Shown: positions 1-64,000 of the stretch, in pieces
How the letters are laid out: each line of letters opens with the position of its first letter
How positions within the stretch are numbered: position 1 is the stretch's first letter
From: Erysipelotrichales bacterium
GTDB lineage: Bacteria; Bacillota_I; Bacilli_A; Erysipelotrichales; Erysipelotrichaceae
Reading direction: 5' to 3'
DNA: 64,000 nucleotides
Assembly (NCBI GenBank): GCA_017532345.1
Contig: JAFXJJ010000094.1
Span: 1-64,000 of the forward strand
The notes under the pieces: generated by a model
The model's input: only the letters and a program-made list of their open reading frames with translations
Told to the model about the DNA's origin: nothing
Database searches by the model: none
Program-made: the position numbers and the translations under genes

Positions 1-141
1 AGTGGCTTAAAGTTCTTAGAGGATAATTCGGAAGTGACAGAGATTACGGATGAGTTACTGGATGCACTGCTTGAAAAAATTGTGGTTTATGCAGACAAGA
101 CCATAGAATTAAGATGGAAGTTCTCAAACAGAAGCAACTAA
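1..141 (+). pseudogene. C-terminal end of a serine site-specific recombinase (cut by window edge)
   Basis: Frame 1 is open from the first base to TAA at 139-141 and encodes 46 residues. The segment TDELLDALLEKIVVYADKTI matches the style of the C-terminal tail of large serine recombinases, where a short helix is followed by a beta strand after the zinc/coiled-coil region. The catalytic part would lie upstream of the window, so I cannot tell whether the gene is whole or only a remnant. The nearby XRE fragment suggests a decayed mobile element. Confidence 0.5.
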
Positions 142-217
142 AGCTTGAGGAAGATTGTATCAGCTTTTGGTAGATTATCTGTCAAAAGCTGATATAATGG
201 AAGGGAAAAAAGTTTAA

Positions 218-340
218 GAAAATGTTGTCAACTACTTGACACAAGAGGAGGGTACTAGTGAACCAAGTACATCTAATTTATTGTTACTAGCTGATTTATA
301 TAGTGTTAGTGTAGATGAATTATTAGGTAGAGTGAAGTGA
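218..340 (+). pseudogene. Remnant of an XRE-family HTH repressor (C-terminal end)
   Basis: The frame open from 218 to TGA 338-340 encodes a tail containing EPSTSNLLLLADLYSVSVDE followed by LLGR. This is the typical end of a Cro/C1 (XRE) helix-turn-helix domain: P-x-x-x-L-x-x-L-A-x-x-x-x-V-S-x-D-x-L-L. The first helices and any credible start are missing, because an in-frame stop lies at 215-217. It is best read as a broken repressor gene beside the recombinase tail. Bases 142-217 hold no recognisable reading frame. Confidence 0.55.
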
Positions 341-428
341 TTAGGAAATCACTTCATTTTTATTTACTTAATATTTATTTGTGAAGCCTTACTATTTAAT
401 GATATACTATGGTTGAGGGTGATTATTA

Positions 429-989
429 ATGATTAGGAACGTATTAAAGATGATAGCTCAATGCTTTGAATCTGAACATATAGTATATGGACTAGGCGGT
501 AGTGGGGTACTAGTCGCTTATGATATTTTAGAAAATATGCATGATATAGATATTGTTGTGGCTTTAGAAGACATTGAGAAAGCTAAGAAAATAATGGATA
601 TAATAAGTGTCTTAAAAGAAAGTGGTAAAAACTGTTTTGTAGCTACAGAGCATAATTATATATATGAAATGAATGGCATCAAGATAGAGTTAATGTCTAA
701 TATTCATTTAAAGCATAGCCAAGGATTATATGCTATGCCATTTAGTAAGAATCGAGTTACATATCGTATGAGTGTTGATGATATGATGATACCGGTAATG
801 TCATTAGAAGATTGGTATGTTTTCTACCAATTGATTCAAAGACAAGATCGTATAGATCAAATCGAGGAATATTTTTTAGAGAATGGTATTACACATGGTA
901 GTTATTTAATTAATGCCATTAAAGCTAATATACCTAGACAATTAAAAGTAGATATTGTAAAGATGATGCAGAAAATGATGATGGATTAA
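429..989 (+). CDS. Nucleotidyltransferase-fold protein
   Basis: A 186-residue soluble protein. GGSG at residues 23-26 followed by D39-x-D41 resembles the GS...DxD signature of the polymerase-beta-like nucleotidyltransferase fold. The later segment SLEDWYVFYQLIQRQDR resembles the helix seen in AbiEii/DUF1814 and aminoglycoside-adenylyltransferase-like proteins. The substrate cannot be told from sequence. The ribosome site is weak (GAGGGTG upstream of ATG 429). It stands alone between the remnants on its left and the DUF1508 gene; no partner antitoxin-like gene (AbiEi, HEPN) is adjacent, so a toxin role is unsupported. Confidence 0.55.
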   Translation: MIRNVLKMIAQCFESEHIVYGLGGSGVLVAYDILENMHDIDIVVALEDIEKAKKIMDIISVLKESGKNCFVATEHNYIYEMNGIKIELMSNIHLKHSQGLYAMPFSKNRVTYRMSVDDMMIPVMSLEDWYVFYQLIQRQDRIDQIEEYFLENGITHGSYLINAIKANIPRQLKVDIVKMMQKMMMD

Positions 990-1085
990 ATTTATAAAAT
1001 AGTAATTAGAATAATTGAAAATCTTTAACTATTGTATTAAAATATAGATAATTAATTATTAATAATACAAATAGGAGGAAATTTT

Positions 1086-1454
1086 ATGGGTAAGTTTGTT
1101 GTGAAAAATACTGCAACAGGAGTTAAATTTGATTTAAAGGCTACTAATGGCCAAGTTATCGCTACATCTGAAGTTTATTCATCATTAGCTGCATGTAAGA
1201 ATGGTGTTGAAAGTGTTAAGACTAATGCTGCAGTAGCTGGTGTTGAAAATCAAACAGTTGAAGGTTATGAAACTGTTAAGAACCCTAAATTTGAAGTTTA
1301 TACTGACAAAGCTGGTGAGTTCCGTTTCCGTTTAACTGCTAAGAATGGTCAAACTATTGCAGTTAGTGAAGGTTATACTACTTTAGATAATTGCTTAAAT
1401 GGTGTTGAATCAGTTAAGAAAAATGCACCTGAAGCAGATGTTGTTGAAGAATAA
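1086..1454 (+). CDS. DUF1508 (YegP-like) two-repeat protein
   Basis: A 122-residue cytosolic protein made of two copies of the DUF1508 unit. Copy one is at about residues 3-48 and copy two at about 69-114. Each reads F-x-V/x-x-x-x-x-x-F-x-L-x-A-x-N-G-Q-x-I-A-x-S-E-x-Y, ending in NGVESVK. This is the usual architecture of YegP-type proteins. Their biochemical function is not established. AGGAGG at 1074-1079 fixes the start at ATG 1086. The gene is monocistronic and followed by its own hairpin. The abundance-type codon choice and strong ribosome site suggest good expression (inference). Confidence 0.88.
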   Translation: MGKFVVKNTATGVKFDLKATNGQVIATSEVYSSLAACKNGVESVKTNAAVAGVENQTVEGYETVKNPKFEVYTDKAGEFRFRLTAKNGQTIAVSEGYTTLDNCLNGVESVKKNAPEADVVEE

Positions 1455-1463
1455 TATGAATTG

Positions 1464-1490
1464 AGGCGCCAATGATATGACGCCTTTTAT
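1464..1490 (+). terminator. Intrinsic terminator after the DUF1508 gene
   Basis: AGGCG at 1464-1468 pairs with CGCCT at 1481-1485, with one further inner C-G pair, followed by TTTTAT. Confidence 0.65.
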
Positions 1491-1646
1491 ATTGCTTATA
1501 AATGTTTTAAAGATAAATAACTCTGTTTTTAGAAGAATGTAATATTTCATAGAGTTTAAATAATAATTTTATTTATAAAAATATGCATTTTATTTGAAGT
1601 TATAATAGCACTGTTTTATAATAAAAGTAATCGGAGGTTTTACTTT

Positions 1647-3812
1647 ATGAAAAATATTAAAATGAATGGATTTATGAAAAATCTAAAGGTGGCAGTAAAA
1701 GTTATACTTTCTTTTGTTATTGTTGCATTAGTTACGGCTTTTATGAGTGGAATGGCACAAATCGGCTTCCGTAATATTGAAGAAGCTGCAAATACGTTCT
1801 ATACTGGTCCTTATAAGAATAAAATGATCTGTGAGCAAATGAAAACAGAAATTGAAGCAGTAGCTAAATATGCGGGTTATGCTATTGCTATTGATGATTT
1901 AAGTGAAACAGAGTCATATATTAATAGTATGAATGAACAATACTCTTTACTATATAATAATGTTGAGTATTGGTATGGCATGACTGGTGATGCTGTTCCA
2001 GCTATTACTAATTTAAAGAAAGGGATGGAAAGTAGTTCTGTTACTATTTCTGAATTTGCTAATAAATTGCGTTCTGGAGATGTAGATGGAGCGACTACGC
2101 TATTCTTTGATGATATTTATCCTTTATTAATGTCAATGGAAGGAGATATTGATGCATTTACAGTGAATATTGATGCTAACGCAACAAATGCTTATAATAC
2201 AATTATTTCTACTAGACAAAATGCATCTAATGTACTAACTGTATTATCTATAATAGCTGTATTTTTAGTAATTACTTCAACACTTTACTTGACTATGAGT
2301 TTAACTCAACCAATTAAAGAAATCGAAGCTGATGCTGAACGTATGGCTAATGGTGACTTTGATGGTGAATTAACATACGAATCTAAAGATGAATTAGGTA
2401 GATTAACTGATAGTATGAGAAGAATGAAGGCTATTACTAAAGCTATCATTAAGGATACAGATCGAGGATTAGGTGAAGTTGCTAAGGGAAATTTCAATAT
2501 TGCTCCTGAAGTAGAATATCCTGGTATGTATAAGGGTATTGAAAATTCATTAGGTACTATCATTACGCAATTAAGTGACACTATGTCTAAAATTAATAAT
2601 GCAAGTAATCAAGTGTTATCAGGTTCAGAGCAAGTATCTAGTGCTGCTCAAGCATTGTCTCAAGGGGCTACAGAACAAGCAGCATCTGTTGAAGAATTAA
2701 GTGCTACATTAGCTGATATTAGTGAAAAGATTACTGATACAGCTAAAAATGCTCACGAAGGTATGGCAATGTCACAACAAGCTGCACAAAAGGTAGAAGA
2801 ATGTAATATCCAAATGACTGAATTAGTTGTAGCTATGTTAGATATTAATACTAAGTCTAATGAAATTAGTAAGATTATTAAGACTATTGAAGATATCGCA
2901 TTCCAAACAAATATCTTAGCATTAAATGCGGCTGTAGAAGCTGCAAGAGCTGGTGTTGCAGGTAAGGGATTTGCGGTTGTAGCTGATGAAGTACGTAACT
3001 TAGCTGGTAAGTCAGCAGAAGCTGCGAAAGATACTACTCATTTAATTGAAGAAACTATTAATGCTGTTAAGCGTGGTGCTGATTTAGTAGATAGTACTGC
3101 TACAAGTTTAGGTGAAGTAGTAGAAAAATCTTCTGAAGTTAATAAGAGTATTCAACTTATTGCAGATGCTACAGAATTACAAGCAAATGGTATTGGTCAA
3201 GTAACATTAGGTATGGAACAAATCAATGCTGTTGTTCAAACTAATAGTGCTACTAGTGAAGAAACTGCTGCTTCTAGTGAAGAACTAAATAGCCAAGCAG
3301 CATTATTAAAATCATTAGTTGCAAACTTTAAATTACTAGATCCTAGTTCTTTTGCAAATAAGCCTAAAAAGACTGAAGTAAAAGACGTTAAACCGATGAA
3401 TTCGTCTAGACCAGGAAATACTGTTAAACGTGAAGTTTTAAAGCAAGAAGAAAAAGCAGGATTTAGTATTAAATCACTATTCAAAAAATCTGAACCAAAG
3501 GTTGAAAAGAAGGTAGAACCCAGAGTAGAGCCTAAGGTTGAACCTGTAAAGGTTAAGGAAACTCCAAAAAGAGAAGCACCTAAACGCACTGCTCCTAAGA
3601 AAGAAGTAGTGGTAAAGGAAATACCTAAGAAAGAGTTACCTAAGAAAGAAATACCAAAAAAAGAAGTAAAACCTAGAAAAGAAGTAGTTGCTAAGGTGCA
3701 AGCACCTAAACCTATACCTCAACCAGTTGAAGAACCTGCACCTATTAAATCAAAATCAAAGGGTGGAGAACTTAAATTTGTTGATGTGAAATCTAGTAAA
3801 TATGAATTATAA
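1647..3812 (+). CDS. Methyl-accepting chemotaxis protein with a long charged tail
   Basis: A 721-residue membrane chemoreceptor. TM1 is at about residues 12-36, a small extracytoplasmic helical sensor at about 37-190, TM2 at about 192-216 and HAMP at about 217-270. A second HAMP-like helical stretch follows, then the MCP signalling domain at about 320-560. The highly conserved hairpin tip (IAFQTNILALNAAVEAARAG) that contacts CheA/CheW is intact. Residues from about 575 form a Lys/Pro/Glu-rich low-complexity tail with repeated KKE(V/I/L)PK units, ending in GGELKFVDVKSSKYEL. No che or flagellar genes lie in the window. AATCGGAGG precedes ATG 1647. The ligand is unknown. The tail may tether the receptor or a partner (inference). 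Confidence 0.93.
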   Translation: MKNIKMNGFMKNLKVAVKVILSFVIVALVTAFMSGMAQIGFRNIEEAANTFYTGPYKNKMICEQMKTEIEAVAKYAGYAIAIDDLSETESYINSMNEQYSLLYNNVEYWYGMTGDAVPAITNLKKGMESSSVTISEFANKLRSGDVDGATTLFFDDIYPLLMSMEGDIDAFTVNIDANATNAYNTIISTRQNASNVLTVLSIIAVFLVITSTLYLTMSLTQPIKEIEADAERMANGDFDGELTYESKDELGRLTDSMRRMKAITKAIIKDTDRGLGEVAKGNFNIAPEVEYPGMYKGIENSLGTIITQLSDTMSKINNASNQVLSGSEQVSSAAQALSQGATEQAASVEELSATLADISEKITDTAKNAHEGMAMSQQAAQKVEECNIQMTELVVAMLDINTKSNEISKIIKTIEDIAFQTNILALNAAVEAARAGVAGKGFAVVADEVRNLAGKSAEAAKDTTHLIEETINAVKRGADLVDSTATSLGEVVEKSSEVNKSIQLIADATELQANGIGQVTLGMEQINAVVQTNSATSEETAASSEELNSQAALLKSLVANFKLLDPSSFANKPKKTEVKDVKPMNSSRPGNTVKREVLKQEEKAGFSIKSLFKKSEPKVEKKVEPRVEPKVEPVKVKETPKREAPKRTAPKKEVVVKEIPKKELPKKEIPKKEVKPRKEVVAKVQAPKPIPQPVEEPAPIKSKSKGGELKFVDVKSSKYEL

Positions 3813-3817
3813 GAATT

Positions 3818-3842
3818 AAGCCCCATCATTGATGGGGCTTTA
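3818..3842 (+). terminator. Intrinsic terminator after the chemoreceptor gene
   Basis: AAGCCCCATC at 3818-3827 pairs with GATGGGGCTT at 3831-3840 around an ATT loop, then T residues follow. This is a strong GC-rich stem in an AT-rich gap. Confidence 0.9.
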
Positions 3843-3954
3843 AAGTATAAAGGATTTATTTGCCTTTAATAAATTTAATATGATATACTTATTGTAAGAT
3901 AACGCATTTAATATGATGATATATATTGCTTTTAAATAATAGGAGGAGATAACT

Positions 3955-4818
3955 ATGCGCACTAGAATTCTACCTAAAATGCTTAACAGTGAGGTTGAAG
4001 CATATTTAGAACACAATGACATTATTATTGTACCTGTCGGAACTGTTGAAATGCATGGAGGGTTACCATTAGATTGTGAGACAGTTATTAGTGAAGCATT
4101 TGCTTTAAAGATGGCAGAAGCATGCGATGGTCTAGTATTAACTGGATTACCATATTTCTATGCAGGTGCAACAGCAAGTGGTAGAGGAACTACTCAAGTA
4201 AGTGTAAGACAAGGTATTGATTATTTAGGTGCTATTGCAAGAAGCTTACTTAGACAAGGATTTAAGCGTCAAATCTACATTAGTTTACATGGACCTGCAC
4301 ATATGACTTGTTCTCCAATGGTACGTGATTTCTTTGATGAAACTGGTGTACCTATCTTATACATGGATATGATGATGCAAATGCAAGGATCAGCCAAAGA
4401 TATTATCTCAATGGAAGAAGTAAAACAAAATCCAAGAGCATTTATGGAAAAGTTAGATTCAATGTTTGTAGGTGCTTATGATATCTTGGGAAGACTTGAA
4501 GATGTACCAGTTACAAGTGAATTCTATCATACTGAAGGGCAAACAGTAGCAGCCTTTGATCCAATGTTTAAGCTTGCTTATCAAAGTGGCAGTGTAGGAT
4601 ATTGCTTTGGTGATCCTAAAGATCATGCATCTACTACAGCTATTAAGAGTGAAGAACATCGTAAGGAAATGGCTGAACAAGGAAAAGTAATGATTGATAA
4701 GATGGTTGCGAATATGAATATGCCTAAAGTTGTTGAAGATTTAAAGAATTTAAAAGCATTTGAAGATAAAATCATGGAGAAATATCCATGGATGCCTGCG
4801 GCATATAATTCTAAATAA
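3955..4818 (+). CDS. Creatininase-family metal-dependent amidohydrolase
   Basis: A 287-residue cytosolic protein. The block PVGTVEMHGGLPLDCE (residues 27-42, with E32, H34 and D40 as expected metal ligands) is the creatininase-fold signature. A later ISLHGPAH supplies a further His and TEGQ a Glu. Family members hydrolyse cyclic amides or formamides (creatinine, mycofactocin or FAPy intermediates), and the substrate here cannot be read. AGGAGG ends 9 bases before ATG 3955. It forms a two-gene operon with the carboxylesterase 14 bases downstream, which suggests joint breakdown of an amide/ester compound (inference). Confidence 0.85.
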   Translation: MRTRILPKMLNSEVEAYLEHNDIIIVPVGTVEMHGGLPLDCETVISEAFALKMAEACDGLVLTGLPYFYAGATASGRGTTQVSVRQGIDYLGAIARSLLRQGFKRQIYISLHGPAHMTCSPMVRDFFDETGVPILYMDMMMQMQGSAKDIISMEEVKQNPRAFMEKLDSMFVGAYDILGRLEDVPVTSEFYHTEGQTVAAFDPMFKLAYQSGSVGYCFGDPKDHASTTAIKSEEHRKEMAEQGKVMIDKMVANMNMPKVVEDLKNLKAFEDKIMEKYPWMPAAYNSK

Positions 4819-4832
4819 AGGATAGTGATATT

Positions 4833-6203
4833 ATGATTAAAGATAATAGAGTAATAACACCATGTGGTGAAATACAAGGGATAAAATCTAAAGTAGACAA
4901 TATTAGTGCATTTAAAGGCATTCGTTATGCAACTGCAAAGAGATGGCAGCATCCTGTTGAGGTTACATCTTGGGAAGGTGTATATGATGCTAGTAAGTTT
5001 GGTAATTGTTCATACCAACCACGTTCATTCTATAATGAAGAAGAAGTAACGGAGAAAGCATTCTATTATAATGAATTCCGTAAAGGTGAAACATATACGT
5101 ATAGTGAAGATTGTTTATTCTTAAATATTTGGGCACCTGATAATGCAGAGAATGCGCCAGTGTTATTCTATATTCATGGTGGTGGATTTAAAGGTGGTTG
5201 TGGTCACGAAAAACATTTCTCAGGTGAAGAATTATGTAAGCGTGGCTTAGTTGTAGTCACTATCAATTATCGTTTAGGGGCATTAGGCTTCTGTTCATTA
5301 CCTGAACTTGCATTAGAAGAAGGGTTTACAGGTAATTATGGACTATATGACCAAGTTTGTGCTTTAAACTGGGTGAGAAATAATATTCATAGTTTTGGTG
5401 GAGACAAAGATAAGATTACGATTATGGGACAATCTGCAGGCGGTATGAGTGTTCAACAACTATGTGTATCTCCATTAACTGAAGGTATGTTTAAAGGTGC
5501 AATTATGTTAAGTGGTGGCGGAGCATTTAAAGCTATGAGTGCGAAACCAGCATCAGATGCATATTCATTCTGGCAAGGCGTAAAAGAAAAGCTAGGTGCT
5601 AAGAATATTGATGAATTACGTGCTGTTGATGCTGAGAAATTATTTGAAGCATTCGGTGCACAAAGTAAAGAAACTAAAGGTGCTATGTCTTACGTAGGTC
5701 CAGTGATTGATGGTAATCTTATAGTTGATACAGTATATGAACTTGCAATGGCTGGCAAACAACATAATATTCCATATTTAATGGGATCTACTAGTGAAGA
5801 TATGATGCCTCCATTTATTCATGGTATGGCTAAGGATTGGTCAACACTTCAAACTACGCAAGGTAAGTGTGCTAGCTACACATATTTCTTCTCTAGACAA
5901 TTACCAGGTGATAAATGTGGTGCATGGCATTCATCAGATTTATGGTATACATTCGGTACACTAGCAAACGGTTGGCGTCCATTTACTGATTGGGATTACG
6001 AATTATCTAATCGTATGATGGATTATATTGCTAATTTCGTAAAGAGCGGTAATCCAAATGCTAATGGTTTACCAGTTTGGCTAGCAAATGATAAGAATCA
6101 AGATAAAGTAATGATGTTTACTGATAAGACTATTGAAATGGGTAAACCATCAAAGCTTAAATTATTCTATACAATGCTTACTAATAAAGCAGTTGGTGAA
6201 TAA
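4833..6203 (+). CDS. Type-B carboxylesterase
   Basis: A 456-residue alpha/beta-hydrolase of the carboxylesterase/pNB-esterase class. The oxyanion-hole motif HGGGFKGG is near residue 113, and the nucleophile elbow GQSAGG has Ser201. SEDCLFLNIWAP is the family's second hallmark. TSEDM probably holds the acidic residue, and AWHSSD the His. It has no signal peptide, so it is likely cytosolic. It lies 14 bases after the creatininase-like gene and ends at a terminator, giving a bicistronic unit. The protein is somewhat shorter than typical family members (about 490-550). The substrate is unknown. Confidence 0.88.
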   Translation: MIKDNRVITPCGEIQGIKSKVDNISAFKGIRYATAKRWQHPVEVTSWEGVYDASKFGNCSYQPRSFYNEEEVTEKAFYYNEFRKGETYTYSEDCLFLNIWAPDNAENAPVLFYIHGGGFKGGCGHEKHFSGEELCKRGLVVVTINYRLGALGFCSLPELALEEGFTGNYGLYDQVCALNWVRNNIHSFGGDKDKITIMGQSAGGMSVQQLCVSPLTEGMFKGAIMLSGGGAFKAMSAKPASDAYSFWQGVKEKLGAKNIDELRAVDAEKLFEAFGAQSKETKGAMSYVGPVIDGNLIVDTVYELAMAGKQHNIPYLMGSTSEDMMPPFIHGMAKDWSTLQTTQGKCASYTYFFSRQLPGDKCGAWHSSDLWYTFGTLANGWRPFTDWDYELSNRMMDYIANFVKSGNPNANGLPVWLANDKNQDKVMMFTDKTIEMGKPSKLKLFYTMLTNKAVGE

Positions 6204-6210
6204 GTATATT

Positions 6211-6243
6211 AGAGATTTAGATACATTTCTAAATCTCTTTTTA
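6211..6243 (+). terminator. Intrinsic terminator after the creatininase/esterase operon
   Basis: AGAGATTTAG (6211-6220) pairs with CTAAATCTCT (6229-6238), followed by a T-rich tail. Confidence 0.85.
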
Positions 6244-6381
6244 TTTTCATACAATTAGAATGAATAATGTAATTCATCATCAAAATAATGTAAGTCATTT
6301 TGATAGTATTGTAATTATTTGGTAATTAACGATAATAAAGGTATATTAAGAATATTTTCTTTAATTAAAGGAGGTATTGTA

Positions 6382-7611
6382 ATGAGAAAACTAATGTTAC
6401 TTTGTTTCTGTTTTATTTTGGTGTCTTGTGCTAGAAATACTGGAGTAATTGAAAATGAACTACTTGAAGAATCATTCAACAGTACCAATAATATTGTTTT
6501 TAGTAGTGATGATGAGGTGCTATTCAAACAATATGGACGTAAAGAAATGATTGTTTTAGATTATGAGGAAAAAAGACAATTAAAAGAATTATCAGACAAT
6601 CTAATAGTTTCAAAGAGTGATAAAGGTAGTGTTAATCATGACGAGGTTTCGATTGAAGTAAAGATTAATGGTAAAGAAACTTATTATTTGCGTGGGAATA
6701 CTGTGTACCATGAAGTAAATGAGCAATTCGATGGTGAGCAAACGATTGAGGTAGTAAGTGGTGATGAATTATATACGTATGCTTTAGAAATGATTGGTAT
6801 TGAGATATTAGAGAAAGATATTGAATTATTAGAAATTGATAGGTATCATGATGGATATCTTGATAGTAAGAATCCAAATAAAGCTGAAATGTATCAAAAG
6901 CTTACCAATCGTTTTTTTGAGCTTGAGGAATACTTATTAGATGGTTATGAGGAATTAGTTAATGATAGTAAGTTATTTGTTGATGTGAATGATAGTTATG
7001 CGTTATCAAGTTGGAATGAGATATTTGAATATCCGTTTAATACATTAACGAAATATGCTTACTCAAATAATGATATGATTAAAGTTATAGTTAATTGTAG
7101 TTATGAAAATGAGGATACTAGTTGTGAATACCAAGCCTTAATAAATGAGAATGCCTTTAAAGAATATGAAGATGTCTCTTCCGGTAATGTCGAATTATTA
7201 GAGGCTTATGAGAGGGTGATTATCGGCTTGGCAAATGGTTTTCTTAATGAAGAATATGTTGCTTTAGGAGAAAAAAGTGATGGTTATATTCATGTTGACA
7301 TGTTGTTTAATGAAGAACTAAAAACTTATGATGATATTTATGAATATTTAAATCAGTTTTTCTCTAGTGTGAAAAGTAAAAAGCTATGTGATATATTAGT
7401 AAATAGTGAATATCTAAAATTTGATGATGGCATATACTTAGTTGATGGTATAACAGTTAGTGATGAATTAACGAAGGCTATTAAAGCTTATAGAGTCTTT
7501 GAAACGGATGAAGAACAATTAATTATCGTAATAACTAATTGTGAATATGGATATTGTGAATGGAAAGAATATTCATATATCTTTGAGAATAATCTTTGGT
7601 TGTGTAATTAA
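6382..7611 (+). CDS. Acidic lipoprotein of unknown function
   Basis: A 409-residue secreted lipoprotein. The start is set at ATG 6382 by AAAGGAGG at 6367-6374; a TTG at 6319 in the same frame lacks a ribosome site. The N-terminus MRKLMLLCFCFILVSC is a signal peptide with a lipobox-like LVSC, so Cys16 would be lipidated. The rest is acidic, with two loosely similar halves; DDIYEYLNQFFSSVKSKKLCD in the second half echoes a segment of the first. I recognise no catalytic motif. It is flanked by gaps on both sides and is probably monocistronic. Confidence 0.75.
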   Translation: MRKLMLLCFCFILVSCARNTGVIENELLEESFNSTNNIVFSSDDEVLFKQYGRKEMIVLDYEEKRQLKELSDNLIVSKSDKGSVNHDEVSIEVKINGKETYYLRGNTVYHEVNEQFDGEQTIEVVSGDELYTYALEMIGIEILEKDIELLEIDRYHDGYLDSKNPNKAEMYQKLTNRFFELEEYLLDGYEELVNDSKLFVDVNDSYALSSWNEIFEYPFNTLTKYAYSNNDMIKVIVNCSYENEDTSCEYQALINENAFKEYEDVSSGNVELLEAYERVIIGLANGFLNEEYVALGEKSDGYIHVDMLFNEELKTYDDIYEYLNQFFSSVKSKKLCDILVNSEYLKFDDGIYLVDGITVSDELTKAIKAYRVFETDEEQLIIVITNCEYGYCEWKEYSYIFENNLWLCN

Positions 7612-7765
7612 AAAGATAGGAAAATCCATACTTATTCTAGCTATCTATATTGAAACTTTTAAGATTGTATTGTATCATTTATCTATAAAAGTGTCTGCGA
7701 AATAAAGATAATTACTACAAGTGTAGTTGTTTATAAAATAGATAATTGGGAAAGGTAGGATACAA

Positions 7766-8419
7766 ATGAGTCAAGTAAAAGAATTGAAACTAAAATGTTC
7801 TAAATGTGGAGAAGAATTCGATATTGATATTTATGAAACAGTTAATATTACTACTGATCCAGAATTAAAGAAACGTGTATTAACTAAAGATATCTTTAAA
7901 GTTAATTGTCCTAAATGTGGCGAGTTACATCGTATTAATTATCCTGTAATTTATGCCGATGAAGAAAAGAAGATTTTGGTAAGCTTAGTAACTAAACAAT
8001 CTAAGTTAGATGATTTAAAGGACTTAGACAATATTAAGAAGATTAATTATTTATCAGAATATTGCTGTCGTTTAGTAGTTGATATGCATGAGTTTATTGA
8101 AAAGGTACTAGTGCTTGATGCTGGTTTAAATGATAAGGCGATAGAAGTAATGAAGGTGATTGTTCTTAGTAGCGGTGATTTTGATCGTAAGAACTTAAGA
8201 AATTGTTACTTCGGTGGGGTATATGAAGATAAATTACGCTTCGATGTAGTTATGAGAGATGGTACGATTCGTGTTGCGAATGTAGGCATGGATAGCTATG
8301 AAAAATGTTATGAAGCGAATCGTAAGGAATTTGATGAGAATCCACAAGAATGGCGCTTTGTGAATTTCGATTGGGCATTAGATTTCATGGCTAAACAATT
8401 AAAAATTGATAAGAAATAA
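7766..8419 (+). CDS. CpXC zinc-ribbon protein
   Basis: A 217-residue cytosolic protein. Two CxxC pairs at residues 11/14 and 48/51 (CSKCG, CPKCG), with the usual spacing, identify the CpXC zinc-ribbon domain. The C-terminal 130 residues are unassigned. The ribosome site region TTGGGAAAGGTAGG (7747-7760) is unusual: nine bases, TTGGGAAAG, are exactly complementary to the CUUUCCCAA of the small RNA encoded just downstream. Function is unknown. A terminator follows directly. Confidence 0.8.
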   Translation: MSQVKELKLKCSKCGEEFDIDIYETVNITTDPELKKRVLTKDIFKVNCPKCGELHRINYPVIYADEEKKILVSLVTKQSKLDDLKDLDNIKKINYLSEYCCRLVVDMHEFIEKVLVLDAGLNDKAIEVMKVIVLSSGDFDRKNLRNCYFGGVYEDKLRFDVVMRDGTIRVANVGMDSYEKCYEANRKEFDENPQEWRFVNFDWALDFMAKQLKIDKK

Positions 8420-8423
8420 GCGT

Positions 8424-8453
8424 AAAGACCAGGGTTGAGGTTCTGGTCTTTTT
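8424..8453 (+). terminator. Intrinsic terminator after the CpXC gene
   Basis: AAAGACCAG (8424-8432) pairs with CTGGTCTTT (8443-8451), then TT. Confidence 0.88.
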
Positions 8454-8511
8454 CTTGATAAAAACGGGATTTTTATTGGTAATATGTGTAATAAAAATTA
8501 AGTAATTACTC

Positions 8512-8540
8512 TTGAAAAGGCATACATATTTGTGTATAAT
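8512..8540 (+). promoter_or_regulatory. Promoter of small RNA A
   Basis: TTGAAA at 8512-8517 and a perfect TATAAT at 8535-8540 are 17 bases apart, a near-consensus housekeeping promoter. The -10 box ends 6 bases before the first stem of the RNA. It lacks the TTCANA repeats found at the second copy. Confidence 0.8.
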
Positions 8541-8546
8541 ATCAGT

Positions 8547-8625
8547 GTAGATGAAAATCTACTTTCCCAAATTTCTATGACTTTATTGGCAAAAGGACCT
8601 TACTCCCCCCGAAATGGTCCTTTTG
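8547..8625 (+). ncRNA. Candidate small RNA A (tandem copy 1)
   Basis: About 79 nt, with no reading frame. A 5' hairpin has stem GTAGAT/ATCTAC (8547-8552, 8557-8562) and a GAAA tetraloop. An unpaired core TTTCCCAAATTTCTATGAC follows. A terminator stem AAAAGGACC (8591-8599)/GGTCCTTTT (8616-8624) carries a loop rich in C (CTCCCCCC). The core is repeated almost exactly in RNA B, 161 bases downstream. UUUCCC and CUCCCC segments can pair with Shine-Dalgarno sequences. The layout (5' hairpin, single-stranded pyrimidine core, C-rich terminator loop) resembles streptococcal csRNAs, though the sequence itself is not one I can name. Confidence 0.72.
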
Positions 8626-8647
8626 TCGTTTATAGGACTTATGAATC

Positions 8648-8701
8648 TTCACATAATGTTCATATTTGCATCATACAAAATTCAAATAGTATATGTATGA
8701 T
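8648..8701 (+). promoter_or_regulatory. TTCANA-repeat operator and -10 box of small RNA B
   Basis: Four hexamers lie in exact 11-bp register: TTCACA (8648), TTCATA (8659), ATCATA (8670) and TTCAAA (8681). After 9 bases comes the -10 box TATGAT (8696-8701). No good -35 is present, so an activator of the OmpR/PhoB family is the likely driver. The same repeat-N9-(-10) geometry is found before htrA (28560-28591) and the VTC gene (15384-15437). Confidence 0.7.
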
Positions 8702-8707
8702 AATGGT

Positions 8708-8781
8708 GTAGACATAAGATGTCTACTTTCCCGAATTTCTATGACTTTGACGTAAAAGGCCGGCTCCCCAACCGGCTTTTT
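8708..8781 (+). ncRNA. Candidate small RNA B (tandem copy 2)
   Basis: About 74 nt. The 5' stem GTAGACAT/ATGTCTAC (8708-8715, 8719-8726) shows compensatory change relative to RNA A (GTAGAC/GTCTAC against GTAGAT/ATCTAC), which supports a real RNA fold. The core TTTCCCGAATTTCTATGAC differs from RNA A at one base. The terminator GCCGG (8759-8763)/CCGGC (8772-8776) has a CTCCCCAA loop and a T tail. The transcript would begin 6 bases after the -10 box, as in RNA A. It is probably a post-transcriptional regulator pairing with ribosome sites (inference). Confidence 0.72.
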
Positions 8782-8867
8782 ATGTACTTAAAAAGGTTGT
8801 GAATATGCTTAAATGTAAATACTTACATCATGTAATTTTCTATTGACAATATTTGAAAAAAATGCCT

Positions 8868-8897
8868 ATTTCACATCATTTTCCAAGTTTGTGAAAT
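8868..8897 (+). promoter_or_regulatory. Inverted repeat upstream of the PFOR promoter
   Basis: ATTTCACA (8868-8875) and TGTGAAAT (8890-8897) form a perfect inverted repeat with centres 22 bp apart, that is two helical turns. It lies about 40 bp upstream of the -35 box. It could bind a dimeric regulator. TTCACA-N5-TTCCAA (8870, 8881) also loosely fits the TTCANA repeat, but without the usual spacing to a -10. Confidence 0.4.
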
Positions 8898-8934
8898 TTT
8901 TCTAATAAAAGCTACGAAAATTACTTAAAAGGGC

Positions 8935-8963
8935 TTGCTTACAAAAGATTAAGGTTTTATAAT
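8935..8963 (+). promoter_or_regulatory. Promoter of the pyruvate:ferredoxin oxidoreductase gene
   Basis: TTGCTT (8935-8940) and TATAAT (8958-8963) are 17 bases apart. The expected start is about 8970, leaving a short leader before GGAGG at 8991-8995. Confidence 0.7.
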
Positions 8964-9005
8964 ATATATGTTACTTTATGTACAAACAAGGAGGACTCTA
9001 TTAAA

Positions 9006-12000
9006 ATGGCAAAGAAATACTTGTCTATGGATGGTAACTATGCTGCTGCGTATACTTCATATGCATTCTCAGAAGTAGCATGTATCTATCCTATTACTCC
9101 ATCTTCAACTATGGCAGAATATGTTGATCAATGGGCAAATCAAAACCAAAAGAATTTATTCGGTTCTGAAGTAAAGGTTGTTGAAATGCAATCAGAAGCA
9201 GGTGCGGCTGGTGCAATGCACGGATCATTACAAGCTGGATCATTAACTAGTACTTATACTGCTTCTCAAGGTTTATTATTGATGATTCCAAACATCTACA
9301 AATGGGTAGGGGAAAACCAACCAGCTGTAGTTCACGTTTCTGCACGTGCTCTTGCAACTCGTTCATTATCTATTTTCGGTGATCATCAAGACGTTTATGC
9401 TTGTCGTCAAACAGGTGTATGTATGTTAGCTTCTCACTCAGTTCAAGAATGTATGGACTTAGGTGGTGTTGCTCACTTATCAGCAATTAAATGTTCAATT
9501 CCTTTCTTACATTTCTTTGATGGATTCCGTACATCTCATGAAATTCAAAAGGTTGAATTAATGGATTATGATTTCTATAATCGTTTAGTGGACCGTAAAG
9601 CTATTGAAGAATTCAAAGCTAACGCTATGAACCCACACACAAATCCTAATCTACGTGGTTCAGCAGAAAATGATGACATTTACTTCCAAACTCGTGAAGC
9701 TCAAAACGAACGTTTTGACAGAGTTGCTGATGTAGTTGCTGACTATATGAAAGAAGTTTCTAAAGAAACTGGTCGTGACTATGCGCCATTCACATATTAC
9801 GGTGCTCCTGATGCTACACGTGTAATCGTAGCTATGGGTTCTGTTACAGAAACTTGCCGCGAAGTTGTTGATGCATTAAATGCAAACGGCGAAAAAGTTG
9901 GTTTAGTAAAAGTACACTTATATCGTCCATTCTCAGTTAAATACTTAACTGCAGTATTACCTGAAACAGTAGAAAAAGTTGCTGTATTAGATCGTACTAA
10001 AGAACCTGGATCATTAGGTGAACCTCTATACTTAGACGTTGTAGCTGCATTAACTGGTTACAAGAACGTTAAGGCTATCATTGGTGGTCGTTATGGATTA
10101 TCTTCTAAAGATACTCAACCTAACCAAATCAAGGCTGTTTATGATCACTTAAATGGTGCTTGCACTCATAACTTCACAATCGGTATTAACGATGATGTTA
10201 CTCATTTATCATTAACAGTAGATCCTACATTCCATATTAAGACTGATGCTACTAGCTGCTTATTCTACGGTTTAGGTAGTGATGGTACAGTATCTGCTAA
10301 CAAAGGTTCTATCAAAATCATCGGTGACCATACTGATTTATATGCTCAAGCATATTTCGCATATGACTCAAAGAAAGCTGGAGGTATCACTCGTTCTAAC
10401 TTACGTTTCGGTAAATCTCCAATTCATTCTACATACTATATCGAAAATGCTGACTTTATCTCATGTTCATTAGATTCTTATCTATTATCATTAGATATGT
10501 TACGTAATATTAAAGATGGTGGTACATTCTTATTAAATACTACTATTCCAGTTGAAAAGATTGAAGCTCATTTACCAAACCGCGTAAAAGCTCAATTAGC
10601 TCAAAAGCATGTTAATTTCTATATCATTAATGCTACAGAAATCGCTCAAAACATTGGTATGGGTCGTCGTACTAATACTATTCTTCAATCTGCATTCTTC
10701 GCATTAAATGAACAAATCTTACCTTATGATGAAGCATTAACTTACATGAAAGAATCTGCTAAGAAATCATATAGTAAGAAAGGTGAAGAAATCGTTCAAT
10801 TAAACTACAAAGCTATCGATGCTGGTAAAGCTGGTTTAGTTAAAGTTGAAGTTAAACCTGAATGGGCTGAATTAAAATATGATACTACACGTGTTCTTAC
10901 AGGTAACAAATACATGGATGAACATGATGCAGTTATCAATGCATTAGAAGGTAATGATTTACCAGTTTCTCACTTCGCTCAAGAAGGATTAATCAATGGT
11001 TATGTACCTGCTAACACTTCATTCAACGAACATCGTAACATTGCTACATTAGTTCCTGAATGGAATCCATCTACATGTATCCAATGTGGTATCTGTTCAT
11101 TCGTATGTCCACATGCTACAATCCGTACATTCTTATTAACAGATGAAGAAATCGCTAAAGCACCAGCTGAATTCGAAACAATTCCAGCTATGGGTAAAGG
11201 CGTAGAAGGATTAAAATTCCGCGTTCAAGTATCTGCTGACAACTGTGTAGGTTGTGGATTATGTGCTGTTGAATGTCCAGGTATGAAGGGTGAAAAAGCT
11301 CTTAAGATGGTTGACGTTAATACTCAATCAGCTCAAAACCCACTTGCTAACTGGATGTATAAAGAAACTGAATATAAGACTCAATACTTCCCAACTGATA
11401 CAGTTAAGGGTTCTCAATTCTTATATCCATACTTCGAAGTTTCTGGTTCATGTCCAGGATGTGGTGAAACTCCATACTACCACTTAATTTCTCAATTATT
11501 CGGTAAAGATATGATGATTGCTAACGCAACTGGATGTACTTCAATTTACTGTGGTTCATCTCCATCAACTCCATTCTGTACTGATAAAGAAGGTCGCGGT
11601 ATTTCTTGGGCTAACTCATTATTCGAAGACAATGCTGAATTTGGATTCGGTATGAAGTGGTCTCAATTATACAAGACTAACCGTATTTCTGAAATCATGG
11701 AAGCTACTAAGGGCGAAGTTGAAGCTGACTTAGCTAAGCTTTATGAAGAATACCAAGCAGTTATCGGTAACCGCGAAGAAGAACGTGTTATCGCTCCTAA
11801 ATTAGTTGCTGCATTAGAAGCTACTAAGTGTGAGGCTGCTAAAGAATTATTAGACTTCAAACGTGATTTAGTTTCTAAATCTGTTTGGGTTATCGGTGGT
11901 GACGGATGGGCTTATGACATCGGTTACGGTGGATTAGACCATGTTATCGCTAACAACTTAAATGTAAACATCTTAGTATTAGATACAGAAGTTTACTCTA

Positions 12001-12518
12001 ACACAGGTGGACAATCATCTAAATCTTCTCAAGCTGCTTCTATCGCTAAGTTCGCTGCTGGTGGTAAAGGCGGAGCTAAGAAAGACTTAGGTCAAATCGC
12101 TATGGCTTATGGTCATGTATATGTAGCTTCAATTTCTATGGGTGCTAACCGTGCTCAATGTATCAAAGCATTAAAAGAAGCTGAAAGCTATGAAGGACCA
12201 TCATTAATTATCGCTTATGCTCCATGTGATGGACACGGTATTAAGGGTGGATTAAGCAACCATCAAAAGGTTCAAAAAGCTGCAGTTGAATGTGGTTATG
12301 TAACATTATATCGTTTCGATCCACGTAACGAAGGTAATGAATTAACAATCGATTCACCAGCTCCAAACTGGGATAACTTCCGTGCATTCATGATGAATGA
12401 AGCTCGTTATGCTCAATTACCAAAAGTTAACCCTAACCATGCTGAAGAATTAATGACTAAGACTCAAACTGATGCTAAACGTCGTTATGACCGTCTTTGC
12501 AAACTTGCTGGTAAATAA
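9006..12518 (+). CDS. nifJ: Pyruvate:ferredoxin (flavodoxin) oxidoreductase, single chain
   Basis: A 1170-residue, full-length, homodimeric-type enzyme. It converts pyruvate and CoA to acetyl-CoA and CO2, passing electrons to ferredoxin. Seen in order: the N-terminal pyruvate-binding domain starting MDGNYAAAYTSYAFSEVA with YPITPSS; the central transketolase-like domains; a ferredoxin domain with CIQCGICSFVCPH (about residue 691) and CVGCGLCAVECPG (about 747) for two 4Fe-4S clusters; SCPGCGE (about 815), which supplies proximal-cluster cysteines; and the thiamine-diphosphate site GGDGWAYDIGYGG...NTGGQ (about 965-1005). Codon use is strongly biased and more uniform than in its neighbours, as expected for an abundant enzyme. 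It is monocistronic with its own promoter and terminator and implies anaerobic pyruvate fermentation. Confidence 0.97.
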   Translation: MAKKYLSMDGNYAAAYTSYAFSEVACIYPITPSSTMAEYVDQWANQNQKNLFGSEVKVVEMQSEAGAAGAMHGSLQAGSLTSTYTASQGLLLMIPNIYKWVGENQPAVVHVSARALATRSLSIFGDHQDVYACRQTGVCMLASHSVQECMDLGGVAHLSAIKCSIPFLHFFDGFRTSHEIQKVELMDYDFYNRLVDRKAIEEFKANAMNPHTNPNLRGSAENDDIYFQTREAQNERFDRVADVVADYMKEVSKETGRDYAPFTYYGAPDATRVIVAMGSVTETCREVVDALNANGEKVGLVKVHLYRPFSVKYLTAVLPETVEKVAVLDRTKEPGSLGEPLYLDVVAALTGYKNVKAIIGGRYGLSSKDTQPNQIKAVYDHLNGACTHNFTIGINDDVTHLSLTVDPTFHIKTDATSCLFYGLGSDGTVSANKGSIKIIGDHTDLYAQAYFAYDSKKAGGITRSNLRFGKSPIHSTYYIENADFISCSLDSYLLSLDMLRNIKDGGTFLLNTTIPVEKIEAHLPNRVKAQLAQKHVNFYIINATEIAQNIGMGRRTNTILQSAFFALNEQILPYDEALTYMKESAKKSYSKKGEEIVQLNYKAIDAGKAGLVKVEVKPEWAELKYDTTRVLTGNKYMDEHDAVINALEGNDLPVSHFAQEGLINGYVPANTSFNEHRNIATLVPEWNPSTCIQCGICSFVCPHATIRTFLLTDEEIAKAPAEFETIPAMGKGVEGLKFRVQVSADNCVGCGLCAVECPGMKGEKALKMVDVNTQSAQNPLANWMYKETEYKTQYFPTDTVKGSQFLYPYFEVSGSCPGCGETPYYHLISQLFGKDMMIANATGCTSIYCGSSPSTPFCTDKEGRGISWANSLFEDNAEFGFGMKWSQLYKTNRISEIMEATKGEVEADLAKLYEEYQAVIGNREEERVIAPKLVAALEATKCEAAKELLDFKRDLVSKSVWVIGGDGWAYDIGYGGLDHVIANNLNVNILVLDTEVYSNTGGQSSKSSQAASIAKFAAGGKGGAKKDLGQIAMAYGHVYVASISMGANRAQCIKALKEAESYEGPSLIIAYAPCDGHGIKGGLSNHQKVQKAAVECGYVTLYRFDPRNEGNELTIDSPAPNWDNFRAFMMNEARYAQLPKVNPNHAEELMTKTQTDAKRRYDRLCKLAGK

Positions 12519-12540
12519 GATATAAATTAATATCATTAAT

Positions 12541-12566
12541 AAGAGCTGAAGAAATTCAGCTCTTTT
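12541..12566 (+). terminator. Intrinsic terminator after the PFOR gene
   Basis: AAGAGCTGAA (12541-12550) pairs with TTCAGCTCTT (12555-12564), then TT. Confidence 0.9.
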
Positions 12567-12611
12567 AATTTGCTTATAAATTCTGTATACTTGTAGTAGT
12601 GAGGTATATGT

Positions 12612-13127
12612 ATGGAAATATGTGAATTAGATGAATCATATAAGGGATATCAAATCTATTTTGAGTATGATAGTAATAAGATATATGAAGTTTCTAGAGA
12701 TAGTTTAAGTTTTATTATTAAAACGAAAGAAGTACCTTTATATACAAAGAAGTTTATTGATACATTATTTGAAGAGTGGATTGATAATCCAGTAGCATAT
12801 GGCATGTTTGAGGATGACAAATTAATTGGTGTTATTGAACTAGGTGACGAATCATATGCTAGTAGACTACGTATTCAAGAGTTATGGGTAGATAAGGCAT
12901 ATCGAAGAAATGGTATTGGTCATAAACTAATGGATAAGGCTATTGAGTATGCTAGAGAACATCAATACCAAAGAGTTATATTAGAAACACAAAATGTTAA
13001 TTATCCAGCAATGTGTTTCTATCAAAAGTATGGCTTCACATTAATTGGCTTAACAACAACTGAATATGATAATAAAGAAGAGTTTAAAGGTGAAGTACGT
13101 TTTGAAATGGGATATATTCTAGATTAG
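12612..13127 (+). CDS. GNAT-family N-acetyltransferase
   Basis: A 171-residue cytosolic acetyltransferase. The acetyl-CoA motif A reads LWVDKAYRRNGIGHKLMDKA (about residues 94-113), containing the R-x-x-G-I-G signature. The C-terminal N-Y-P-A-M-x-F-Y-x-K-Y-G-F block (about 135-147) is typical of GNAT motif B. GTGAGG upstream of ATG 12612 is a serviceable ribosome site. It lies directly ahead of the M20 amidohydrolase, so the two are probably co-transcribed. The substrate is unknown. Confidence 0.85.
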   Translation: MEICELDESYKGYQIYFEYDSNKIYEVSRDSLSFIIKTKEVPLYTKKFIDTLFEEWIDNPVAYGMFEDDKLIGVIELGDESYASRLRIQELWVDKAYRRNGIGHKLMDKAIEYAREHQYQRVILETQNVNYPAMCFYQKYGFTLIGLTTTEYDNKEEFKGEVRFEMGYILD

Positions 13128-13141
13128 AAATGAGGGATATT

Positions 13142-14434
13142 ATGAAGCAACAAGTATACAAAATGATTGATGAAATGAAGGATAGTATCATTAGTTTAGG
13201 TAATGAATTATACAAGCATCCTGAGCTAGGATTTAAGGAGTTTAAATCAAAAGAGATTATTGTAAAGGAATTAGCTAAGCATGATATTACGATTGATAAA
13301 GAATATTTTGAAACAGGCTTTGAAGTATCTCTTGGTAATGGAAATGGCCCTGTAATCGGCTTAATTGCGGAATTGGATGCAATTAAAACAGCAGGACATC
13401 CTTATGCTGATAAAGATACTCATGCTGCTCATACATGTGGACATAGTTTACAATCTACAATTATGTGTGGGGTAATTGAAGCTTTAAAACAATCAAATAT
13501 CATGGAGAATGTAAATGGGAAAGTTAAAGTGTTCTTTACACCTGCAGAAGAATTCTGCGATTTAGAATATCGTAAGGAACTAGTAAAAGAAGGTAAGATT
13601 CAAAAGCTATCTGGTAAAGAAAATATGCTTTTAAATCACTGTTTTGATGACTGCGATATACTACTATCTACTCATGTAATGGGTGAGAGTGAATATACAT
13701 ATAGTGTTAATTCTACGTTAGCTGGCTTCTGCTATAAGAAGATCACATTCGTTGGGAAAGCTGCTCATGCTGCTGTAATTCCACATTTAGGTGTAAATGC
13801 ATTAAACTGCTTCACACTATTCCAAAGTGCTGTAGGAATGCTTAGAGAAACGTTTGTTGATGAAGATAAGGTTAGAATTCATGGTATGGTTACAAAGGGT
13901 GGGGATACAGTAAACTCTATACCTCATGAAGTGGTTTATGAATGTTACGTTAGAAGTGTAAATAATGACACTATCTTAAAGCTAAATAAACAATTAGATA
14001 TTACTGCTAAGTCATGTGCTGAAGCTTTAAATGGTAGTGTAGTAATAGAGAATATTCCTGGTTATTTACCATTAATTCAAGATAAAAAGGTTAATGAGAT
14101 TGTAAATAATGCAGTATTAGAGTTTACTACTAAGGACAAGGTTCACTACAATGAGATATCAATGGCAGCAGGAGATGTTGGTGATATTTGTATCTTTAAA
14201 CCAGTAATTCAATTAGGCTTTGGTGGTACTAGAGGTAGAGTTCATGGAACTACCTTTGAGGTCTATGATGATGAGAAAGCGTATATTGAGCCAACTAAAG
14301 TAGTTGCTAGTACAGTAATTGAATTATTAACTCATCCAGCTACAGTTAAGGATATTGTTGATTCATATAAACCAATGATGACAATGGATGAATACAAACA
14401 ATATTTAGATGGCAGAGAGGAGATAATAAGATGA
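13142..14434 (+). CDS. M20-family amidohydrolase / aminoacylase
   Basis: A 430-residue zinc-dependent amidohydrolase of the M20D (AbgB/carboxypeptidase Ss1-like) group. Typical elements are HPELGF near the N-terminus, GLIAELDAI (metal Asp), AHTCGHS (metal His), TPAEEFCD (catalytic and metal Glu pair), a dimerisation domain with GKAAHAA, and a C-terminal RVHGTTFEVYDD with a late His. The start is set at ATG 13142 because GAGGGA lies 5-10 bases upstream; ATG 13130 has no ribosome site. It follows the GNAT gene by 14 bases and overlaps the next gene by 4 bases (ATGA). Substrates are likely N-acyl amino acids or small peptides. Confidence 0.85.
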   Translation: MKQQVYKMIDEMKDSIISLGNELYKHPELGFKEFKSKEIIVKELAKHDITIDKEYFETGFEVSLGNGNGPVIGLIAELDAIKTAGHPYADKDTHAAHTCGHSLQSTIMCGVIEALKQSNIMENVNGKVKVFFTPAEEFCDLEYRKELVKEGKIQKLSGKENMLLNHCFDDCDILLSTHVMGESEYTYSVNSTLAGFCYKKITFVGKAAHAAVIPHLGVNALNCFTLFQSAVGMLRETFVDEDKVRIHGMVTKGGDTVNSIPHEVVYECYVRSVNNDTILKLNKQLDITAKSCAEALNGSVVIENIPGYLPLIQDKKVNEIVNNAVLEFTTKDKVHYNEISMAAGDVGDICIFKPVIQLGFGGTRGRVHGTTFEVYDDEKAYIEPTKVVASTVIELLTHPATVKDIVDSYKPMMTMDEYKQYLDGREEIIR

Positions 14435-15240
14435 AGTATATGCACTTTAATTCGTCATGTTCGTATGCAGGGCTAGCGAATATGCTTGCCTTACAAAACT
14501 ATGATACCGAAGATTATAAGATTGCTTTAGAAATGGGACTTCCGTATTTTATAAGATATGACATTAACTCGAACTATTATCAAGCAGGAGCAATGCTTCA
14601 ATCAAAAGAGTGGTTTGAATTATATCTTAAACCAAGAGGATTTAGATATATTGAGAAAGTATATTCAAAGGATCAATTAATCACTAATTTACGTTCAGGT
14701 ATGATGTTCGGAATACAAGCTACTCTTAACTCAAAGCATGCTATCGTATTTATTAAAGAGGAACAAGGAATTTATTCTTTTCTAAATAATAAATGGGAAG
14801 AATCATCTGAGGAAGAATATATATATTTAAAAGCGAGTGAACTATTGGAAAAAGTTCCTGAAAATATAGCTGTTGGTTATATTTAAAGATGCAATGCTGA
14901 AGATATTGATGTATTATCATATTATGAAGAAACCGTGACTACATGGAGAAAACTACAGAAAGAGCTGCAATTATTCACTAGTACGATACAAAGTTCAGAA
15001 GAATTACGTGAATCAATGAATCGATTATTTAGACCATTATTAGTAGATACTCTGGCAATGATGGGATTATTGAATAATGAGCAGATGGTTAGTAGTTTAA
15101 AATGGTTACAAAATGAATATCTAAAAGCAGTGAAGAAAAATGAATCTGTTATATTGGCAAATGAGTTTGATTGCACAAAGTTCAATGAAGTAATTGATAA
15201 GATTATTGATATGGTTTATTTAGAAAAGGAGAAGATATAG
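14431..15240 (+). pseudogene. C39-like (BtrH-type) protein gene interrupted by one in-frame stop
   Basis: ATG 14431 overlaps the preceding stop and opens a 151-codon frame that ends at TAA 14884-14886. The same frame then stays open from 14887 to TAG 15238-15240, so a single nonsense codon splits a gene of about 269 codons. The N-terminal part, HFNSSCSYAGLANMLALQNY, is like the papain-like nucleophile region of C39/BtrH-N domains (Cys plus alpha helix). NSKHAIVFIKEEQ looks like the His region, and later FLNNKWEE fits the family. The C-terminal part (about 115 residues) is helical, like the helical tails in such proteins. A GTG at 14935 could restart translation, but it lacks a clear ribosome site. 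Confidence 0.7.
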
Positions 15241-15241
15241 T

Positions 15242-15343
15242 AGAAAGAATCCAGTATTTATCGCATTAGCTGCATCAATGATTAGCACATTAATACTTAT
15301 TTTTAAACAAAGAAATACAAATAAACGAAGTAAGGGAAGATAA
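15242..15343 (+). pseudogene. Possible small membrane-protein remnant
   Basis: The open frame reads RKNPVFIALAASMISTLILI followed by FKQRNTNKRSKGR and TAA 15341-15343. That is one hydrophobic segment and a basic tail, like many small one-TM proteins. A good ribosome site (AAAGGAG, 15226-15232) precedes it, but the expected start codon is missing: AGTAGAAAG stands where ATGAGAAAG would fit. Either the start is mutated, or the frame is chance. Confidence 0.35.
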
Positions 15344-15383
15344 GATATGTCTTTCCTTTTAATATAGTTGAAATTATGCAATG

Positions 15384-15437
15384 TTCACATAAAGTTCAAA
15401 TAAAGACCATCTAACTTACAAATTATGGAAGTATTAT
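15384..15437 (+). promoter_or_regulatory. TTCANA-repeat operator and -10 box of the VTC/DUF4956 operon
   Basis: TTCACA (15384) and TTCAAA (15395) are 11 bp apart. Weaker in-phase copies are ACCATC (15406) and TACAAA (15417). Nine bases after the last copy comes TATTAT (15432-15437), overlapping TATAAT (15435-15440). The geometry equals that of the small RNA B and htrA promoters. Confidence 0.6.
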
Positions 15438-15461
15438 AATAATGCACTTAGGAGGTCTATT

Positions 15462-16217
15462 ATGAAGAATATTATGGTATTTGAGAGAAGTGAAAAGAAA
15501 TATTTACTAACTAAACAGCAATATTTGAAGTTAAGAGAAAAATGGGAAAATATTCAAATAGAAGATAAATATGGTCTTACAAGTATCTGTAATGTTTATT
15601 ATGATAGCGAAGATTATCGATTAATCCGTACATCATTAGAGAAACCAGCATATAAAGAGAAGTTTCGAGTGCGTAGTTATGGTATACCTACTAAAGATAG
15701 TACTGTGTTTTTAGAAATCAAGAAAAAGGTGCAGGATGTAGTATATAAACGTCGTATAGAATTAAAGTATGATGAAGCGATGAAGTTTTTAAAGAATCCT
15801 CAAGAGGCAGAATTAAATAGTCAAATAGCTAAAGAAATTAAGTATATGTTTCAAATATATCAACTAGAACCTAAGATGTTTGTAGCATATGATCGAATAG
15901 CTACTTACAACAAGAATAATCCTGATATTCGTGTTACATTTGATTTTAATTTACGCAATAGAGAAAATGAGTTGGACATTGGTGTAAGTGATAGAGGTAA
16001 TTTATTATTTGATGACGAGATGGTATTAATGGAAATAAAGGTTAATCAAGCTATACCACTTTGGATGGTAAAGGATTTTGAAGAGCTAGATATTAAACCA
16101 ATATCATTCTCTAAGTACGGCAATTTCTATCGTAAAAAGATTATGAATAATTATTATAAAGAAACAAGTAAAAGTATGGATATAGAAAGGATGTATAAAC
16201 TATGTTTTCAAGTATAA
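15462..16217 (+). CDS. VTC-domain protein (polyphosphate polymerase domain)
   Basis: A 251-residue cytosolic protein of the VTC/CYTH-like tunnel-fold superfamily. Seen are VFERSEKKYLLTK at the N-terminus, KFRVRSYG, FLEIKKK, YKRRIEL, AYDRIATY, RVTFDF and LMEIKVN. These are the alternating basic and acidic strands that line the tunnel binding triphosphate/polyphosphate and metal in yeast Vtc4-type enzymes. In bacteria this family is regularly paired with a DUF4956 membrane protein, as here, where the next gene overlaps by 16 bases. Whether it makes polyphosphate here is not shown. AGGAGG at 15451-15456 fixes ATG 15462. Confidence 0.85.
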   Translation: MKNIMVFERSEKKYLLTKQQYLKLREKWENIQIEDKYGLTSICNVYYDSEDYRLIRTSLEKPAYKEKFRVRSYGIPTKDSTVFLEIKKKVQDVVYKRRIELKYDEAMKFLKNPQEAELNSQIAKEIKYMFQIYQLEPKMFVAYDRIATYNKNNPDIRVTFDFNLRNRENELDIGVSDRGNLLFDDEMVLMEIKVNQAIPLWMVKDFEELDIKPISFSKYGNFYRKKIMNNYYKETSKSMDIERMYKLCFQV

Positions 16218-16876
16218 TTGATAGCACTACTAGTGTATTGACAATACAGAATGTATTGATGTGTACAGTAGTATCAGCATTATTAGGATTACTAATTGCA
16301 GTAATATATCGAAAAGAAAGTGATTCTTCTAAGAATTTCTTCATTTCGTTAGTTATGTTGCCAGTATTAGTTCAAACAGTAATTATGATGGTGAGTGGTA
16401 ACTTAGGAACGGCTGTAGCTGTAGCAGGAACATTTTCACTTGTACGTTTTCGCTCAATGCAAGGAACAGCAAGAGAGATTGTGTACGTATTCTTTGCGAT
16501 GGCTATTGGTCTAGCAACAGGAATGGGATATGTGACATTTGCAGCTTTAATTGCCGTTATGGGATCGATAATATATTTACTTGTTAGTCGGATATCATTC
16601 CCTGAAGATAGTGAAAATGAGAAGGAGCTTCGTATCACAATAGCAGAAGACTTAGACTACACTAATGCATTAGATGATGTACTTAATACATATACTAGTA
16701 AGTATTCATTATATCGTGTAAAGACAGTTAGCTTAGGCAGTATGTATGAATTACGTTATCGTGTAACATTAAAGGATATTAGTAAAGAAAAGGAAATGCT
16801 AGATGAAATACGTATACGTAATGGTAATCTTACCGTAGTATCATCTAGGTATGTCGGGAATATGATGTCATTATAA
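16202..16876 (+). CDS. DUF4956 membrane protein
   Basis: A 224-residue protein with about four membrane helices in the first 130 residues: 12-37, 45-70, 88-107 and 110-128. Between helices lies the conserved cytosolic loop LVRFRSMQGTAREIVYVFFA. The remaining 90 residues form a small alpha/beta cytoplasmic domain. This is the standard partner of bacterial VTC proteins, and the 16-base overlap implies translational coupling. The usual third partner, CotH, is absent here; a Cthe_2159-like lipoprotein, which can accompany such sets, lies at 49330-51300. Confidence 0.88.
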   Translation: MFSSIIDSTTSVLTIQNVLMCTVVSALLGLLIAVIYRKESDSSKNFFISLVMLPVLVQTVIMMVSGNLGTAVAVAGTFSLVRFRSMQGTAREIVYVFFAMAIGLATGMGYVTFAALIAVMGSIIYLLVSRISFPEDSENEKELRITIAEDLDYTNALDDVLNTYTSKYSLYRVKTVSLGSMYELRYRVTLKDISKEKEMLDEIRIRNGNLTVVSSRYVGNMMSL

Positions 16877-16898
16877 AAGCCATGGAATCCATGGCTTT
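16876..16898. terminator. Bidirectional terminator between DUF4956 and the diguanylate cyclase
   Basis: AAAGCCATGG and CCATGGCTTT flank a 3-base AAT loop. The A- and T-rich ends allow it to serve both converging genes. Confidence 0.85.
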
Positions 16899-16902
16899 CA
16901 TT

Positions 16903-18039
16903 TTATCTTCTTGACCTTTTAATATGATATAGCTTTTCATCAGCTAGTTTAATTAAGTCATTTAATTCTTCCATATGCTTTTCATATTTCGCATATCCAA
17001 TACTGATTGCTAGTTCATAAGGGGTATCATAACGCTCATTTATTTCTTTGATAGTTTGATGAAGTACAGAGCATAACTGATCGATGCTTTGAGAACTATC
17101 TAATTCAGCGATAATAATAAATTCATCTCCACCATAACGAGCAATAAAATGGCTAGTTCTTCGACATGCTTGACGCAATGCATCAGCAACATGAATTAAT
17201 GCCAAGTCACCCTCTAAATGACCGTATGTATCATTAATTTTCTTAAAGTAATCAACATCAATAATTAATAAGTATAGTGTCTTGTAACGATCTAATTGCC
17301 TTAGCTTATTAGTCATAAAGATATTTAATTGATTACGATTATTCAGTCTAGTTAATGAATCTAATGAGATTTTTTGTTCCTGTAAGCTTAAATGAACGTT
17401 TACAGTAGATAACGTGATACCAATCGCAAATAATGGTACTGATGGAATTAAAATTTGAACGATACCAAATATTAATGGATATACAGCAAATGAAGCAATT
17501 GCTCTAAGCTCATATTTTCTAGCGTAATATTTCTTTTGATAAGATTTATATAAAGCCTTACTTGCAGTAAGTGCTACTGTTCCATAAGTAAGGAATATTT
17601 GAAGTGGATATAACCAACCACGTTCATATCTTCCAGCTTCATTAATGAAGAATAGGCAATGTGTTTTATAAGATATAATAACTAGCACAATTATTAATAT
17701 AATAGGTATTAGCGATAATCTAAATAACCATTTAGAAGCACTAAGCTTTGATTCTTGTTGATATTCAGAGTAATATACCCAAGCACATGAGGCAATTACT
17801 GCTTGAATATAGTAGAAGGCATTAATTAGATAATTGCCTAATGGTGAAATATCAAAATATTGAATATCAGCTATGAACCAAAAAATATCTAATATAAACA
17901 CTAACATATTCGCAATTAAAACATGGGAAAACAATACTTGCTTGCGTTGCTTATCTACATCAGCCATAATGTGACGTAAGATGATTAAGCAGATACCTAC
18001 ACAAAATAAATTTATTTCCGCATACAATAAGGGAACCAT
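16903..18039 (-). CDS. Membrane-bound diguanylate cyclase (GGDEF)
   Basis: A 378-residue protein. About seven hydrophobic helices fill residues 5-215 and the C-terminal 165 residues form a GGDEF domain: RLNNRNQLN near its start, D-V-D-Y-F-K-x-I-N-D-T-Y-G-H, ARYGGDEFIII at about residues 295-305 and LADEKLYHIK at the end. It should make cyclic di-GMP from two GTP. The inhibitory I-site is altered: RTSH stands five residues before GGDEF in place of RxxD, so product inhibition may be lost. AGGAGGTG just upstream of the start fixes it. A PilZ receptor is encoded at 35064-35678. Confidence 0.92.
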   Translation of the reverse strand: MVPLLYAEINLFCVGICLIILRHIMADVDKQRKQVLFSHVLIANMLVFILDIFWFIADIQYFDISPLGNYLINAFYYIQAVIASCAWVYYSEYQQESKLSASKWLFRLSLIPIILIIVLVIISYKTHCLFFINEAGRYERGWLYPLQIFLTYGTVALTASKALYKSYQKKYYARKYELRAIASFAVYPLIFGIVQILIPSVPLFAIGITLSTVNVHLSLQEQKISLDSLTRLNNRNQLNIFMTNKLRQLDRYKTLYLLIIDVDYFKKINDTYGHLEGDLALIHVADALRQACRRTSHFIARYGGDEFIIIAELDSSQSIDQLCSVLHQTIKEINERYDTPYELAISIGYAKYEKHMEELNDLIKLADEKLYHIKRSRR

Positions 18040-18162
18040 GTTAGCACCTCCTAGTATTATATTGTAAGTGAATTATATCTAATCTAATTATAAGCTATTT
18101 TGGAATGGTTTAAAAGCCATTTTTAGTATGTTATAATGGGAGTAGTGAAAGGAGTGATAATT

Positions 18163-18207
18163 ATGATGAATAAATATAATATTTTGGGAGGAATATTACT
18201 TAAATAG
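18163..18207 (+). CDS. Short leader peptide (14 residues)
   Basis: ATG 18163 follows AAAGGAG (18148-18154) at ideal distance and encodes MMNKYNILGGILLK, ending at TAG 18205-18207. The stop falls inside the loop of a perfect 8-bp stem, GAGGAATA (18188-18195)/TATTCCTC (18211-18218), which lies ahead of the acetyltransferase start at 18242. Ribosome passage over the peptide would melt this stem. A TATAAT at 18131-18136 gives a plausible promoter. It may be a translational attenuation device or a chance small frame. Confidence 0.45.
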   Translation: MMNKYNILGGILLK

Positions 18208-18241
18208 TGCTATTCCTCATAATAGAGAAAGGGATAGAATT

Positions 18242-18688
18242 ATGGAATTATTAATTATTACTGACCACCAAAATCCATTGTTTATGGATGCTTTCAAGCT
18301 GTATTTTAAAGAATTAGGTATTAATGTTAGAAATTATGAGGCATTATTTGAAGAAATGAATAGTGATATTGGTACTGTGACATTTGCTTATGTAGAGAAT
18401 AATCAATTAGTGGCCTTTCTAATGTGTAAAGCAGATATTCTAACAAACTGGTTTTTTGAGATGAAATTTGGGTTTATTCGAGAATTCTGGGTGAATGATG
18501 GATATCGAAATCAAGGTATTGGCAGTTCATTACTAAAGGAAGTAGAAGCTCATTTTAAAAGTTCAGGTATTGAGTATTTAATGCTAACGACTGATACTGC
18601 ACCATCATTTTATATGAAACATGGCTTTATTCCAGCAAGCAGTATTGTAGCTAAGAATCAAGATGATGTGTATATTAAAAGATTATAA
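18242..18688 (+). CDS. GNAT-family N-acetyltransferase
   Basis: A 148-residue acetyltransferase. Motif A EFWVNDGYRNQGIGSSLLKE (about residues 81-100) includes the N-Q-G-I-G acetyl-CoA loop, and the C-terminal MLTTDTAPSFYMKHGF block is typical motif B. AGAAAGGGA lies before ATG 18242 with a modest ribosome match. The leader peptide and hairpin at 18163-18218 suggest post-initiation control. Leader-controlled expression is known for some antibiotic-modifying enzymes, but no substrate can be read here. Confidence 0.82.
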   Translation: MELLIITDHQNPLFMDAFKLYFKELGINVRNYEALFEEMNSDIGTVTFAYVENNQLVAFLMCKADILTNWFFEMKFGFIREFWVNDGYRNQGIGSSLLKEVEAHFKSSGIEYLMLTTDTAPSFYMKHGFIPASSIVAKNQDDVYIKRL

Positions 18689-18701
18689 ATATGTGTAGTA
18701 G

Positions 18702-18731
18702 AACTGAATTAGGAAACTAATTCAGTTTTTC
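18702..18731 (+). terminator. Intrinsic terminator after the 18242 acetyltransferase gene
   Basis: AACTGAATTA (18702-18711) pairs with TAATTCAGTT (18718-18727), followed by TTT. Confidence 0.85.
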
Positions 18732-18789
18732 TATAATTTAGAGAAATATTGATGTATAATAAGTAATGGGAGTATAGAGGGGTAGAAGC

Positions 18790-20148
18790 ATGGAAGGTTT
18801 GGAGAAGAATCGAATATTAGAAGGAAATATAGTTAGTGGAATGTTGAAGCTAGCGTTTCCATTAATGGTTTTAAATGTGATTAATTCCTTATACAGTATT
18901 GTAGATACATTCTGGGTAGGAAGACTGGGAGAATTACATGTAGGGGCAGTATCTTTAATATCACCAATTATGAGTTGTGGTGCAGCGTTTGCGGCTGGTT
19001 TATCAGCAGCAGCGATGGCTTTAATTGCGATGGCAATTGGTGCAGGGGATAAAGAACGTTCTAATGTAATTGCGACACATTTAATTAAATTATGTATTGT
19101 TTTTGGGGTGACAATAGGTATTGCTTGTGTATTCTGCGCAAAGCCTATATTAAATTGGCTAGAAACACCAGCTGATATCTATAATGAAGCATATATGTAT
19201 CTTTTGGGAATTGCTTTAGACTTCTTATTTATGTTTATTTTAAGTTTATTCCAAGCAATTCGCCAAAGTAATGGTGATAGTAAAACAGGGGTAAAGATAA
19301 ATGCAATTGCTTCTGCAATTAATGTAGTATTAGATCCATTACTAATCTTTGTATGTAATTTAGGGGTATTTGGTGCTGCTTTAGCTACTACTATATCGAA
19401 GCTAATTGTGACGCCGATAGCTTTACATATTTTGATGCACGAAGAAGTGATGACGCGTGTTGATTTTAAGAAGTACAAACTAGAATTAAAGATCTTAAAG
19501 GAAATCGTAGCTGTTGCGATACCTGCATCTATTGGTTCATTCTTATCTTCATTTGGCTTCGTAATGATGAATAAGAGTATTGTTTCCTATGGTTCTATTG
19601 CCATGTCAGCATATGGCATCGGTAATAAGATATCTGGCCTGTGTTACATCCCACTTAATAGCTTAGGTGGTGCATTAACACCATACATTGGTCAAAACCT
19701 AGGTGCCAACAATGAGAAACGAGCAAGAGAGAGTTATGTTACTGGTATGAAACTATCAATTGTGACTTCCATTATCATTACAATTGTAGGATTTATATCT
19801 ACAAAATATATAGTATTATTGTTTGTAAATAACGCATCAGCAGAATTATTGGCATTAGCTTGTGAGTATGCATATTATTCATTGGCAACAGCTATCTTTA
19901 TGGGATGGTTTAATAATTTAAATGGTGTATTTACAGGGTCAGGAAATACGAAATATACGCTATTTCTTAGTACCTTCCGTTTATGGGGATTACGTATACC
20001 TATGATATATGCGTTTGGAGCATTCACAACTCTAGGACCTACTGGTATTTGGTGGTCAATGTGTTTAAGCAATCTAGTTACATGTATAATAGGTCAAACT
20101 ATGTATTTTGTATTACCTTGGAGTAAACAAAAGTTAAGTAAAAGTTAA
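18790..20148 (+). CDS. MATE-family multidrug/cation antiporter
   Basis: A 452-residue polytopic membrane protein with about twelve helices in two homologous halves. Hallmarks include P-L-M-V-L-N-x-x-N-S-L-Y near the first helix, DTFWVGRLGELHVGAVSL, FQAIRQSNGDSKTG and NLGANNEKRARES. Members export drugs or metabolites using Na+ or H+ gradients. The start ATG 18790 has GAGGGG 5-10 bases upstream. It appears monocistronic, with TATAAT shortly upstream (about 18757). The cargo is unknown. Confidence 0.93.
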   Translation: MEGLEKNRILEGNIVSGMLKLAFPLMVLNVINSLYSIVDTFWVGRLGELHVGAVSLISPIMSCGAAFAAGLSAAAMALIAMAIGAGDKERSNVIATHLIKLCIVFGVTIGIACVFCAKPILNWLETPADIYNEAYMYLLGIALDFLFMFILSLFQAIRQSNGDSKTGVKINAIASAINVVLDPLLIFVCNLGVFGAALATTISKLIVTPIALHILMHEEVMTRVDFKKYKLELKILKEIVAVAIPASIGSFLSSFGFVMMNKSIVSYGSIAMSAYGIGNKISGLCYIPLNSLGGALTPYIGQNLGANNEKRARESYVTGMKLSIVTSIIITIVGFISTKYIVLLFVNNASAELLALACEYAYYSLATAIFMGWFNNLNGVFTGSGNTKYTLFLSTFRLWGLRIPMIYAFGAFTTLGPTGIWWSMCLSNLVTCIIGQTMYFVLPWSKQKLSKS

Positions 20149-20162
20149 GAAATTCTTAATTA

Positions 20163-20196
20163 GTATCATATAACTTTTATCGAAAGCGTATGATAC
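20163..20196 (+). repeat. Perfect inverted repeat in the leader of the glycolipid cluster
   Basis: GTATCATA (20163-20170) and TATGATAC (20189-20196) form a perfect 8-bp inverted repeat with an 18-base spacer. It lies just before the GAGG ribosome site of the GT4 gene and has no T tail. It could be an operator or an mRNA hairpin controlling the cluster. Confidence 0.45.
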
Positions 20197-20217
20197 GATA
20201 GTTACGAGGTGTTGAAA

Positions 20218-21222
20218 ATGAAAGTATGCTTATATTTTGAAAATGAAAAGTCTATTTCTAAATCAGGTATCGGACGTGCAATGAAACACCAAATGGCTGC
20301 CCTAACAGCAGCAGGTATTGAATACACGACTGATCCTAATGACACATTTGATATCTTACATGTTAATACGTATGGACCTAATTCATTAGCGAGTGTAGCG
20401 AAAGCTCATGCTGATGGAAAAAAGGTAATTTACCACGCTCATTCAACAGAAGAGGACTTCCGTAATTCATTCGTATTATCGAATCAATTAGCCCCATTAG
20501 TTAAGCAACATTTAATAAATGCGTATTCAATGAGTGATTATATTATCACTCCAACTCCATATTCCAAAAAGCTATTAGAAAGCTATGGAATTGATAAGGA
20601 AATCGTCGCTATTTCTAATGGTATTGAATTAAAACGCTTTGTTCATGACGAAGAAAAGATTAAAGCCTTCCGTAAATATTTCCATTTAGCCGATGACCAA
20701 AAGGTAGTATTATCGGTAGGGTTATTCTTTGAACGTAAAGGACTGCTAGACTTTATTGAAGTTGCGAAGCATTTCCCTGATGTAAAGTTTATTTGGTTTG
20801 GTCAAACACCAATGTACTCTATTCCTAAGAAAATGCGTGAAGCAGTAGAAGAAAATCATCCTACTAACGTTATTTTCCCAGGATATGTGAAAGGGCCAAT
20901 TATTGAAGGGGCCTTCACTAATGCCGATGTATTCTTCTTCCCTTCATTAGAAGAAACAGAAGGTATTGTAGTATTAGAAGCATTAGCAGGAAGAAGAGAA
21001 GTATTGTTGCGTGATATACCAGTTTACGATCCATGGATGATTGATGGTGTAAACTGCTACAAAGGAAAAAGTAATGAGGAATTTATTGAGATATTAGGTA
21101 AGATGTTGAATAAAGAATTACCTAGTACAGCTATTATGGGGAGAAAGGTTGCCGAAGAGCGTAGTATTGAAAGTGTAGGACAACAATTAAAAGAAGTTTA
21201 TACTAAAGTACTACGTGGGTAA
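20218..21222 (+). CDS. Glycosyltransferase family 4 (glycolipid-type)
   Basis: A 334-residue GT-B glycosyltransferase, probably peripheral at the membrane. Seen are an N-terminal KSGIGRAMKHQM loop, VIYHAHSTEED, ISNGIELKRF, the C-terminal nucleotide-sugar domain with VLSVGLFFERKGL, and the EETEGIVVLEALA signature (E-x7-E motif). ATG 20218 is chosen over GTG 20209 because GAGG (20206-20209) sits at the right distance. It is first in a set of GT4, flippase-like protein and GT4-RecX, resembling the LafA/LafB or CpoA pairs that build diglycosyl-diacylglycerol, the lipoteichoic acid anchor. The exact sugar is not readable. Confidence 0.85.
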   Translation: MKVCLYFENEKSISKSGIGRAMKHQMAALTAAGIEYTTDPNDTFDILHVNTYGPNSLASVAKAHADGKKVIYHAHSTEEDFRNSFVLSNQLAPLVKQHLINAYSMSDYIITPTPYSKKLLESYGIDKEIVAISNGIELKRFVHDEEKIKAFRKYFHLADDQKVVLSVGLFFERKGLLDFIEVAKHFPDVKFIWFGQTPMYSIPKKMREAVEENHPTNVIFPGYVKGPIIEGAFTNADVFFFPSLEETEGIVVLEALAGRREVLLRDIPVYDPWMIDGVNCYKGKSNEEFIEILGKMLNKELPSTAIMGRKVAEERSIESVGQQLKEVYTKVLRG

Positions 21223-21237
21223 TTTTGGAATCAAATT

Positions 21238-22296
21238 GTGAATAGAACTAAACAGTATATTCTAAATTTGACATTAATCTTCACATTAACCTTTATAGTA
21301 TTATACTTTTCTTTAAAGGATAATACTGATGAAATTATTAATATATTTAAACAGCTTAATCCATTATTGTTGGGCATTTGTATAGTAGCTATATTAATAT
21401 ATCATGCGATTGTAGCGCAGATATTGACGATATTTGCGAGATTCTATAACCCTAACTATCGATTCAAGGCAGGCTTTAAGAATGCGTTAATTGCAGCTTT
21501 ATTTCATGGTATTACACCATTTGCAAGTGGTGGTCAATTCATTCAAGCATATGTATTCTATGAAGATGATATTGATGTTGGGGAAAGTGCTAGTATTCTG
21601 TTAATGGATTTTATAGTATACCAAACAACATTAATGTTTTATACATTAGCTTGTGTTATGCTAGAATGGAAGAGAGTCTTTAGTGGAGGTTCATTATATC
21701 TACTAGCATTATTAGGCTTTCTAATAAACTTTCTGTCTATCATAGGTATATGGATTGTATCTCGTTCAATTAAGCTACATAAATGGTTATGTGAGAATGG
21801 TGTTAATATAGTATATCGACTACATTTAATTAAAGACAAAAAATCTACGATTGAGAAGATAAATATATATTTAGAGAAGTTTAATATTGAAGTAAAAAGA
21901 TTAGCTAGTAAACCTGAGTTAATTATTAAGGTAGTTGTAGCTAATATCCTAAGGTTAACGTTATATTTCAGTATTCCTATCTTATGTGCGTGGACACTAG
22001 GAATACCGTTAACGATTGATTATGCGTTTGAGAGTATTGCCTTATCAGCATTTATAAGTATGATTAATTCTTTTGTACCTTTACCTGGTGCTAGTGGTGG
22101 TGCAGAAGGGACGTTTGTTGTGTTATTCGCAACATTAGTTGGTAGAAGTAATGCTACTTGTATGATGCTTGTGTGGCGTTTTGTAACGTATTATTTTATT
22201 CTATTAGTTGGCTTAATTGCTTATGCGAAATTTAAGAGAGGGCATAAGATACGCCGTATTGAGGAGGAGATTTATGAGAATCGGATTATTCAGTGA
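21238..22296 (+). CDS. UPF0104/MprF-like flippase-domain membrane protein
   Basis: A 352-residue protein with about eight membrane helices, matching the lysylphosphatidylglycerol-synthase transmembrane (UPF0104, AglD/YbhN-like) family. Hallmarks are FHGITPFASGGQFIQAYVF near residue 90 and PLPGASGGAEGTFVVLFATL near residue 285. It lacks the aminoacyl-transferase domain of MprF. It starts at GTG 21238 with only a weak ribosome site (TTTGGAA), 15 bases after the first GT4 gene, and overlaps the next gene by 23 bases. Between two glycolipid glycosyltransferases, a role in moving or sensing glycolipids is a reasonable inference. Confidence 0.82.
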   Translation: MNRTKQYILNLTLIFTLTFIVLYFSLKDNTDEIINIFKQLNPLLLGICIVAILIYHAIVAQILTIFARFYNPNYRFKAGFKNALIAALFHGITPFASGGQFIQAYVFYEDDIDVGESASILLMDFIVYQTTLMFYTLACVMLEWKRVFSGGSLYLLALLGFLINFLSIIGIWIVSRSIKLHKWLCENGVNIVYRLHLIKDKKSTIEKINIYLEKFNIEVKRLASKPELIIKVVVANILRLTLYFSIPILCAWTLGIPLTIDYAFESIALSAFISMINSFVPLPGASGGAEGTFVVLFATLVGRSNATCMMLVWRFVTYYFILLVGLIAYAKFKRGHKIRRIEEEIYENRIIQ

Positions 22297-24268
22297 CACG
22301 TATGCTCCAGAGGTGAATGGGGTAGTGACATCTATTGTGACACTTCAAAAGGAACTAGAAAAGCATGGTCATGAAGTATTTGTAGTGACAACAGCACAAT
22401 CTGCCATTCATATCCAGAAGGATGGTAATATCTTGCGTTTACCAGGAGTAGAATTAAAGAAACTATATGGGTATCGTATGTCTGGACCATTCTCTGTAAT
22501 TGGGCTAGCTGATATTCGTGCTATGAAATTAGATTTAATTCATGTACATACAGAGTTTGGAATTGGAACGTTTGCTCGTATCGTGTCTAAGATGTTGAAT
22601 ATTCCTTTAGTAGCAACATATCATACAATGTATGAAGACTATACGCATTATTTTAATCCAGTCCAAAGTAAAACAATTGACAAAACATTAAAGAATATTG
22701 TTAGTGGTTGGAGTCAAGTATATGGTGATATGTGTAATGAATTAATTGCACCAAGTGAGAAAACAAAAGATCGTTTAATTGACTATGGTGTTGATAGACC
22801 TATTCATGTCATTCCTACAGGACTTGATTTAAGTCGCTTCTATCACGATAACTTTACAGATAAAGAGCGTGAAGATTTACGTACATCATTAGGCATTGCG
22901 AATGATCGAACAATGTTACTATTTGTTGGGCGTATTGCAGAAGAAAAATCAATTGATGTTATCTTAAAGGCAATGAAGGTAGTGAAAGAAAAGAATCTTC
23001 CTATCACGTGTGTAATTGTTGGTGGTGGTCCTGCTTTAGATATGTATAAGGAGATGGCTGCAACATTAGATATTACTGATGTTGTTGTATTTACAGGTAA
23101 AGTGGTACCTGCAGATGTACCACTATATTATTCAGCAACAAATCTATTTGTATCAGCATCTTTATCTGAAACACAAGGTCTAACATTCATTGAAGCAATG
23201 GCTAGTTCTAACATTGTGTTTGCTGCTGAACGTAATATCTTAGCTGATTTAATAACTGAAGATGAAAGTGGTTATTATTTTGATACCGCAGATGAATTAG
23301 TAACTAAGATCGAGCATCATCTAAATAAATCGGAGGATGGCCAAGTGGCCGTTGCGAATGCAGCCTTTGAACGTGTAAAACCATATGATTCAAGCTTCTT
23401 CTATAACAGTATTATTCGTGTATATGAAAGTGCAATTACATCAACTAAGGACGTCTTTATCGTTGAAAACGTGAAATTAAAGAACAATAACTACTTCGTA
23501 GTTGAGTGCAAGAGTGCTACAGAAGAATATGAATTACTATTAAAGCTAGAAACTTATTATGATTCAAATATTCAAAAAGGTAAAACAATACCTCGTAAGC
23601 AAATTGATGAATATATTAAAGAAAGCATCTATAACCGTGCTTATGTAGCTGCTATTAAGTTTATGGCTACTAAAGATCGTACACGTAAAGAAATGTATGA
23701 TTTCTTATGTCAGAAAACAGAGCTTGATATTAAGTCTATTAATGATATGATTGATGGTTTTGAGAATAGTGATTATATTGATGATGAACGTTATGTTGAA
23801 CATGAAATTGAAAGCATGAAGGTTTCTTTATTCGGTCGTAAGAAGATAATTGCTGACTTAGTAAAAAAGGGTATTCCTTATGAAATGGTACAAGATAAAC
23901 TTGCTGATGAAACAGATGACTTCTATATTGAAAGTGCTGTAAAGGTTATTGAAAACACTTTACCTAGCATGGTATCAAAGAATACTAATAAAACTAAGCT
24001 TTTAATTCAACAAAAACTAGAACGAATGGGTTATAATAATGGTATAATATACGAGGCTATGCGTAACTTCGAGTTTGAGAAGAGTAGTGAAATCGAATTA
24101 GCTTTATTAAGTAAAGAATATGAGAAGCAATATGAGAGATTAGCTAAGAAGTATAGTGGTTATGAATTAAAATCTAAATTAATCACTACTCTAATACGCA
24201 AGGGCTTTGAGTATTCTCAAGTTGATGAAATGATTAAGGAGCGTAATGATGGATTTGAAGCTGATTAA
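22274..24268 (+). CDS. GT4 glycosyltransferase fused to a complete RecX
   Basis: A 664-residue two-part protein. Residues 1 to about 385 are a GT4 glycosyltransferase: MRIGLFSDTYAPEVNGVVTS, VHVHTEFGIGTFAR-type segment, TYHTMYEDYTHYF, LFVGRIAEEKSIDVILKA and ETQGLTFIEAMAS. They closely fit diacylglycerol glucosyltransferases of the LafA/1,2-DAG 3-glucosyltransferase type. From about residue 392 the chain reads as a whole RecX: an N-terminal strand unit (VENVKLKNNNYFVVEC), then three-helix repeats with KDRTRKEMYDFL, YIDDERYVEHEI, GRKKIIADLVKKGIPYEMV and a third repeat. RecX proteins bind RecA filaments and limit recombination. There is no stop or internal ribosome site at the junction (about 23440). 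GAGGAGG (22261-22267) fixes the start. The next gene overlaps. Confidence 0.9.
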   Translation: MRIGLFSDTYAPEVNGVVTSIVTLQKELEKHGHEVFVVTTAQSAIHIQKDGNILRLPGVELKKLYGYRMSGPFSVIGLADIRAMKLDLIHVHTEFGIGTFARIVSKMLNIPLVATYHTMYEDYTHYFNPVQSKTIDKTLKNIVSGWSQVYGDMCNELIAPSEKTKDRLIDYGVDRPIHVIPTGLDLSRFYHDNFTDKEREDLRTSLGIANDRTMLLFVGRIAEEKSIDVILKAMKVVKEKNLPITCVIVGGGPALDMYKEMAATLDITDVVVFTGKVVPADVPLYYSATNLFVSASLSETQGLTFIEAMASSNIVFAAERNILADLITEDESGYYFDTADELVTKIEHHLNKSEDGQVAVANAAFERVKPYDSSFFYNSIIRVYESAITSTKDVFIVENVKLKNNNYFVVECKSATEEYELLLKLETYYDSNIQKGKTIPRKQIDEYIKESIYNRAYVAAIKFMATKDRTRKEMYDFLCQKTELDIKSINDMIDGFENSDYIDDERYVEHEIESMKVSLFGRKKIIADLVKKGIPYEMVQDKLADETDDFYIESAVKVIENTLPSMVSKNTNKTKLLIQQKLERMGYNNGIIYEAMRNFEFEKSSEIELALLSKEYEKQYERLAKKYSGYELKSKLITTLIRKGFEYSQVDEMIKERNDGFEAD

Positions 24269-25202
24269 TGAATTTACGGAGAATGAAAAGATTAATACTC
24301 CATTATTAATAAAAAATGTGATTAAGGGTGTTGCAAACAATGGTAATCCATATTTAAATGTGACATTCCAAGATAAGACTGGGACAATTGAGGGTAAAGT
24401 ATGGGATGCCAAAGGTGAAATGGCTCAAAACTTTGTTGCTGGTTATATTGGTATGGTTAATGCAGAGGTATTAAAATATCGTGATAACTTGCAGTTAAAG
24501 ATACTTGGATTTGACCCAGTAGATCAAACTAAAATAAAGGATATGGGTAGATTTGTACCTATTAGTAGTATTCCTTTAGATGAATTACGTAAGGTAGTAG
24601 ATAGTGCGATTAGCGAAATTAAAGATGAAGTTCTTCATGCGATTGTTACTACAATAATGAATCTTGTAGAAAAAGATTTCTATGAATATCCTGCTGCTAG
24701 TAAGAACCATCATGAGTTCGTACGAGGACTAGCAACACATGTATATGGTATGCTTAGACTTGCGAATGTACTATGTGATTTATATCCTGAATTAAATCGT
24801 GATTTATTGTATGCTGGTGTTATTCTACACGATGTTGGAAAGATTACTGAATTATCAGGTACAGTATTAACTGAGTATACAATGGAAGGTAAATTACTTG
24901 GACATATTTCGATTGTGCAAGCAATGATTTATGATGTAAGTAAAGACTTAGGCTATGAAACTAGTGAACAAGCAGTATGCTTACGTCATATGGTATTATC
25001 TCACCATGGTGAATATGAATATGGTTCACCAGTATTACCAATGCTTAAAGAAGCTGAAATCTTATGTTACATCGACAATATCGATGCACGCATGAATATG
25101 TTCTCTAAGGTAATGAATGATGTAGAAGAAGGAACATTCTCTCCTCGTGTATTCTCACTAGAAAATCGTTCATTCTATAAACCAAAGTTTGGTAATAAAT
25201 AA
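24246..25202 (+). CDS. yhaM: YhaM-type 3'-5' exoribonuclease (OB fold plus HD domain)
   Basis: A 318-residue cytosolic nuclease. An N-terminal OB-fold (about residues 10-95, with YLNVTFQDKTGTIEGKVWDA) binds nucleic acid. A C-terminal HD domain holds HHEFVRGLATHVYGM, VILHDVGKI (HD pair) and MVLSHHGEYEYGSP metal ligands. Length and order match Bacillus YhaM, a 3'-5' exonuclease acting on RNA and single-stranded DNA. AAGGAG (24236-24241) lies inside the end of the GT4-RecX gene, and the start overlaps that gene by 23 bases, so the two are translationally coupled. A terminator follows at once. Confidence 0.9.
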   Translation: MMDLKLINEFTENEKINTPLLIKNVIKGVANNGNPYLNVTFQDKTGTIEGKVWDAKGEMAQNFVAGYIGMVNAEVLKYRDNLQLKILGFDPVDQTKIKDMGRFVPISSIPLDELRKVVDSAISEIKDEVLHAIVTTIMNLVEKDFYEYPAASKNHHEFVRGLATHVYGMLRLANVLCDLYPELNRDLLYAGVILHDVGKITELSGTVLTEYTMEGKLLGHISIVQAMIYDVSKDLGYETSEQAVCLRHMVLSHHGEYEYGSPVLPMLKEAEILCYIDNIDARMNMFSKVMNDVEEGTFSPRVFSLENRSFYKPKFGNK

Positions 25203-25226
25203 AGCTGTGTGGAAACACAGCTTTTA
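25202..25226 (+). terminator. Intrinsic terminator after yhaM
   Basis: AAGCTGTGT (25203-25211 region) pairs with ACACAGCTT around GGAA, followed by TTTAATTT. Confidence 0.88.
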
Positions 25227-25249
25227 ATTTAGTATGAATTATACTAATA

Positions 25250-25290
25250 AAAAAGATACCTAATGTAGTAAGCTACAAAGGTATCTTTTT
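25250..25290 (-). terminator. Terminator of the FMN-binding lipoprotein gene
   Basis: AAAAAGATACC (25250-25260) and GGTATCTTTTT (25280-25290) form an 11-bp stem. Read on the minus strand it ends in TTTTTTA, just past the stop of the minus-strand gene. Confidence 0.8.
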
Positions 25291-25305
25291 ACTAGTTAAT
25301 TAAAA

Positions 25306-25644
25306 TTAACGACCTGATTCAGTTAAAGCAGCATCTAAAGCTTTCTTAACAGCATCAGTAGTGATTGTTGAACCAGCAATGTTGTCGAATTCAGAACCGT
25401 TAGCATTAACGATAATGTTTTCTTCAACTAATTTTTGACAAGCTTCAACACCGAAACCTGGAGTTTCGTTTGAGCAATCTAATTCAACAGCAGTGATTAC
25501 TGAATCTTCTAAAGTAACTGTAACTTTAACTTCACTCATACCTCTAGCAGTGCTAGTGAATGTACCAGATACACCTTTAGAACCAGATGAACAAGCTGTT
25601 AATGTTAACATAGCAACAACAGCAATAGCAATAAACTTTTTCAT
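25306..25644 (-). CDS. FMN-binding-domain lipoprotein
   Basis: A 112-residue secreted lipoprotein. MKKFIAIAVVAMLTLTACSS carries the lipobox LTAC, with Cys18 lipidated. The rest is one FMN-binding domain of the RnfG/NqrC type. IAGSTITTDAVKKALDAA (from about residue 90) contains the S/T-x-T site to which ApbE would attach FMN covalently through threonine. Such domains carry electrons outside the membrane, for example PplA in flavin-based extracellular electron transfer. No apbE, ndh2 or eet genes are visible nearby. GAGATAGAG-type ribosome site precedes the start. The next minus-strand genes upstream are tatC and two tatA-like genes. Confidence 0.82.
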   Translation of the reverse strand: MKKFIAIAVVAMLTLTACSSGSKGVSGTFTSTARGMSEVKVTVTLEDSVITAVELDCSNETPGFGVEACQKLVEENIIVNANGSEFDNIAGSTITTDAVKKALDAALTESGR

Positions 25645-25722
25645 AAATCTCTATCTCCTTATTAATTGTATTATTAAATACGCGAGTATTATAACATAAC
25701 ATTAAATATAATGCTACTAATT

Positions 25723-26487
25723 TTAACTATCACTTTCATCTTTTTTCTTTTTACGTTTAGTGAAAACCTTACAAAGGTAAATACTTACTTGGTATAGTAA
25801 TACCATTGGTATCGCAATCATACATTGAGATACTGCATCAGGTGGAGTAATTAATGCTCCTACAACAAATATAATAATGATTGCAAATGGTCTACCACTA
25901 ATCATCCATTCAGGCTTTAATAGACCTAATTGTGTTAATATAACGGTTACTACAGGTAATTCAAATACTACACCAAACATCAAGAATATTGATAATAAGA
26001 ATGAAATATATTCTGCGATTGATATAGATGATGATACTACCGCTGTAGTGTTAATGTTTGTAAAGAAAAACAACATAAATGGTAAAGCAATAAAATATGC
26101 AAATGCTACACCTAAGGCAAAGAATCCTAACCCAGCAACCATTGCGAAAAACATTGTGAAGTTCTCGGCTTTAGTTAAGGCTGGTCTCATAAACGCCCAT
26201 ATTTCATATAAAATTACAGGTGATGTCGCAACTAATGCACCAATACCGGCAATCTTGATATACTGCATAAATAATTCCTGTGGTGACAAATATACAAATT
26301 GATAATTAGCTGCAGTACCTAAAGCAGTTAAGTAGTCTACAACCGTACTTGCATACTGAAAGATGAATAAGAATGCCACAACAAGAACTAATAAACATAT
26401 CGCAATGCGATTCTTTAATTCTTTTAAATGACCAGTAAGTGACATTACTTCTTCATTTGATTTTGAACTAATTTGTGCTTGACTCAT
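25723..26487 (-). CDS. tatC: Sec-independent (Tat) translocase subunit TatC
   Basis: A 254-residue protein with six membrane helices. Family marks are MSLTGHLKELKNRI at the N-terminus (the twin-arginine signal-binding face), YASTVVDYLTALG, LSPQELFMQYIKIAG and FVVGALITPPDAVSQ near the fifth helix. The C-terminus is lysine-rich and cytosolic. It begins 5 bases after the tatA stop. Together with two TatA-family proteins it forms a complete translocase for folded, cofactor-containing proteins. No twin-arginine substrate is obvious in this window. Confidence 0.94.
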   Translation of the reverse strand: MSQAQISSKSNEEVMSLTGHLKELKNRIAICLLVLVVAFLFIFQYASTVVDYLTALGTAANYQFVYLSPQELFMQYIKIAGIGALVATSPVILYEIWAFMRPALTKAENFTMFFAMVAGLGFFALGVAFAYFIALPFMLFFFTNINTTAVVSSSISIAEYISFLLSIFLMFGVVFELPVVTVILTQLGLLKPEWMISGRPFAIIIIFVVGALITPPDAVSQCMIAIPMVLLYQVSIYLCKVFTKRKKKKDESDS

Positions 26488-26492
26488 AAATA

Positions 26493-26669
26493 TTACTCAT
26501 CATCTTCATCAGTAGTTTCAGTTGATTCCATACCTTTTTTGAAGTTCTTTACAGATTTACCTAACATTTTAGATAATTGTGGAATGCTCTTTGGTCCAAA
26601 TACAATAATAACAATACCTAAAATAACTAATAATTCTGTAGTTCCTAATCTTCCAATAAATCCTAACAT
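26493..26669 (-). CDS. tatA: Sec-independent translocase subunit TatA
   Basis: A 58-residue protein: MLGFIGRLGTTELLVILGIV, then IIVFGPKSIPQLSKMLGKSV, then an acidic tail. One short N-terminal helix, the hinge FGPKSIPQL and an amphipathic helix are the complete TatA plan. GAGGAAAAG just upstream of the ATG at 26669-26667 supports the start. It sits between the longer TatA/TatB-like gene and tatC. It is one of the shortest genes in the window. Confidence 0.9.
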   Translation of the reverse strand: MLGFIGRLGTTELLVILGIVIIVFGPKSIPQLSKMLGKSVKNFKKGMESTETTDEDDE

Positions 26670-26684
26670 AAACTTTTCCTCCTA

Positions 26685-27089
26685 TTAATTGTTATTTTCT
26701 TCTTTTACTGTTTCAGTAGTGTCATTCTTAACTTCCTCTGTTTTACTTTCAGTAGCAGCAGGAGTTTCTTCCTTCTTAGGGTCAGTTTTCCCAATATCAG
26801 TGAATGACTTTTGAATATCTCTAACTGAAGTGTCTAATTCTTTCTTTAAATCATTAAGTGGTTCTACTACTTCCTTAAAAGGCTCAGCAGCTTCCTTTAA
26901 TGGTTTAGTTACTTCATCTAAAGGCTCAACGATATTCTCTTTTATTTCTTTTGATAATCCATTTGTTGCCTTACGTACTTCTCTTAAGACTTCCCCAAGC
27001 TTTTCAGCATAATATGGTACTTTGTCAGGTCCTAATACAAATAACGCAACAATACAGATAACAATAATCTCTGTAAATCCGAGTCTCAT
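26685..27089 (-). CDS. TatA/TatB-family protein with long helical tail
   Basis: A 134-residue protein. The N-terminus MRLGFTEIIVICIVALFVLG is the TatA/B membrane helix, followed by the hinge GPDKVPYYAEKLG and an amphipathic helix. A long charged tail (residues 45-134) repeats V-x-E-P-L-x-E/D units, then becomes disordered and Glu/Thr/Lys-rich. The tail length is more like TatB than TatA, so with the 58-residue TatA and TatC this may be a three-part translocase, though most Bacillota use TatA and TatC only. The tatA start lies 16 bases downstream. Confidence 0.85.
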   Translation of the reverse strand: MRLGFTEIIVICIVALFVLGPDKVPYYAEKLGEVLREVRKATNGLSKEIKENIVEPLDEVTKPLKEAAEPFKEVVEPLNDLKKELDTSVRDIQKSFTDIGKTDPKKEETPAATESKTEEVKNDTTETVKEENNN

Positions 27090-27154
27090 ACATTCCTCTC
27101 CTTTAACGTTACTTATTATACCATTTACACCATAATATGTATAGTTAATATTAA

Positions 27155-27189
27155 AAAGTCAATATTTCAGTTAATCGAAATATTGACTA
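27155..27189 (-). terminator. Intrinsic terminator of the AraC-family gene
   Basis: AGTCAATATTTC (27157-27168) and GAAATATTGACT (27177-27188) form a perfect 12-bp stem. On the minus strand it is followed by TTTTTAATATT. It overlaps the stop codon of the AraC gene. Confidence 0.85.
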
Positions 27190-28482
27190 TAATATTGTAA
27201 TGTTAGCTTTTATATTTAGTAGTTGATATAGAGCTATTTGCAAGGCTGTAGCCTTATCGATATCATTTGTAGAATGTAGGGTAATCTCAAAGGATAATAG
27301 TTTTTGCTGACGTTTAGTTAGCTTATGGATAGTTTGACTTAGAAGATGTAACAGTTCTGATTGTTCATCATTATTATGAATTTCATCAATTGAAATACGG
27401 AAGGTAGCCTTCATCTTGTATTTACCAATCAGATTTAATAGTAAATTTAAGCCATACCATGTAAGATAACGATTATTATTATAAATCAAATAGTTCATTT
27501 CATTGAATAAATCAATAGTAATTTCATATGCTTCTAAGTTAAAGCGATTAAATTCCATTTCCTTTAATAGCAAGTATTGTTGGTATAGTCTTGTATCTAT
27601 CTTGATGTATGATAATTCATTATTATGTAGTTCAATATATGGCATTGCTTTTTTACTAGTTAATTCATGGATGTCGTAATTTTGACTATAATCATTAATG
27701 AATTTCTTATATGCTGAAGGAGTAGTATTAAAGACCTTTTGAAAATCACGATAGAAATATTTCATATCTGAGAAACCACAGGATACACTAATTTCACTAT
27801 TTGGTAGATCAGTGGCGAATAGTAGATGTTGCGCATGACGCAAACGTACTTCACGTGCTGTATCTAAGAATGTTTCACCAGCTATTTGTTTATAGCTTTG
27901 GGCAAATGAGGTTTTGCGTAAGCCCTCTTCCGCAGCCATTGCTTCAAGTGATAATTTACTTTTATATGAATCATGTATGTAGTTTAAAGTATGATAGTAA
28001 CGCTTGCTTTGTTCTTCGCTTAAATCCATTACCGCTGTTGTTGAATATTCATTAACTAATGAAGTAATTAGCTTTTCTTCTAATATATGAGTAGCATTAG
28101 TATTATTACTTCTTAATACTGTATAAGCATCTAGTAAGTCTTTAATAAAGACACAATCACGATATATATAATAAATATCTTTTTCAGGATAGTTTTCTTC
28201 TAAAGCATCGATTAACGTAATATTATACATAGAATCATAATGATACTTAGTGAATAATAGGGTAGGAATAGTAAGTAATTCAATAACTGTAGAATTACCT
28301 TGCATCATATATAGTGTCTTAGAATTGATGAAGGCGACATCACCTGTATGATACACAGTTGTGGTATTGAATCTAGTTAGTGTTAAATCACCATCTAATA
28401 CAAGTATAATAGTAATCTCATTCTCACTAAAGGTTGGCTTAGCCTTAGTAACCTCTAAGATTTTCGCATTTACTAAATTCAT
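27187..28482 (-). CDS. AraC-family transcriptional regulator with extra C-terminal domain
   Basis: A 431-residue protein. The N-terminal 150 residues look like a cupin-type sensing region (ILVLDGDLTL..YHTGDVAFINS). The AraC helix-turn-helix pair lies at about residues 165-265: LSLEAMAAEEGLRKTSFAQSY and EISVSCGFSDMKYFYRDFQK, ending in the usual TPSAYKKF. Unusually, about 165 further residues follow, apparently a folded alpha/beta domain; most AraC proteins end after the DNA-binding part. ATG 28482 is chosen because GGGGTGAGAGG lies directly upstream. It is divergent from htrA, so it may influence that promoter region. The ligand is unknown. Confidence 0.85.
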   Translation of the reverse strand: MNLVNAKILEVTKAKPTFSENEITIILVLDGDLTLTRFNTTTVYHTGDVAFINSKTLYMMQGNSTVIELLTIPTLLFTKYHYDSMYNITLIDALEENYPEKDIYYIYRDCVFIKDLLDAYTVLRSNNTNATHILEEKLITSLVNEYSTTAVMDLSEEQSKRYYHTLNYIHDSYKSKLSLEAMAAEEGLRKTSFAQSYKQIAGETFLDTAREVRLRHAQHLLFATDLPNSEISVSCGFSDMKYFYRDFQKVFNTTPSAYKKFINDYSQNYDIHELTSKKAMPYIELHNNELSYIKIDTRLYQQYLLLKEMEFNRFNLEAYEITIDLFNEMNYLIYNNNRYLTWYGLNLLLNLIGKYKMKATFRISIDEIHNNDEQSELLHLLSQTIHKLTKRQQKLLSFEITLHSTNDIDKATALQIALYQLLNIKANITIL

Positions 28483-28559
28483 CCTCTCACCCCAATCCAT
28501 ACTAATATTATAAAACAGAGTTAAAAATAACACAATTCACATAGAAATAACACGAATTG

Positions 28560-28591
28560 TTCATATACTTTTCACATTATGGTCCTATAAT
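28560..28591 (+). promoter_or_regulatory. TTCANA-repeat operator and -10 box of htrA
   Basis: TTCATA (28560) and TTCACA (28571) are 11 bp apart; 9 bases later comes TATAAT (28586-28591). A third TTCACA at 28536 is out of exact phase. There is no consensus -35, because the repeats cover its place, which is the usual arrangement for an OmpR/PhoB-type activator. The geometry matches 8648-8701 and 15384-15437. Confidence 0.68.
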
Positions 28592-28620
28592 ATGTTTGTA
28601 TTAAATGGAGGTAGTAATTT

Positions 28621-29802
28621 ATGGAAACAAATAAGGATGTTTTTGAAGCAGAAGTGAATGAAACATATTCAAATAGTAATACTGTAAAGAAGCCAAGCTT
28701 CTTTCAAAAATTTAAAATAGGAACTATTGTATCATATTTAGTATTTGGTACTGTATGTAGTTTTGGTGGAGCATATGCTGCTGTTGAGTATATTGATTAT
28801 AAGGATTCAACAGTACCAGTACAAGATAATGTGACTACTAATAATCCTTCTTCAACAAGTCAAATTGTATATGTTGATAAGAGTGGTAATTATTCAATTG
28901 CTGATGCCACAGCGATGGTTAAAGCTAGTGTTGTTGAGATTCAAACAGAAGTTGTTACTAAATCATCATACTTTGGACAATATGTATCTAGCGGTGCAGG
29001 TTCAGGGGTCATATATTCAAATGATGGCTATATCATTACGAATAATCACGTTATTGATGGTGCTACTAATATTACGGTTATCCTAAATGATGGTACAAAG
29101 CATGCTGCCAAGTTAATTGGTACAGATAGTAAAACGGACTTAGCAGTGATTAAGATTGAAGCTACAGGTTTACAAGCAGCAGTATTTGGTAATTCTGATT
29201 CATTAGTTGTTGGTGAACAAGTAATTGCGATTGGTAATCCATTAGGCGAGCTTGGAGGTAGTGTAACTGAAGGTATCATTAGTGCGAAGGATCGTGAAAT
29301 TCAAATTGAAAGTCAAACAATGACGTTACTTCAAACAACAGCTGCTGTTAACCCTGGTAATTCAGGTGGTGGATTATTTAATCTAAAGGGTGAATTAGTG
29401 GGTATTGTGAATGCGAAAAGTAGCGGTAGTGATGTGGAAGGATTAGGCTTTGCGATTCCAGTAACTACAGCAAAGGATATTATTACAGATTTAATTGACC
29501 ATGGTTATGTAACTGGTAGACCTCAATTAGGTATTGCTGGCTATGAAATCAGTGATTATTATAGTGCAATGCGTTATGGTGTAAATCAACTAGGTGTCTA
29601 TGTAGCCGAAGTAACAACAAACAATGGCTTAGAAAAAGGTGACTTAATCGTTCAAGTGGATGATACAATGATTACTAACTGGGCAGCATTGACATCAGTA
29701 CTTGATGAACATAAAATTGGTGATACATTAGATATTATCGTATATCGTAATGGTAAACAACGCACAGTTAAAGTAACATTAACGGAATATAAACCTCAAT
29801 AA
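28621..29802 (+). CDS. htrA: HtrA/DegP-family membrane serine protease
   Basis: A 393-residue envelope protease of family S1C. An N-terminal cytosolic stretch and one membrane anchor (about residues 35-57) precede the trypsin-like domain. The catalytic triad is His in ITNNHVIDGA (about 142), Asp in SKTDLAVIKI (about 172) and Ser in NPGNSGGGLFN (about 248). A single PDZ domain (about 300-390) includes NGLEKGDLIVQVDDTMI. It degrades or repairs misfolded secreted proteins. GGAGG (28607-28611) fixes the start. It lies just ahead of a response regulator and kinase, as in CssRS or CiaRH loci, with a hairpin in between. Confidence 0.95.
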   Translation: METNKDVFEAEVNETYSNSNTVKKPSFFQKFKIGTIVSYLVFGTVCSFGGAYAAVEYIDYKDSTVPVQDNVTTNNPSSTSQIVYVDKSGNYSIADATAMVKASVVEIQTEVVTKSSYFGQYVSSGAGSGVIYSNDGYIITNNHVIDGATNITVILNDGTKHAAKLIGTDSKTDLAVIKIEATGLQAAVFGNSDSLVVGEQVIAIGNPLGELGGSVTEGIISAKDREIQIESQTMTLLQTTAAVNPGNSGGGLFNLKGELVGIVNAKSSGSDVEGLGFAIPVTTAKDIITDLIDHGYVTGRPQLGIAGYEISDYYSAMRYGVNQLGVYVAEVTTNNGLEKGDLIVQVDDTMITNWAALTSVLDEHKIGDTLDIIVYRNGKQRTVKVTLTEYKPQ

Positions 29803-29807
29803 TTGAT

Positions 29808-29838
29808 AAAGTTCACATCTTAATAAATGTGAACTTTT
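29808..29838 (+). terminator. Terminator or attenuator between htrA and the response regulator
   Basis: AAAGTTCACAT (29808-29818) pairs perfectly with ATGTGAACTTT (29827-29837), followed by TATT. The 11-bp stem ends htrA transcripts at least partly, so regulator expression may depend on readthrough or its own promoter. Confidence 0.75.
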
Positions 29839-29890
29839 ATTGAGATAAAGCATTAAAAGTGATAGGATTAAATATATGGAGGATAAACAT

Positions 29891-30571
29891 ATGAGTAGAT
29901 TATTGGTAGTGGATGATGAAGAAAAAATACGCACAATAATTAATAAATATGCCGTATTTGAGGGACATGAGGTTGTTGAAGCTAAGAATGGTATGGATGC
30001 CATTGAAAAGGCAAAGGAAGGTAAATTTGATATCATTATTATGGATGTGATGATGCCTGAATTAGATGGCTTTTCAGCATGCAAGGAAATTCGTAAGTTT
30101 ACTAATATTCCAGTTATTATGTTGTCAGCTCGTGGCGAAGAATATGATAAGATACATGGCTTTGAGATAGGGGTAGATGATTATATTGTTAAGCCATTTT
30201 CTCCGAAAGAATTAATGATGCGTATCACAGCTATTCTTAAACGCTATAGTGGTGGTAATCAAGCTAGAAATAAAGAACAGTTCATTTATAAAGGGTTAGT
30301 TATTGATTTTGGTGCACATACTGTAAGTATTGATGGTAATAAGATTGATTTATCGCCGAAAGAATATGATTTACTTATATATTTAGTACAAAACAAAAAT
30401 CTAGCTTTAACTAGAGAAAACTTAATATCTAAGGTTTGGGGGTATGATTTCTTTGGAGATGATCGTACATTAGATACACATATTAAGCTATTAAGAAAGT
30501 CATTACAAGATTATAGTAACTGTATCATCACAGTTCGAGGGGTAGGATACCGTTTTGAAGCTGAGGAGTAA
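29891..30571 (+). CDS. OmpR-family response regulator (htrA-linked)
   Basis: A 226-residue regulator. The receiver domain has VVDDEEKIR at the N-terminus, phospho-acceptor Asp in IIMDVMMPELDG (about residue 51), switch Ser in MLSARG and Lys in IVKPFSPKE. The winged-helix DNA-binding domain (about 130-226) shows LSPKEYDLLIYLVQNKN and DDRTLDTHIKLLRKSL. ATG 29891 is chosen over 29876 because GGAGGA (29878-29883) precedes it. It overlaps the kinase gene. OmpR-family regulators bind 11-bp-period direct repeats, which makes it the leading candidate for the TTCANA operators (inference). A close paralogue is at 43548-44225. Confidence 0.93.
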   Translation: MSRLLVVDDEEKIRTIINKYAVFEGHEVVEAKNGMDAIEKAKEGKFDIIIMDVMMPELDGFSACKEIRKFTNIPVIMLSARGEEYDKIHGFEIGVDDYIVKPFSPKELMMRITAILKRYSGGNQARNKEQFIYKGLVIDFGAHTVSIDGNKIDLSPKEYDLLIYLVQNKNLALTRENLISKVWGYDFFGDDRTLDTHIKLLRKSLQDYSNCIITVRGVGYRFEAEE

Positions 30572-32018
30572 GAAGGATAGTAAAGTATCTATAAAGTATA
30601 AGGTATTTGGGTATTTCGCAATATTTATCGCATGTACAATCGCGTTCTTATGGTTCTTTCAAATATTATTCTTGAATGAATTCTATAAGATGACAAAGAT
30701 TAATGAAATTAAGCAATCAGCTATCACTATTGAGAAATCAATTAATCTAGAGAATGCTGATGATATCCTTAAAGAATTAGCATATAAGCGTGATTTATGT
30801 ATAGAAATAGTCAATATTGATAGTGGTATTAAAGTAAGTGTAGAAGCTGATCATAACTGTATTATTCATAAGTTAACGTATGTAACATTACTACATTATT
30901 TAGAAGAAGCTAAAGCTAATGGTGGTAGTTATACTGAAATAATTTCATCATCAAATGACAATGGCTTATTAATGTTTCCATTTATGCGTAAATCACCTGA
31001 ATCATTAGTATATGCCAAGGTAGCAACAATTAATGAACAAACAGTATTAATGGTATTAAATACGTCAATATCACCAGTAGATGCGACCGTAAATACGATT
31101 AAGATACAGTTGATGGTATTAAGTGTATTACTTGTAATCTTAGCTTTTATCTTAGCAATGATTATGTATAAACGGATATCTAAGCCAATCATGGAAATCA
31201 ATGATAGTGCTAAGGAACTAGCTAAGGGTAATTATGATATTACGTTTAATGGTGGTGGATATTTAGAAATAAGTGAGTTATCTAATACATTAAACTATGC
31301 TAGTCATGAGCTTAATAAAGTTGAAACACTTCGACAAGAACTAATTGCCAATATATCTCACGACTTACGTACACCACTGACAATGATTAGTGGGTATGCA
31401 GAGGTTATGCGTGATTTACCGAATGAAAACAATAGTGAGAATGCGCAAATCATTATTGATGAAGCAGCTCGTCTAACTAGTCTAGTTAATGATGTATTAG
31501 ATTTAAGTAAGCTACAATCAGGTACGCAAGAACTACAAATTGAAGAATATGATATCACATCTTCGATTAGTAGAATACTAGAGCGTTTTAAGAAGTTTAC
31601 AAGTAAAGATGGCTATGTGATTGAATACAACTATGATGAGCATATTTATATAGAAGCTGATGAATTACGCATATCACAGGTTGTTTATAATTTAATTAAT
31701 AATGCTCTTACATATACTGGTGATGATAAGACAATTATCGTTAATCAAAAGGTAATCAATGATTATGTACGAATTGAAGTATGCGATCATGGCGTTGGTA
31801 TACCAGAAGAAATGCTTGCTAGTATATGGGAGCGATATTATAAGGCTAAGAATCAGCACCGTAGAGCAATCAATGGCTCAGGATTAGGTTTAAGTATTGT
31901 GAAATCTACACTTGAGGCACATAATGAAATCCTACCTGATGTTAGTAGATATGGTGTAGAATCAAAGATAAATGAAGGTAGTGTATTCTATTTTGAATAT
32001 CGTATATCTAAATCTTAA
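30555..32018 (+). CDS. Sensor histidine kinase (htrA-linked)
   Basis: A 487-residue membrane kinase. TM1 is at about residues 14-37, an extracytoplasmic sensor of about 140 residues follows, then TM2 (about 180-204) and HAMP (with ELAKGNYDITFNG). The phospho-acceptor His is in ANISHDLRTPLTM (about residue 268). ATP-binding boxes are NLINNALTYTG (N), CDHGVGIPEEM (G1) and NGSGLGLSIVK (G2). It begins at TTG 30555 inside the end of the regulator gene with a weak ribosome site, so translation is probably coupled. A terminator follows. It is closely similar in plan to the kinase at 44229-45710. Confidence 0.92.
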   Translation: MKLRSKKDSKVSIKYKVFGYFAIFIACTIAFLWFFQILFLNEFYKMTKINEIKQSAITIEKSINLENADDILKELAYKRDLCIEIVNIDSGIKVSVEADHNCIIHKLTYVTLLHYLEEAKANGGSYTEIISSSNDNGLLMFPFMRKSPESLVYAKVATINEQTVLMVLNTSISPVDATVNTIKIQLMVLSVLLVILAFILAMIMYKRISKPIMEINDSAKELAKGNYDITFNGGGYLEISELSNTLNYASHELNKVETLRQELIANISHDLRTPLTMISGYAEVMRDLPNENNSENAQIIIDEAARLTSLVNDVLDLSKLQSGTQELQIEEYDITSSISRILERFKKFTSKDGYVIEYNYDEHIYIEADELRISQVVYNLINNALTYTGDDKTIIVNQKVINDYVRIEVCDHGVGIPEEMLASIWERYYKAKNQHRRAINGSGLGLSIVKSTLEAHNEILPDVSRYGVESKINEGSVFYFEYRISKS

Positions 32019-32039
32019 TAAACATTTATGATAGTAATA

Positions 32040-32070
32040 ACTAGGCGCGGCATATGCTGTGCCTAGTCTT
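32040..32070 (+). terminator. Intrinsic terminator after the htrA-linked kinase gene
   Basis: ACTAGGC (32040-32046) pairs with GCCTAGT (32061-32067), with a further inner GGCA/TGC pairing, followed by a T-containing tail. Confidence 0.75.
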
Positions 32071-32128
32071 GTATAGTCTAATTGGGAGTGATATACTTAT
32101 TTAAAATTGTAGTTAATGGAGAATTATT

Positions 32129-32863
32129 ATGAGAAAGCCAAAGATGATTATATTTGATGCTGGTAAAACACTTATAGATTATTTTTCTGAAGCAGGTGAT
32201 AAAGGAACTTTAATTTTGTCAACTTGTGATGCGTCAGAGAAATTAATGAAGTACATTATATCTAATCCTAGTGGTTACGATGCTAGTACGATTAATAGAG
32301 TTAATAATGAAATATTTGAAAGGTTTGCAAAGTGTCGAAAAGAGCTTTATGAGATTAATAATCAAGTAATATTAAAAGCTATTTTTGATTTATTGAATAT
32401 TAAACTATCAATACCATTTTCAGAAGTTGAAAGAATAATTTGGGAGAATTCTTCAAATGTTGTTGCTGTAGAAGGTACAAGAGAATTACTCAAAGAACTA
32501 AGGCAACGAGAAATAAGAACAGCTGTCATAAGTAATTTAGATTTTAGTGGTTACTTACTAGAAGAACGCCTAAATCAATTATTTCCAGATAATCAATTTG
32601 AATTTGTGATAGCATCAAGTGATTATGGTATCAGAAAGCCACAAAGTCTTATTTTTGAAATAGGAATTACCAAGAGTGGATTAGCAGCAGAAGATATTTG
32701 GTATGTTGGTGATAAAACAATGGTTGATGGTATAGGTAGTAAATCGGTGGGGATGACACCTATTATATTTAAAAGCAAGCGAAATCACTATGATGATATC
32801 CCTGAGGGAATTATCTCAATTGAAAGCTATCAAGAATTAATAGAACTATTAAATAATAATTAA
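32129..32863 (+). CDS. HAD-superfamily hydrolase
   Basis: A 244-residue cytosolic phosphatase-like protein. Motif I is IFDAGKTLIDY (residues 8-18), with DAGKT in place of the usual DxDxT; if the second Asp is indeed missing, catalysis may be weak. Motif II is AVISNLDFSG. Motif III/IV comprises SDYGIRKPQSLIFE and VGDKTMVDGIGSKSVGM. An alpha-helical cap lies between motifs I and II. It is monocistronic, with GGAGAAT before ATG 32129. The substrate is unknown. Confidence 0.82.
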   Translation: MRKPKMIIFDAGKTLIDYFSEAGDKGTLILSTCDASEKLMKYIISNPSGYDASTINRVNNEIFERFAKCRKELYEINNQVILKAIFDLLNIKLSIPFSEVERIIWENSSNVVAVEGTRELLKELRQREIRTAVISNLDFSGYLLEERLNQLFPDNQFEFVIASSDYGIRKPQSLIFEIGITKSGLAAEDIWYVGDKTMVDGIGSKSVGMTPIIFKSKRNHYDDIPEGIISIESYQELIELLNNN

Positions 32864-33185
32864 GTAAAACATAACTTTTTACCTATATCTTACATTACAT
32901 AATTGTCAATAATCACTATAGTCACCTAGTTAGAAATCAATTTCATTTTCATCTTCCCACAAAGATTACTTATTGTTATTTATATTCTAAAACCATAAGT
33001 TGTATAAATATATGTTATTTTAGTTGATTAAGGTATACGAGATGAGTATTAATATATTTGCTTTTGTATTTTTCGCTACTTTATTAAATGGTATAATAAG
33101 CTTGATTTATTATTATAATTAGAGTAGTCTATTTATTTTTTGTTATTTTAATAGTATAATAATTAGTGTAAGAGGAGAGTGTAAT
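32864..33185. other. AT-rich intergenic stretch with one possible 26-residue peptide
   Basis: About 320 bases. The only feature I can point to is a frame from ATG 33042 to TAG 33120-33122 encoding MSINIFAFVFFATLLNGIIS and six more residues, a hydrophobic single-helix peptide with a weak ribosome site. Otherwise it is AT-rich, with a promoter-like TATAAT at about 33156 serving the next gene, which has AAGAGGAG at 33171-33178. Confidence 0.4.
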
Positions 33186-33746
33186 ATGGATTTAAAGAAT
33201 TATAAACCTGGAATTGGATTTATTGTATACGAATTTTTTGCAATTGGGTCTATGTTATCTGCTATTAAAGATGAAGGAATCTTTTTTGCTGTGTTTGGTA
33301 TAATTTTTTATACGAGTATAGGATTTGCTTTCAGCTATAACAGTTGGAAAAAGAAAATGAATTTAGAGAATATGACTCTTGAAGAAAAGAATGCATATTT
33401 ATTAAGAGAGCAAGAAAAGAAAGATAAAAGGGAAAAGGAACTTGCGACTGCACGCGAAGTTCAAAAAAAGAAAAAAACAATTGTTTCTGTTCAAATTTTA
33501 GATATCAATCATAACTATAAAACTAAAGGCAGCCTTACTTCAGCAGCTGTAAGAGGAGCTGTTGGAGGTCTTGTTACTTTGGGGAATCCTATTGGAGTTG
33601 TTGCTGGTGTAGCTACACATAAGAAAAAGACTGTTAGTAAAGGTTCTACTACTCGATTTTTGATTGAATATGAGGATGGTCATAAAGTTACAAAAGAAGT
33701 TAAAGTTGATAGTTCAGAATATAATAAATTAATTCAATATCTGTAA
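33186..33746 (+). CDS. Two-TM protein with coiled coil and glycine-zipper segment
   Basis: A 186-residue protein I do not recognise. Two hydrophobic helices (about residues 12-28 and 33-52) are followed by a highly charged Lys/Glu coiled coil (about 60-100) and a small domain. Within it, AAVRGAVGGLVTLGNPIGVV is a Gly-rich hydrophobic stretch and EYEDGHKVTKEVKVDSSEY a beta-rich end. AAGAGGAG precedes ATG 33186. It stands alone on the plus strand and converges on the minus-strand cluster. A peripheral stress or envelope role is possible but not shown. Confidence 0.65.
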   Translation: MDLKNYKPGIGFIVYEFFAIGSMLSAIKDEGIFFAVFGIIFYTSIGFAFSYNSWKKKMNLENMTLEEKNAYLLREQEKKDKREKELATAREVQKKKKTIVSVQILDINHNYKTKGSLTSAAVRGAVGGLVTLGNPIGVVAGVATHKKKTVSKGSTTRFLIEYEDGHKVTKEVKVDSSEYNKLIQYL

Positions 33747-33768
33747 TATAATCTATAAATGATAATTA

Positions 33769-33800
33769 AGCATCTGTACTTTATCATACAGATGCTTTTG
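33769..33800. terminator. Bidirectional terminator between converging genes
   Basis: AAGCATCTGT (33769-33778) pairs with ACAGATGCTT (33788-33797), then TT. The right arm lies inside the end of the minus-strand gene at 33784. Confidence 0.82.
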
Positions 33801-34107
33801 TGTAGTCTTCTAAATAAATAATTTCTTTTCCTTTTAGCTTAGCATATTCTATTTCTGTTTTCACACTATCTCCAATATAACCGCCGATATTCACAACAAA
33901 GATGGCATCAGATAAATCGATTTTAGATTTATGTAATTCACCTAATAATTGCTTTTCCTCTTCAGTTATTTCACGGTCGATAACATGTGGAATCATGCCT
34001 ATAACTATGTATCCACTTTCAAGTTCTAGTCGTTCAGACATTTCTTGAATTTTATCCCAAAATTTATAGGATCCACATAGTGTTACTATCTTTCTGTTCA
34101 TTTGCAT
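33784..34107 (-). CDS. Nucleoside 2-deoxyribosyltransferase-like protein
   Basis: A 107-residue protein. The N-terminus TLCGSYKFWDKIQEMSERLE, the central KSKIDLSDAIFVVNIGGYIG and the C-terminal TEIEYAKLKGKEIIYLE match the short nucleoside 2-deoxyribosyltransferase-like fold (DUF4406 style). It has an N-terminal GS loop and a Glu from the ExEYA segment. Family members cleave or move N-glycosidic bonds of nucleosides or nucleotides. It starts inside the end of the upstream alpha/beta-hydrolase gene (10-base overlap). Confidence 0.75.
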   Translation of the reverse strand: MQMNRKIVTLCGSYKFWDKIQEMSERLELESGYIVIGMIPHVIDREITEEEKQLLGELHKSKIDLSDAIFVVNIGGYIGDSVKTEIEYAKLKGKEIIYLEDYTKASV

Positions 34108-35018
34108 TCTTCCTTGTCGTATTTATTTAAAAACTCAAATATATTACTCCAATACATGTTTGCATCAGTTGTACATCCTTCAGAATGCTTGGCATTCTCA
34201 ATAATTAGTTGTTGTTTAGGAGCATTACAAGCTTCGTACATTCGATTAAATGATGAAACAGGTACTGATGTATCTTTACTGCCACGAATAAACAGCATAG
34301 GAACTTTACATTTATTTAAAGACTCAATAGCTGATGCTTCTTCTTTAAGATCATAATAAGCGATATTGTTAGTGAAGAAGCGTAATGCAGATAATGGAAT
34401 AAAAGATAAAATATAGTATTTCTTAAATAAGGAATGTTTAAACACCTCATATATATTATCATAGCCAGAATCCTCAATAATGCTTGTTACATTAGTTGGT
34501 AAATCATCTTCACCGCATATCATCATTAATGTGGCAGCACCCATAGAAATACCGAATAATGTGATAGTGACATCATTACCATAGTTTTTGATTAGATAAT
34601 TACACCAACTAATGATATCATGTTTCTCTAACCATCCCATTCCAATAATCTTACCACCACTATCGCCATGTGCACGGGCATCAATAGATAAGACATTATA
34701 TCCTTTTTCGTAATACTGTTTTGCGAATATTGACATAGTACGAGCATCAGCGGCATAGCCATGACATAGTATTACCCATTTATTAGTGTTATTTTGTTTT
34801 AAATAAGCGTGTAGAGTACCTTTTTCAGCTGAGCCTGTATAAATGCTTTTAACTATTTCATCATCGAAGAAACTCGTATCTTGTTCGTACGGTAATAATG
34901 GATAATTTCTTTTGTTCTTACGAATTAGTACATTTTTGAATAATAGAAAACCACCTATAAAATATATAAAAGTAAATAGTAAGATGATACTTAATATTGG
35001 TAATACATAATATATCAT
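34098..35018 (-). CDS. Membrane-anchored alpha/beta hydrolase
   Basis: A 306-residue protein with one N-terminal membrane helix (about residues 4-25) and an alpha/beta-hydrolase domain. VILCHGYAADARTM gives the oxyanion region, SIDARAHGDSGG the following strand, GISMGAATLMM the nucleophile elbow (Ser), and RGSKDTSVP and NAKHSEGCT the Asp and His. This matches the YqkD/YpfH-like family near S9 peptidases. The start is set at 35018 because GGAGGTTTAT immediately precedes it. It leads a two-gene unit with the deoxyribosyltransferase-like gene. Confidence 0.85.
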   Translation of the reverse strand: MIYYVLPILSIILLFTFIYFIGGFLLFKNVLIRKNKRNYPLLPYEQDTSFFDDEIVKSIYTGSAEKGTLHAYLKQNNTNKWVILCHGYAADARTMSIFAKQYYEKGYNVLSIDARAHGDSGGKIIGMGWLEKHDIISWCNYLIKNYGNDVTITLFGISMGAATLMMICGEDDLPTNVTSIIEDSGYDNIYEVFKHSLFKKYYILSFIPLSALRFFTNNIAYYDLKEEASAIESLNKCKVPMLFIRGSKDTSVPVSSFNRMYEACNAPKQQLIIENAKHSEGCTTDANMYWSNIFEFLNKYDKEECK

Positions 35019-35043
35019 ATAAACCTCCAATTTCTTAAAAGAA

Positions 35044-35066
35044 AAGCTAACATAATTGTTAGCTTA
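35044..35066 (-). terminator. Terminator of the minus-strand PilZ gene cluster
   Basis: AAGCTAAC (35045-35052) pairs with GTTAGCTT (35058-35065). On the minus strand a TTTTCTTTT tail follows. Confidence 0.75.
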
Positions 35067-35678
35067 AAAGTTTTTTAGACGAGCTATATCATCTTTTTGA
35101 CGTTTAAAGATATAGTTACATAATACATCAGAATCTCTAGCAGGTAGCTTAGTGAATGATACTCCATATTTAGTGTATGGATCATCTTCTAATACTCTTA
35201 CTATTTCAGCGTTGATTTGTAGCATATCCTTACCGATTGGTAAGCTAAGAGATAAAACATCATGTACTTGTAGCTTTAATCTACTACGTACACATGCCCC
35301 ACCCAAAGAAATATCTAATAGTCTAGCTTTCTCAAACTCTTGTGTAGATAATGAGATAATATCGATTTCATCATTTAATCCAAGTCTAAAGAATGAGCGT
35401 TTATCACCCTCAGTGATAACTTCTAAATTGGTTAAACGGTAGTCATTGTCAGTTGGTACATAAATAGTACCTTTAACGAATATCGCAGGTTGAGAGCCTG
35501 ATTTTATAGACATCTTAACTTCACCATCTTGTCTTCGAATAGACATACTTCTGAATCCGTTAATTGCTTCTATAAAATCTTCACCAACTTTAGTGATTTT
35601 CCCATTCGTTAATAGGCGGTTATCCAAAGTTGTTAATTCGGCAAAGGCTCCAACATATGTTGAAGGAAGATTATACAT
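35064..35678 (-). CDS. PilZ-domain cyclic-di-GMP receptor protein
   Basis: A 204-residue protein. The C-terminal PilZ domain (about residues 90-200) keeps both binding motifs: RSFFR (RxxxR, about 93-97) and DISLGG (D-x-S-x-x-G, about 121-126). The N-terminal 90 residues form a YcgR-like beta-rich domain. Such proteins change partner activity when cyclic di-GMP binds, often in motility or surface traits. A diguanylate cyclase is encoded at 16903-18039. It follows the RNA methyltransferase gene by 18 bases and may be the last gene of that operon. Confidence 0.88.
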   Translation of the reverse strand: MYNLPSTYVGAFAELTTLDNRLLTNGKITKVGEDFIEAINGFRSMSIRRQDGEVKMSIKSGSQPAIFVKGTIYVPTDNDYRLTNLEVITEGDKRSFFRLGLNDEIDIISLSTQEFEKARLLDISLGGACVRSRLKLQVHDVLSLSLPIGKDMLQINAEIVRVLEDDPYTKYGVSFTKLPARDSDVLCNYIFKRQKDDIARLKNF

Positions 35679-35696
35679 AAATGATTACCTCCATTT

Positions 35697-36428
35697 CTAT
35701 TTAATACTACGTTGTCTGCTTACTTCAAAGCCAAGAACAGAACCAGCTCCAGTAGCAGTTAATGAATTTCTAAAGTCATTTGCATAAGGTATATATATAT
35801 TACAATCGGTTTCATTTCGGATAATCTTAGATAATCCGCGCATTTCACCACCAATTGCGATACAACATCCTTTTGTAAAGTCAGCTTCATAGTAAGGAAT
35901 AGAATCATCAGTACGCATAGCACTAAATAATGTAATGCCATGTTCCTTTAAACTATGAATCGTTTCTTCAAAATTATTTGTTACAATGATTGGAATATAC
36001 TCACTAGCTCCAGCACTACCTTTCGCAATGATATCACCAGCTGTACTCCAATTACGTTCTCCAACAATTACACCATTACATCCAGCAGCGTATAATGAAC
36101 GTAACATATATGCGAAATTATAAGGGTCTTCAATCCCTTCTAAGATACATACAAAGGGATTTTCATTATCATATACATTATCTAATGTTTGATACTTTCT
36201 TTCTCCTACATACGCCAATATACCACCATGAGTAGTTTTAGATGCCAATGCATCAATTTCTTCTCTACTCTTTAATGTAACAGGAATATTACGTGATTCT
36301 GCTTGTCTTTTAATAAAAGCAGTATCTTTATCTTTTCTTTTACTGTCAATAATAATTTCATGAACATCACGATTACCACTAAGCATTGCAGCTTTAACGG
36401 CAATTGATCCTTCAAATAATAAACTCAT
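35697..36428 (-). CDS. TrmH/SpoU-family 2'-O-methyltransferase
   Basis: A 243-residue RNA ribose methyltransferase. An N-terminal L30e-like substrate-binding part is followed by the SPOUT knot with ILEGIEDPYNFAYMLRS (motif 1), AIGGEMRGLSKI (motif 2) and IPYANDFRNSLTATGAGSV (motif 3). The last is slightly unusual in having FRNSLTATGA where most relatives have x-x-S-L-N-V-S/A-x-A. RlmB-type 23S rRNA modification is the usual role, but the target is not certain. It begins one base after the HIT gene stop. Confidence 0.85.
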   Translation of the reverse strand: MSLLFEGSIAVKAAMLSGNRDVHEIIIDSKRKDKDTAFIKRQAESRNIPVTLKSREEIDALASKTTHGGILAYVGERKYQTLDNVYDNENPFVCILEGIEDPYNFAYMLRSLYAAGCNGVIVGERNWSTAGDIIAKGSAGASEYIPIIVTNNFEETIHSLKEHGITLFSAMRTDDSIPYYEADFTKGCCIAIGGEMRGLSKIIRNETDCNIYIPYANDFRNSLTATGAGSVLGFEVSRQRSIK

Positions 36429-36429
36429 T

Positions 36430-36828
36430 TTAGTCCTCTTTGAATTCTTTTAATACAGCTTCAAAATCAACATTTTCTTTTGCAGTAAAGATTGGATTAT
36501 AACCATCAGTTTCATCATAACGAGGAATAATATGAATATGGAAGTGAGGTACAGTTTGACCTGCAGCTTCTTTACAGTTTGTTAGAATATTAACTCCCTT
36601 AGCATTCAATTTATTAATAGCACGATTAGCTAATTTCTTAGCAACATCAAACATATGCATACTAACTTCAGGGTTAGCATCTACTACATCACTATAATGT
36701 TCTTTACAGATTAATACAGTATGACCAATAGTCACAGGATTAATATCTAAAAATGCTAAGCATACATCATCTTCATATACTTTATAAGATGGAATCTCAC
36801 CATTTACAATCTTACAAAAAATATCCAT
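36430..36828 (-). CDS. HIT-family nucleotide hydrolase/transferase
   Basis: A 132-residue protein. The N-terminus FCKIVNGEIPSYKVYEDDVC and the histidine triad HFHIHIIPR near residue 98 are standard for the bacterial Hit/HINT group, which hydrolyses AMP-linked compounds such as adenosine phosphoramidates. GAGGTACT precedes the start. It heads a minus-strand unit with the methyltransferase and possibly the PilZ gene. Confidence 0.93.
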   Translation of the reverse strand: MDIFCKIVNGEIPSYKVYEDDVCLAFLDINPVTIGHTVLICKEHYSDVVDANPEVSMHMFDVAKKLANRAINKLNAKGVNILTNCKEAAGQTVPHFHIHIIPRYDETDGYNPIFTAKENVDFEAVLKEFKED

Positions 36829-36969
36829 AATTAGTACCTCTCATTCCTATTAATAATACCACATAAATTAAATTTTTTGAATTGCTATGACTGAAATAAT
36901 TAAAGATTTTGTTAGAAAAAGTCTTTTTTAAAACTTTTATACTAGTAAATATATACTTGAAGTATATAA

Positions 36970-36995
36970 AAAGGAAAAGTATTCCTTTTCCTTAA
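36970..36995 (-). terminator. Terminator of the PrsA-like gene pair
   Basis: AAGGAAAAG (36971-36979) pairs with CTTTTCCTT (36984-36992 region). The minus-strand tail is TTTTTATA. Confidence 0.8.
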
Positions 36996-37000
36996 TTTAA

Positions 37001-37873
37001 TTAATCGAAGATGTAATCAGGATAATTTGTTTCAAATAATCCATGAGTATAAGTATCACTAATCTTGAAGTTATATTCTTTTAAGTAATAACGTAATGAA
37101 TCTTCATATAAATCTACTGTATTTGCGATAGCATCAACAGCTTCTTCTCTGAAGTTTTCTGGATCAGCTTCTACCATATTAACTACATAGAATTTCTTAT
37201 CACTACCAGCTAATACTGTTTGAATAACACCATTAACAGCAGTAGCACTTACAACATTTAATACATCAGTATCTAATAAGCTTGTAGCTGATGAAGTAAC
37301 TACGATTTCACTACCATCATAAGTATCTTCACCACTAAATTCAGTAATTACATCACTTACTGATTTACCGCTATTTAAAGCAGCTAATGCATTATTTGCA
37401 CTTTCTTCATCAGCAAAGCTAGCAACTTGAACCTTACGTGGTTTATTTGTTACCGATAATGTAGAGAACTTTAAGTCTACATATTGAGATACCATCTTTA
37501 CATAACGTGCATTTGGAATAGCACTTTCATTGTAGAATTCTTCTTCAGTTTCATATCCTGAATAAGAGATAATTAATTCAAAATAATCACCATAAGTCTT
37601 CTTATAGTCATCTACAATCTTTTTCGCAGCAGCTTCAATTTCTTCATCAACTGGAGCAATCTTATCATAGATAGCTGTTTCTAATGAATCAAGAATAACG
37701 TTTAATGAGCCGTATTCTGAATACATTAACATGTAATATAAATCTTCATTTGTTACTGATTCACTACCTACAGTCATAACAGTATTCTTACTGTTTGCTG
37801 GAGTAGCATTAGCACTACTACAACCTGTAAGTAACATCAACATTGCTAATACGCTAACTAATAATTTCTTCAT
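37001..37873 (-). CDS. PrsA/SurA-like foldase lipoprotein lacking a clear parvulin core
   Basis: A 290-residue secreted lipoprotein: MKKLLVSVLAMLMLLTGCSS with lipobox LLTGC. The N-terminal helical part (residues 30-150) resembles the SurA-N/PrsA chaperone region. The central segment RKVQVASFADEESANNALAA followed by SGKSVSDVITEFSGEDTYDG has the plan of a parvulin domain but lacks the usual HILV and GGxLG residues, so isomerase activity is doubtful. It lies 1 base after its paralogue, a likely tandem duplicate that diverged into a chaperone. Confidence 0.78.
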   Translation of the reverse strand: MKKLLVSVLAMLMLLTGCSSANATPANSKNTVMTVGSESVTNEDLYYMLMYSEYGSLNVILDSLETAIYDKIAPVDEEIEAAAKKIVDDYKKTYGDYFELIISYSGYETEEEFYNESAIPNARYVKMVSQYVDLKFSTLSVTNKPRKVQVASFADEESANNALAALNSGKSVSDVITEFSGEDTYDGSEIVVTSSATSLLDTDVLNVVSATAVNGVIQTVLAGSDKKFYVVNMVEADPENFREEAVDAIANTVDLYEDSLRYYLKEYNFKISDTYTHGLFETNYPDYIFD

Positions 37874-37874
37874 A

Positions 37875-38852
37875 TTACTCTTCCTCCTTGCCTAAGTAAG
37901 AAGCAAAGAAATCATTTAATAATTCTTCAATTCTTTCATCTTCAAATGTGATGTCTAAGCTTTCAGCAGCTTCCTTCACAACAGTTAATTCTAAGTATGG
38001 ATAGTAGTTACCCATCGCTGCAATCGCATCATCATCAGCTTTCATAGTATCATAATCACTTGCAGTAACAAGAATTAAATGATAACCATATTGAGTCTTA
38101 ACCCATTCGCTCATTTCATTTGTTTTTAACTTTAAAGAAGTTTCTAAGAATTCAGTTACGAATGATGTATCAGCATCAACATAACCTAAGTTACCACCAT
38201 CAGAAGCACTTCCATCATCTGAATAATCTTTCGCAACTTCAGCGAATGTTTTACCACCAGCTAATGCTGCATCAACTTCAGCCATCTTAGCTTTTTCTTC
38301 AGCTGTAGGATTAGCTGAATCTTCACACTTAACTAAGATATGAGATACATGACGAGGTTTCTTTTCTTCAAAGAAAGGTTTGAATAAATCATCTTTATGT
38401 TCTTCTTCATATGAAGTAACAAGCTTATCTAATTTGTAGTATGTTAGATAATAATCACTTAATTCATCCTTACTATGTAAGCCTGCAGAACGTAAAGCTT
38501 CATTTAAGGCATCTTCCCCATAGCTTTCATATTGAGATAATAAGCTTTCAGCAGCTGATTCTGCATATGCCTTTAATGTATCAGTAGTTTCTACAGATGC
38601 ATTTGCCACTAAACGTACGTAATGCATGTAAACTACATAACTACCATAAGAACTATCTAATAATTTGTCATATAAATCATCAGCAGTTAAGTTATAGCCG
38701 TCCATTGATACAACAACATCTTTCCCGTCTACTGTTTTTCCACGAATTACATCTTTGCTTGAATCTACGGCAAAATAAATAATCGCAACTGTGAATATCA
38801 TCGCAACTATGCATAAAATGCCATATTTCTTAATAAAACTTTTGATATTCAT
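37875..38852 (-). CDS. PrsA-type peptidyl-prolyl isomerase, membrane anchored
   Basis: A 325-residue foldase. One N-terminal membrane helix (about residues 10-30) replaces the lipobox of typical PrsA. A SurA-N-like helical domain follows, then a parvulin domain (about 170-270) with KPRHVSHILVKCEDS, FAEVAKDYSDDGSASDGGNL and KTQYGYHLI, all conserved. It folds exported proteins on the outer face of the membrane. The start at 38852 is set by AAAGGAGG 6-8 bases upstream; longer starts have no ribosome site. The promoter lies at 38887-38915. Confidence 0.9.
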   Translation of the reverse strand: MNIKSFIKKYGILCIVAMIFTVAIIYFAVDSSKDVIRGKTVDGKDVVVSMDGYNLTADDLYDKLLDSSYGSYVVYMHYVRLVANASVETTDTLKAYAESAAESLLSQYESYGEDALNEALRSAGLHSKDELSDYYLTYYKLDKLVTSYEEEHKDDLFKPFFEEKKPRHVSHILVKCEDSANPTAEEKAKMAEVDAALAGGKTFAEVAKDYSDDGSASDGGNLGYVDADTSFVTEFLETSLKLKTNEMSEWVKTQYGYHLILVTASDYDTMKADDDAIAAMGNYYPYLELTVVKEAAESLDITFEDERIEELLNDFFASYLGKEEE

Positions 38853-38886
38853 ATATTTCCTCCTTTTGGATTGGAACATCAGTACA

Positions 38887-38915
38887 ATTATATGACAGAA
38901 GTTACAACTTTGCAA
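38887..38915 (-). promoter_or_regulatory. Promoter of the PrsA-like operon (minus strand)
   Basis: Read on the minus strand, TTGCAA (38915-38910) and TATAAT (38892-38887) are separated by 17 bases. Confidence 0.7.
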
Positions 38916-39092
38916 GATTTTGCTGACCTTATAACATATTTAATTGTATGATTTTTCTTGAAATTTACATGTTGGCATTGAATAGGAATAATAAGTGTCA
39001 CAGTGTATGGTGTAAGATGGCACTAATTATTGAAAAGATTATGAAGTTATGGTAAGGTAACTAATAGATATTTTTAAGGTTAGGTGAGTATT

Positions 39093-39950
39093 ATGCTTAG
39101 GATTTGTAGTGAACAAGAATATAAGAAATATGTTGAATATGTATATACAATTGCTGTTGACCAATCGAAATCAGGCTATCCAACATATAGTGATGGTATC
39201 AAAACAAAGGAGTTGTTTTTAGAGCGTTCTAGTAAAGCTTTTGTAAGAGATAATGAAAATATTCTGCTATTTGAATATGAAGGTAAAGTAGAAGGATGGA
39301 TACACTATTATTATCTTGCAGAAGATCATTATCTATCAACAGTTAGCTTTAATATTGATGTCCATACTGAAGAAGCATTACAAGAATTCTGTGCATATGC
39401 TTATAAACATTTTAAGGGCTATGATTTATTCTTAGGATATTCTAAAGACAATAAGAAAGCTGTAAACTATTTGTCAGCGCATGGTTTTGAATGTATTGAA
39501 GATGACTTTAATAATACTGCCTTTTTAGATAAGTATGAACCACTAAAAGTATATGATGATGTTACACGTATTACTAGAGATAATTATGAACTATTCCGTG
39601 TACTGCATAGTAAAATAGAGGGTGATATGTATTGGAACTCTGATAGAATATATGAAGATATTGATAACTGGGTTATTTTCGTGAAAGTATATGGTGGCGA
39701 TACACTTGGAAGTGTGTACTATATGATTGATGATGATGGTTGGTATGAGATATATGGTATTGATATGAAGGATAATGTTTATAATGCCAATTGTTTTAAA
39801 GCGTTATTAGTAAAGGCCTTGAATACTGCCAAGGAGCTTGATGGAAAGTTCATGACATTCTTCTGCGATAAGGAAGGTCAAGATATTGTGAAGGAGCTAG
39901 GCTTTGAGTGTGTTGGCGAATATGTATGCTTTAAAAAGCACATAGATTAA
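39093..39950 (+). CDS. Two-domain GNAT-like acetyltransferase
   Basis: A 285-residue protein with two weak GNAT-fold halves (about residues 1-150 and 150-285). It contains LLFEYEGKVEGWIHYYYLAE, DLFLGYSKDNKKAVNYLSAHGFE and, in the second half, YIDD-type strands ending KFMTFFCDKEGQDIVKELGFE. The acetyl-CoA loop is not well conserved in either half. The start ATG 39093 is preferred over GTG 39084 because AGGTGAG (39078-39086 region) precedes it. A second, clearer GNAT gene follows 21 bases later. Confidence 0.7.
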   Translation: MLRICSEQEYKKYVEYVYTIAVDQSKSGYPTYSDGIKTKELFLERSSKAFVRDNENILLFEYEGKVEGWIHYYYLAEDHYLSTVSFNIDVHTEEALQEFCAYAYKHFKGYDLFLGYSKDNKKAVNYLSAHGFECIEDDFNNTAFLDKYEPLKVYDDVTRITRDNYELFRVLHSKIEGDMYWNSDRIYEDIDNWVIFVKVYGGDTLGSVYYMIDDDGWYEIYGIDMKDNVYNANCFKALLVKALNTAKELDGKFMTFFCDKEGQDIVKELGFECVGEYVCFKKHID

Positions 39951-39971
39951 TAGATGATTTGAAGGTTTATT

Positions 39972-40475
39972 ATGTTGTATTTAAAAGAAGCTAATTATGA
40001 AGATATTGAAAAGGAATATGAATATATAAGAGATTTACCTAAAGATGAAAATGGCTTTACTAATCCAGACTTTCAGATTTCTAGAAAAGATTTTGAAGAA
40101 AAAGCATTATTAAGCTACATTAATCAGTCTAAAGGTATTGATTTACCTGAAGGCTATGTACCTTGTACTACTTATTTTTTATGGGATAATGATGAGATTG
40201 TAGGGCTATTCCGTATTCGCCATCATTTAAATGAATTCTTAAGAACTGGTGCAGGTCATATAGGATATGGCATAGGGAAGAAGTATCGTGGTAAAGGATA
40301 TGCTACAGAAGGATTAAGGTTAACCATTGAGAAGGCATGGACGATTATTCCTGAAGATGAAATCTATATGTCGGTACATAAGGATAATCCTGCATCCTTA
40401 AAGGTACAACAAAAGAATGGTGCTTATATACACCATGAAGATGATAAGGAATTCTATACTAGAATTAAACGTTAG
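39972..40475 (+). CDS. GNAT-family N-acetyltransferase
   Basis: A 167-residue acetyltransferase with a strong acetyl-CoA motif, GHIGYGIGKKYRGKGYATEG (about residues 96-115), and VHKDNPASLKVQQKNGA at the C-terminal side, typical of RimJ/YesJ-like members. TTTGAAGG precedes ATG 39972. It is probably co-transcribed with the gene upstream. The substrate is unknown. Confidence 0.88.
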   Translation: MLYLKEANYEDIEKEYEYIRDLPKDENGFTNPDFQISRKDFEEKALLSYINQSKGIDLPEGYVPCTTYFLWDNDEIVGLFRIRHHLNEFLRTGAGHIGYGIGKKYRGKGYATEGLRLTIEKAWTIIPEDEIYMSVHKDNPASLKVQQKNGAYIHHEDDKEFYTRIKR

Positions 40476-40539
40476 TTAGGTAAATACACAGTATTGGATA
40501 TCTGAAAATCATATATTCCCATATGAAGGAGGAACATAT

Positions 40540-40629
40540 ATGCAAGGCTGCGGAAACAATAACTCTGGATTTGTTATCTGCTTAGTTCTTTTCATTCTTT
40601 TGGTAATCATCGGCAGTATTTATCACTAG
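40540..40629 (+). CDS. YjcZ-like 29-residue membrane peptide
   Basis: ATG 40540 follows AAGGAGGA (40526-40533) and encodes MQGCGNNNSGFVICLVLFIL then LVIIGSIYH, TAG at 40627-40629. The Gly/Asn-rich start followed by GF-x-L-V-L-F-I-L-L-V-I-I-G matches the YjcZ/YjcM family of tiny one-TM proteins common in spore-forming Bacillota. A strong terminator follows, so it is a separate unit. Its role is unknown. Confidence 0.75.
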   Translation: MQGCGNNNSGFVICLVLFILLVIIGSIYH

Positions 40630-40648
40630 TGAATGAATAAGCAGGTGA

Positions 40649-40682
40649 ACAGGAAAAGGCAACTTTTCCTGTTTTATTTTAG
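40649..40682 (+). terminator. Intrinsic terminator after the YjcZ-like gene
   Basis: ACAGGAAAA (40649-40657 region) pairs with TTTTCCTGT around GGCAAC, followed by TTTATTTT. Confidence 0.88.
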
Positions 40683-40727
40683 GCGATAAAAGTATATAAT
40701 ATAAGAAGTGGTTAGGAGGGAGAGCAT

Positions 40728-42173
40728 ATGTTACTTGAAATTAACAATCTAACATTTACATATAATAATGCTAACTCTCCTGTAATTAAGAACTTAAATT
40801 ATCATGCTAACGAGGGAGAAATACGTATTATTGCTGGGAGTAGTGGCTCTGGTAAGAGTACGCTTGCGTATTTGATGGCAGGGATATATCCTGGAAAATT
40901 TGGTAGTATTGATGAAGGCGATATTATATACAATAATGAAAGTATTGTAGGGCTATTACCATACCAAAGATTAACTAATGTAGCGTTAATGTTTCAAAAT
41001 TCTGCTACATCCTTTTGTATGCGTACATTACGAGAGGAATTACACTTTGTTTTAGAAAATCTATTATTAGAAGAAGAGCTTATTGAAAAGCGTATTATGG
41101 AGGTTATTCATAGTATGCACCTGGCTAGCTTTATCGATATGCCATTAACTGAGATTAGTGAAGGTCAAAAACAAATCGCAGCACTTGCTTCTGTATTAGT
41201 TATTAAGCCAAGAGTAATTATCTTAGATGAGCCTTTTGCGCATATGGATGATGTGACAGCGGATAAAATGCTAGTATATATTCATAAGATTAGAAGAAAA
41301 GAAAAAATTACCTTTATCGTAATCGATCATTTAGTAGAACGTTGGCTAGATGTTGCTGATGATGTATCCTTATTAGGAAAAGATGGTAGCTTTGTAGTTA
41401 CTGGAGTTACTAAAGGATCATATCATGTACATGAGAAGCATTTCTATGACCAAGGTGTGGTAGTTCCATATAAACATAAACCTAGAGTCTACCATGACCG
41501 TAGTGCTAGTACTATTATGCGTTTTGAAAACTTTGTTTTACTACATAAGAATAAGCGTGATACATTATTAGATTATATAGACTATAGTATTCCTAAAGGA
41601 AGTATTATAGGTATTTATGGTAGAAGTGGTGTAGGTAAAACGACTTTATTAGAAGCTATCGCAGCTAATAGTGGATATGAAGGTAATATTTATGTAGATA
41701 GTGAACTATGGAGTAACTATAAGATTAAAGAACGTATCAAAAAGATGTCATTTGTAGTCCAAAATACATCTGATGTATTCTTAAGAGATCGTGTATTAGA
41801 TGAATTTGTTGATGCGATATTACTAATTAATCCTGGTATGAAAATTGAGGAATGTGCATTAAAGGCTATTGAAGAACTAAAGAAATGTCATTTAGAAGGT
41901 TATCTTCGTAGTAATCCATATAAGCTATCAATTGGACAACAACGCTTATTATTGCTGCAAATCGCATTCTGTTCTAAGCATGATATTATCATTGTAGATG
42001 AACCTACATATGGTCAGGATTATGACACACTTACATATATTATGAAGCAAATAATAGCTTTAAAAGAAGAAGGAAGAACAATTATCTTTACTACTCACAA
42101 CATGGATGTAGCTAGAGAATATAGTGACATTATGCTTCATTATCATGACAAAAGATTGGAGGAAGTACGATGA
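40728..42173 (+). CDS. ECF-transporter ATPase, two ABC domains in one chain
   Basis: A 481-residue cytosolic protein carrying both ABC ATPase modules of an energy-coupling-factor transporter. Module 1 has Walker A GSSGSGKST (about residues 36-44), signature ISEGQKQIA and Walker B VIILDEPFAHMDD. Module 2 has Walker A GRSGVGKTT (about 298), signature LSIGQQRLLL and Walker B IIIVDEPTYGQD. It pairs with the EcfT-like gene that overlaps its end (ATGA). No S component is encoded nearby, so it may be shared by S proteins elsewhere. GGAGGGAG (40714-40721) fixes the start of an operon running to 48912. Confidence 0.9.
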   Translation: MLLEINNLTFTYNNANSPVIKNLNYHANEGEIRIIAGSSGSGKSTLAYLMAGIYPGKFGSIDEGDIIYNNESIVGLLPYQRLTNVALMFQNSATSFCMRTLREELHFVLENLLLEEELIEKRIMEVIHSMHLASFIDMPLTEISEGQKQIAALASVLVIKPRVIILDEPFAHMDDVTADKMLVYIHKIRRKEKITFIVIDHLVERWLDVADDVSLLGKDGSFVVTGVTKGSYHVHEKHFYDQGVVVPYKHKPRVYHDRSASTIMRFENFVLLHKNKRDTLLDYIDYSIPKGSIIGIYGRSGVGKTTLLEAIAANSGYEGNIYVDSELWSNYKIKERIKKMSFVVQNTSDVFLRDRVLDEFVDAILLINPGMKIEECALKAIEELKKCHLEGYLRSNPYKLSIGQQRLLLLQIAFCSKHDIIIVDEPTYGQDYDTLTYIMKQIIALKEEGRTIIFTTHNMDVAREYSDIMLHYHDKRLEEVR

Positions 42174-42898
42174 GTAAATCATTTGCCTATTTCAATCCTG
42201 CATTAAAGTTTTTGACTTTAATATTAATGGTTGTATTACCATTTATTTTCCCAACATTATTAGGAGAAATACTTACGTCTTGTATCATCTTCCGCATCTT
42301 TTCAATTCTTTATAGTGAGCATGATGTGAAGAATCAACTAAAACGTAATTTTATAATTTGTTTATTAGTATTTGGCTGTATAGGAGCTATTAGTTCGTAT
42401 ATACTTAAATTACCAGAAGTTATTTATTATACGTATAATATAACTTATATTTACTATGGTGTTTTTGTTAGTTTATATGTTGGGAATTGTTATGTTTATG
42501 GTAAAATGGTTATGCAGACAACTACACTATTTGAATTTTGGTCATCAATGCATCAAAATTTACATCTATCGAAGTTTGTGGCATATTCATGTTATCGTAG
42601 TATGTTGTTTATCACGAATTTTAAAGCTGAATATGACTTAGTCAATCGAATGTTGATGACTAGAGGAATATATACAGGAAAGTTTTCTTTCCGTATTTTA
42701 GAAGTAGTAGTGAACAATTTAAAACGTAAGATTAGTGAGAATGATGTGGTTATGGAGTCAAAAGGCTTTGACCATCATACACCAAAGGGAAACTATAAAA
42801 CTTACACGATTGATGTATATGACTTTATAATTCCTACTGGTATTATTTTGTGCTTTATAGGTAGTTTTATATTAGTAAAAAGAGGTTGGTTATTATGA
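42170..42898 (+). CDS. ECF-transporter transmembrane T component (EcfT/CbiQ-like)
   Basis: A 242-residue protein with about five membrane helices. FNPALKFLTLILMVVLPFIF at the start, and a cytosolic RSMLFITNFKAEYDLVNRML...MTRGIYTG segment, are typical of CbiQ-type T subunits, in which an A-R-G motif (here TRG) couples to the ATPases. The start overlaps the ATPase stop by 4 bases and its end overlaps the next start by 4 bases. The vitamin or metal carried cannot be assigned without the S component. Confidence 0.85.
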   Translation: MSKSFAYFNPALKFLTLILMVVLPFIFPTLLGEILTSCIIFRIFSILYSEHDVKNQLKRNFIICLLVFGCIGAISSYILKLPEVIYYTYNITYIYYGVFVSLYVGNCYVYGKMVMQTTTLFEFWSSMHQNLHLSKFVAYSCYRSMLFITNFKAEYDLVNRMLMTRGIYTGKFSFRILEVVVNNLKRKISENDVVMESKGFDHHTPKGNYKTYTIDVYDFIIPTGIILCFIGSFILVKRGWLL

Positions 42899-43551
42899 GA
42901 TATTCATATGTATTATGGGACTTTAATGGTACATTACTAGATGATGTAGATGTATGTTTACATATCATGAATACTTTATTAGAGGAAAAAGAAATGCCTG
43001 CGTTAGATATGGATACATATAAAGAAGTATTCACATTCCCAGTGAGTGAGTATTATAAAAGAGTTGGCATTATTAAGAATGATGATGAGTTCAATGAAGT
43101 AGCACATAAATGGATGAACTTATATTATGAGTTAGAGCCAACTACTACTTTACATAAAGATATTCTTGAAGTATTAGAGTTCTTCAAGCATACTAATATC
43201 AAGCAAGGTGTATTGAGTGCATCAAGAACAGATCAATTAGATCGTTTATTGAAACAAGTTAAGATAGATACATATATGGATAATATCTTAGGTATATCTG
43301 ATATATATGCTAAGAGTAAGGTACATATTGGGTTAGACTTTATAAAGAATTCACCATACCAAAAGGATGAAATCGTAATGGTTGGTGATAGTGTACATGA
43401 TTTTGAAGTAGCTAGTGAAATGGGAATTGATTGTATTCTAGTAGCTGCTGGACATCAAAGTCGTAGAGTATTAGAAACATGTGGATGTAGAGTATTAGAT
43501 AGTGCTAGTGAATTAATGAAATTAAATATTTGGAAAGGTGAAAGTGTATGA
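42895..43551 (+). CDS. HAD hydrolase, phosphoglycolate-phosphatase-like
   Basis: A 218-residue phosphatase. Motif I WDFNGTLLDDV (DxNxT with the second acidic position replaced by Asn), motif II GVLSASRTDQLDRLL, motif III Lys in YAKSKVHIG and motif IV VMVGDSVHDFEVASEMG are in order, with a helical cap between I and II. The Asn in place of the second Asp is seen in some phosphonatase-like members and may change the reaction. It overlaps both neighbours by 4 bases, so it belongs to the ECF/two-component operon. Confidence 0.85.
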   Translation: MRYSYVLWDFNGTLLDDVDVCLHIMNTLLEEKEMPALDMDTYKEVFTFPVSEYYKRVGIIKNDDEFNEVAHKWMNLYYELEPTTTLHKDILEVLEFFKHTNIKQGVLSASRTDQLDRLLKQVKIDTYMDNILGISDIYAKSKVHIGLDFIKNSPYQKDEIVMVGDSVHDFEVASEMGIDCILVAAGHQSRRVLETCGCRVLDSASELMKLNIWKGESV

Positions 43552-44225
43552 GTAAAATCCTAATAGTAGATGATGAGGCAAGAATTAGAGATATTATTAA
43601 GACGTATTTAGAGTTTGATAATTTTGAAGTTGAAGAAGCTGAAAATGGTGAAATAGCTGTAAATATGGTTAAGTCTAATGATTATGATAGTGTTATTATG
43701 GACGTTATGATGCCAGTTATGGATGGTTATAAGGCATTAGAGGCTATTAAGAAAGATTATCCTAATTTACCTGTTATTATGCTTACTGCTAAGGGTGAAG
43801 AATATGATCGCTTAGAAGGGTTTGATTTAGGGGCAGATGATTATGTTGTTAAGCCATTCTCTCCTAAAGAAATCGTAGCTAGAGTAAAACTATTAGTTAG
43901 AAAATACCAAGCCGTGAAGCCAGCTAGTGCTAGTAATGATTTAAGTATTCCTGGTATTCGTATTGATGAGGCTGCTCATATTGTATATGTTGATGACAAC
44001 AAAATCTCAACAACACCAAAGGAATTTGATTTACTTGTGTATTTTATGCGTAATCGTAATATCGCATTATCTCGCGAACAATTATTAGATTCTGTATGGG
44101 GAGATAGTGGGGATAGTGATGACCGTACAGTTGATGCTCATATCAAGATGTTACGTAAGAATATTGCTCCTTATAGTAAGTATATTGTTACTGTGTGGGG
44201 TGTAGGATATAAATTTGAGGTATAG
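43548..44225 (+). CDS. OmpR-family response regulator (ECF-operon copy)
   Basis: A 225-residue regulator with a receiver domain (VDDEARIRDI, phospho-Asp in VIMDVMMPVMDG, MLTAKGEEYDRLEGF, VVKPFSPKE) and a winged helix (TTPKEFDLLVYFMRNRN, DDRTVDAHIKMLRKNI). It shares long near-identical blocks with the htrA-linked regulator at 29891, so the two are paralogues. It overlaps the HAD gene by 4 bases and sits 3 bases before its kinase. It is another candidate to bind the TTCANA operators. Confidence 0.94.
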   Translation: MSKILIVDDEARIRDIIKTYLEFDNFEVEEAENGEIAVNMVKSNDYDSVIMDVMMPVMDGYKALEAIKKDYPNLPVIMLTAKGEEYDRLEGFDLGADDYVVKPFSPKEIVARVKLLVRKYQAVKPASASNDLSIPGIRIDEAAHIVYVDDNKISTTPKEFDLLVYFMRNRNIALSREQLLDSVWGDSGDSDDRTVDAHIKMLRKNIAPYSKYIVTVWGVGYKFEV

Positions 44226-44228
44226 TGT

Positions 44229-45710
44229 ATGGAAAGTATTCGATTTAAGCTATGGACAACAATCATTGCTTTAATCTTTATTATTCTTACTCCTATATGG
44301 TATTTCCAAGTAGTGCGCTTGGAACAAACTTACACTGAAACAAAGATTAAAGATGCTTTAAATGCTACTAGTGCATTGTCAGTTATCTTTAAAGAAGAAG
44401 GTATGACTGCCAAGACAGGTGAAGAAGTATCTACACTAGCATCAGAAAAAGAAGTATGTGTATCAATTTATGATGAAACAGCTCATCCAATTGTAGACTA
44501 CAAAATGAATACGATTGGTTGTGTATTCGAACAATTAGATGATTTAGATAAGAGTAATGTGTTATACCATATTAGTAATTTAAAGAGTGAAATGATAACC
44601 TTTGAGGTTGAAAGTAATTCTAATTATCCTGCTGCTTTATATGGTTCATATGTAAGTAGTGATACGGGTGAGAATTATTTAATGGTAGTATCTACCTATA
44701 TTACACCAGTAGGAAGAGTATTAGAGGTATTAAAGAAGCAATTAATGTTTCTAACAGTTCCATTATTAATAGCTGGTACATTACTAGCATTCTTTATTGC
44801 GCGTTCGTTCTCGCAACCAATTATGAAATTATCAAGAGCTACAAGTGAATTAGCGAAAGGTAATTATGATACTCGTGTAGTAGTTGATAGTGATGATGAA
44901 ATTGGTGTTCTTCAACAAAACTTCAACTACATGGGTGAACAAATCTCACAATTAGAAGAATTACGTCGTGATTTAATTGCTAATGTATCGCATGACCTTA
45001 AGACACCACTTACGATGATTCGCGGGTATGCGGAAACTATACGTGATCTTACAGGTGATTTCCCTGAAAAACGTAATCAACAATTAGAAATTATTATTGA
45101 AGAAAGTGATCGTTTAAATGCGTTAGTAAATGACCTATTAAACTTATCAAGATTCCAAAGTGGTCAAATTACATTAGAGCCTAAAGTATTTGATTTAAAT
45201 GAAATGATTGTATCTACGATTAATCAATACAATTTCTTAATTACGAATCAAGGATATACATTTGAATATGAAGACCAAGGTACTTGTTACGTATATGGTG
45301 ATGTATTACGTATGAAGCAAGTAGTTTATAATATTCTAAATAATGCCGTTAACCATACAGGTGAAGATAAATATATTCGTGTAGAATTAATTAAGAAGCC
45401 TGAAAAGTATCGTGTAGAAATATCTGATACAGGTATGGGTATTAAAAAGGAAGATTTAAATCGTATTTGGGATCGATATTATAAGATTGATAAGAGTGGT
45501 AAGCGACGTGTTGCTGGTACGGGTATTGGATTAGCTATCGTTAAACAAATATTATCTGCCCATGAAGCGTTATTTGGTGTAGAGAGTGAATATGGACATG
45601 GTGCTACCTTCTACTTTGAAATGTATCGCGTAGAACACTTCAATAAGCGTAATGTTGAGCGTGTTAAGGTAGTAGATATTCAAATAGACCATGATGAAGA
45701 AAATGTGTAG
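44229..45710 (+). CDS. Sensor histidine kinase (ECF-operon copy)
   Basis: A 493-residue membrane kinase. TM1 is at about residues 8-27, a 140-residue extracytoplasmic sensor follows, then TM2 (about 172-193) and HAMP (ELAKGNYDTRVV). The His is in ANVSHDLKTPLTM (about residue 254), and ATP-binding boxes are ILNNAVNHTG, ISDTGMGIKKED and GTGIGLAIVK. The chain extends about 30 residues past the last box with an acidic tail. It is paralogous to the kinase at 30555-32018. The signal is unknown. Confidence 0.94.
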   Translation: MESIRFKLWTTIIALIFIILTPIWYFQVVRLEQTYTETKIKDALNATSALSVIFKEEGMTAKTGEEVSTLASEKEVCVSIYDETAHPIVDYKMNTIGCVFEQLDDLDKSNVLYHISNLKSEMITFEVESNSNYPAALYGSYVSSDTGENYLMVVSTYITPVGRVLEVLKKQLMFLTVPLLIAGTLLAFFIARSFSQPIMKLSRATSELAKGNYDTRVVVDSDDEIGVLQQNFNYMGEQISQLEELRRDLIANVSHDLKTPLTMIRGYAETIRDLTGDFPEKRNQQLEIIIEESDRLNALVNDLLNLSRFQSGQITLEPKVFDLNEMIVSTINQYNFLITNQGYTFEYEDQGTCYVYGDVLRMKQVVYNILNNAVNHTGEDKYIRVELIKKPEKYRVEISDTGMGIKKEDLNRIWDRYYKIDKSGKRRVAGTGIGLAIVKQILSAHEALFGVESEYGHGATFYFEMYRVEHFNKRNVERVKVVDIQIDHDEENV

Positions 45711-45718
45711 GTGATTAG

Positions 45719-46468
45719 ATGAATAAAGTATTTTTCTTTGATATTGATGGTACATTATACGAACCTAATGTAGGTGTATGCGAAAGTACTAAGTTAGCTA
45801 TTAAAAAACTATTAGCGAAAGGCTATGTAGTAGCAATTGCTAGTGGTAGAAGCTATATTGGTAGTAAAGATATAGCGGATGAGCTAGGTGTGTCATATGT
45901 AGTTTGTGATGGTGGTAATAGTGTATATGTAAATGGTGAAATCGTACATCAATGTACATTAGATAAAGATACATGCTTATCATTAATTACCTTAGCCAAG
46001 GAAAAAGATATACCTTATATATTAGTGGATAATGAGCATTATTATGGTAAGAAACGTTCACTAGCATTTGAGAAGGTACATCCTTGGATTGATTATCAAG
46101 GGGATAAAGCATTTGATGATGTACATGTTATGAAGCTAGGATTTGATGTTGATAAACAACAAAGTGATTATTTAGATAAGCATAGTGATGTGAATATGTT
46201 GCTGTTTAAAGATGTGATGTGTCTAGTTACAGATCAAAATAATAAGGCTGAAGGTATTAAAGAATGTATGAAGCTATTACCTGAGTCAGAAATTATTGTA
46301 TTTGGAGATAGCTTTAATGATATTCAAATGTTTGAATATGCTGATATCTCAGTTTGTATGGGACAAGCGTCAAAAGATGTACAAAAGCATGCTAATTATG
46401 TAACTGATGAGATTAGTGAAGATGGTATATATAAGGCATGTGTGAAGTATAAGTGGATTGAGGAGTAA
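45719..46468 (+). CDS. Cof-type HAD phosphatase
   Basis: A 249-residue sugar-phosphate or nucleotide phosphatase of the HAD IIB (Cof) group. Motif I FFDIDGTLYEP, motif II AIASGRSYIG, a C2 cap and motif IV IVFGDSFNDIQMFEYAD are all complete. A Lys in NNKAEGIKE serves as motif III. It lies 8 bases after the kinase gene and 4 bases before the binding-protein gene, within the same operon. Confidence 0.92.
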   Translation: MNKVFFFDIDGTLYEPNVGVCESTKLAIKKLLAKGYVVAIASGRSYIGSKDIADELGVSYVVCDGGNSVYVNGEIVHQCTLDKDTCLSLITLAKEKDIPYILVDNEHYYGKKRSLAFEKVHPWIDYQGDKAFDDVHVMKLGFDVDKQQSDYLDKHSDVNMLLFKDVMCLVTDQNNKAEGIKECMKLLPESEIIVFGDSFNDIQMFEYADISVCMGQASKDVQKHANYVTDEISEDGIYKACVKYKWIEE

Positions 46469-46472
46469 AAAT

Positions 46473-47372
46473 ATGAGGAAACTGAAGATAAAACCAAAAT
46501 ATAGGAAACAATTGATTCTTTGTATCAGTATTCTTTGTGTGGTTGTATTTTCAGTTTTTCTTTTCTCAAATAATAAAACTGATGAAGAAATCATCTATCA
46601 TGTTGGTATTGTAGAGAATGATAAGCTAGAGAAACAATCGTTAATGAATGCCTATGAAGCTTATTTAAAGAATCGTAATATTGATATACCTAATATTGAG
46701 TATGTCTATTATCCAACTACTAACAACCTAATAGAAGCAATGAATCGTGGACTAGTAGATATTAGTTTTCTTGATGCATACGCAATAGCCAAGGCAGATA
46801 TAGATGAGTCATTAACTGTGATTGCTTCTAAGAATATTACGGTAGAAAGTGAGGAACCACAAAACTATTATCGTACGATTCTACTTAGAAAAGAGAACAT
46901 TGAAGAAACAGATGAGCTTATTAGAAGGAATACCAATTATGAGGAAATGACATATTGTGTTATGAATCCTACTTCAGTTGCGGGATTTATAGGGGTTATG
47001 CCTTTTTTTGAAGAATATGATTTTTCTTTTTATGATGTGAATAGTATTAAAGTAGAGAATTTTGAAGAAAGTTTAATTTATCTAGCAGCTAATAAATGTG
47101 ATGTAGGGATTGGATATACTAATATTCGTGAAGAATATGAAGATATGTGGGAATATTATAGTGGCTCTAAAGGTAGTATTTATGATGAATTATCGATTAT
47201 TTATGTATCTGAGAAATTATATGATGATGCGGTAATTATAAGTAACAAAATTGATGATACATTTAAGAAGCGATTTCTTGAATTATTATATAAAAATAAG
47301 TATAGTGATAGTAGTAATGAAAATTATGATTATTTAAAGAATATTATTAAGAAATATTTAGGAGGGGAATAA
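46473..47372 (+). CDS. PhnD-like substrate-binding protein, membrane anchored
   Basis: A 299-residue protein with one N-terminal membrane helix (about residues 16-36) and no lipobox. The remainder resembles phosphate/phosphonate-type periplasmic binding proteins (PhnD/PF12974): YHVGIVENDKL, YEAYLKNRNI, LIEAMNRGLVDISFLDAYAI and NPTSVAGFIGVMPFF follow the family order. No permease or phosphonate ATPase is present, so it may sense rather than transport, perhaps signalling to the kinase in the same operon (inference). Start ATG 46473 follows GAGGAG (46460-46465). Confidence 0.75.
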   Translation: MRKLKIKPKYRKQLILCISILCVVVFSVFLFSNNKTDEEIIYHVGIVENDKLEKQSLMNAYEAYLKNRNIDIPNIEYVYYPTTNNLIEAMNRGLVDISFLDAYAIAKADIDESLTVIASKNITVESEEPQNYYRTILLRKENIEETDELIRRNTNYEEMTYCVMNPTSVAGFIGVMPFFEEYDFSFYDVNSIKVENFEESLIYLAANKCDVGIGYTNIREEYEDMWEYYSGSKGSIYDELSIIYVSEKLYDDAVIISNKIDDTFKKRFLELLYKNKYSDSSNENYDYLKNIIKKYLGGE

Positions 47373-47373
47373 A

Positions 47374-48912
47374 ATGGATAGAATACGTATATTAGCTACA
47401 TCAGATGTGCATGGGTATGTGACACCATTCTCTTATGCAAATCGTAAAGAAGTAGATGGTGGATTAGTGAAAATTGCTACTCAAATTGAAGCATTGCGTG
47501 ATGAGAATACTATTTTGGTGGATAATGGAGATACAATCCAAGGTTCTCCGATGTTGTATTATCATCATTTATTTAGAAGTGAAACAACTAACCCAATGGC
47601 GAAAATCCTTAATGCGATGAAATATGATTATGTAAATACTGGTAATCATGAGTTCAACTATGGTTATGAAAATGCGAAAAAATATTATGAGGATTTAGAT
47701 GCCAAGTGGATTTGTGGGAATATTCGCTATAGTAATGAAAGTATTAATAAACCATATGTAGTTCATTCATTCCCTAATGGTAGAAAGATTGCGTTAATTG
47801 CAGCAGTTACAGATTACATCACAAATTGGGAACAACCAAAGAATATTGTGAATGTGACATTTGATAAGGTATTTGATTTTATAAGTAATGCAGTTTCTTT
47901 AGTAAAAACTAATGAACAAGTAGATGCAATCATCGTTTTATACCATGGTGGGTATGAAAAGGATTTAGAAACGGGTGTTCCTACGGAAGCATTAACTGGT
48001 GAAAATGTTGGCCATCGTTTATGTAGTGAAATAGACGGTATCACGGCAGTAGTTAGTGGACATCAACACCGTAGTATTGCAGGATATTGTGAAGGTGTAT
48101 GTACAACTCAAACAGCCTTTAATGCGAAAGAATTAGCCATGATTGATATCACATTTGATGGTGATGAAATTAAGGCAGTACCATCATTAATTAAGCCAGC
48201 AGCTACATATAGTGAAGCATTATTAGGATTAATTGAAGATATTGAATTAGAAACACAAGAATGGTTAGATAAGCCTTTAGGTGAATTAGATGAAGGTGAT
48301 TTATTAATACATGACATCTTTGATGCGAGAGTACATAAACATCCAATGGTATCATTCTTAAATCAAGTGCAATTAGAACGTTCAGGTGCTGATTTAAGTG
48401 GTGTAGCATTAGCAAACGAAGTAGTAGGCTTCAATCATTTCATTACAATGCGTGATATTGTATCAACATATGTATTCCCTAATACACTAGCAGTATTAGA
48501 AATGACTGGTGCTAATGTACTTGCTTATCTTGAACAATGTGCAGAATACTTTGATTTAGATGAAGAGGGTAATTTCAAGGTATCTAAGCACTTTATGGAA
48601 CCAAAACCACAACACTACAATTACGATATGATTGATGGTGAAGGAGTACGCTATACAATTCATGTAGGTAATCCAGTAGGTCAAAGAGTAAGTGATGTGT
48701 ATGTTAAGAATGAACCACTAGATATGAATAAGATGTATTTAGTTGTTGTTAATAACTATCGTGCTACTGGTGGTGGTAACTTCGAAATGTTTAAGGTATC
48801 TAAGGTACACGAAGAAATTCAAACAGATGTAGTAGAATGTATTGCTGATTACATTCAAAAAGTTAAAGTAATCCATGTAAATCATGAAGATAGTATTAAA
48901 GTAGTGAAATAA
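47374..48912 (+). CDS. Cytosolic 5'-nucleotidase / calcineurin-like phosphoesterase
   Basis: A 512-residue protein of the 5'-nucleotidase/UDP-sugar hydrolase family. The metallophosphoesterase part has ATSDVHGY (D11, H13), VDNGDTIQGSP, TGNHEFNYG, ILYHGGYEKD and GHQHRS. The C-terminal substrate domain (about residues 320-512) contains NTLAVLEMTGANVLAYLEQ and NNYRATGGGNFEMF. There is no signal peptide, unlike most family members, so it acts in the cytosol (YunD-like). GGAGGGG (47360-47366) precedes the start, 1 base after the binding-protein stop. A terminator ends the operon. Confidence 0.92.
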   Translation: MDRIRILATSDVHGYVTPFSYANRKEVDGGLVKIATQIEALRDENTILVDNGDTIQGSPMLYYHHLFRSETTNPMAKILNAMKYDYVNTGNHEFNYGYENAKKYYEDLDAKWICGNIRYSNESINKPYVVHSFPNGRKIALIAAVTDYITNWEQPKNIVNVTFDKVFDFISNAVSLVKTNEQVDAIIVLYHGGYEKDLETGVPTEALTGENVGHRLCSEIDGITAVVSGHQHRSIAGYCEGVCTTQTAFNAKELAMIDITFDGDEIKAVPSLIKPAATYSEALLGLIEDIELETQEWLDKPLGELDEGDLLIHDIFDARVHKHPMVSFLNQVQLERSGADLSGVALANEVVGFNHFITMRDIVSTYVFPNTLAVLEMTGANVLAYLEQCAEYFDLDEEGNFKVSKHFMEPKPQHYNYDMIDGEGVRYTIHVGNPVGQRVSDVYVKNEPLDMNKMYLVVVNNYRATGGGNFEMFKVSKVHEEIQTDVVECIADYIQKVKVIHVNHEDSIKVVK

Positions 48913-48920
48913 GATCAAGA

Positions 48921-48955
48921 GAATTAATTCCTAGTGGAGTTAATTCTTTTTTTTG
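48921..48955 (+). terminator. Terminator of the ECF/two-component/nucleotidase operon
   Basis: GAATTAA (48921-48927) pairs with TTAATTC (48940-48946), followed by eight T residues. Confidence 0.82.
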
Positions 48956-49013
48956 TAATTTTATTGGGCATATTTGTATTTCCTACCAATAATAAGTGAA
49001 GGGAGGCAAGAAT

Positions 49014-49232
49014 ATGCCAAGTACAAATAAAGGGAAAGAGCAGTTTATAAAAGAATATTGGGATTATCAGGAATTGAAGGGAATACAACGAGAAGCAAAA
49101 GAAGAAGGTAAAGAAGAAACCATGCGTGAAGTCATTGCAACGATGTATTCTAATAGCTTTACACTTGACCAAATTGCTAATGCATTAAATCTAAAGATAG
49201 ATTATGTTGAAGAGGTTTTAAATAGTAAATAG
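49014..49232 (+). pseudogene. C-terminal remnant of an Rpn/PD-(D/E)XK transposase-like protein
   Basis: A 72-residue frame with an excellent ribosome site (GGGAGG, 49001-49006). REAKEEGKEETMREVIATMY then FTLDQIANALNLKIDYVEEV matches the C-terminal tail of Rpn/PD-(D/E)XK nuclease-family transposase proteins, where a charged helix precedes an HTH-like segment. The nuclease core is absent. It could be a truncated remnant or, as described for Rpn families, a small separately expressed C-terminal form. Confidence 0.6.
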
Positions 49233-49237
49233 TAGTG

Positions 49238-49271
49238 AACTAACGGTATTTGTTGATGCCGTTAGTTTTTT
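49238..49271 (+). terminator. Terminator after the Rpn-like fragment
   Basis: AACTAACGG (49238-49246) pairs with CCGTTAGTT (49259-49267), then TTTTA. Confidence 0.85.
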
Positions 49272-49287
49272 ATTTAAATTTTAAAAG

Positions 49288-49311
49288 AAAAACAACCCTT
49301 ACGAGTTGTTT
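49288..49311 (-). terminator. Terminator of the Cthe_2159-like gene
   Basis: AAACAAC (49290-49296) pairs with GTTGTTT (49305-49311). The minus-strand tail is TTTTCTTTT. Confidence 0.7.
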
Positions 49312-49329
49312 CAGTTAATTATTTGATAC

Positions 49330-51300
49330 CTATTGTTGATCGTTTTCTCTATTTCCAAAGTTATTTCGGTCTCCACGATTTTCCATATTACCGAAGCCAC
49401 CAAATCCATTATTTCCAACGGTAGTTAACATATCACTAATTTCAAATGTTGTGTGTTCATTACCATCAATATAGACTGTATAGTTACCCTTAGTAAGTTG
49501 TTCGTTAGAGAATACAATGTTTTGGAATACTTTAGAAGCTGTAAATTCTACGACAGTGTTATTTTTGCTGTCTACTATTTTGATACTACTTCCTAAATTA
49601 ACCATATTTGACAATGATAGTGACACTGTATATTGAGTACAAGTATTAGGTAATTCAAGCATTCCAGCAGGACCATAAGCTATTAAATTACCACCAGTAA
49701 CTGACATATCACCATCATGATCAAGTGCAGAGTTTGAATTATTAGTTGGACCTTCAATCATAATGTTACCACCTGTAATATTAAGACTATTATTTGAATC
49801 AATTCCATCGCCATCCGCATTCACAACTAGATTACCACCACTAATACGAATTTCACTAACCCCATCACCTGCAGCGTTAATTCCATCATCAGTAGTATTC
49901 ACAGTAATATTACCACCATTAATGATAATATCACTTTCTTTAGACTCAATACCTTCATAGGCATTAAGTATATTCACATTACCACCTGCAATTGTTAGTG
50001 TGCCATCAGCTGTGATACCTTTACATAAAGAGGAATTAAGTTCAAGGTTACCATTTACGATAGATATTGAACCATCAGATTTTAAAGTATGGTCAGTAGC
50101 ATTAATAGTGATAGAGCCACCACCTATATACATGTCTGTACCCGCCTTAATTCCTTTGGCAGAAGCATCTGATAAGTCTATTTCCTCAGTAGTTTCAGTA
50201 GTACTGTCAGTTGTTGGGGTTTGAGGAACTATTGGTTGTTCATTAGTTTCAGGTTGTGTTGGCATGTTAGGTGGAACCATTTGACCTTCGCTATTTGGTC
50301 TATTCATTTGTCCTTTATTACCATTAGGTCTATCTTGACGATTTCCATTTGGGAAAGTAGTACCATCAGGCATTGCTGGAGCTTCACCATCAGTTGGGAA
50401 GCTTGGCATATTTCCTTGATTCCAATGAGGCATGCCACCAAAGTTTCCAAAGTCGGTTGTATCATCACTACCACTAGCTTCTACTAAACCAATTGTAGTT
50501 ACATTAATATTACCACCATGAATCGCAACATATTGCGTGCCATCAATTCCATCACCAGTAGATGTAATATCGATATTACCGTTTTCTATATAAACATATC
50601 CTTTAGTAGTATCTTCCTCTTCTTCTGTTTTGATACCATCATTTAATGCAGTAATAGTAAGATTACCATCTTTCATCGCAACAGAGTTATTCCCTTTAAT
50701 ACCATTGTTGGCAGCATCAATTTCAATATCACCACTAATAATCTTGATATTCTTTTTAGAGCCAATGCCATTATGATAATCAGCATTCACTACTAATTTA
50801 CCTTGTCCATTGATTGTTAGTGAAGAGGCTGAATAGATGGCAGCACCCTTACGCTCATCATCTTCATTATATGAATCAGTATCATTAATGGTATTAATGG
50901 TATTAGCCATTAATGTGATACTAACCTTATCAGCCTCATCAACTTGGATAGGTGAACCATAATCGCAAGAGATAGTTGCATTATTTAAGATTAAATGTAC
51001 TTTATCACTTTCAGCGACATTAATTACTACTTGTCCATTTTGAAGTGTTCCTTCTAAAATATAGCTTCCTGCATTAGTAATTTCTAAATCACCATTTATT
51101 TCACTTAAATTAATAGCTGTTGCGTTATCACTACTTTCATCTAAATCAAAATCTGAATACTCAACACTGATTGTTTTCGCATAAGAATTAATTTCTGTTT
51201 GAACTATGTCATTTTGACTGTTAGTATTAGATGTAGCACATCCAGTTAATAATAAAACAGTACATAATAACGAAATTGTTGTTTTCTTTAAATGTATCAT
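49330..51300 (-). CDS. Cthe_2159-like (DUF4353) carbohydrate-binding lipoprotein
   Basis: A 656-residue surface lipoprotein: MIHLKKTTISLLCTVLLLTG followed by Cys, lipobox LLTGC. The rest is a right-handed beta-helix-like array with many short turns of the form GG(N/S)I-x-I/V-x-x-x-x-D-G-I, such as INGGNITVNTTDDGINAAGD. This is the pattern of the Cthe_2159 family, which binds acidic polysaccharides. A disordered Pro/Asn/Gly/Gln-rich insert (about residues 285-360) splits the helix, and a small beta domain ends the chain. The start at 51300 is set by GAAGGAATATTG. It is divergent from the tyrosine phosphatase gene, with TTCANA repeats between. Confidence 0.85.
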   Translation of the reverse strand: MIHLKKTTISLLCTVLLLTGCATSNTNSQNDIVQTEINSYAKTISVEYSDFDLDESSDNATAINLSEINGDLEITNAGSYILEGTLQNGQVVINVAESDKVHLILNNATISCDYGSPIQVDEADKVSITLMANTINTINDTDSYNEDDERKGAAIYSASSLTINGQGKLVVNADYHNGIGSKKNIKIISGDIEIDAANNGIKGNNSVAMKDGNLTITALNDGIKTEEEEDTTKGYVYIENGNIDITSTGDGIDGTQYVAIHGGNINVTTIGLVEASGSDDTTDFGNFGGMPHWNQGNMPSFPTDGEAPAMPDGTTFPNGNRQDRPNGNKGQMNRPNSEGQMVPPNMPTQPETNEQPIVPQTPTTDSTTETTEEIDLSDASAKGIKAGTDMYIGGGSITINATDHTLKSDGSISIVNGNLELNSSLCKGITADGTLTIAGGNVNILNAYEGIESKESDIIINGGNITVNTTDDGINAAGDGVSEIRISGGNLVVNADGDGIDSNNSLNITGGNIMIEGPTNNSNSALDHDGDMSVTGGNLIAYGPAGMLELPNTCTQYTVSLSLSNMVNLGSSIKIVDSKNNTVVEFTASKVFQNIVFSNEQLTKGNYTVYIDGNEHTTFEISDMLTTVGNNGFGGFGNMENRGDRNNFGNRENDQQ

Positions 51301-51379
51301 CAATATTCCTTCTTTCATTAGCTATTGCAGTTATTATTTTACACATAAAATTTATTTTGTCTTGCGTTTTGGTTAAAAG

Positions 51380-51440
51380 TTCAGATAGAGTTCACATTGT
51401 TTCAGAAAAACTTCAAAATCATCAACAATTATTATATAAT
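51380..51440 (+). promoter_or_regulatory. TTCANA repeats in the divergent promoter region
   Basis: Four copies are TTCAGA (51380), TTCACA (51391), TTCAGA (51401) and TTCAAA (51412), spaced 11, 10 and 11 bp. TATAAT follows at 51435-51440, 17 bases after the last copy, so that copy could also act as a -35. The spacing differs from the 9-bp gap at the other three promoters. The array may serve the phosphatase gene, the divergent lipoprotein gene or both. Confidence 0.5.
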
Positions 51441-51462
51441 ACTTAATAGTGAGGTGTTTATA

Positions 51463-52284
51463 ATGGCAAGAGAAAGAATTGAATTAGAAAACTTAATAAA
51501 TACTAGAGATTTAGGTGGATATACTAACGTTGATGGTAAGAAGATTAAACCTAAGAAGTTAATTCGTAGTGCTGCTTTATCTAAAGGTAGTGAGAATGAT
51601 TTAAAGGTATTATGTGATGAATATAACTTAGATGCAATTGTAGATTTCCGTAATAGCGATGAGTTATATAGAGCTCCAGATCCAGTAATGGATGGAGTAA
51701 CTCATATTTGGTGCCCAATCTTTGAAGAAAAAGTCGAGAATATTACACGTGAGGAATTATGGGATACTAGTGATCCACTTGCAATGTATGTATATTTTGG
51801 TAATACTTTTGAACAGTTCCAAAAGGAAGGTGGAGAAAATGAAACACCAGATTTCTATGCGCAATTTGTACTTAATGAACATTCTATTGAGTATTATAAA
51901 AAGTTCTTTGATGTTTTATTAGAAGAACGTGAAGGCTCAGTGTTATGGCACTGTTCAGCTGGTAAAGATAGATGTGGAATGGGTACTGTGTATATATTAA
52001 AAGCGCTAGGCATGAGTGATGAATTAATCTATGATGATTATCTAGCTACTAATGAATATTATGAACCTGAAAATCTTCAAATGATTGCGTTAGCAGATGA
52101 AAGAGGCATGCCTGAATCATTCCATACGATTATTCGAGTAGTCAATGGAGTTCAAAAAGCTTTCTTAGATACTGTGTACCAAATATGTGAGGAAAAGTAT
52201 GGTGGATTAGATAACTTCTTACGTGAAAAATTAGAACTTGATGATAGTAAGATTAAGAAATTAAAGGATTTATATTTAGAGTAA
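51463..52284 (+). CDS. Tyrosine-protein phosphatase (LipA/IphP-like)
   Basis: A 273-residue phosphatase. NTRDLGGY near the N-terminus and the P-loop HCSAGKDRCGMG (C-x5-R, about residue 164) define the IphP/LipA-type dual-specificity tyrosine phosphatases, which can also act on phosphoinositides. Asp in DFRNSDELYRAPD is typical. It has no signal peptide. ATG 51463 is set by GTGAGGTG upstream; the in-frame ATG at 51397 lies inside the promoter region. The esterase gene follows by 29 bases. Confidence 0.88.
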   Translation: MARERIELENLINTRDLGGYTNVDGKKIKPKKLIRSAALSKGSENDLKVLCDEYNLDAIVDFRNSDELYRAPDPVMDGVTHIWCPIFEEKVENITREELWDTSDPLAMYVYFGNTFEQFQKEGGENETPDFYAQFVLNEHSIEYYKKFFDVLLEEREGSVLWHCSAGKDRCGMGTVYILKALGMSDELIYDDYLATNEYYEPENLQMIALADERGMPESFHTIIRVVNGVQKAFLDTVYQICEEKYGGLDNFLREKLELDDSKIKKLKDLYLE

Positions 52285-52313
52285 TTATAATCTAGAATAT
52301 TGGAGGCATTTAT

Positions 52314-53099
52314 ATGGCATCGATTGTTTTGAAATACCAAAGTGTTGAATTAGGCTTTAATACAGAAGTTAATATTATTGTACCTGGTGCACCATTTAAA
52401 GCAATGATGGAAAAGGATATTGGTAAGGCATATAGTGTTAAGCCATTACGTGTAGTATATTTACTTCATGGTGCCTTTAGTGATGGTAGTGAATGGGTAC
52501 GACAATGTGGGCTAGAACGTTATGTGAATGATTATAACTTTATGCTAGTAATGCCTACAGTGAATAATAGCTTCTATCATGATTTAGAATATGGTCCAAA
52601 GTACTTTAAATATGTTACTGAGGAATTACCAGCATTCTTATCGTCATTATTCAATATCTCTACGAAACGTGAAGATACCTTTGTTTGTGGCTTATCAATG
52701 GGTGGCTTTGGTGCTATGAAATGTGCTTTAAATTATCCTGAGAGGTATGCAGGTGCAGCTAGTATGTCTGGGGCATTAGATATGGTTACTATGGGCAAGA
52801 GAAATAAACCAGCAGGTATGTCATGTGAAGGAGCATTCCTTACAATAGATGATATTAAGGATAGTAATAATGATTTAATGATGTTACTAGAAAAGCATGC
52901 GAAGGCTAAAACAGATTTACCTAAGCTTCATGTATGTGTAGGTATAGAAGATTTCATTTATGACTTATCAATACTATTTAAAGATAAGTGTGAAGTTTTA
53001 AATATCCCACTAGATTATTATGAAGAAGCAGGTGGACATGAGTGGGACTTTTGGGATCGTAATGTGAAGCGAATACTGGAAATGTTTTCTAAAATGTAA
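52314..53099 (+). CDS. Esterase D/feruloyl-type alpha/beta hydrolase
   Basis: A 261-residue cytosolic esterase. VVYLLHGAFSDGSEW gives the oxyanion region, GLSMGGFGAMKCAL the nucleophile Ser (about residue 128), and the C-terminal EEAGGHEWDFWD the catalytic His. It matches the tributyrin-esterase/S-formylglutathione-hydrolase-like family. TTGGAGGC precedes ATG 52314. It is probably co-transcribed with the phosphatase. The substrate is unknown. Confidence 0.9.
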   Translation: MASIVLKYQSVELGFNTEVNIIVPGAPFKAMMEKDIGKAYSVKPLRVVYLLHGAFSDGSEWVRQCGLERYVNDYNFMLVMPTVNNSFYHDLEYGPKYFKYVTEELPAFLSSLFNISTKREDTFVCGLSMGGFGAMKCALNYPERYAGAASMSGALDMVTMGKRNKPAGMSCEGAFLTIDDIKDSNNDLMMLLEKHAKAKTDLPKLHVCVGIEDFIYDLSILFKDKCEVLNIPLDYYEEAGGHEWDFWDRNVKRILEMFSKM

Positions 53100-53108
53100 T
53101 GTTTTTTC

Positions 53109-53136
53109 TTGTAATGTTTAGAAATCGTTGTATAAT
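53109..53136 (+). promoter_or_regulatory. Promoter of the 53233-53801 operon
   Basis: TTGTAA (53109-53114) and TATAAT (53131-53136) are 16 bases apart. It places the transcript start near 53143, at the foot of the leader hairpins. Confidence 0.6.
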
Positions 53137-53145
53137 ACTAATAAG

Positions 53146-53193
53146 AGAGGTAGAGGGGTTATTCTACCTCTTTGTGTATAGTAGACAAAGAGG
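53146..53193 (+). promoter_or_regulatory. Leader with two mutually exclusive 9-bp hairpins
   Basis: Hairpin 1 is AGAGGTAGA (53146-53154)/TCTACCTCT (53163-53171). Hairpin 2 is CCTCTTTGT (53167-53175)/ACAAAGAGG (53185-53193). They share 53167-53171, so only one can form. Hairpin 1 is followed by a short T run and could be a weak terminator. A near-repeat GTATAgTAGAC/GTATAcTAGAC follows (53176, 53204). It could be a regulatory leader. Confidence 0.5.
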
Positions 53194-53232
53194 AATAGCT
53201 TGCGTATACTAGACTGAGAAGGAGGCTTTATT

Positions 53233-53583
53233 ATGAAACGATTATTAATTGCTGTTGGTGCTATTGCAGCTACAACATTAGCTATTGAAAAGATGATTGA
53301 ATATGCGATGAAGCAAGATGAAACTGATGATATGGAATTCACTAGCGAAGAGCCTTGTGATGAAGTAGCTGAGGAATTTATCTGCTTAAATGAAGTAGAA
53401 GAACCAGAGCCAGAAGTAGAAGAAGTTGTTGAAGAATCTGTAGAAGCTGAAGAAGATGCATTTGATACATTTGTGGATGATGCAGGTAATGCGGTGAAAG
53501 AAATTGGTAGTAAAGTACGTAGCTTCTTAAATGATTTACCAAAAATCAGTATTACTATCAACGTTGATAAGAATGAAAAATAG
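53233..53583 (+). CDS. Small acidic protein with N-terminal membrane segment
   Basis: A 116-residue protein. MKRLLIAVGAIAATTLAIEK is a signal-like or anchor helix. Residues 28-80 are extremely acidic, with runs of Glu and Val such as EEVEEPEPEVEEVVEESVEA. The end, AGNAVKEIGSKVRSFLNDLP followed by KISITINV, looks like a short amphipathic helix and strand. I do not recognise the family; the plan recalls YtxH-like small envelope proteins. AGGAGGC (53220-53226) fixes the start. A DUF896 gene follows by 8 bases. Confidence 0.7.
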   Translation: MKRLLIAVGAIAATTLAIEKMIEYAMKQDETDDMEFTSEEPCDEVAEEFICLNEVEEPEPEVEEVVEESVEAEEDAFDTFVDDAGNAVKEIGSKVRSFLNDLPKISITINVDKNEK

Positions 53584-53591
53584 GGGTTAAA

Positions 53592-53801
53592 ATGAATAAC
53601 GAGAAAATTGAAAGAATAAATTTCCTCGCTAGAAAAAGTAAAAGTGAAGGATTAACAGAAGAAGAAAAATTTGAACAGGCTGAATTACGTAAGGAGTATA
53701 TTGAAGCTTATCGACGTAATTTAGAGAGTCAGCTACAAACTATTGTGGTAGTTGATGATAAGGGCAATCGTAGTAAATTAAAAAAGAAGAATGTAAATTA
53801 G
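53592..53801 (+). CDS. DUF896 (YnzC-like) small protein
   Basis: A 69-residue cytosolic protein. KIERINFLARKSKSEGLTEE then EKFEQAELRKEYIEAYRRNL is the conserved helical hairpin of the DUF896/YnzC (UPF0291) family. In Bacillus some members lie in SOS-induced operons, but their activity is not defined. GGGG before ATG 53592 gives only a modest ribosome site, so coupling to the upstream gene is likely. A terminator follows. Confidence 0.92.
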   Translation: MNNEKIERINFLARKSKSEGLTEEEKFEQAELRKEYIEAYRRNLESQLQTIVVVDDKGNRSKLKKKNVN

Positions 53802-53829
53802 GCTATTTTCATATAATAGCCTTTTTTAT
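53802..53829 (+). terminator. Terminator after the DUF896 gene
   Basis: GGCTATT (53802-53808) pairs with AATAGCC (53815-53821), followed by TTTTTT. Confidence 0.85.
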
Positions 53830-53879
53830 GGTTTGGTTAGTATAGTGGTGTTATAATAATGGTAGTGGAGGGAGTTATT

Positions 53880-54944
53880 ATGGATATTAAAGTTATTAGA
53901 AGTCAAAATTTAAAGACTAAGCCTGATGTAAATACATTAGGTTTTGGAAAGTATTTCACTGATCATATGTTCTTAATGGACTATACCGAAGGTATTGGAT
54001 GGCATGATGCACGAATTGTACCTTATGGTCCACTTGAATTAGATCCAGCAACGATGGTGCTACATTATGCTCAGGAAACCTTTGAAGGAATGAAGGCATA
54101 TCGTAGAAAGGATGGGAAGATTCAATTATTCCGTCCAGCAATGAATGCTAGAAGAATGCAACAAAGTAATGAGAGATTATGTATTCCTGCTTTACCAGTA
54201 GAGGACTTCGTGGAAGCTGTGAAGGCAATTGTGCGTGTTGATAGTGAATGGGTACCATCAAAGGAAGGTACATCATTATATATTCGTCCATTTATGTATG
54301 CAACAGAAGCCGCAGTTGGTGTACATGCGGCAAAGAGTTATCAATTTGTGATTATATGTTGTAGTGTAGGTGCATATTACTTAAATGGTATTACACCAGT
54401 TAAGATTTATGTAGAGAGTGAATATGTACGTGCTGTTAAGGGTGGTACTGGCTTTGCGAAGTGTGGTGGTAACTATGCATCTAGTATCATTGCGCAAAAG
54501 AAGGCTCAAGAGCTTGGTTATACGCAGGTATTATGGTTAGATGCTATCGAACATAAATACGTAGAAGAGGTTGGTACTATGAATGCGATGTTTGTAGTTG
54601 ATGGTAAGATTTATACTTCACCAATTAATGGCTCAGTATTACCAGGTATCACTAGAGATTCATGTCTACATATTTTACGAAGCTGGGGATATGAAGTACA
54701 TGAAGAAGCACTATCAATTGATGAATTAATGGAAGCGGGAAGAAATGGCACACTACAAGAGTGCTTTGGGACAGGTACAGCTGCTGTTATTTCACCGATT
54801 GGAGAATTATTTTATAATGGTGAAACCATTGTTATTAATAATGGTGAATTAGGAACTCTTACAAAACGTTTATATGATGAATTAACAGGTATTCAATGGG
54901 GAAATTGTAAAGATACATATAATTGGTGTGTAGAAATCGATTAG
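53880..54944 (+). CDS. ilvE: Branched-chain amino acid aminotransferase
   Basis: A 354-residue fold-type IV PLP enzyme that transfers the amino group between leucine, isoleucine or valine and 2-oxoglutarate. It is the class II (eukaryote-like/YwaA) form. Seen are FGKYFTDHMFLMDY, LHYAQETFEGMKAYR, IRPFMYATE, the PLP lysine in GFAKCGGNYASS, EVGTMNAMFV and GTGTAAVISPIGE. ATG 53880 is set by TGGAGGGAG (53866-53874). It is monocistronic; no ilv or leu biosynthetic genes are near, so it may serve amino-acid breakdown. Confidence 0.93.
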   Translation: MDIKVIRSQNLKTKPDVNTLGFGKYFTDHMFLMDYTEGIGWHDARIVPYGPLELDPATMVLHYAQETFEGMKAYRRKDGKIQLFRPAMNARRMQQSNERLCIPALPVEDFVEAVKAIVRVDSEWVPSKEGTSLYIRPFMYATEAAVGVHAAKSYQFVIICCSVGAYYLNGITPVKIYVESEYVRAVKGGTGFAKCGGNYASSIIAQKKAQELGYTQVLWLDAIEHKYVEEVGTMNAMFVVDGKIYTSPINGSVLPGITRDSCLHILRSWGYEVHEEALSIDELMEAGRNGTLQECFGTGTAAVISPIGELFYNGETIVINNGELGTLTKRLYDELTGIQWGNCKDTYNWCVEID

Positions 54945-56552
<1,608 letters not shown>

Positions 56553-56571
56553 AAGTATTAATAATAGGAAT

Positions 56572-56590
56572 AATAAGATTTTCTTATTTG
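56572..56590 (+). terminator. Possible weak terminator after glpK
   Basis: AATAAGA (56572-56578) pairs with TCTTATT (56582-56588), with a short T-rich end. It is a weak stem, so readthrough is likely. Confidence 0.4.
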
Positions 56591-56629
56591 AAAGATGATA
56601 GGAAAGACTGAATTGTTATATCTTCTCAT

Positions 56630-56657
56630 TTACAAATTAACAATAATAGTTTAGAAT
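56630..56657 (+). promoter_or_regulatory. Promoter of the GlpA-like operon
   Basis: TTACAA (56630-56635) and TAGAAT (56652-56657) are 16 bases apart, placing the transcript start about 20 bases before the leader terminator stem. Confidence 0.5.
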
Positions 56658-56683
56658 AAGAATACAAGTTAATCAGTGAACAG

Positions 56684-56736
56684 AGACACTATGAGAATTC
56701 AGGATGTAAAGAATGATTTTTTGTAGTGTCTTTTTG
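56684..56736 (+). terminator. Leader terminator, likely GlpP antitermination target
   Basis: AGACACTA (56684-56691) pairs perfectly with TAGTGTCT (56724-56731), followed by TTTTG. A 32-base loop lies between. The structure is upstream of the ribosome site of the G3P dehydrogenase-like gene, where a GlpP-controlled terminator is expected in Bacillota. Confidence 0.65.
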
Positions 56737-56755
56737 TATGCAGGAGGATAAAGAT

Positions 56756-58189
56756 ATGCAAGATGTTGTAATTATAGGAGCTGGTATTATTGGTAGCTTC
56801 CTAGCTCATGATTTAAGTAAGTATGATTTAAAAGTATGTGTCATTGATAAAGAAAACGACGTTGCTAATGAAACAACAATGGCTAATAGTGCAATTGTTC
56901 ACTCAGGACATGATCCTAAGGATGATACACTTAAAGCTAAGTTAAATCTACGTGGTAATGAAATGTATGAAGATATTTGTAAGAAGCTACATGTAGATTT
57001 TAAACGTATTGGTGCTTATGTAGTGGCAACAAATGATGAAGAATTAGAAGAATTATCACGTTTATACGAACAATCTAAACGTCGTAATGTACCTGTACGT
57101 TATGTAGAACGTGAAGAATTAGTTAAGAATGAACCTAATATTTCTGATATCGCAATTCGTGCTATTGATTTACCATCAACAGGGATTATTTATCCTTGGG
57201 AAGTAGCGATTGCCCTAATGGAAGTGGCAGTTGCCAATGGTGTAGATTTACACTTAGGTGAAGAAGTAACAGCAATTGAAAAGAGTGAAAATGGTTATAA
57301 GGTAATCACATCTAAAGGTGTTATTGAAACTAAGTATGTATTAAATGCTGCTGGTGTATTTGCTGATGATATTTACCGTATGGTTAGCGATAATGTAGAG
57401 TTTGATATTACACCAAGAAAAGGTGAATACTTTGTATTAGATAAGTTAAATCAACCATTAGTAAATCATATCTTATATCCTATTCCTTCACAAAAGGGTA
57501 AGGGTGTATTAGTACTTCCTACTACCCATGGCAATACATTATTAGGACCTAGTAGTGATTTTGTAGATGATAAGAAGGGTATTAATAACACATCTGATTA
57601 TTTAGGATATGTTAGAAGAGAAGTAGGAAAATTAGTTAAGAATGTACCAATGGATAAAGTTATTCGTAACTTTGCTGGTTTAAGACCTACAAGTTCTACA
57701 CATGATTTCATTATTGAAGAAGCTAAGGATGCACCTAATTTCATCAATGTTGCTGGTATTGAATCACCAGGACTTGCAAGTGCACCTGCTATTAGTGAAT
57801 ATGTGATTGAAACAATCTTAAAGAATAAATTAGCACTAGTTAAGAAGAGTGATGCAATTGATTCATTACCTCCTATTACTGATATGAAGAAGCTTACAGA
57901 AGAAGAACGCAATGCGAAGATTAAAGAAGATCCTAGATATGGTCATATCATTTGTCGATGTGAACAAATTAGTGAAGGTGAAATCGTTGAAGCCATTCAT
58001 CGTAATGTAGGAGCTACTAGTGTTAAGTCTATCAAGAAACGTGTACGTCCAGGTATGGGTAGATGTCAAGGTGGATTCTGTGAACCATTAGTAGTTGAAA
58101 TTCTTGCGAGAGAATTGGCTAAACAAAAGAATGACATTGTTTATGATGATGTAGAATCAAATGTCTTAGTAGCAAAGAAGGGAGCTTAA
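56756..58189 (+). CDS. GlpA-like FAD-dependent glycerol-3-phosphate dehydrogenase with BFD domain
   Basis: A 477-residue flavoenzyme. VIIGAGIIGSFLAHDL binds FAD. The DAO-fold substrate domain follows (residues 40-360), with NAAGVFADDIY, LPTTHGNTLLGPSS and NFAGLRPTSSTHDF. The C-terminal BFD-type [2Fe-2S] domain has CRCEQISEGEI and GRCQGGFC, four cysteines. This matches the anaerobic GlpA-like dehydrogenases that oxidise glycerol 3-phosphate to dihydroxyacetone phosphate. CAGGAGGA (56741-56748) fixes the start at 56756. It lies 3 bases before the second oxidoreductase. Confidence 0.88.
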   Translation: MQDVVIIGAGIIGSFLAHDLSKYDLKVCVIDKENDVANETTMANSAIVHSGHDPKDDTLKAKLNLRGNEMYEDICKKLHVDFKRIGAYVVATNDEELEELSRLYEQSKRRNVPVRYVEREELVKNEPNISDIAIRAIDLPSTGIIYPWEVAIALMEVAVANGVDLHLGEEVTAIEKSENGYKVITSKGVIETKYVLNAAGVFADDIYRMVSDNVEFDITPRKGEYFVLDKLNQPLVNHILYPIPSQKGKGVLVLPTTHGNTLLGPSSDFVDDKKGINNTSDYLGYVRREVGKLVKNVPMDKVIRNFAGLRPTSSTHDFIIEEAKDAPNFINVAGIESPGLASAPAISEYVIETILKNKLALVKKSDAIDSLPPITDMKKLTEEERNAKIKEDPRYGHIICRCEQISEGEIVEAIHRNVGATSVKSIKKRVRPGMGRCQGGFCEPLVVEILARELAKQKNDIVYDDVESNVLVAKKGA

Positions 58190-58192
58190 ATC

Positions 58193-59446
58193 ATGCGTGA
58201 AGTAGATGTTGTTGTTATTGGTGGTGGCTCTGCTGGATTAGCTGCTGCATGTAAATGTAAAGAGGAAGGTATTGAAAATGTTGTAGTTCTTGAACGTGAT
58301 AAAGAACTAGGTGGTATTTTAAATCAATGTATTCATAATGGATTTGGATTACACACATTTAATGAAGAATTATCTGGACCTGCTTATGCTGAACGCTTTA
58401 TTGATAAGGCTAAAGCATTAAATGTTGAATGTAAGTTAAATACTATGGTAACGCATATTTCTAAGGATAAAGTAGTAGAATATGTAAATCCTGAAGAAGG
58501 CTATGTAAGAGTACAAGCTAAGGCTATCGTATTAGCGATGGGTTGTAGAGAAAGAACTAGAGGAGCTATCAGTATTCCAGGATATCGTCCAGTAGGTGTA
58601 TACAATGCTGGTACTGCTCAACGTTATTTAAATATGGATGGATATCTAGTAGGTAAACGTGTATTCATCTTAGGTAGTGGTGATATTGGATTAATCATGG
58701 CTCGTCGTATGACACTTGAAGGTGCTAAGGTTTTAGGTGTAGCTGAAATTATGCCATATTCTAATGGTTTAGCACGTAATATGAAGCAATGTTTAGAAGA
58801 TTTCGACATTCCACTATACTTAAGTCATACAATTACTAATATTGAAGGTAAAGAACGTGTTAGTGGTGTAACTATTTCAGAAGTAGATAGTAATCGTAAT
58901 GTAGTTCCTGGTACTGAAAAGCACTTTGATGTAGATACATTATTACTATCAGTAGGTTTAATTCCTGAAAACTCATTAACTGAAGAAGCTGAAATTGAGA
59001 TGAATCCTGTAACTAAAGGTGCAATGGTTAATGAATCATATGAAACTAGTATTCCAGGTATCTTTGCTTGTGGTAACGTATTACACGTTCATGACCTAGT
59101 AGACTTCGTAAGTGCTGAGGGTGCTAAGGCTGGTGAAAGTGCAGCTCGCTATATTCGTGAAGAATTAAAATCAGCTGGTGGATTTAATTGTAAGGCAAAA
59201 CAAAACGTATCTTATGTAATGCCAACACGTATTAATGTAGAGAACGTTAAGGATAAAGTAGAATTCTTATTCAGAGTTCGTGTACAAGCTAGAAATGCTA
59301 CTTTAAACTTATATAAAGATGGAGAATTATTCCGTTCTATTCCAAAGCGTCATGTAGCACCTGCGGAAATGGAAAAATTAATTATGAAGAAGAGTGATTT
59401 AGAAGGTATCAAAGAATCATTCGAAATAGAATTGGTGGTGGATTAA
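58193..59446 (+). CDS. NAD(P)/FAD-dependent oxidoreductase of the glycerol-3-phosphate unit
   Basis: A 417-residue two-dinucleotide-fold flavoprotein. VVIGGGSAGLAAACKC binds FAD, LGGILNQCIHNGFGLH is a conserved loop, ILGSGDIGLIMARRM is the NAD(P) fold, and CGNVLHVHDLVDFVSAEG closes the FAD domain. It lacks a redox-active CxxC pair. In this gene set (GlpA-like, this protein, DUF1667) it probably takes electrons from the dehydrogenase to a carrier, as GlpB/GlpC do in other bacteria (inference). It lies 1 base before the DUF1667 gene. Confidence 0.85.
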   Translation: MREVDVVVIGGGSAGLAAACKCKEEGIENVVVLERDKELGGILNQCIHNGFGLHTFNEELSGPAYAERFIDKAKALNVECKLNTMVTHISKDKVVEYVNPEEGYVRVQAKAIVLAMGCRERTRGAISIPGYRPVGVYNAGTAQRYLNMDGYLVGKRVFILGSGDIGLIMARRMTLEGAKVLGVAEIMPYSNGLARNMKQCLEDFDIPLYLSHTITNIEGKERVSGVTISEVDSNRNVVPGTEKHFDVDTLLLSVGLIPENSLTEEAEIEMNPVTKGAMVNESYETSIPGIFACGNVLHVHDLVDFVSAEGAKAGESAARYIREELKSAGGFNCKAKQNVSYVMPTRINVENVKDKVEFLFRVRVQARNATLNLYKDGELFRSIPKRHVAPAEMEKLIMKKSDLEGIKESFEIELVVD

Positions 59447-59447
59447 T

Positions 59448-59816
59448 ATGGAGAAGGAAATGGTATGTATTAACTGTCCAATGTCTTGTCATTTAAAGGT
59501 GACATTAGAGGATGGTCAAGTAAAAGCAGTTAGTGGGAACACATGTCCTAGAGGTGAAACATATGCCATTAAGGAACTAACAAATCCTACTCGTATGTTG
59601 ACATCAACAGTGAATATTAAAGGGGCAATCCATAATGGGTTACCAGTAATTACTAGTGGTGATATTCCGAAGGATAAGATTTTTGATGTAATGAAGGAAA
59701 TTACTGCAGCAGAAGTTTGTGCTCCAGTTAAAATCAATGACGTTATTATTAAAGATGTATGTGGTTTAGGGGTAGATATTATCGCAAGCCGTTCAATGGA
59801 GAAGGTAAATGATTAA
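59448..59816 (+). CDS. DUF1667 cysteine-motif protein
   Basis: A 122-residue protein. CINCPMSCHL at residues 7-16 (C7-x2-C10-x3-C14) and GNTCPRGE (C32) suggest an iron-sulfur or zinc site. The C-terminal part matches the DUF1667 family that regularly accompanies the GlpA-like and NAD(P)/FAD oxidoreductases, so it is probably a third subunit of an electron-transferring glycerol-3-phosphate dehydrogenase. Its stop overlaps the glpP start by 8 bases. Confidence 0.9.
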   Translation: MEKEMVCINCPMSCHLKVTLEDGQVKAVSGNTCPRGETYAIKELTNPTRMLTSTVNIKGAIHNGLPVITSGDIPKDKIFDVMKEITAAEVCAPVKINDVIIKDVCGLGVDIIASRSMEKVND

Positions 59817-60366
59817 TAACCAGACTTGTTTACCAGCCATATCAACCATGAAGGAATATGAGAAGTTCTTAAAGAGTTCATTAGAGTGGTGTATTCTATT
59901 AGATTTCCATGTTTCTTTAGTAGAGGGTATGATTAAAGAAGCTCATAATGCCAATAAGAAGATAATTATTCACTTAGATTTAATGAAGGGAGTATCTACT
60001 GATGAGTATGGCTGTGAATTCTTATGTCAGAAGCTTAAATGTGATGGGATTATCTCTACGAAATCTAAGGTGATTGAAAGTGCCAAGAAGAATAAGAAGA
60101 TTGCGATTCAACGAATGTTCTTAATTGATTCACGCTCACTTGAGAAGGGCTTAAATCAATTACGTGTGTCAGCACCTGATTATGTTGAGATATTACCAGG
60201 TATTGCTTATGAGATATTGCCTATGGTGAAAGAGCGATTAGATATGCCATTAATGAGTGGTGGTCTAATTAAAAATTGCGAAATGATTGATCGTTGCATT
60301 GAATATGGTGCTACACTTGTCAGTGTTGGCTCATTAGAATTAGCGATAGAATATCAGGATAAATAA
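59809..60366 (+). CDS. glpP: Glycerol-3-phosphate-responsive antiterminator
   Basis: A 185-residue TIM-barrel-like RNA-binding regulator. Family blocks seen are KKIIIHLDLMKGVSTDEYGC, DGIISTKSKVIESAKK, FLIDSRSLEKGLNQL, DYVEILPGI and PLMSGGLIKNCEMI. In Bacillus GlpP with G3P prevents termination in the leader of glpD and glpFK. Here the gene is the last of the operon it should control, giving positive feedback, and leader terminator-like stems are present at 54996-55023 and 56684-56731. The start overlaps the DUF1667 gene. Confidence 0.94.
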   Translation: MINNQTCLPAISTMKEYEKFLKSSLEWCILLDFHVSLVEGMIKEAHNANKKIIIHLDLMKGVSTDEYGCEFLCQKLKCDGIISTKSKVIESAKKNKKIAIQRMFLIDSRSLEKGLNQLRVSAPDYVEILPGIAYEILPMVKERLDMPLMSGGLIKNCEMIDRCIEYGATLVSVGSLELAIEYQDK

Positions 60367-60370
60367 ATGT

Positions 60371-60397
60371 GGTCAGTTCGTTATGAACTGACCTTTG
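60371..60397 (+). terminator. Terminator of the glycerol operon
   Basis: GGTCAGTTC (60371-60379) pairs with GAACTGACC (60385-60393), followed by TTTGTTT. Confidence 0.9.
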
Positions 60398-60684
60398 TTT
60401 ATTTGCGAAAATGCTGATAAACACAAGCTTTTTAATATCATATTTAAAACTTTAAAATTGATGTTTAAAATAATAATTTGATATTTATTTTGAAAATATG
60501 ATTTAAATTACTATGGATTAACCATTGTATATAGAAGATGTTGAGTATTAGTATAATAAATATTAATGAAAAATAGGCAACATCAAAAACACTCAATAAA
60601 ACACTTCAAAAGTACCGAATATCCATTGGGGGAGTGGATGGAATTTTAATATTGATGATTGTCTACAAATACTTTTAACTACAA
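60398..60684. other. AT-rich convergent intergenic region without recognisable genes
   Basis: About 290 bases between converging transcripts, very AT-rich. I find no reading frame with a ribosome site. The only notable structure is ATCCA (60621-60625 region) facing TGGAT around TTGGGGGAG, a weak 5-bp stem with a G-rich loop. It may be a decayed element. Confidence 0.5.
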
Positions 60685-60687
60685 AAA

Positions 60688-60721
60688 ATCCCCTTAAAAC
60701 AATTCCTTTTTTAAGGGGAGA
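60688..60721 (-). terminator. Terminator of the rqcH gene
   Basis: CCCCTTAAAA (60690-60699) pairs with TTTTAAGGGG (60709-60719 region). The minus-strand tail is ATTTTTTG. Confidence 0.85.
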
Positions 60722-60728
60722 TTAAATA

Positions 60729-62375
60729 CTATCGTTTATTTAAACAAGTAATCTTATTTACGGCATCTTCTTCAGGGTCAATGTAGATTGTTTTATAATT
60801 ACCAATAGCTACAAAGCCTAGGGCCGAGTTAGGCACCTTCTTTAGTTGTTTAACTGGTGTGTAGTTAACAGGTACACTAGAGGAATTACGCCCTTTTGAA
60901 TAATAGGCAGCTAGCATGGCAGCAGCACGGATTACTGTTTCACTAGGATCATCACTATCAATGATGACATGAGAGCCATGCATATCCTTAACGTGCATCC
61001 AAATATCTGTTTTCTTAGCTTGTTTCCAAGTAAGATAATCATTCTGAATATTGTTCTTACCTACATGTATCTTTACATCATCAACTACATATGTAAGGAA
61101 AGCAGGTATTTGTGGCTTCTTCTTACGAATTTTAGATTGTTGATGCTTCATGTATCCTTTATTAGCTAATTCTTGACGGATTTCCTTTGCATCATTGAAG
61201 TTAGCCTGTTCAAGCTGTGCTTCTAGTAATTCAAAATATGCGATTTCATTCTTACATAGTTCAATTTGTTCAGCAACAATGATTTGCGCATTCTTACTCT
61301 TATTGTACTTTTGGTACATCTTCTTCGCATTGTATCGAGCATCAAACTTAGGGTCTAATGGAATACGTATTAGCTCTTCAGTTTCAAAATCAGGTAGGAA
61401 TGCTTCTTTGGCACCTTTCTCTACTTGATATCCATAGGCATATAGTAAATCACCATAGATTCGATATTTCTCGCAATCATAGGCATCTTCAATCGTTTTC
61501 ACAAGCTTCTTAAGCTTATTTTGGTTTTTATTTAGTTCTTTTCTCACAAACCTAAATAAATCACCTGTTTGTTGTTTGATGCGATCTTTTTCTTCTTTGT
61601 TGTAGTAAATTACATCAAAGCCTTCCATTAAATCATATGTATGATATGGTAGGTTTAAATGCTTTAATTCAATACAATGATATTCTTCACTACCGTTAAT
61701 AGAGTATAAATACATTGTATATGAAGAAGCAATTTCATTCATAATATCCTTAAAGTCTTCACCATTATGTAAACGATATTCTACTTCTGTTGATAGTAAT
61801 GGAGAGAAGCCGTGGAACTGCTTGTGTAATGGTAATGTATCATCAATTTCAGTAGCAATGAATGGATCTTTCTTATCTTGTACTTCAACAGGCTTATACA
61901 TCGCTGAAGGTACAATAATGCGTTTTGAGTTCTCATATGGAGGAATACGCTTCATGGCATCAATAATCTTACCATTCTCATCACATAGAATCACATTCGC
62001 GTATTTTCCCATTAACTCAATGTATAGTCGAGATACTACTAAATCACCAACTTCATTACGTACTTGAATATCAAAGTAGAAGATACGATCTAATCCTTGT
62101 TGATGGAATTCTAAGATAATACCATTCTCTAAATGCTTTCTTAGTAGCATTGTAAAGTTACTAGGTATTTCTGGTGTAGGATATGAACGAGTTGTGATGT
62201 TCATTCTTGCGAAATTTGGATGAGTTGATACCATTATTTTAAAGTTCTTACGATTACCATGACAATGTAGTAATAGTTCAGTATCACTAATACAATATAC
62301 CTTATTAATCTTAGCAGGTAAGTACTCACTCATTTGTTTATGGATTTGATGTAGGAATAAACCATCAATGCTCAT
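60729..62375 (-). CDS. rqcH: RqcH/NFACT-family ribosome quality-control factor
   Basis: A 548-residue cytosolic protein, the bacterial Rqc2 homologue, often annotated as fibronectin-binding (FbpA-like). The NFACT-N domain (about residues 1-230, FLHQIHKQMSEYLPAKINKV at the start) is followed by HhH and coiled-coil segments (about 250-420) and the NFACT-R domain with WMHVKDMHGSHVII near residue 475. It recruits alanyl-tRNA to stalled large subunits to add poly-alanine degradation tags. The length fits the family. The ribosome site GAGGGAT lies just upstream of the ATG. Monocistronic. Confidence 0.93.
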   Translation of the reverse strand: MSIDGLFLHQIHKQMSEYLPAKINKVYCISDTELLLHCHGNRKNFKIMVSTHPNFARMNITTRSYPTPEIPSNFTMLLRKHLENGIILEFHQQGLDRIFYFDIQVRNEVGDLVVSRLYIELMGKYANVILCDENGKIIDAMKRIPPYENSKRIIVPSAMYKPVEVQDKKDPFIATEIDDTLPLHKQFHGFSPLLSTEVEYRLHNGEDFKDIMNEIASSYTMYLYSINGSEEYHCIELKHLNLPYHTYDLMEGFDVIYYNKEEKDRIKQQTGDLFRFVRKELNKNQNKLKKLVKTIEDAYDCEKYRIYGDLLYAYGYQVEKGAKEAFLPDFETEELIRIPLDPKFDARYNAKKMYQKYNKSKNAQIIVAEQIELCKNEIAYFELLEAQLEQANFNDAKEIRQELANKGYMKHQQSKIRKKKPQIPAFLTYVVDDVKIHVGKNNIQNDYLTWKQAKKTDIWMHVKDMHGSHVIIDSDDPSETVIRAAAMLAAYYSKGRNSSSVPVNYTPVKQLKKVPNSALGFVAIGNYKTIYIDPEEDAVNKITCLNKR

Positions 62376-62526
62376 ATAAATCCCTCACTTTCAACTATAG
62401 TATCATACCACATTATTAGGTATTTAGAAATATTTCATGTTTAAACTTTATATTATGTAAATTAGAATATTGCTTTACAAAAACTAGCTAAGTATCATCT
62501 CTTGTGAGAATAAATAAGTGTTATAT

Positions 62527-63822
62527 TTATTTTTCAAGGCAACCAGAATCAAGCAAAAAGTCATAAATACTCATAGTTAAAATACCATAGTCATCATAAT
62601 ATGGCTGCACAATATCTTTCGTAATAATAATCTTCTTGAAAGAATCATCAATCTTTCTAAATGGTCTGATTTCTTGCTTACGTTTTGCTTCATCAGGCAA
62701 CGAATATGCTGACTGAATATAGTATTTGGAAGAGCCTAGATTACATACAAAATCGACTTCCAATTGTTTTCGATTTATCTTACCGTCTTGATCTTTCTCC
62801 ACGACAGTAACAACACCAACATCTACGCTGTAACCGCGCATACGCAATTCATTGTAGATTACATTTTCCATTGAATGTGTCTGTTCGAACTGACGGAAGT
62901 TGATCCTAGCATTGCGAAGTCCAAGATCAGAAAAATAATACTTCTTTGGAGTCTCAATATACGCCTTTCCTTTAATGTCGTATCTTTGTGCAGACTCGAT
63001 TAAGAATGAGTCTTCAAAACAATCTAGATATTTTTTTATTGTTTTCGAAGTAATTTTTGACTTCTTTACAGTCTTGAAAGTGTTTTTTAATTTTTCTGGA
63101 TTTGCTAAAGAGCCAATGGCAGAAGAAAGAATATTTAATAGATCTTCCAATTCTTCTATGTTCTTAATGCGATTACGTTTGAAAATATCTCTAATATAAA
63201 TTTCACTGAATAAATTCTGTAATGTCGTTGCTTTGTCACTAGCATCTTCACGAAGGACAACAAGTGGAATACCACCATAAAGCATATATTCGGATAATCC
63301 CATATATTTATCGCCTTTATATATAGACATAAATTCAGCGAAACTTAGTGGATACATATGAATCTCATCTCCACGTCCAGCGAATTCTGTTACAATATCT
63401 TTAGATAAAAATTTCGCATTGCTTCCAGTTACGAAGACATCCATATTATCTTTACGAAGATAACCGTTTAATACAGATTCAAAGCAATCCATCAGTTGTA
63501 CTTCATCTAGAAGTAGATAGTACATACCATCTGCAGTAGTTTTAGAACGTATATATGCCATGAATTTCTCTGAGTTAACACCACGCTTTTCTTTTTCAAT
63601 TTGAATAAGATTTTCACCAATCAAATATAAGTCATCTGCTGAGTCAAAGGCAAACCGAATAATGTGATCAGCTTCAACACCTGAATTCAACAAATGATTA
63701 TAAAAAATATTGTTCAGTAGATAGGACTTTCCACACCTACGAATACCGGTAATTACCTTAATCAATCCATTATTCTTTCTTTTAATCAGTTTTTCTAAGT
63801 AAAAATCTCTTCTAATCTCCAT
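62527..63822 (-). CDS. ATPase with DUF4143 domain
   Basis: A 431-residue protein. The AAA-like part has Walker A TGIRRCGKSYLL (about residues 26-37), Walker B YYLLLDEVQL and sensor FVTGSNAKFLS. The C-terminal DUF4143 domain (about 200-400, with DVGVVTVVEKDQDG and LEVDFVCNLG) resembles an inactive or active PD-(D/E)XK nuclease. Such ATPases are common, often multicopy, in anaerobes, with no settled role. AGGAGGTC precedes the start. Two copies of a 37-base repeat lie upstream (63838, 63921). Confidence 0.9.
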   Translation of the reverse strand: MEIRRDFYLEKLIKRKNNGLIKVITGIRRCGKSYLLNNIFYNHLLNSGVEADHIIRFAFDSADDLYLIGENLIQIEKEKRGVNSEKFMAYIRSKTTADGMYYLLLDEVQLMDCFESVLNGYLRKDNMDVFVTGSNAKFLSKDIVTEFAGRGDEIHMYPLSFAEFMSIYKGDKYMGLSEYMLYGGIPLVVLREDASDKATTLQNLFSEIYIRDIFKRNRIKNIEELEDLLNILSSAIGSLANPEKLKNTFKTVKKSKITSKTIKKYLDCFEDSFLIESAQRYDIKGKAYIETPKKYYFSDLGLRNARINFRQFEQTHSMENVIYNELRMRGYSVDVGVVTVVEKDQDGKINRKQLEVDFVCNLGSSKYYIQSAYSLPDEAKRKQEIRPFRKIDDSFKKIIITKDIVQPYYDDYGILTMSIYDFLLDSGCLEK

Positions 63823-63837
63823 ATAGTGACCTCCTAG

Positions 63838-63957
63838 GAAAGATTTTTGTAACTATATACATTTTTCAGTTCTATACTATCACATTAATCCATCCTAATC
63901 AATGATTATAGAGGTTCTTGGGAAAGATTTTTGCAACAATATACATTTTTCTGTCCT
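63838..63957. repeat. Two copies of a roughly 37-bp direct repeat upstream of the ATPase gene
   Basis: Copy 1 spans 63838-63873 and copy 2 spans 63921-63957, both beginning GGAAAGATTTTTG and containing ATATACATTTTTC. They differ at a few positions and are 83 bases apart. Copy 1 begins next to the ribosome site of the minus-strand ATPase gene. They may be operators or a duplicated leader. Confidence 0.65.
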
Positions 63958-64000
63958 GAAATGTATTCTATTCTTTTGTAGTTAGGTTTATCTTATATAT

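Follow-up and report, generated by a model that had tools for sequence, protein, structure and literature searches.

Between a CpXC-domain gene and the pyruvate:ferredoxin oxidoreductase gene nifJ of an Erysipelotrichales bacterium lie two similar terminator-ended elements, and the question is whether they are small RNAs, what controls them and on which mRNAs they would act. The window analyzed here is the whole 64-kb stretch on contig C65 of the source genome (2.1 Mb, 89% complete), in which the CpXC-domain gene is followed by a terminator-like hairpin of its own (8424-8451). Each element is about 80 nt long and consists of a 5' hairpin, an unpaired UUUCCC core and a terminator with a CUCCCC loop. 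The folding energies of both RNAs are far lower than those of shuffled sequences (Table 1), and each has one dominant fold. The original prediction, which had a tandem pair of small RNAs with anti-Shine-Dalgarno segments, placed the two stems 161 bases apart and saw compensatory changes between them; the stems indeed begin at 8547 and 8708, and from GTAGAT/ATCTAC to GTAGACAT/ATGTCTAC a T-A pair is replaced by C-G and two pairs are added. Its nearly invariant core TTTCCC[A/G]AATTTCTATGAC was located in both elements (8563-8581 and 8727-8745), with two exact matches against 0.09 expected with up to three mismatches. The C-rich terminator loops (TTACTCCCCCCGAAAT in copy 1, CTCCCCAA in copy 2) and the -10 boxes, each stopping 6 bases 5' of its stem, were also found as described.

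Table 1. Coordinates of the sRNA copies, their promoters and the associated genes (positions without a locus prefix are those of the window; G000, source genome; G001, sister species)
Feature	Position	Strand	Genome	Remarks
CpXC-domain protein	7766-8419	+	G000	5' neighbor of copy 1
Copy 1 promoter	8512-8540	+	G000	-35 TTGAAA 8512-8517, 17-bp spacer, -10 TATAAT 8535-8540
sRNA copy 1	8547-8627	+	G000	fold z -6.35; covariance models (copy 1 in training set)
Copy 1 hairpin; unpaired core	8547-8562; 8563-8587	+	G000	core UUUCCCAAAUUUCUAUGAC...
Copy 1 terminator stem; loop	8588-8599/8616-8627; 8600-8615	+	G000	C-rich loop
Copy 2 promoter	8648-8701	+	G000	four hexamers in 11-bp steps (8648-8686): TTCACA 8648, TTCATA 8659, ATCATA 8670, TTCAAA 8681; 9-bp gap; -10 TATGAT 8696-8701
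sRNA copy 2	8708-8783	+	G000	fold z -5.06; covariance models
Copy 2 hairpin; core	8708-8726; 8727-8751	+	G000	core UUUCCCGAAUUUCUAUGAC...
Copy 2 terminator stem; loop	8752-8763/8772-8783	+	G000	loop CUCCCCAA
nifJ	9006-12518	+	G000	marks syntenic site in G001
VTC-domain/DUF4956 promoter	15384-15437	+	G000	TTCACA, TTCAAA, ACCATC, TACAAA in 11-bp steps, 9 bp, TATTAT
htrA operon box and -10	28560-28591	+	G000	TTCATA-n5-TTCACA-n9-TATAAT
HtrA-type serine protease	28621-29802	+	G000	Trypsin_2 + PDZ
OmpR/PhoB-family response regulator	29876-30571	+	G000	proposed sRNA activator
Sensor histidine kinase	30555-32018	+	G000	htrA operon
sRNA C77a	L091:3262-3335		G000
sRNA C77b	L091:7162-7231		G000
sRNA C64	L092:2345-2425		G000
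sRNA nifJ-site copy	L009:699-780		G001
sRNA C35	L090:3336-3414	minus	G001
sRNA C31	L093:2103-2176	minus	G001

The tandem arrangement stood, but the pair proved to belong to a larger family. A first covariance model (R1), built from three sequences, gave one further copy (C77a), and a second model gave three more that we judged real in the two genus genomes, both of which are incomplete metagenome-assembled genomes (MAGs). The sister species, Erysipelotrichaceae MAG SIG230 (SVBO01000012.1), is the only other species of the genus in our set. Eight copies are now known in the genus, five in the source genome and three, including one at nifJ, in its sister; six of them, three per genome, lie beyond the pair in the window, and the covariance search that had been suggested for relatives found both stems and core kept. 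The two species share synteny at three sites. One is upstream of nifJ; one is near fba, convergent to a gene for a 209/213-aa protein (C77b/C35); and the third has a MATE gene on one side and a radical-SAM gene, in convergent orientation, on the other (C64/C31). The 209/213-aa proteins (L091:7245-7874, minus; L090:2685-3326, plus) contain Cys residues, are encoded convergently to an sRNA copy in each of the two genomes, and gave no Pfam match.

In the eight-sequence alignment, 98% of cells are paired and 13 of 20 pairs show two-sided change, figures biased towards structure because the alignment was curated to it; none of 500 shuffles reached this pairing and covariation, and shifted controls dropped to 44-51%. 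UUCCC stands immediately 3' of the hairpin in all eight copies and extends to UUCCCUC in five. Synteny, covarying stems and the retained UUUCCC core support the predicted sRNAs with anti-Shine-Dalgarno segments, which are presumably transcribed. The sequence had not been recognized when the pair was first described, and an Rfam 15 search of the family returned zero matches at gathering score; weak matches to drum and mt-tmRNA (window 8638-8870) fell under that score, were out of register and were rejected. Judged from sequence, this is a previously uncatalogued Erysipelotrichaceae RNA family. R1 matches outside the genus were all weak, those at L026-L028 being chance-like, and in a contig pattern search that gave eight matches besides the sister species (L059), the two opened (L053, L061) fell inside coding sequence.

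To which mRNAs would such segments bind? Both genus genomes were searched for GAGGGAAA-N2-10-ATG, in which a start codon follows the complement of UUUCCCUC, and among pattern-positive open reading frames (ORFs) of at least 90 aa, 11 of 17 were lipoproteins by eye. One of them, a BMP-family binding lipoprotein whose 5' region reads GGAGGGAAAGAAAATG, was found in both species. Gene statistics came from samples of about 0.77 and 0.80 Mb (about 1.5 Mb) with crude gene calls, giving 1366 genes, of which 4.1% encode lipoproteins. GAGGGAA, to which the core of five copies is complementary, was the top lipoprotein-enriched 5'-untranslated-region 7-mer of 239 (7/12, p=9e-8). The signal is strong in the sister species (6/12, p=8.5e-6) and weak in the source genome (GAGGGAA p=0.06); a control genome (G274) held 3 lipoproteins only, too few for an enrichment test. 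These counts suggest that lipoprotein targeting is likely. The targets of copies 1 and 2 may differ, because their core reads UUUCCC[A/G]AA instead of UUUCCCUC.

The same data bear on the strongest alternative, that the RNAs act generically against the Shine-Dalgarno sequences of a broad mRNA set, or on targets other than lipoproteins such as a few metabolic mRNAs or a protein. RNAduplex ranking placed the true cores no better than many shuffled cores, the best-ranked targets were varied and lipoproteins did not stand out robustly, and the copies diverge outside UUUCCC, as such action would allow. Against this, GAGGGAA and AGGGAA are the words most enriched in lipoprotein genes among the 239 and 408 tested, whereas canonical Shine-Dalgarno words are not enriched (GGAGGAA, 6/103). 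Generic or other targeting seems to us a plausible though doubtful account.

The promoters point to the regulator. Copy 1 matches the -35/-10 consensus at 11 of 12 positions and lacks a phased direct repeat, so that on its promoter sequence it is probably constitutive or otherwise controlled. In the other seven copies a good -35 is missing; instead, hexamers are directly repeated every 11 bp (as TTCACA-n5-WWCACA or in degenerate form), and 9 bp separate the final hexamer from the -10. In copy 2 and in the orthologous nifJ-site copy of the sister species, where the layout upstream is the same (L009:639-692), the repeat comprises four degenerate hexamers of that phase. Together the two genus genomes hold eight exact copies of TTCANA-n5-WWCACA-n9-TANNAT, at five sRNAs, two htrA operons and one Csm6-type gene. 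The htrA-regulator-kinase operon (28621-32018) lies in the same window, 20 kb from the sRNAs, and its box is the top-scoring match there, with no mismatches in either species. The same phased repeat is found at the regulator's own gene, at htrA and at the sRNAs, and we infer from this position and autoregulation that the regulator would bind the box.

Other boxed loci were noted. The VTC-domain (polyphosphate polymerase-like)/DUF4956 genes (15462-16876) have a four-hexamer layout identical to that of copy 2, making this operon a candidate second regulon member. The Csm6-type HEPN-domain gene (446 aa) has an exact phased box (L158, G000:C74:40455-40486, minus), and its ortholog a box with one mismatch (L159, G001:C7:45788-45819, minus), which suggests that a ring-nucleotide-type effector may be under the stress regulator. 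At 51380-51417 of the window, two more TTCA(G/C)A repeats, with a less clear phase to the -10, lie between a tyrosine phosphatase gene and the divergently oriented gene of a Cthe_2159-type carbohydrate-binding lipoprotein. TTCACA repeats also stand 5' of two ABC genes, one for an exporter (L105, G000:C4:5051) and one for a sugar/glycerol-phosphate-type binding lipoprotein (L113, G000:C63:12379); the repeats of the latter lie 31 bp from the -10, two 11-bp turns further out (+22 bp).

A scan of 273 genomes of the bacterial family for TTCACA-n5-WWCANA-n9-TANNAT gave about 130 sites, spread over 89 genomes, and its reversed form gave 13, an enrichment of about tenfold with totals counted by eye from rows. 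Among 71 box sites read, 9 are upstream of HtrA and 11 upstream of the regulator, and of the source genome's eight OmpR-type paralogs it is the htrA-linked one to which all 11 boxed regulators are nearest (54-68% identity). At further sites the box is followed by C-rich, terminator-ended sRNAs (genera g8, g20, g32, g57 and g59). Some sRNAs outside the genus hold a complete anti-initiation segment, such as UUUUUUCAUUUUUUAUCCUCC (L225), the reverse complement of GGAGGAUAAAAAAUGAAAAAA, and the structure model alone led to sRNAs in g53, g39 and g8 (L172, L173, L176), where the phased promoter was found too. A second sRNA type was seen in genera g10, g32, g43, g5 and g37 (L171, L062, L025, L182, L174), with a hairpin starting GTATGA, UUUCUAUCCCCUUAA or UUUCUCCC segments and a CUCCCC terminator loop; it had no match in Rfam, and no clear promoter box was seen.

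These sites also weigh on the idea that the RNAs are real and answer to another OmpR-family regulator (WalR, a PhoP-like one acting on a PHO box, or the like), htrA being just one of the genes that it controls. TTCACA-n5 direct repeats presumably resemble PhoP boxes, the source genome has eight OmpR-type regulators to choose from, and a glycerol-3-phosphate-type ABC binding protein is boxed at the +22-bp phase (L113). However, the box precedes the ortholog of the htrA-linked regulator in 11 other genomes and no other OmpR paralog at the 71 sites inspected. A PHO regulon was rejected, as no pst operon lies behind the box and the sole PstS-like match in the source genome looks tungstate-type. 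We regard control by another regulator as improbable.

Still less credit goes to a cis-acting role, in which tandem hairpins and terminators would form 5' leaders or attenuators tuning read-through into nifJ, even though in both species nifJ follows downstream in the same orientation and each element ends in a terminator. Four copies (C77b, C35, C64 and C31) adjoin an opposite-strand gene, and because two syntenic sites face convergent genes the family copies are not cis leaders. At nifJ itself, 223 bases separate the second terminator from the start of the gene, which lies outside the sRNA unit, and no alternative antiterminator fold is evident beside the single dominant fold of both RNAs; this reading is very improbable. 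Short leaderless peptides (in copy 1, ATG AAA ATC TAC TTT CCC AAA TTT CTA TGA), hinted at by an ATG within the hairpins of copies 1, 2 and C64, were dropped as having a negligible chance, since the core frames of copies 1 and 2 are unlike, C77a and C35 lack an ATG, and upstream Shine-Dalgarno sequences are absent.

It is thus quite probable, reading the sequence evidence as a whole, that these are multicopy trans-acting anti-Shine-Dalgarno sRNAs driven by the HtrA-linked two-component system, with lipoprotein mRNAs as favored targets. Structure, covariation, synteny, the shared phased promoter and motif enrichment can be read in the sequence itself; we infer an inducing signal, regulator binding, transcription and target repression. 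Under envelope stress, the htrA-linked response regulator would activate every copy except copy 1, with the RNA starting at or just 5' of the hairpin, which may protect its end. The exposed UUUCCC(UC), together with the C-rich terminator loop in the nifJ-locus copies, would bind Shine-Dalgarno sequences rich in purines (GAGGGAAA/GGGAAAG) by base pairing and prevent translation, with exported-lipoprotein mRNAs favored, so that secretion load would go down while HtrA goes up.

How does this compare with known systems? The closest architecture is that of the Streptococcus csRNAs of the CiaRH regulon, which are likewise multicopy with a 5' stem-loop, an unpaired anti-Shine-Dalgarno core and a terminator (PMC3091779). 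This likeness had been claimed from the pair, whose stem-loop, Shine-Dalgarno-complementary unpaired region (core UUUCCC, loop CUCCCC) and terminator stem-loop bear it out, and it goes further than the original prediction had it: an OmpR-type direct repeat (N6-N5-N6) stands at a fixed -10 distance, the box is common with htrA, and htrA is linked to the same two-component system. A CAU anti-AUG, likewise a csRNA trait, occurs in several family members outside the genus and in none within it. The csRNA search used TTTAAG-N5-TTTAAG at distance 10 from TATAAT, and the CiaR recognition helix is VVEVYVSKVRKKL (PMC3091779), whereas here the box is TTCACA-n5-WWCACA, 9 bp from the -10, the regulator helix DDRTLDTHIKLLRKSL, the core UUUCCCUC and the host Erysipelotrichaceae. 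Because regulator, box and sequence all differ, we take these RNAs not to be csRNAs by descent.

Listeria LhrC, in the LisRK regulon, is multicopy, under envelope-stress two-component control, and targets oppA and tcsA (PMC4132741, PMC8079631). The present family shares multiple, partly tandem copies, UCCC in the single-stranded linker and terminator loop and, as the common promoter suggests, the type of control. The oppA/tcsA pair matches the lipoprotein class predicted here, tcsA being a BMP-type lipoprotein gene. In contrast to LhrC, the 5' loop (loop A) lacks UCCC; the search of Rfam 15, which may not include an LhrC model, detected no LhrC homology at gathering score. RsaE/RoxS and other Gram-positive UCCC sRNAs also use C-rich unpaired segments to block Shine-Dalgarno sequences, but they differ in being single-copy with other regulators and another structure, and the present family has no Rfam match. 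The Bacillus subtilis CssRS secretion-stress system is similar in controlling HtrA-type proteases; the texts consulted name no csRNA-like sRNAs for it, and we do not equate the regulator here with CssR. A full-text literature search found no paper combining Erysipelotrichaceae, sRNA, a two-component system and htrA. If our reading is right, Erysipelotrichaceae gain a stress-sRNA regulon whose promoter code can be read, which suggests that Bacillota have repeatedly placed an HtrA-type protease and ribosome-blocking sRNAs under a common regulator; that lipoprotein genes bear a Shine-Dalgarno variant of their own, through which they are controlled together, would be a simple, testable idea. The family would work like csRNAs and LhrC and is filed under neither. 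We tentatively put forward, as an appreciable possibility, that an HtrA-linked envelope-stress two-component system with multicopy anti-Shine-Dalgarno sRNAs was built here for a third time, separately from CiaRH-csRNA and LisRK-LhrC, and would silence lipoprotein synthesis as a class via the GAGGGAA variant; if true, this would be the Gram-positive equivalent of the sRNA branch of sigma-E, which shuts off outer-membrane proteins.
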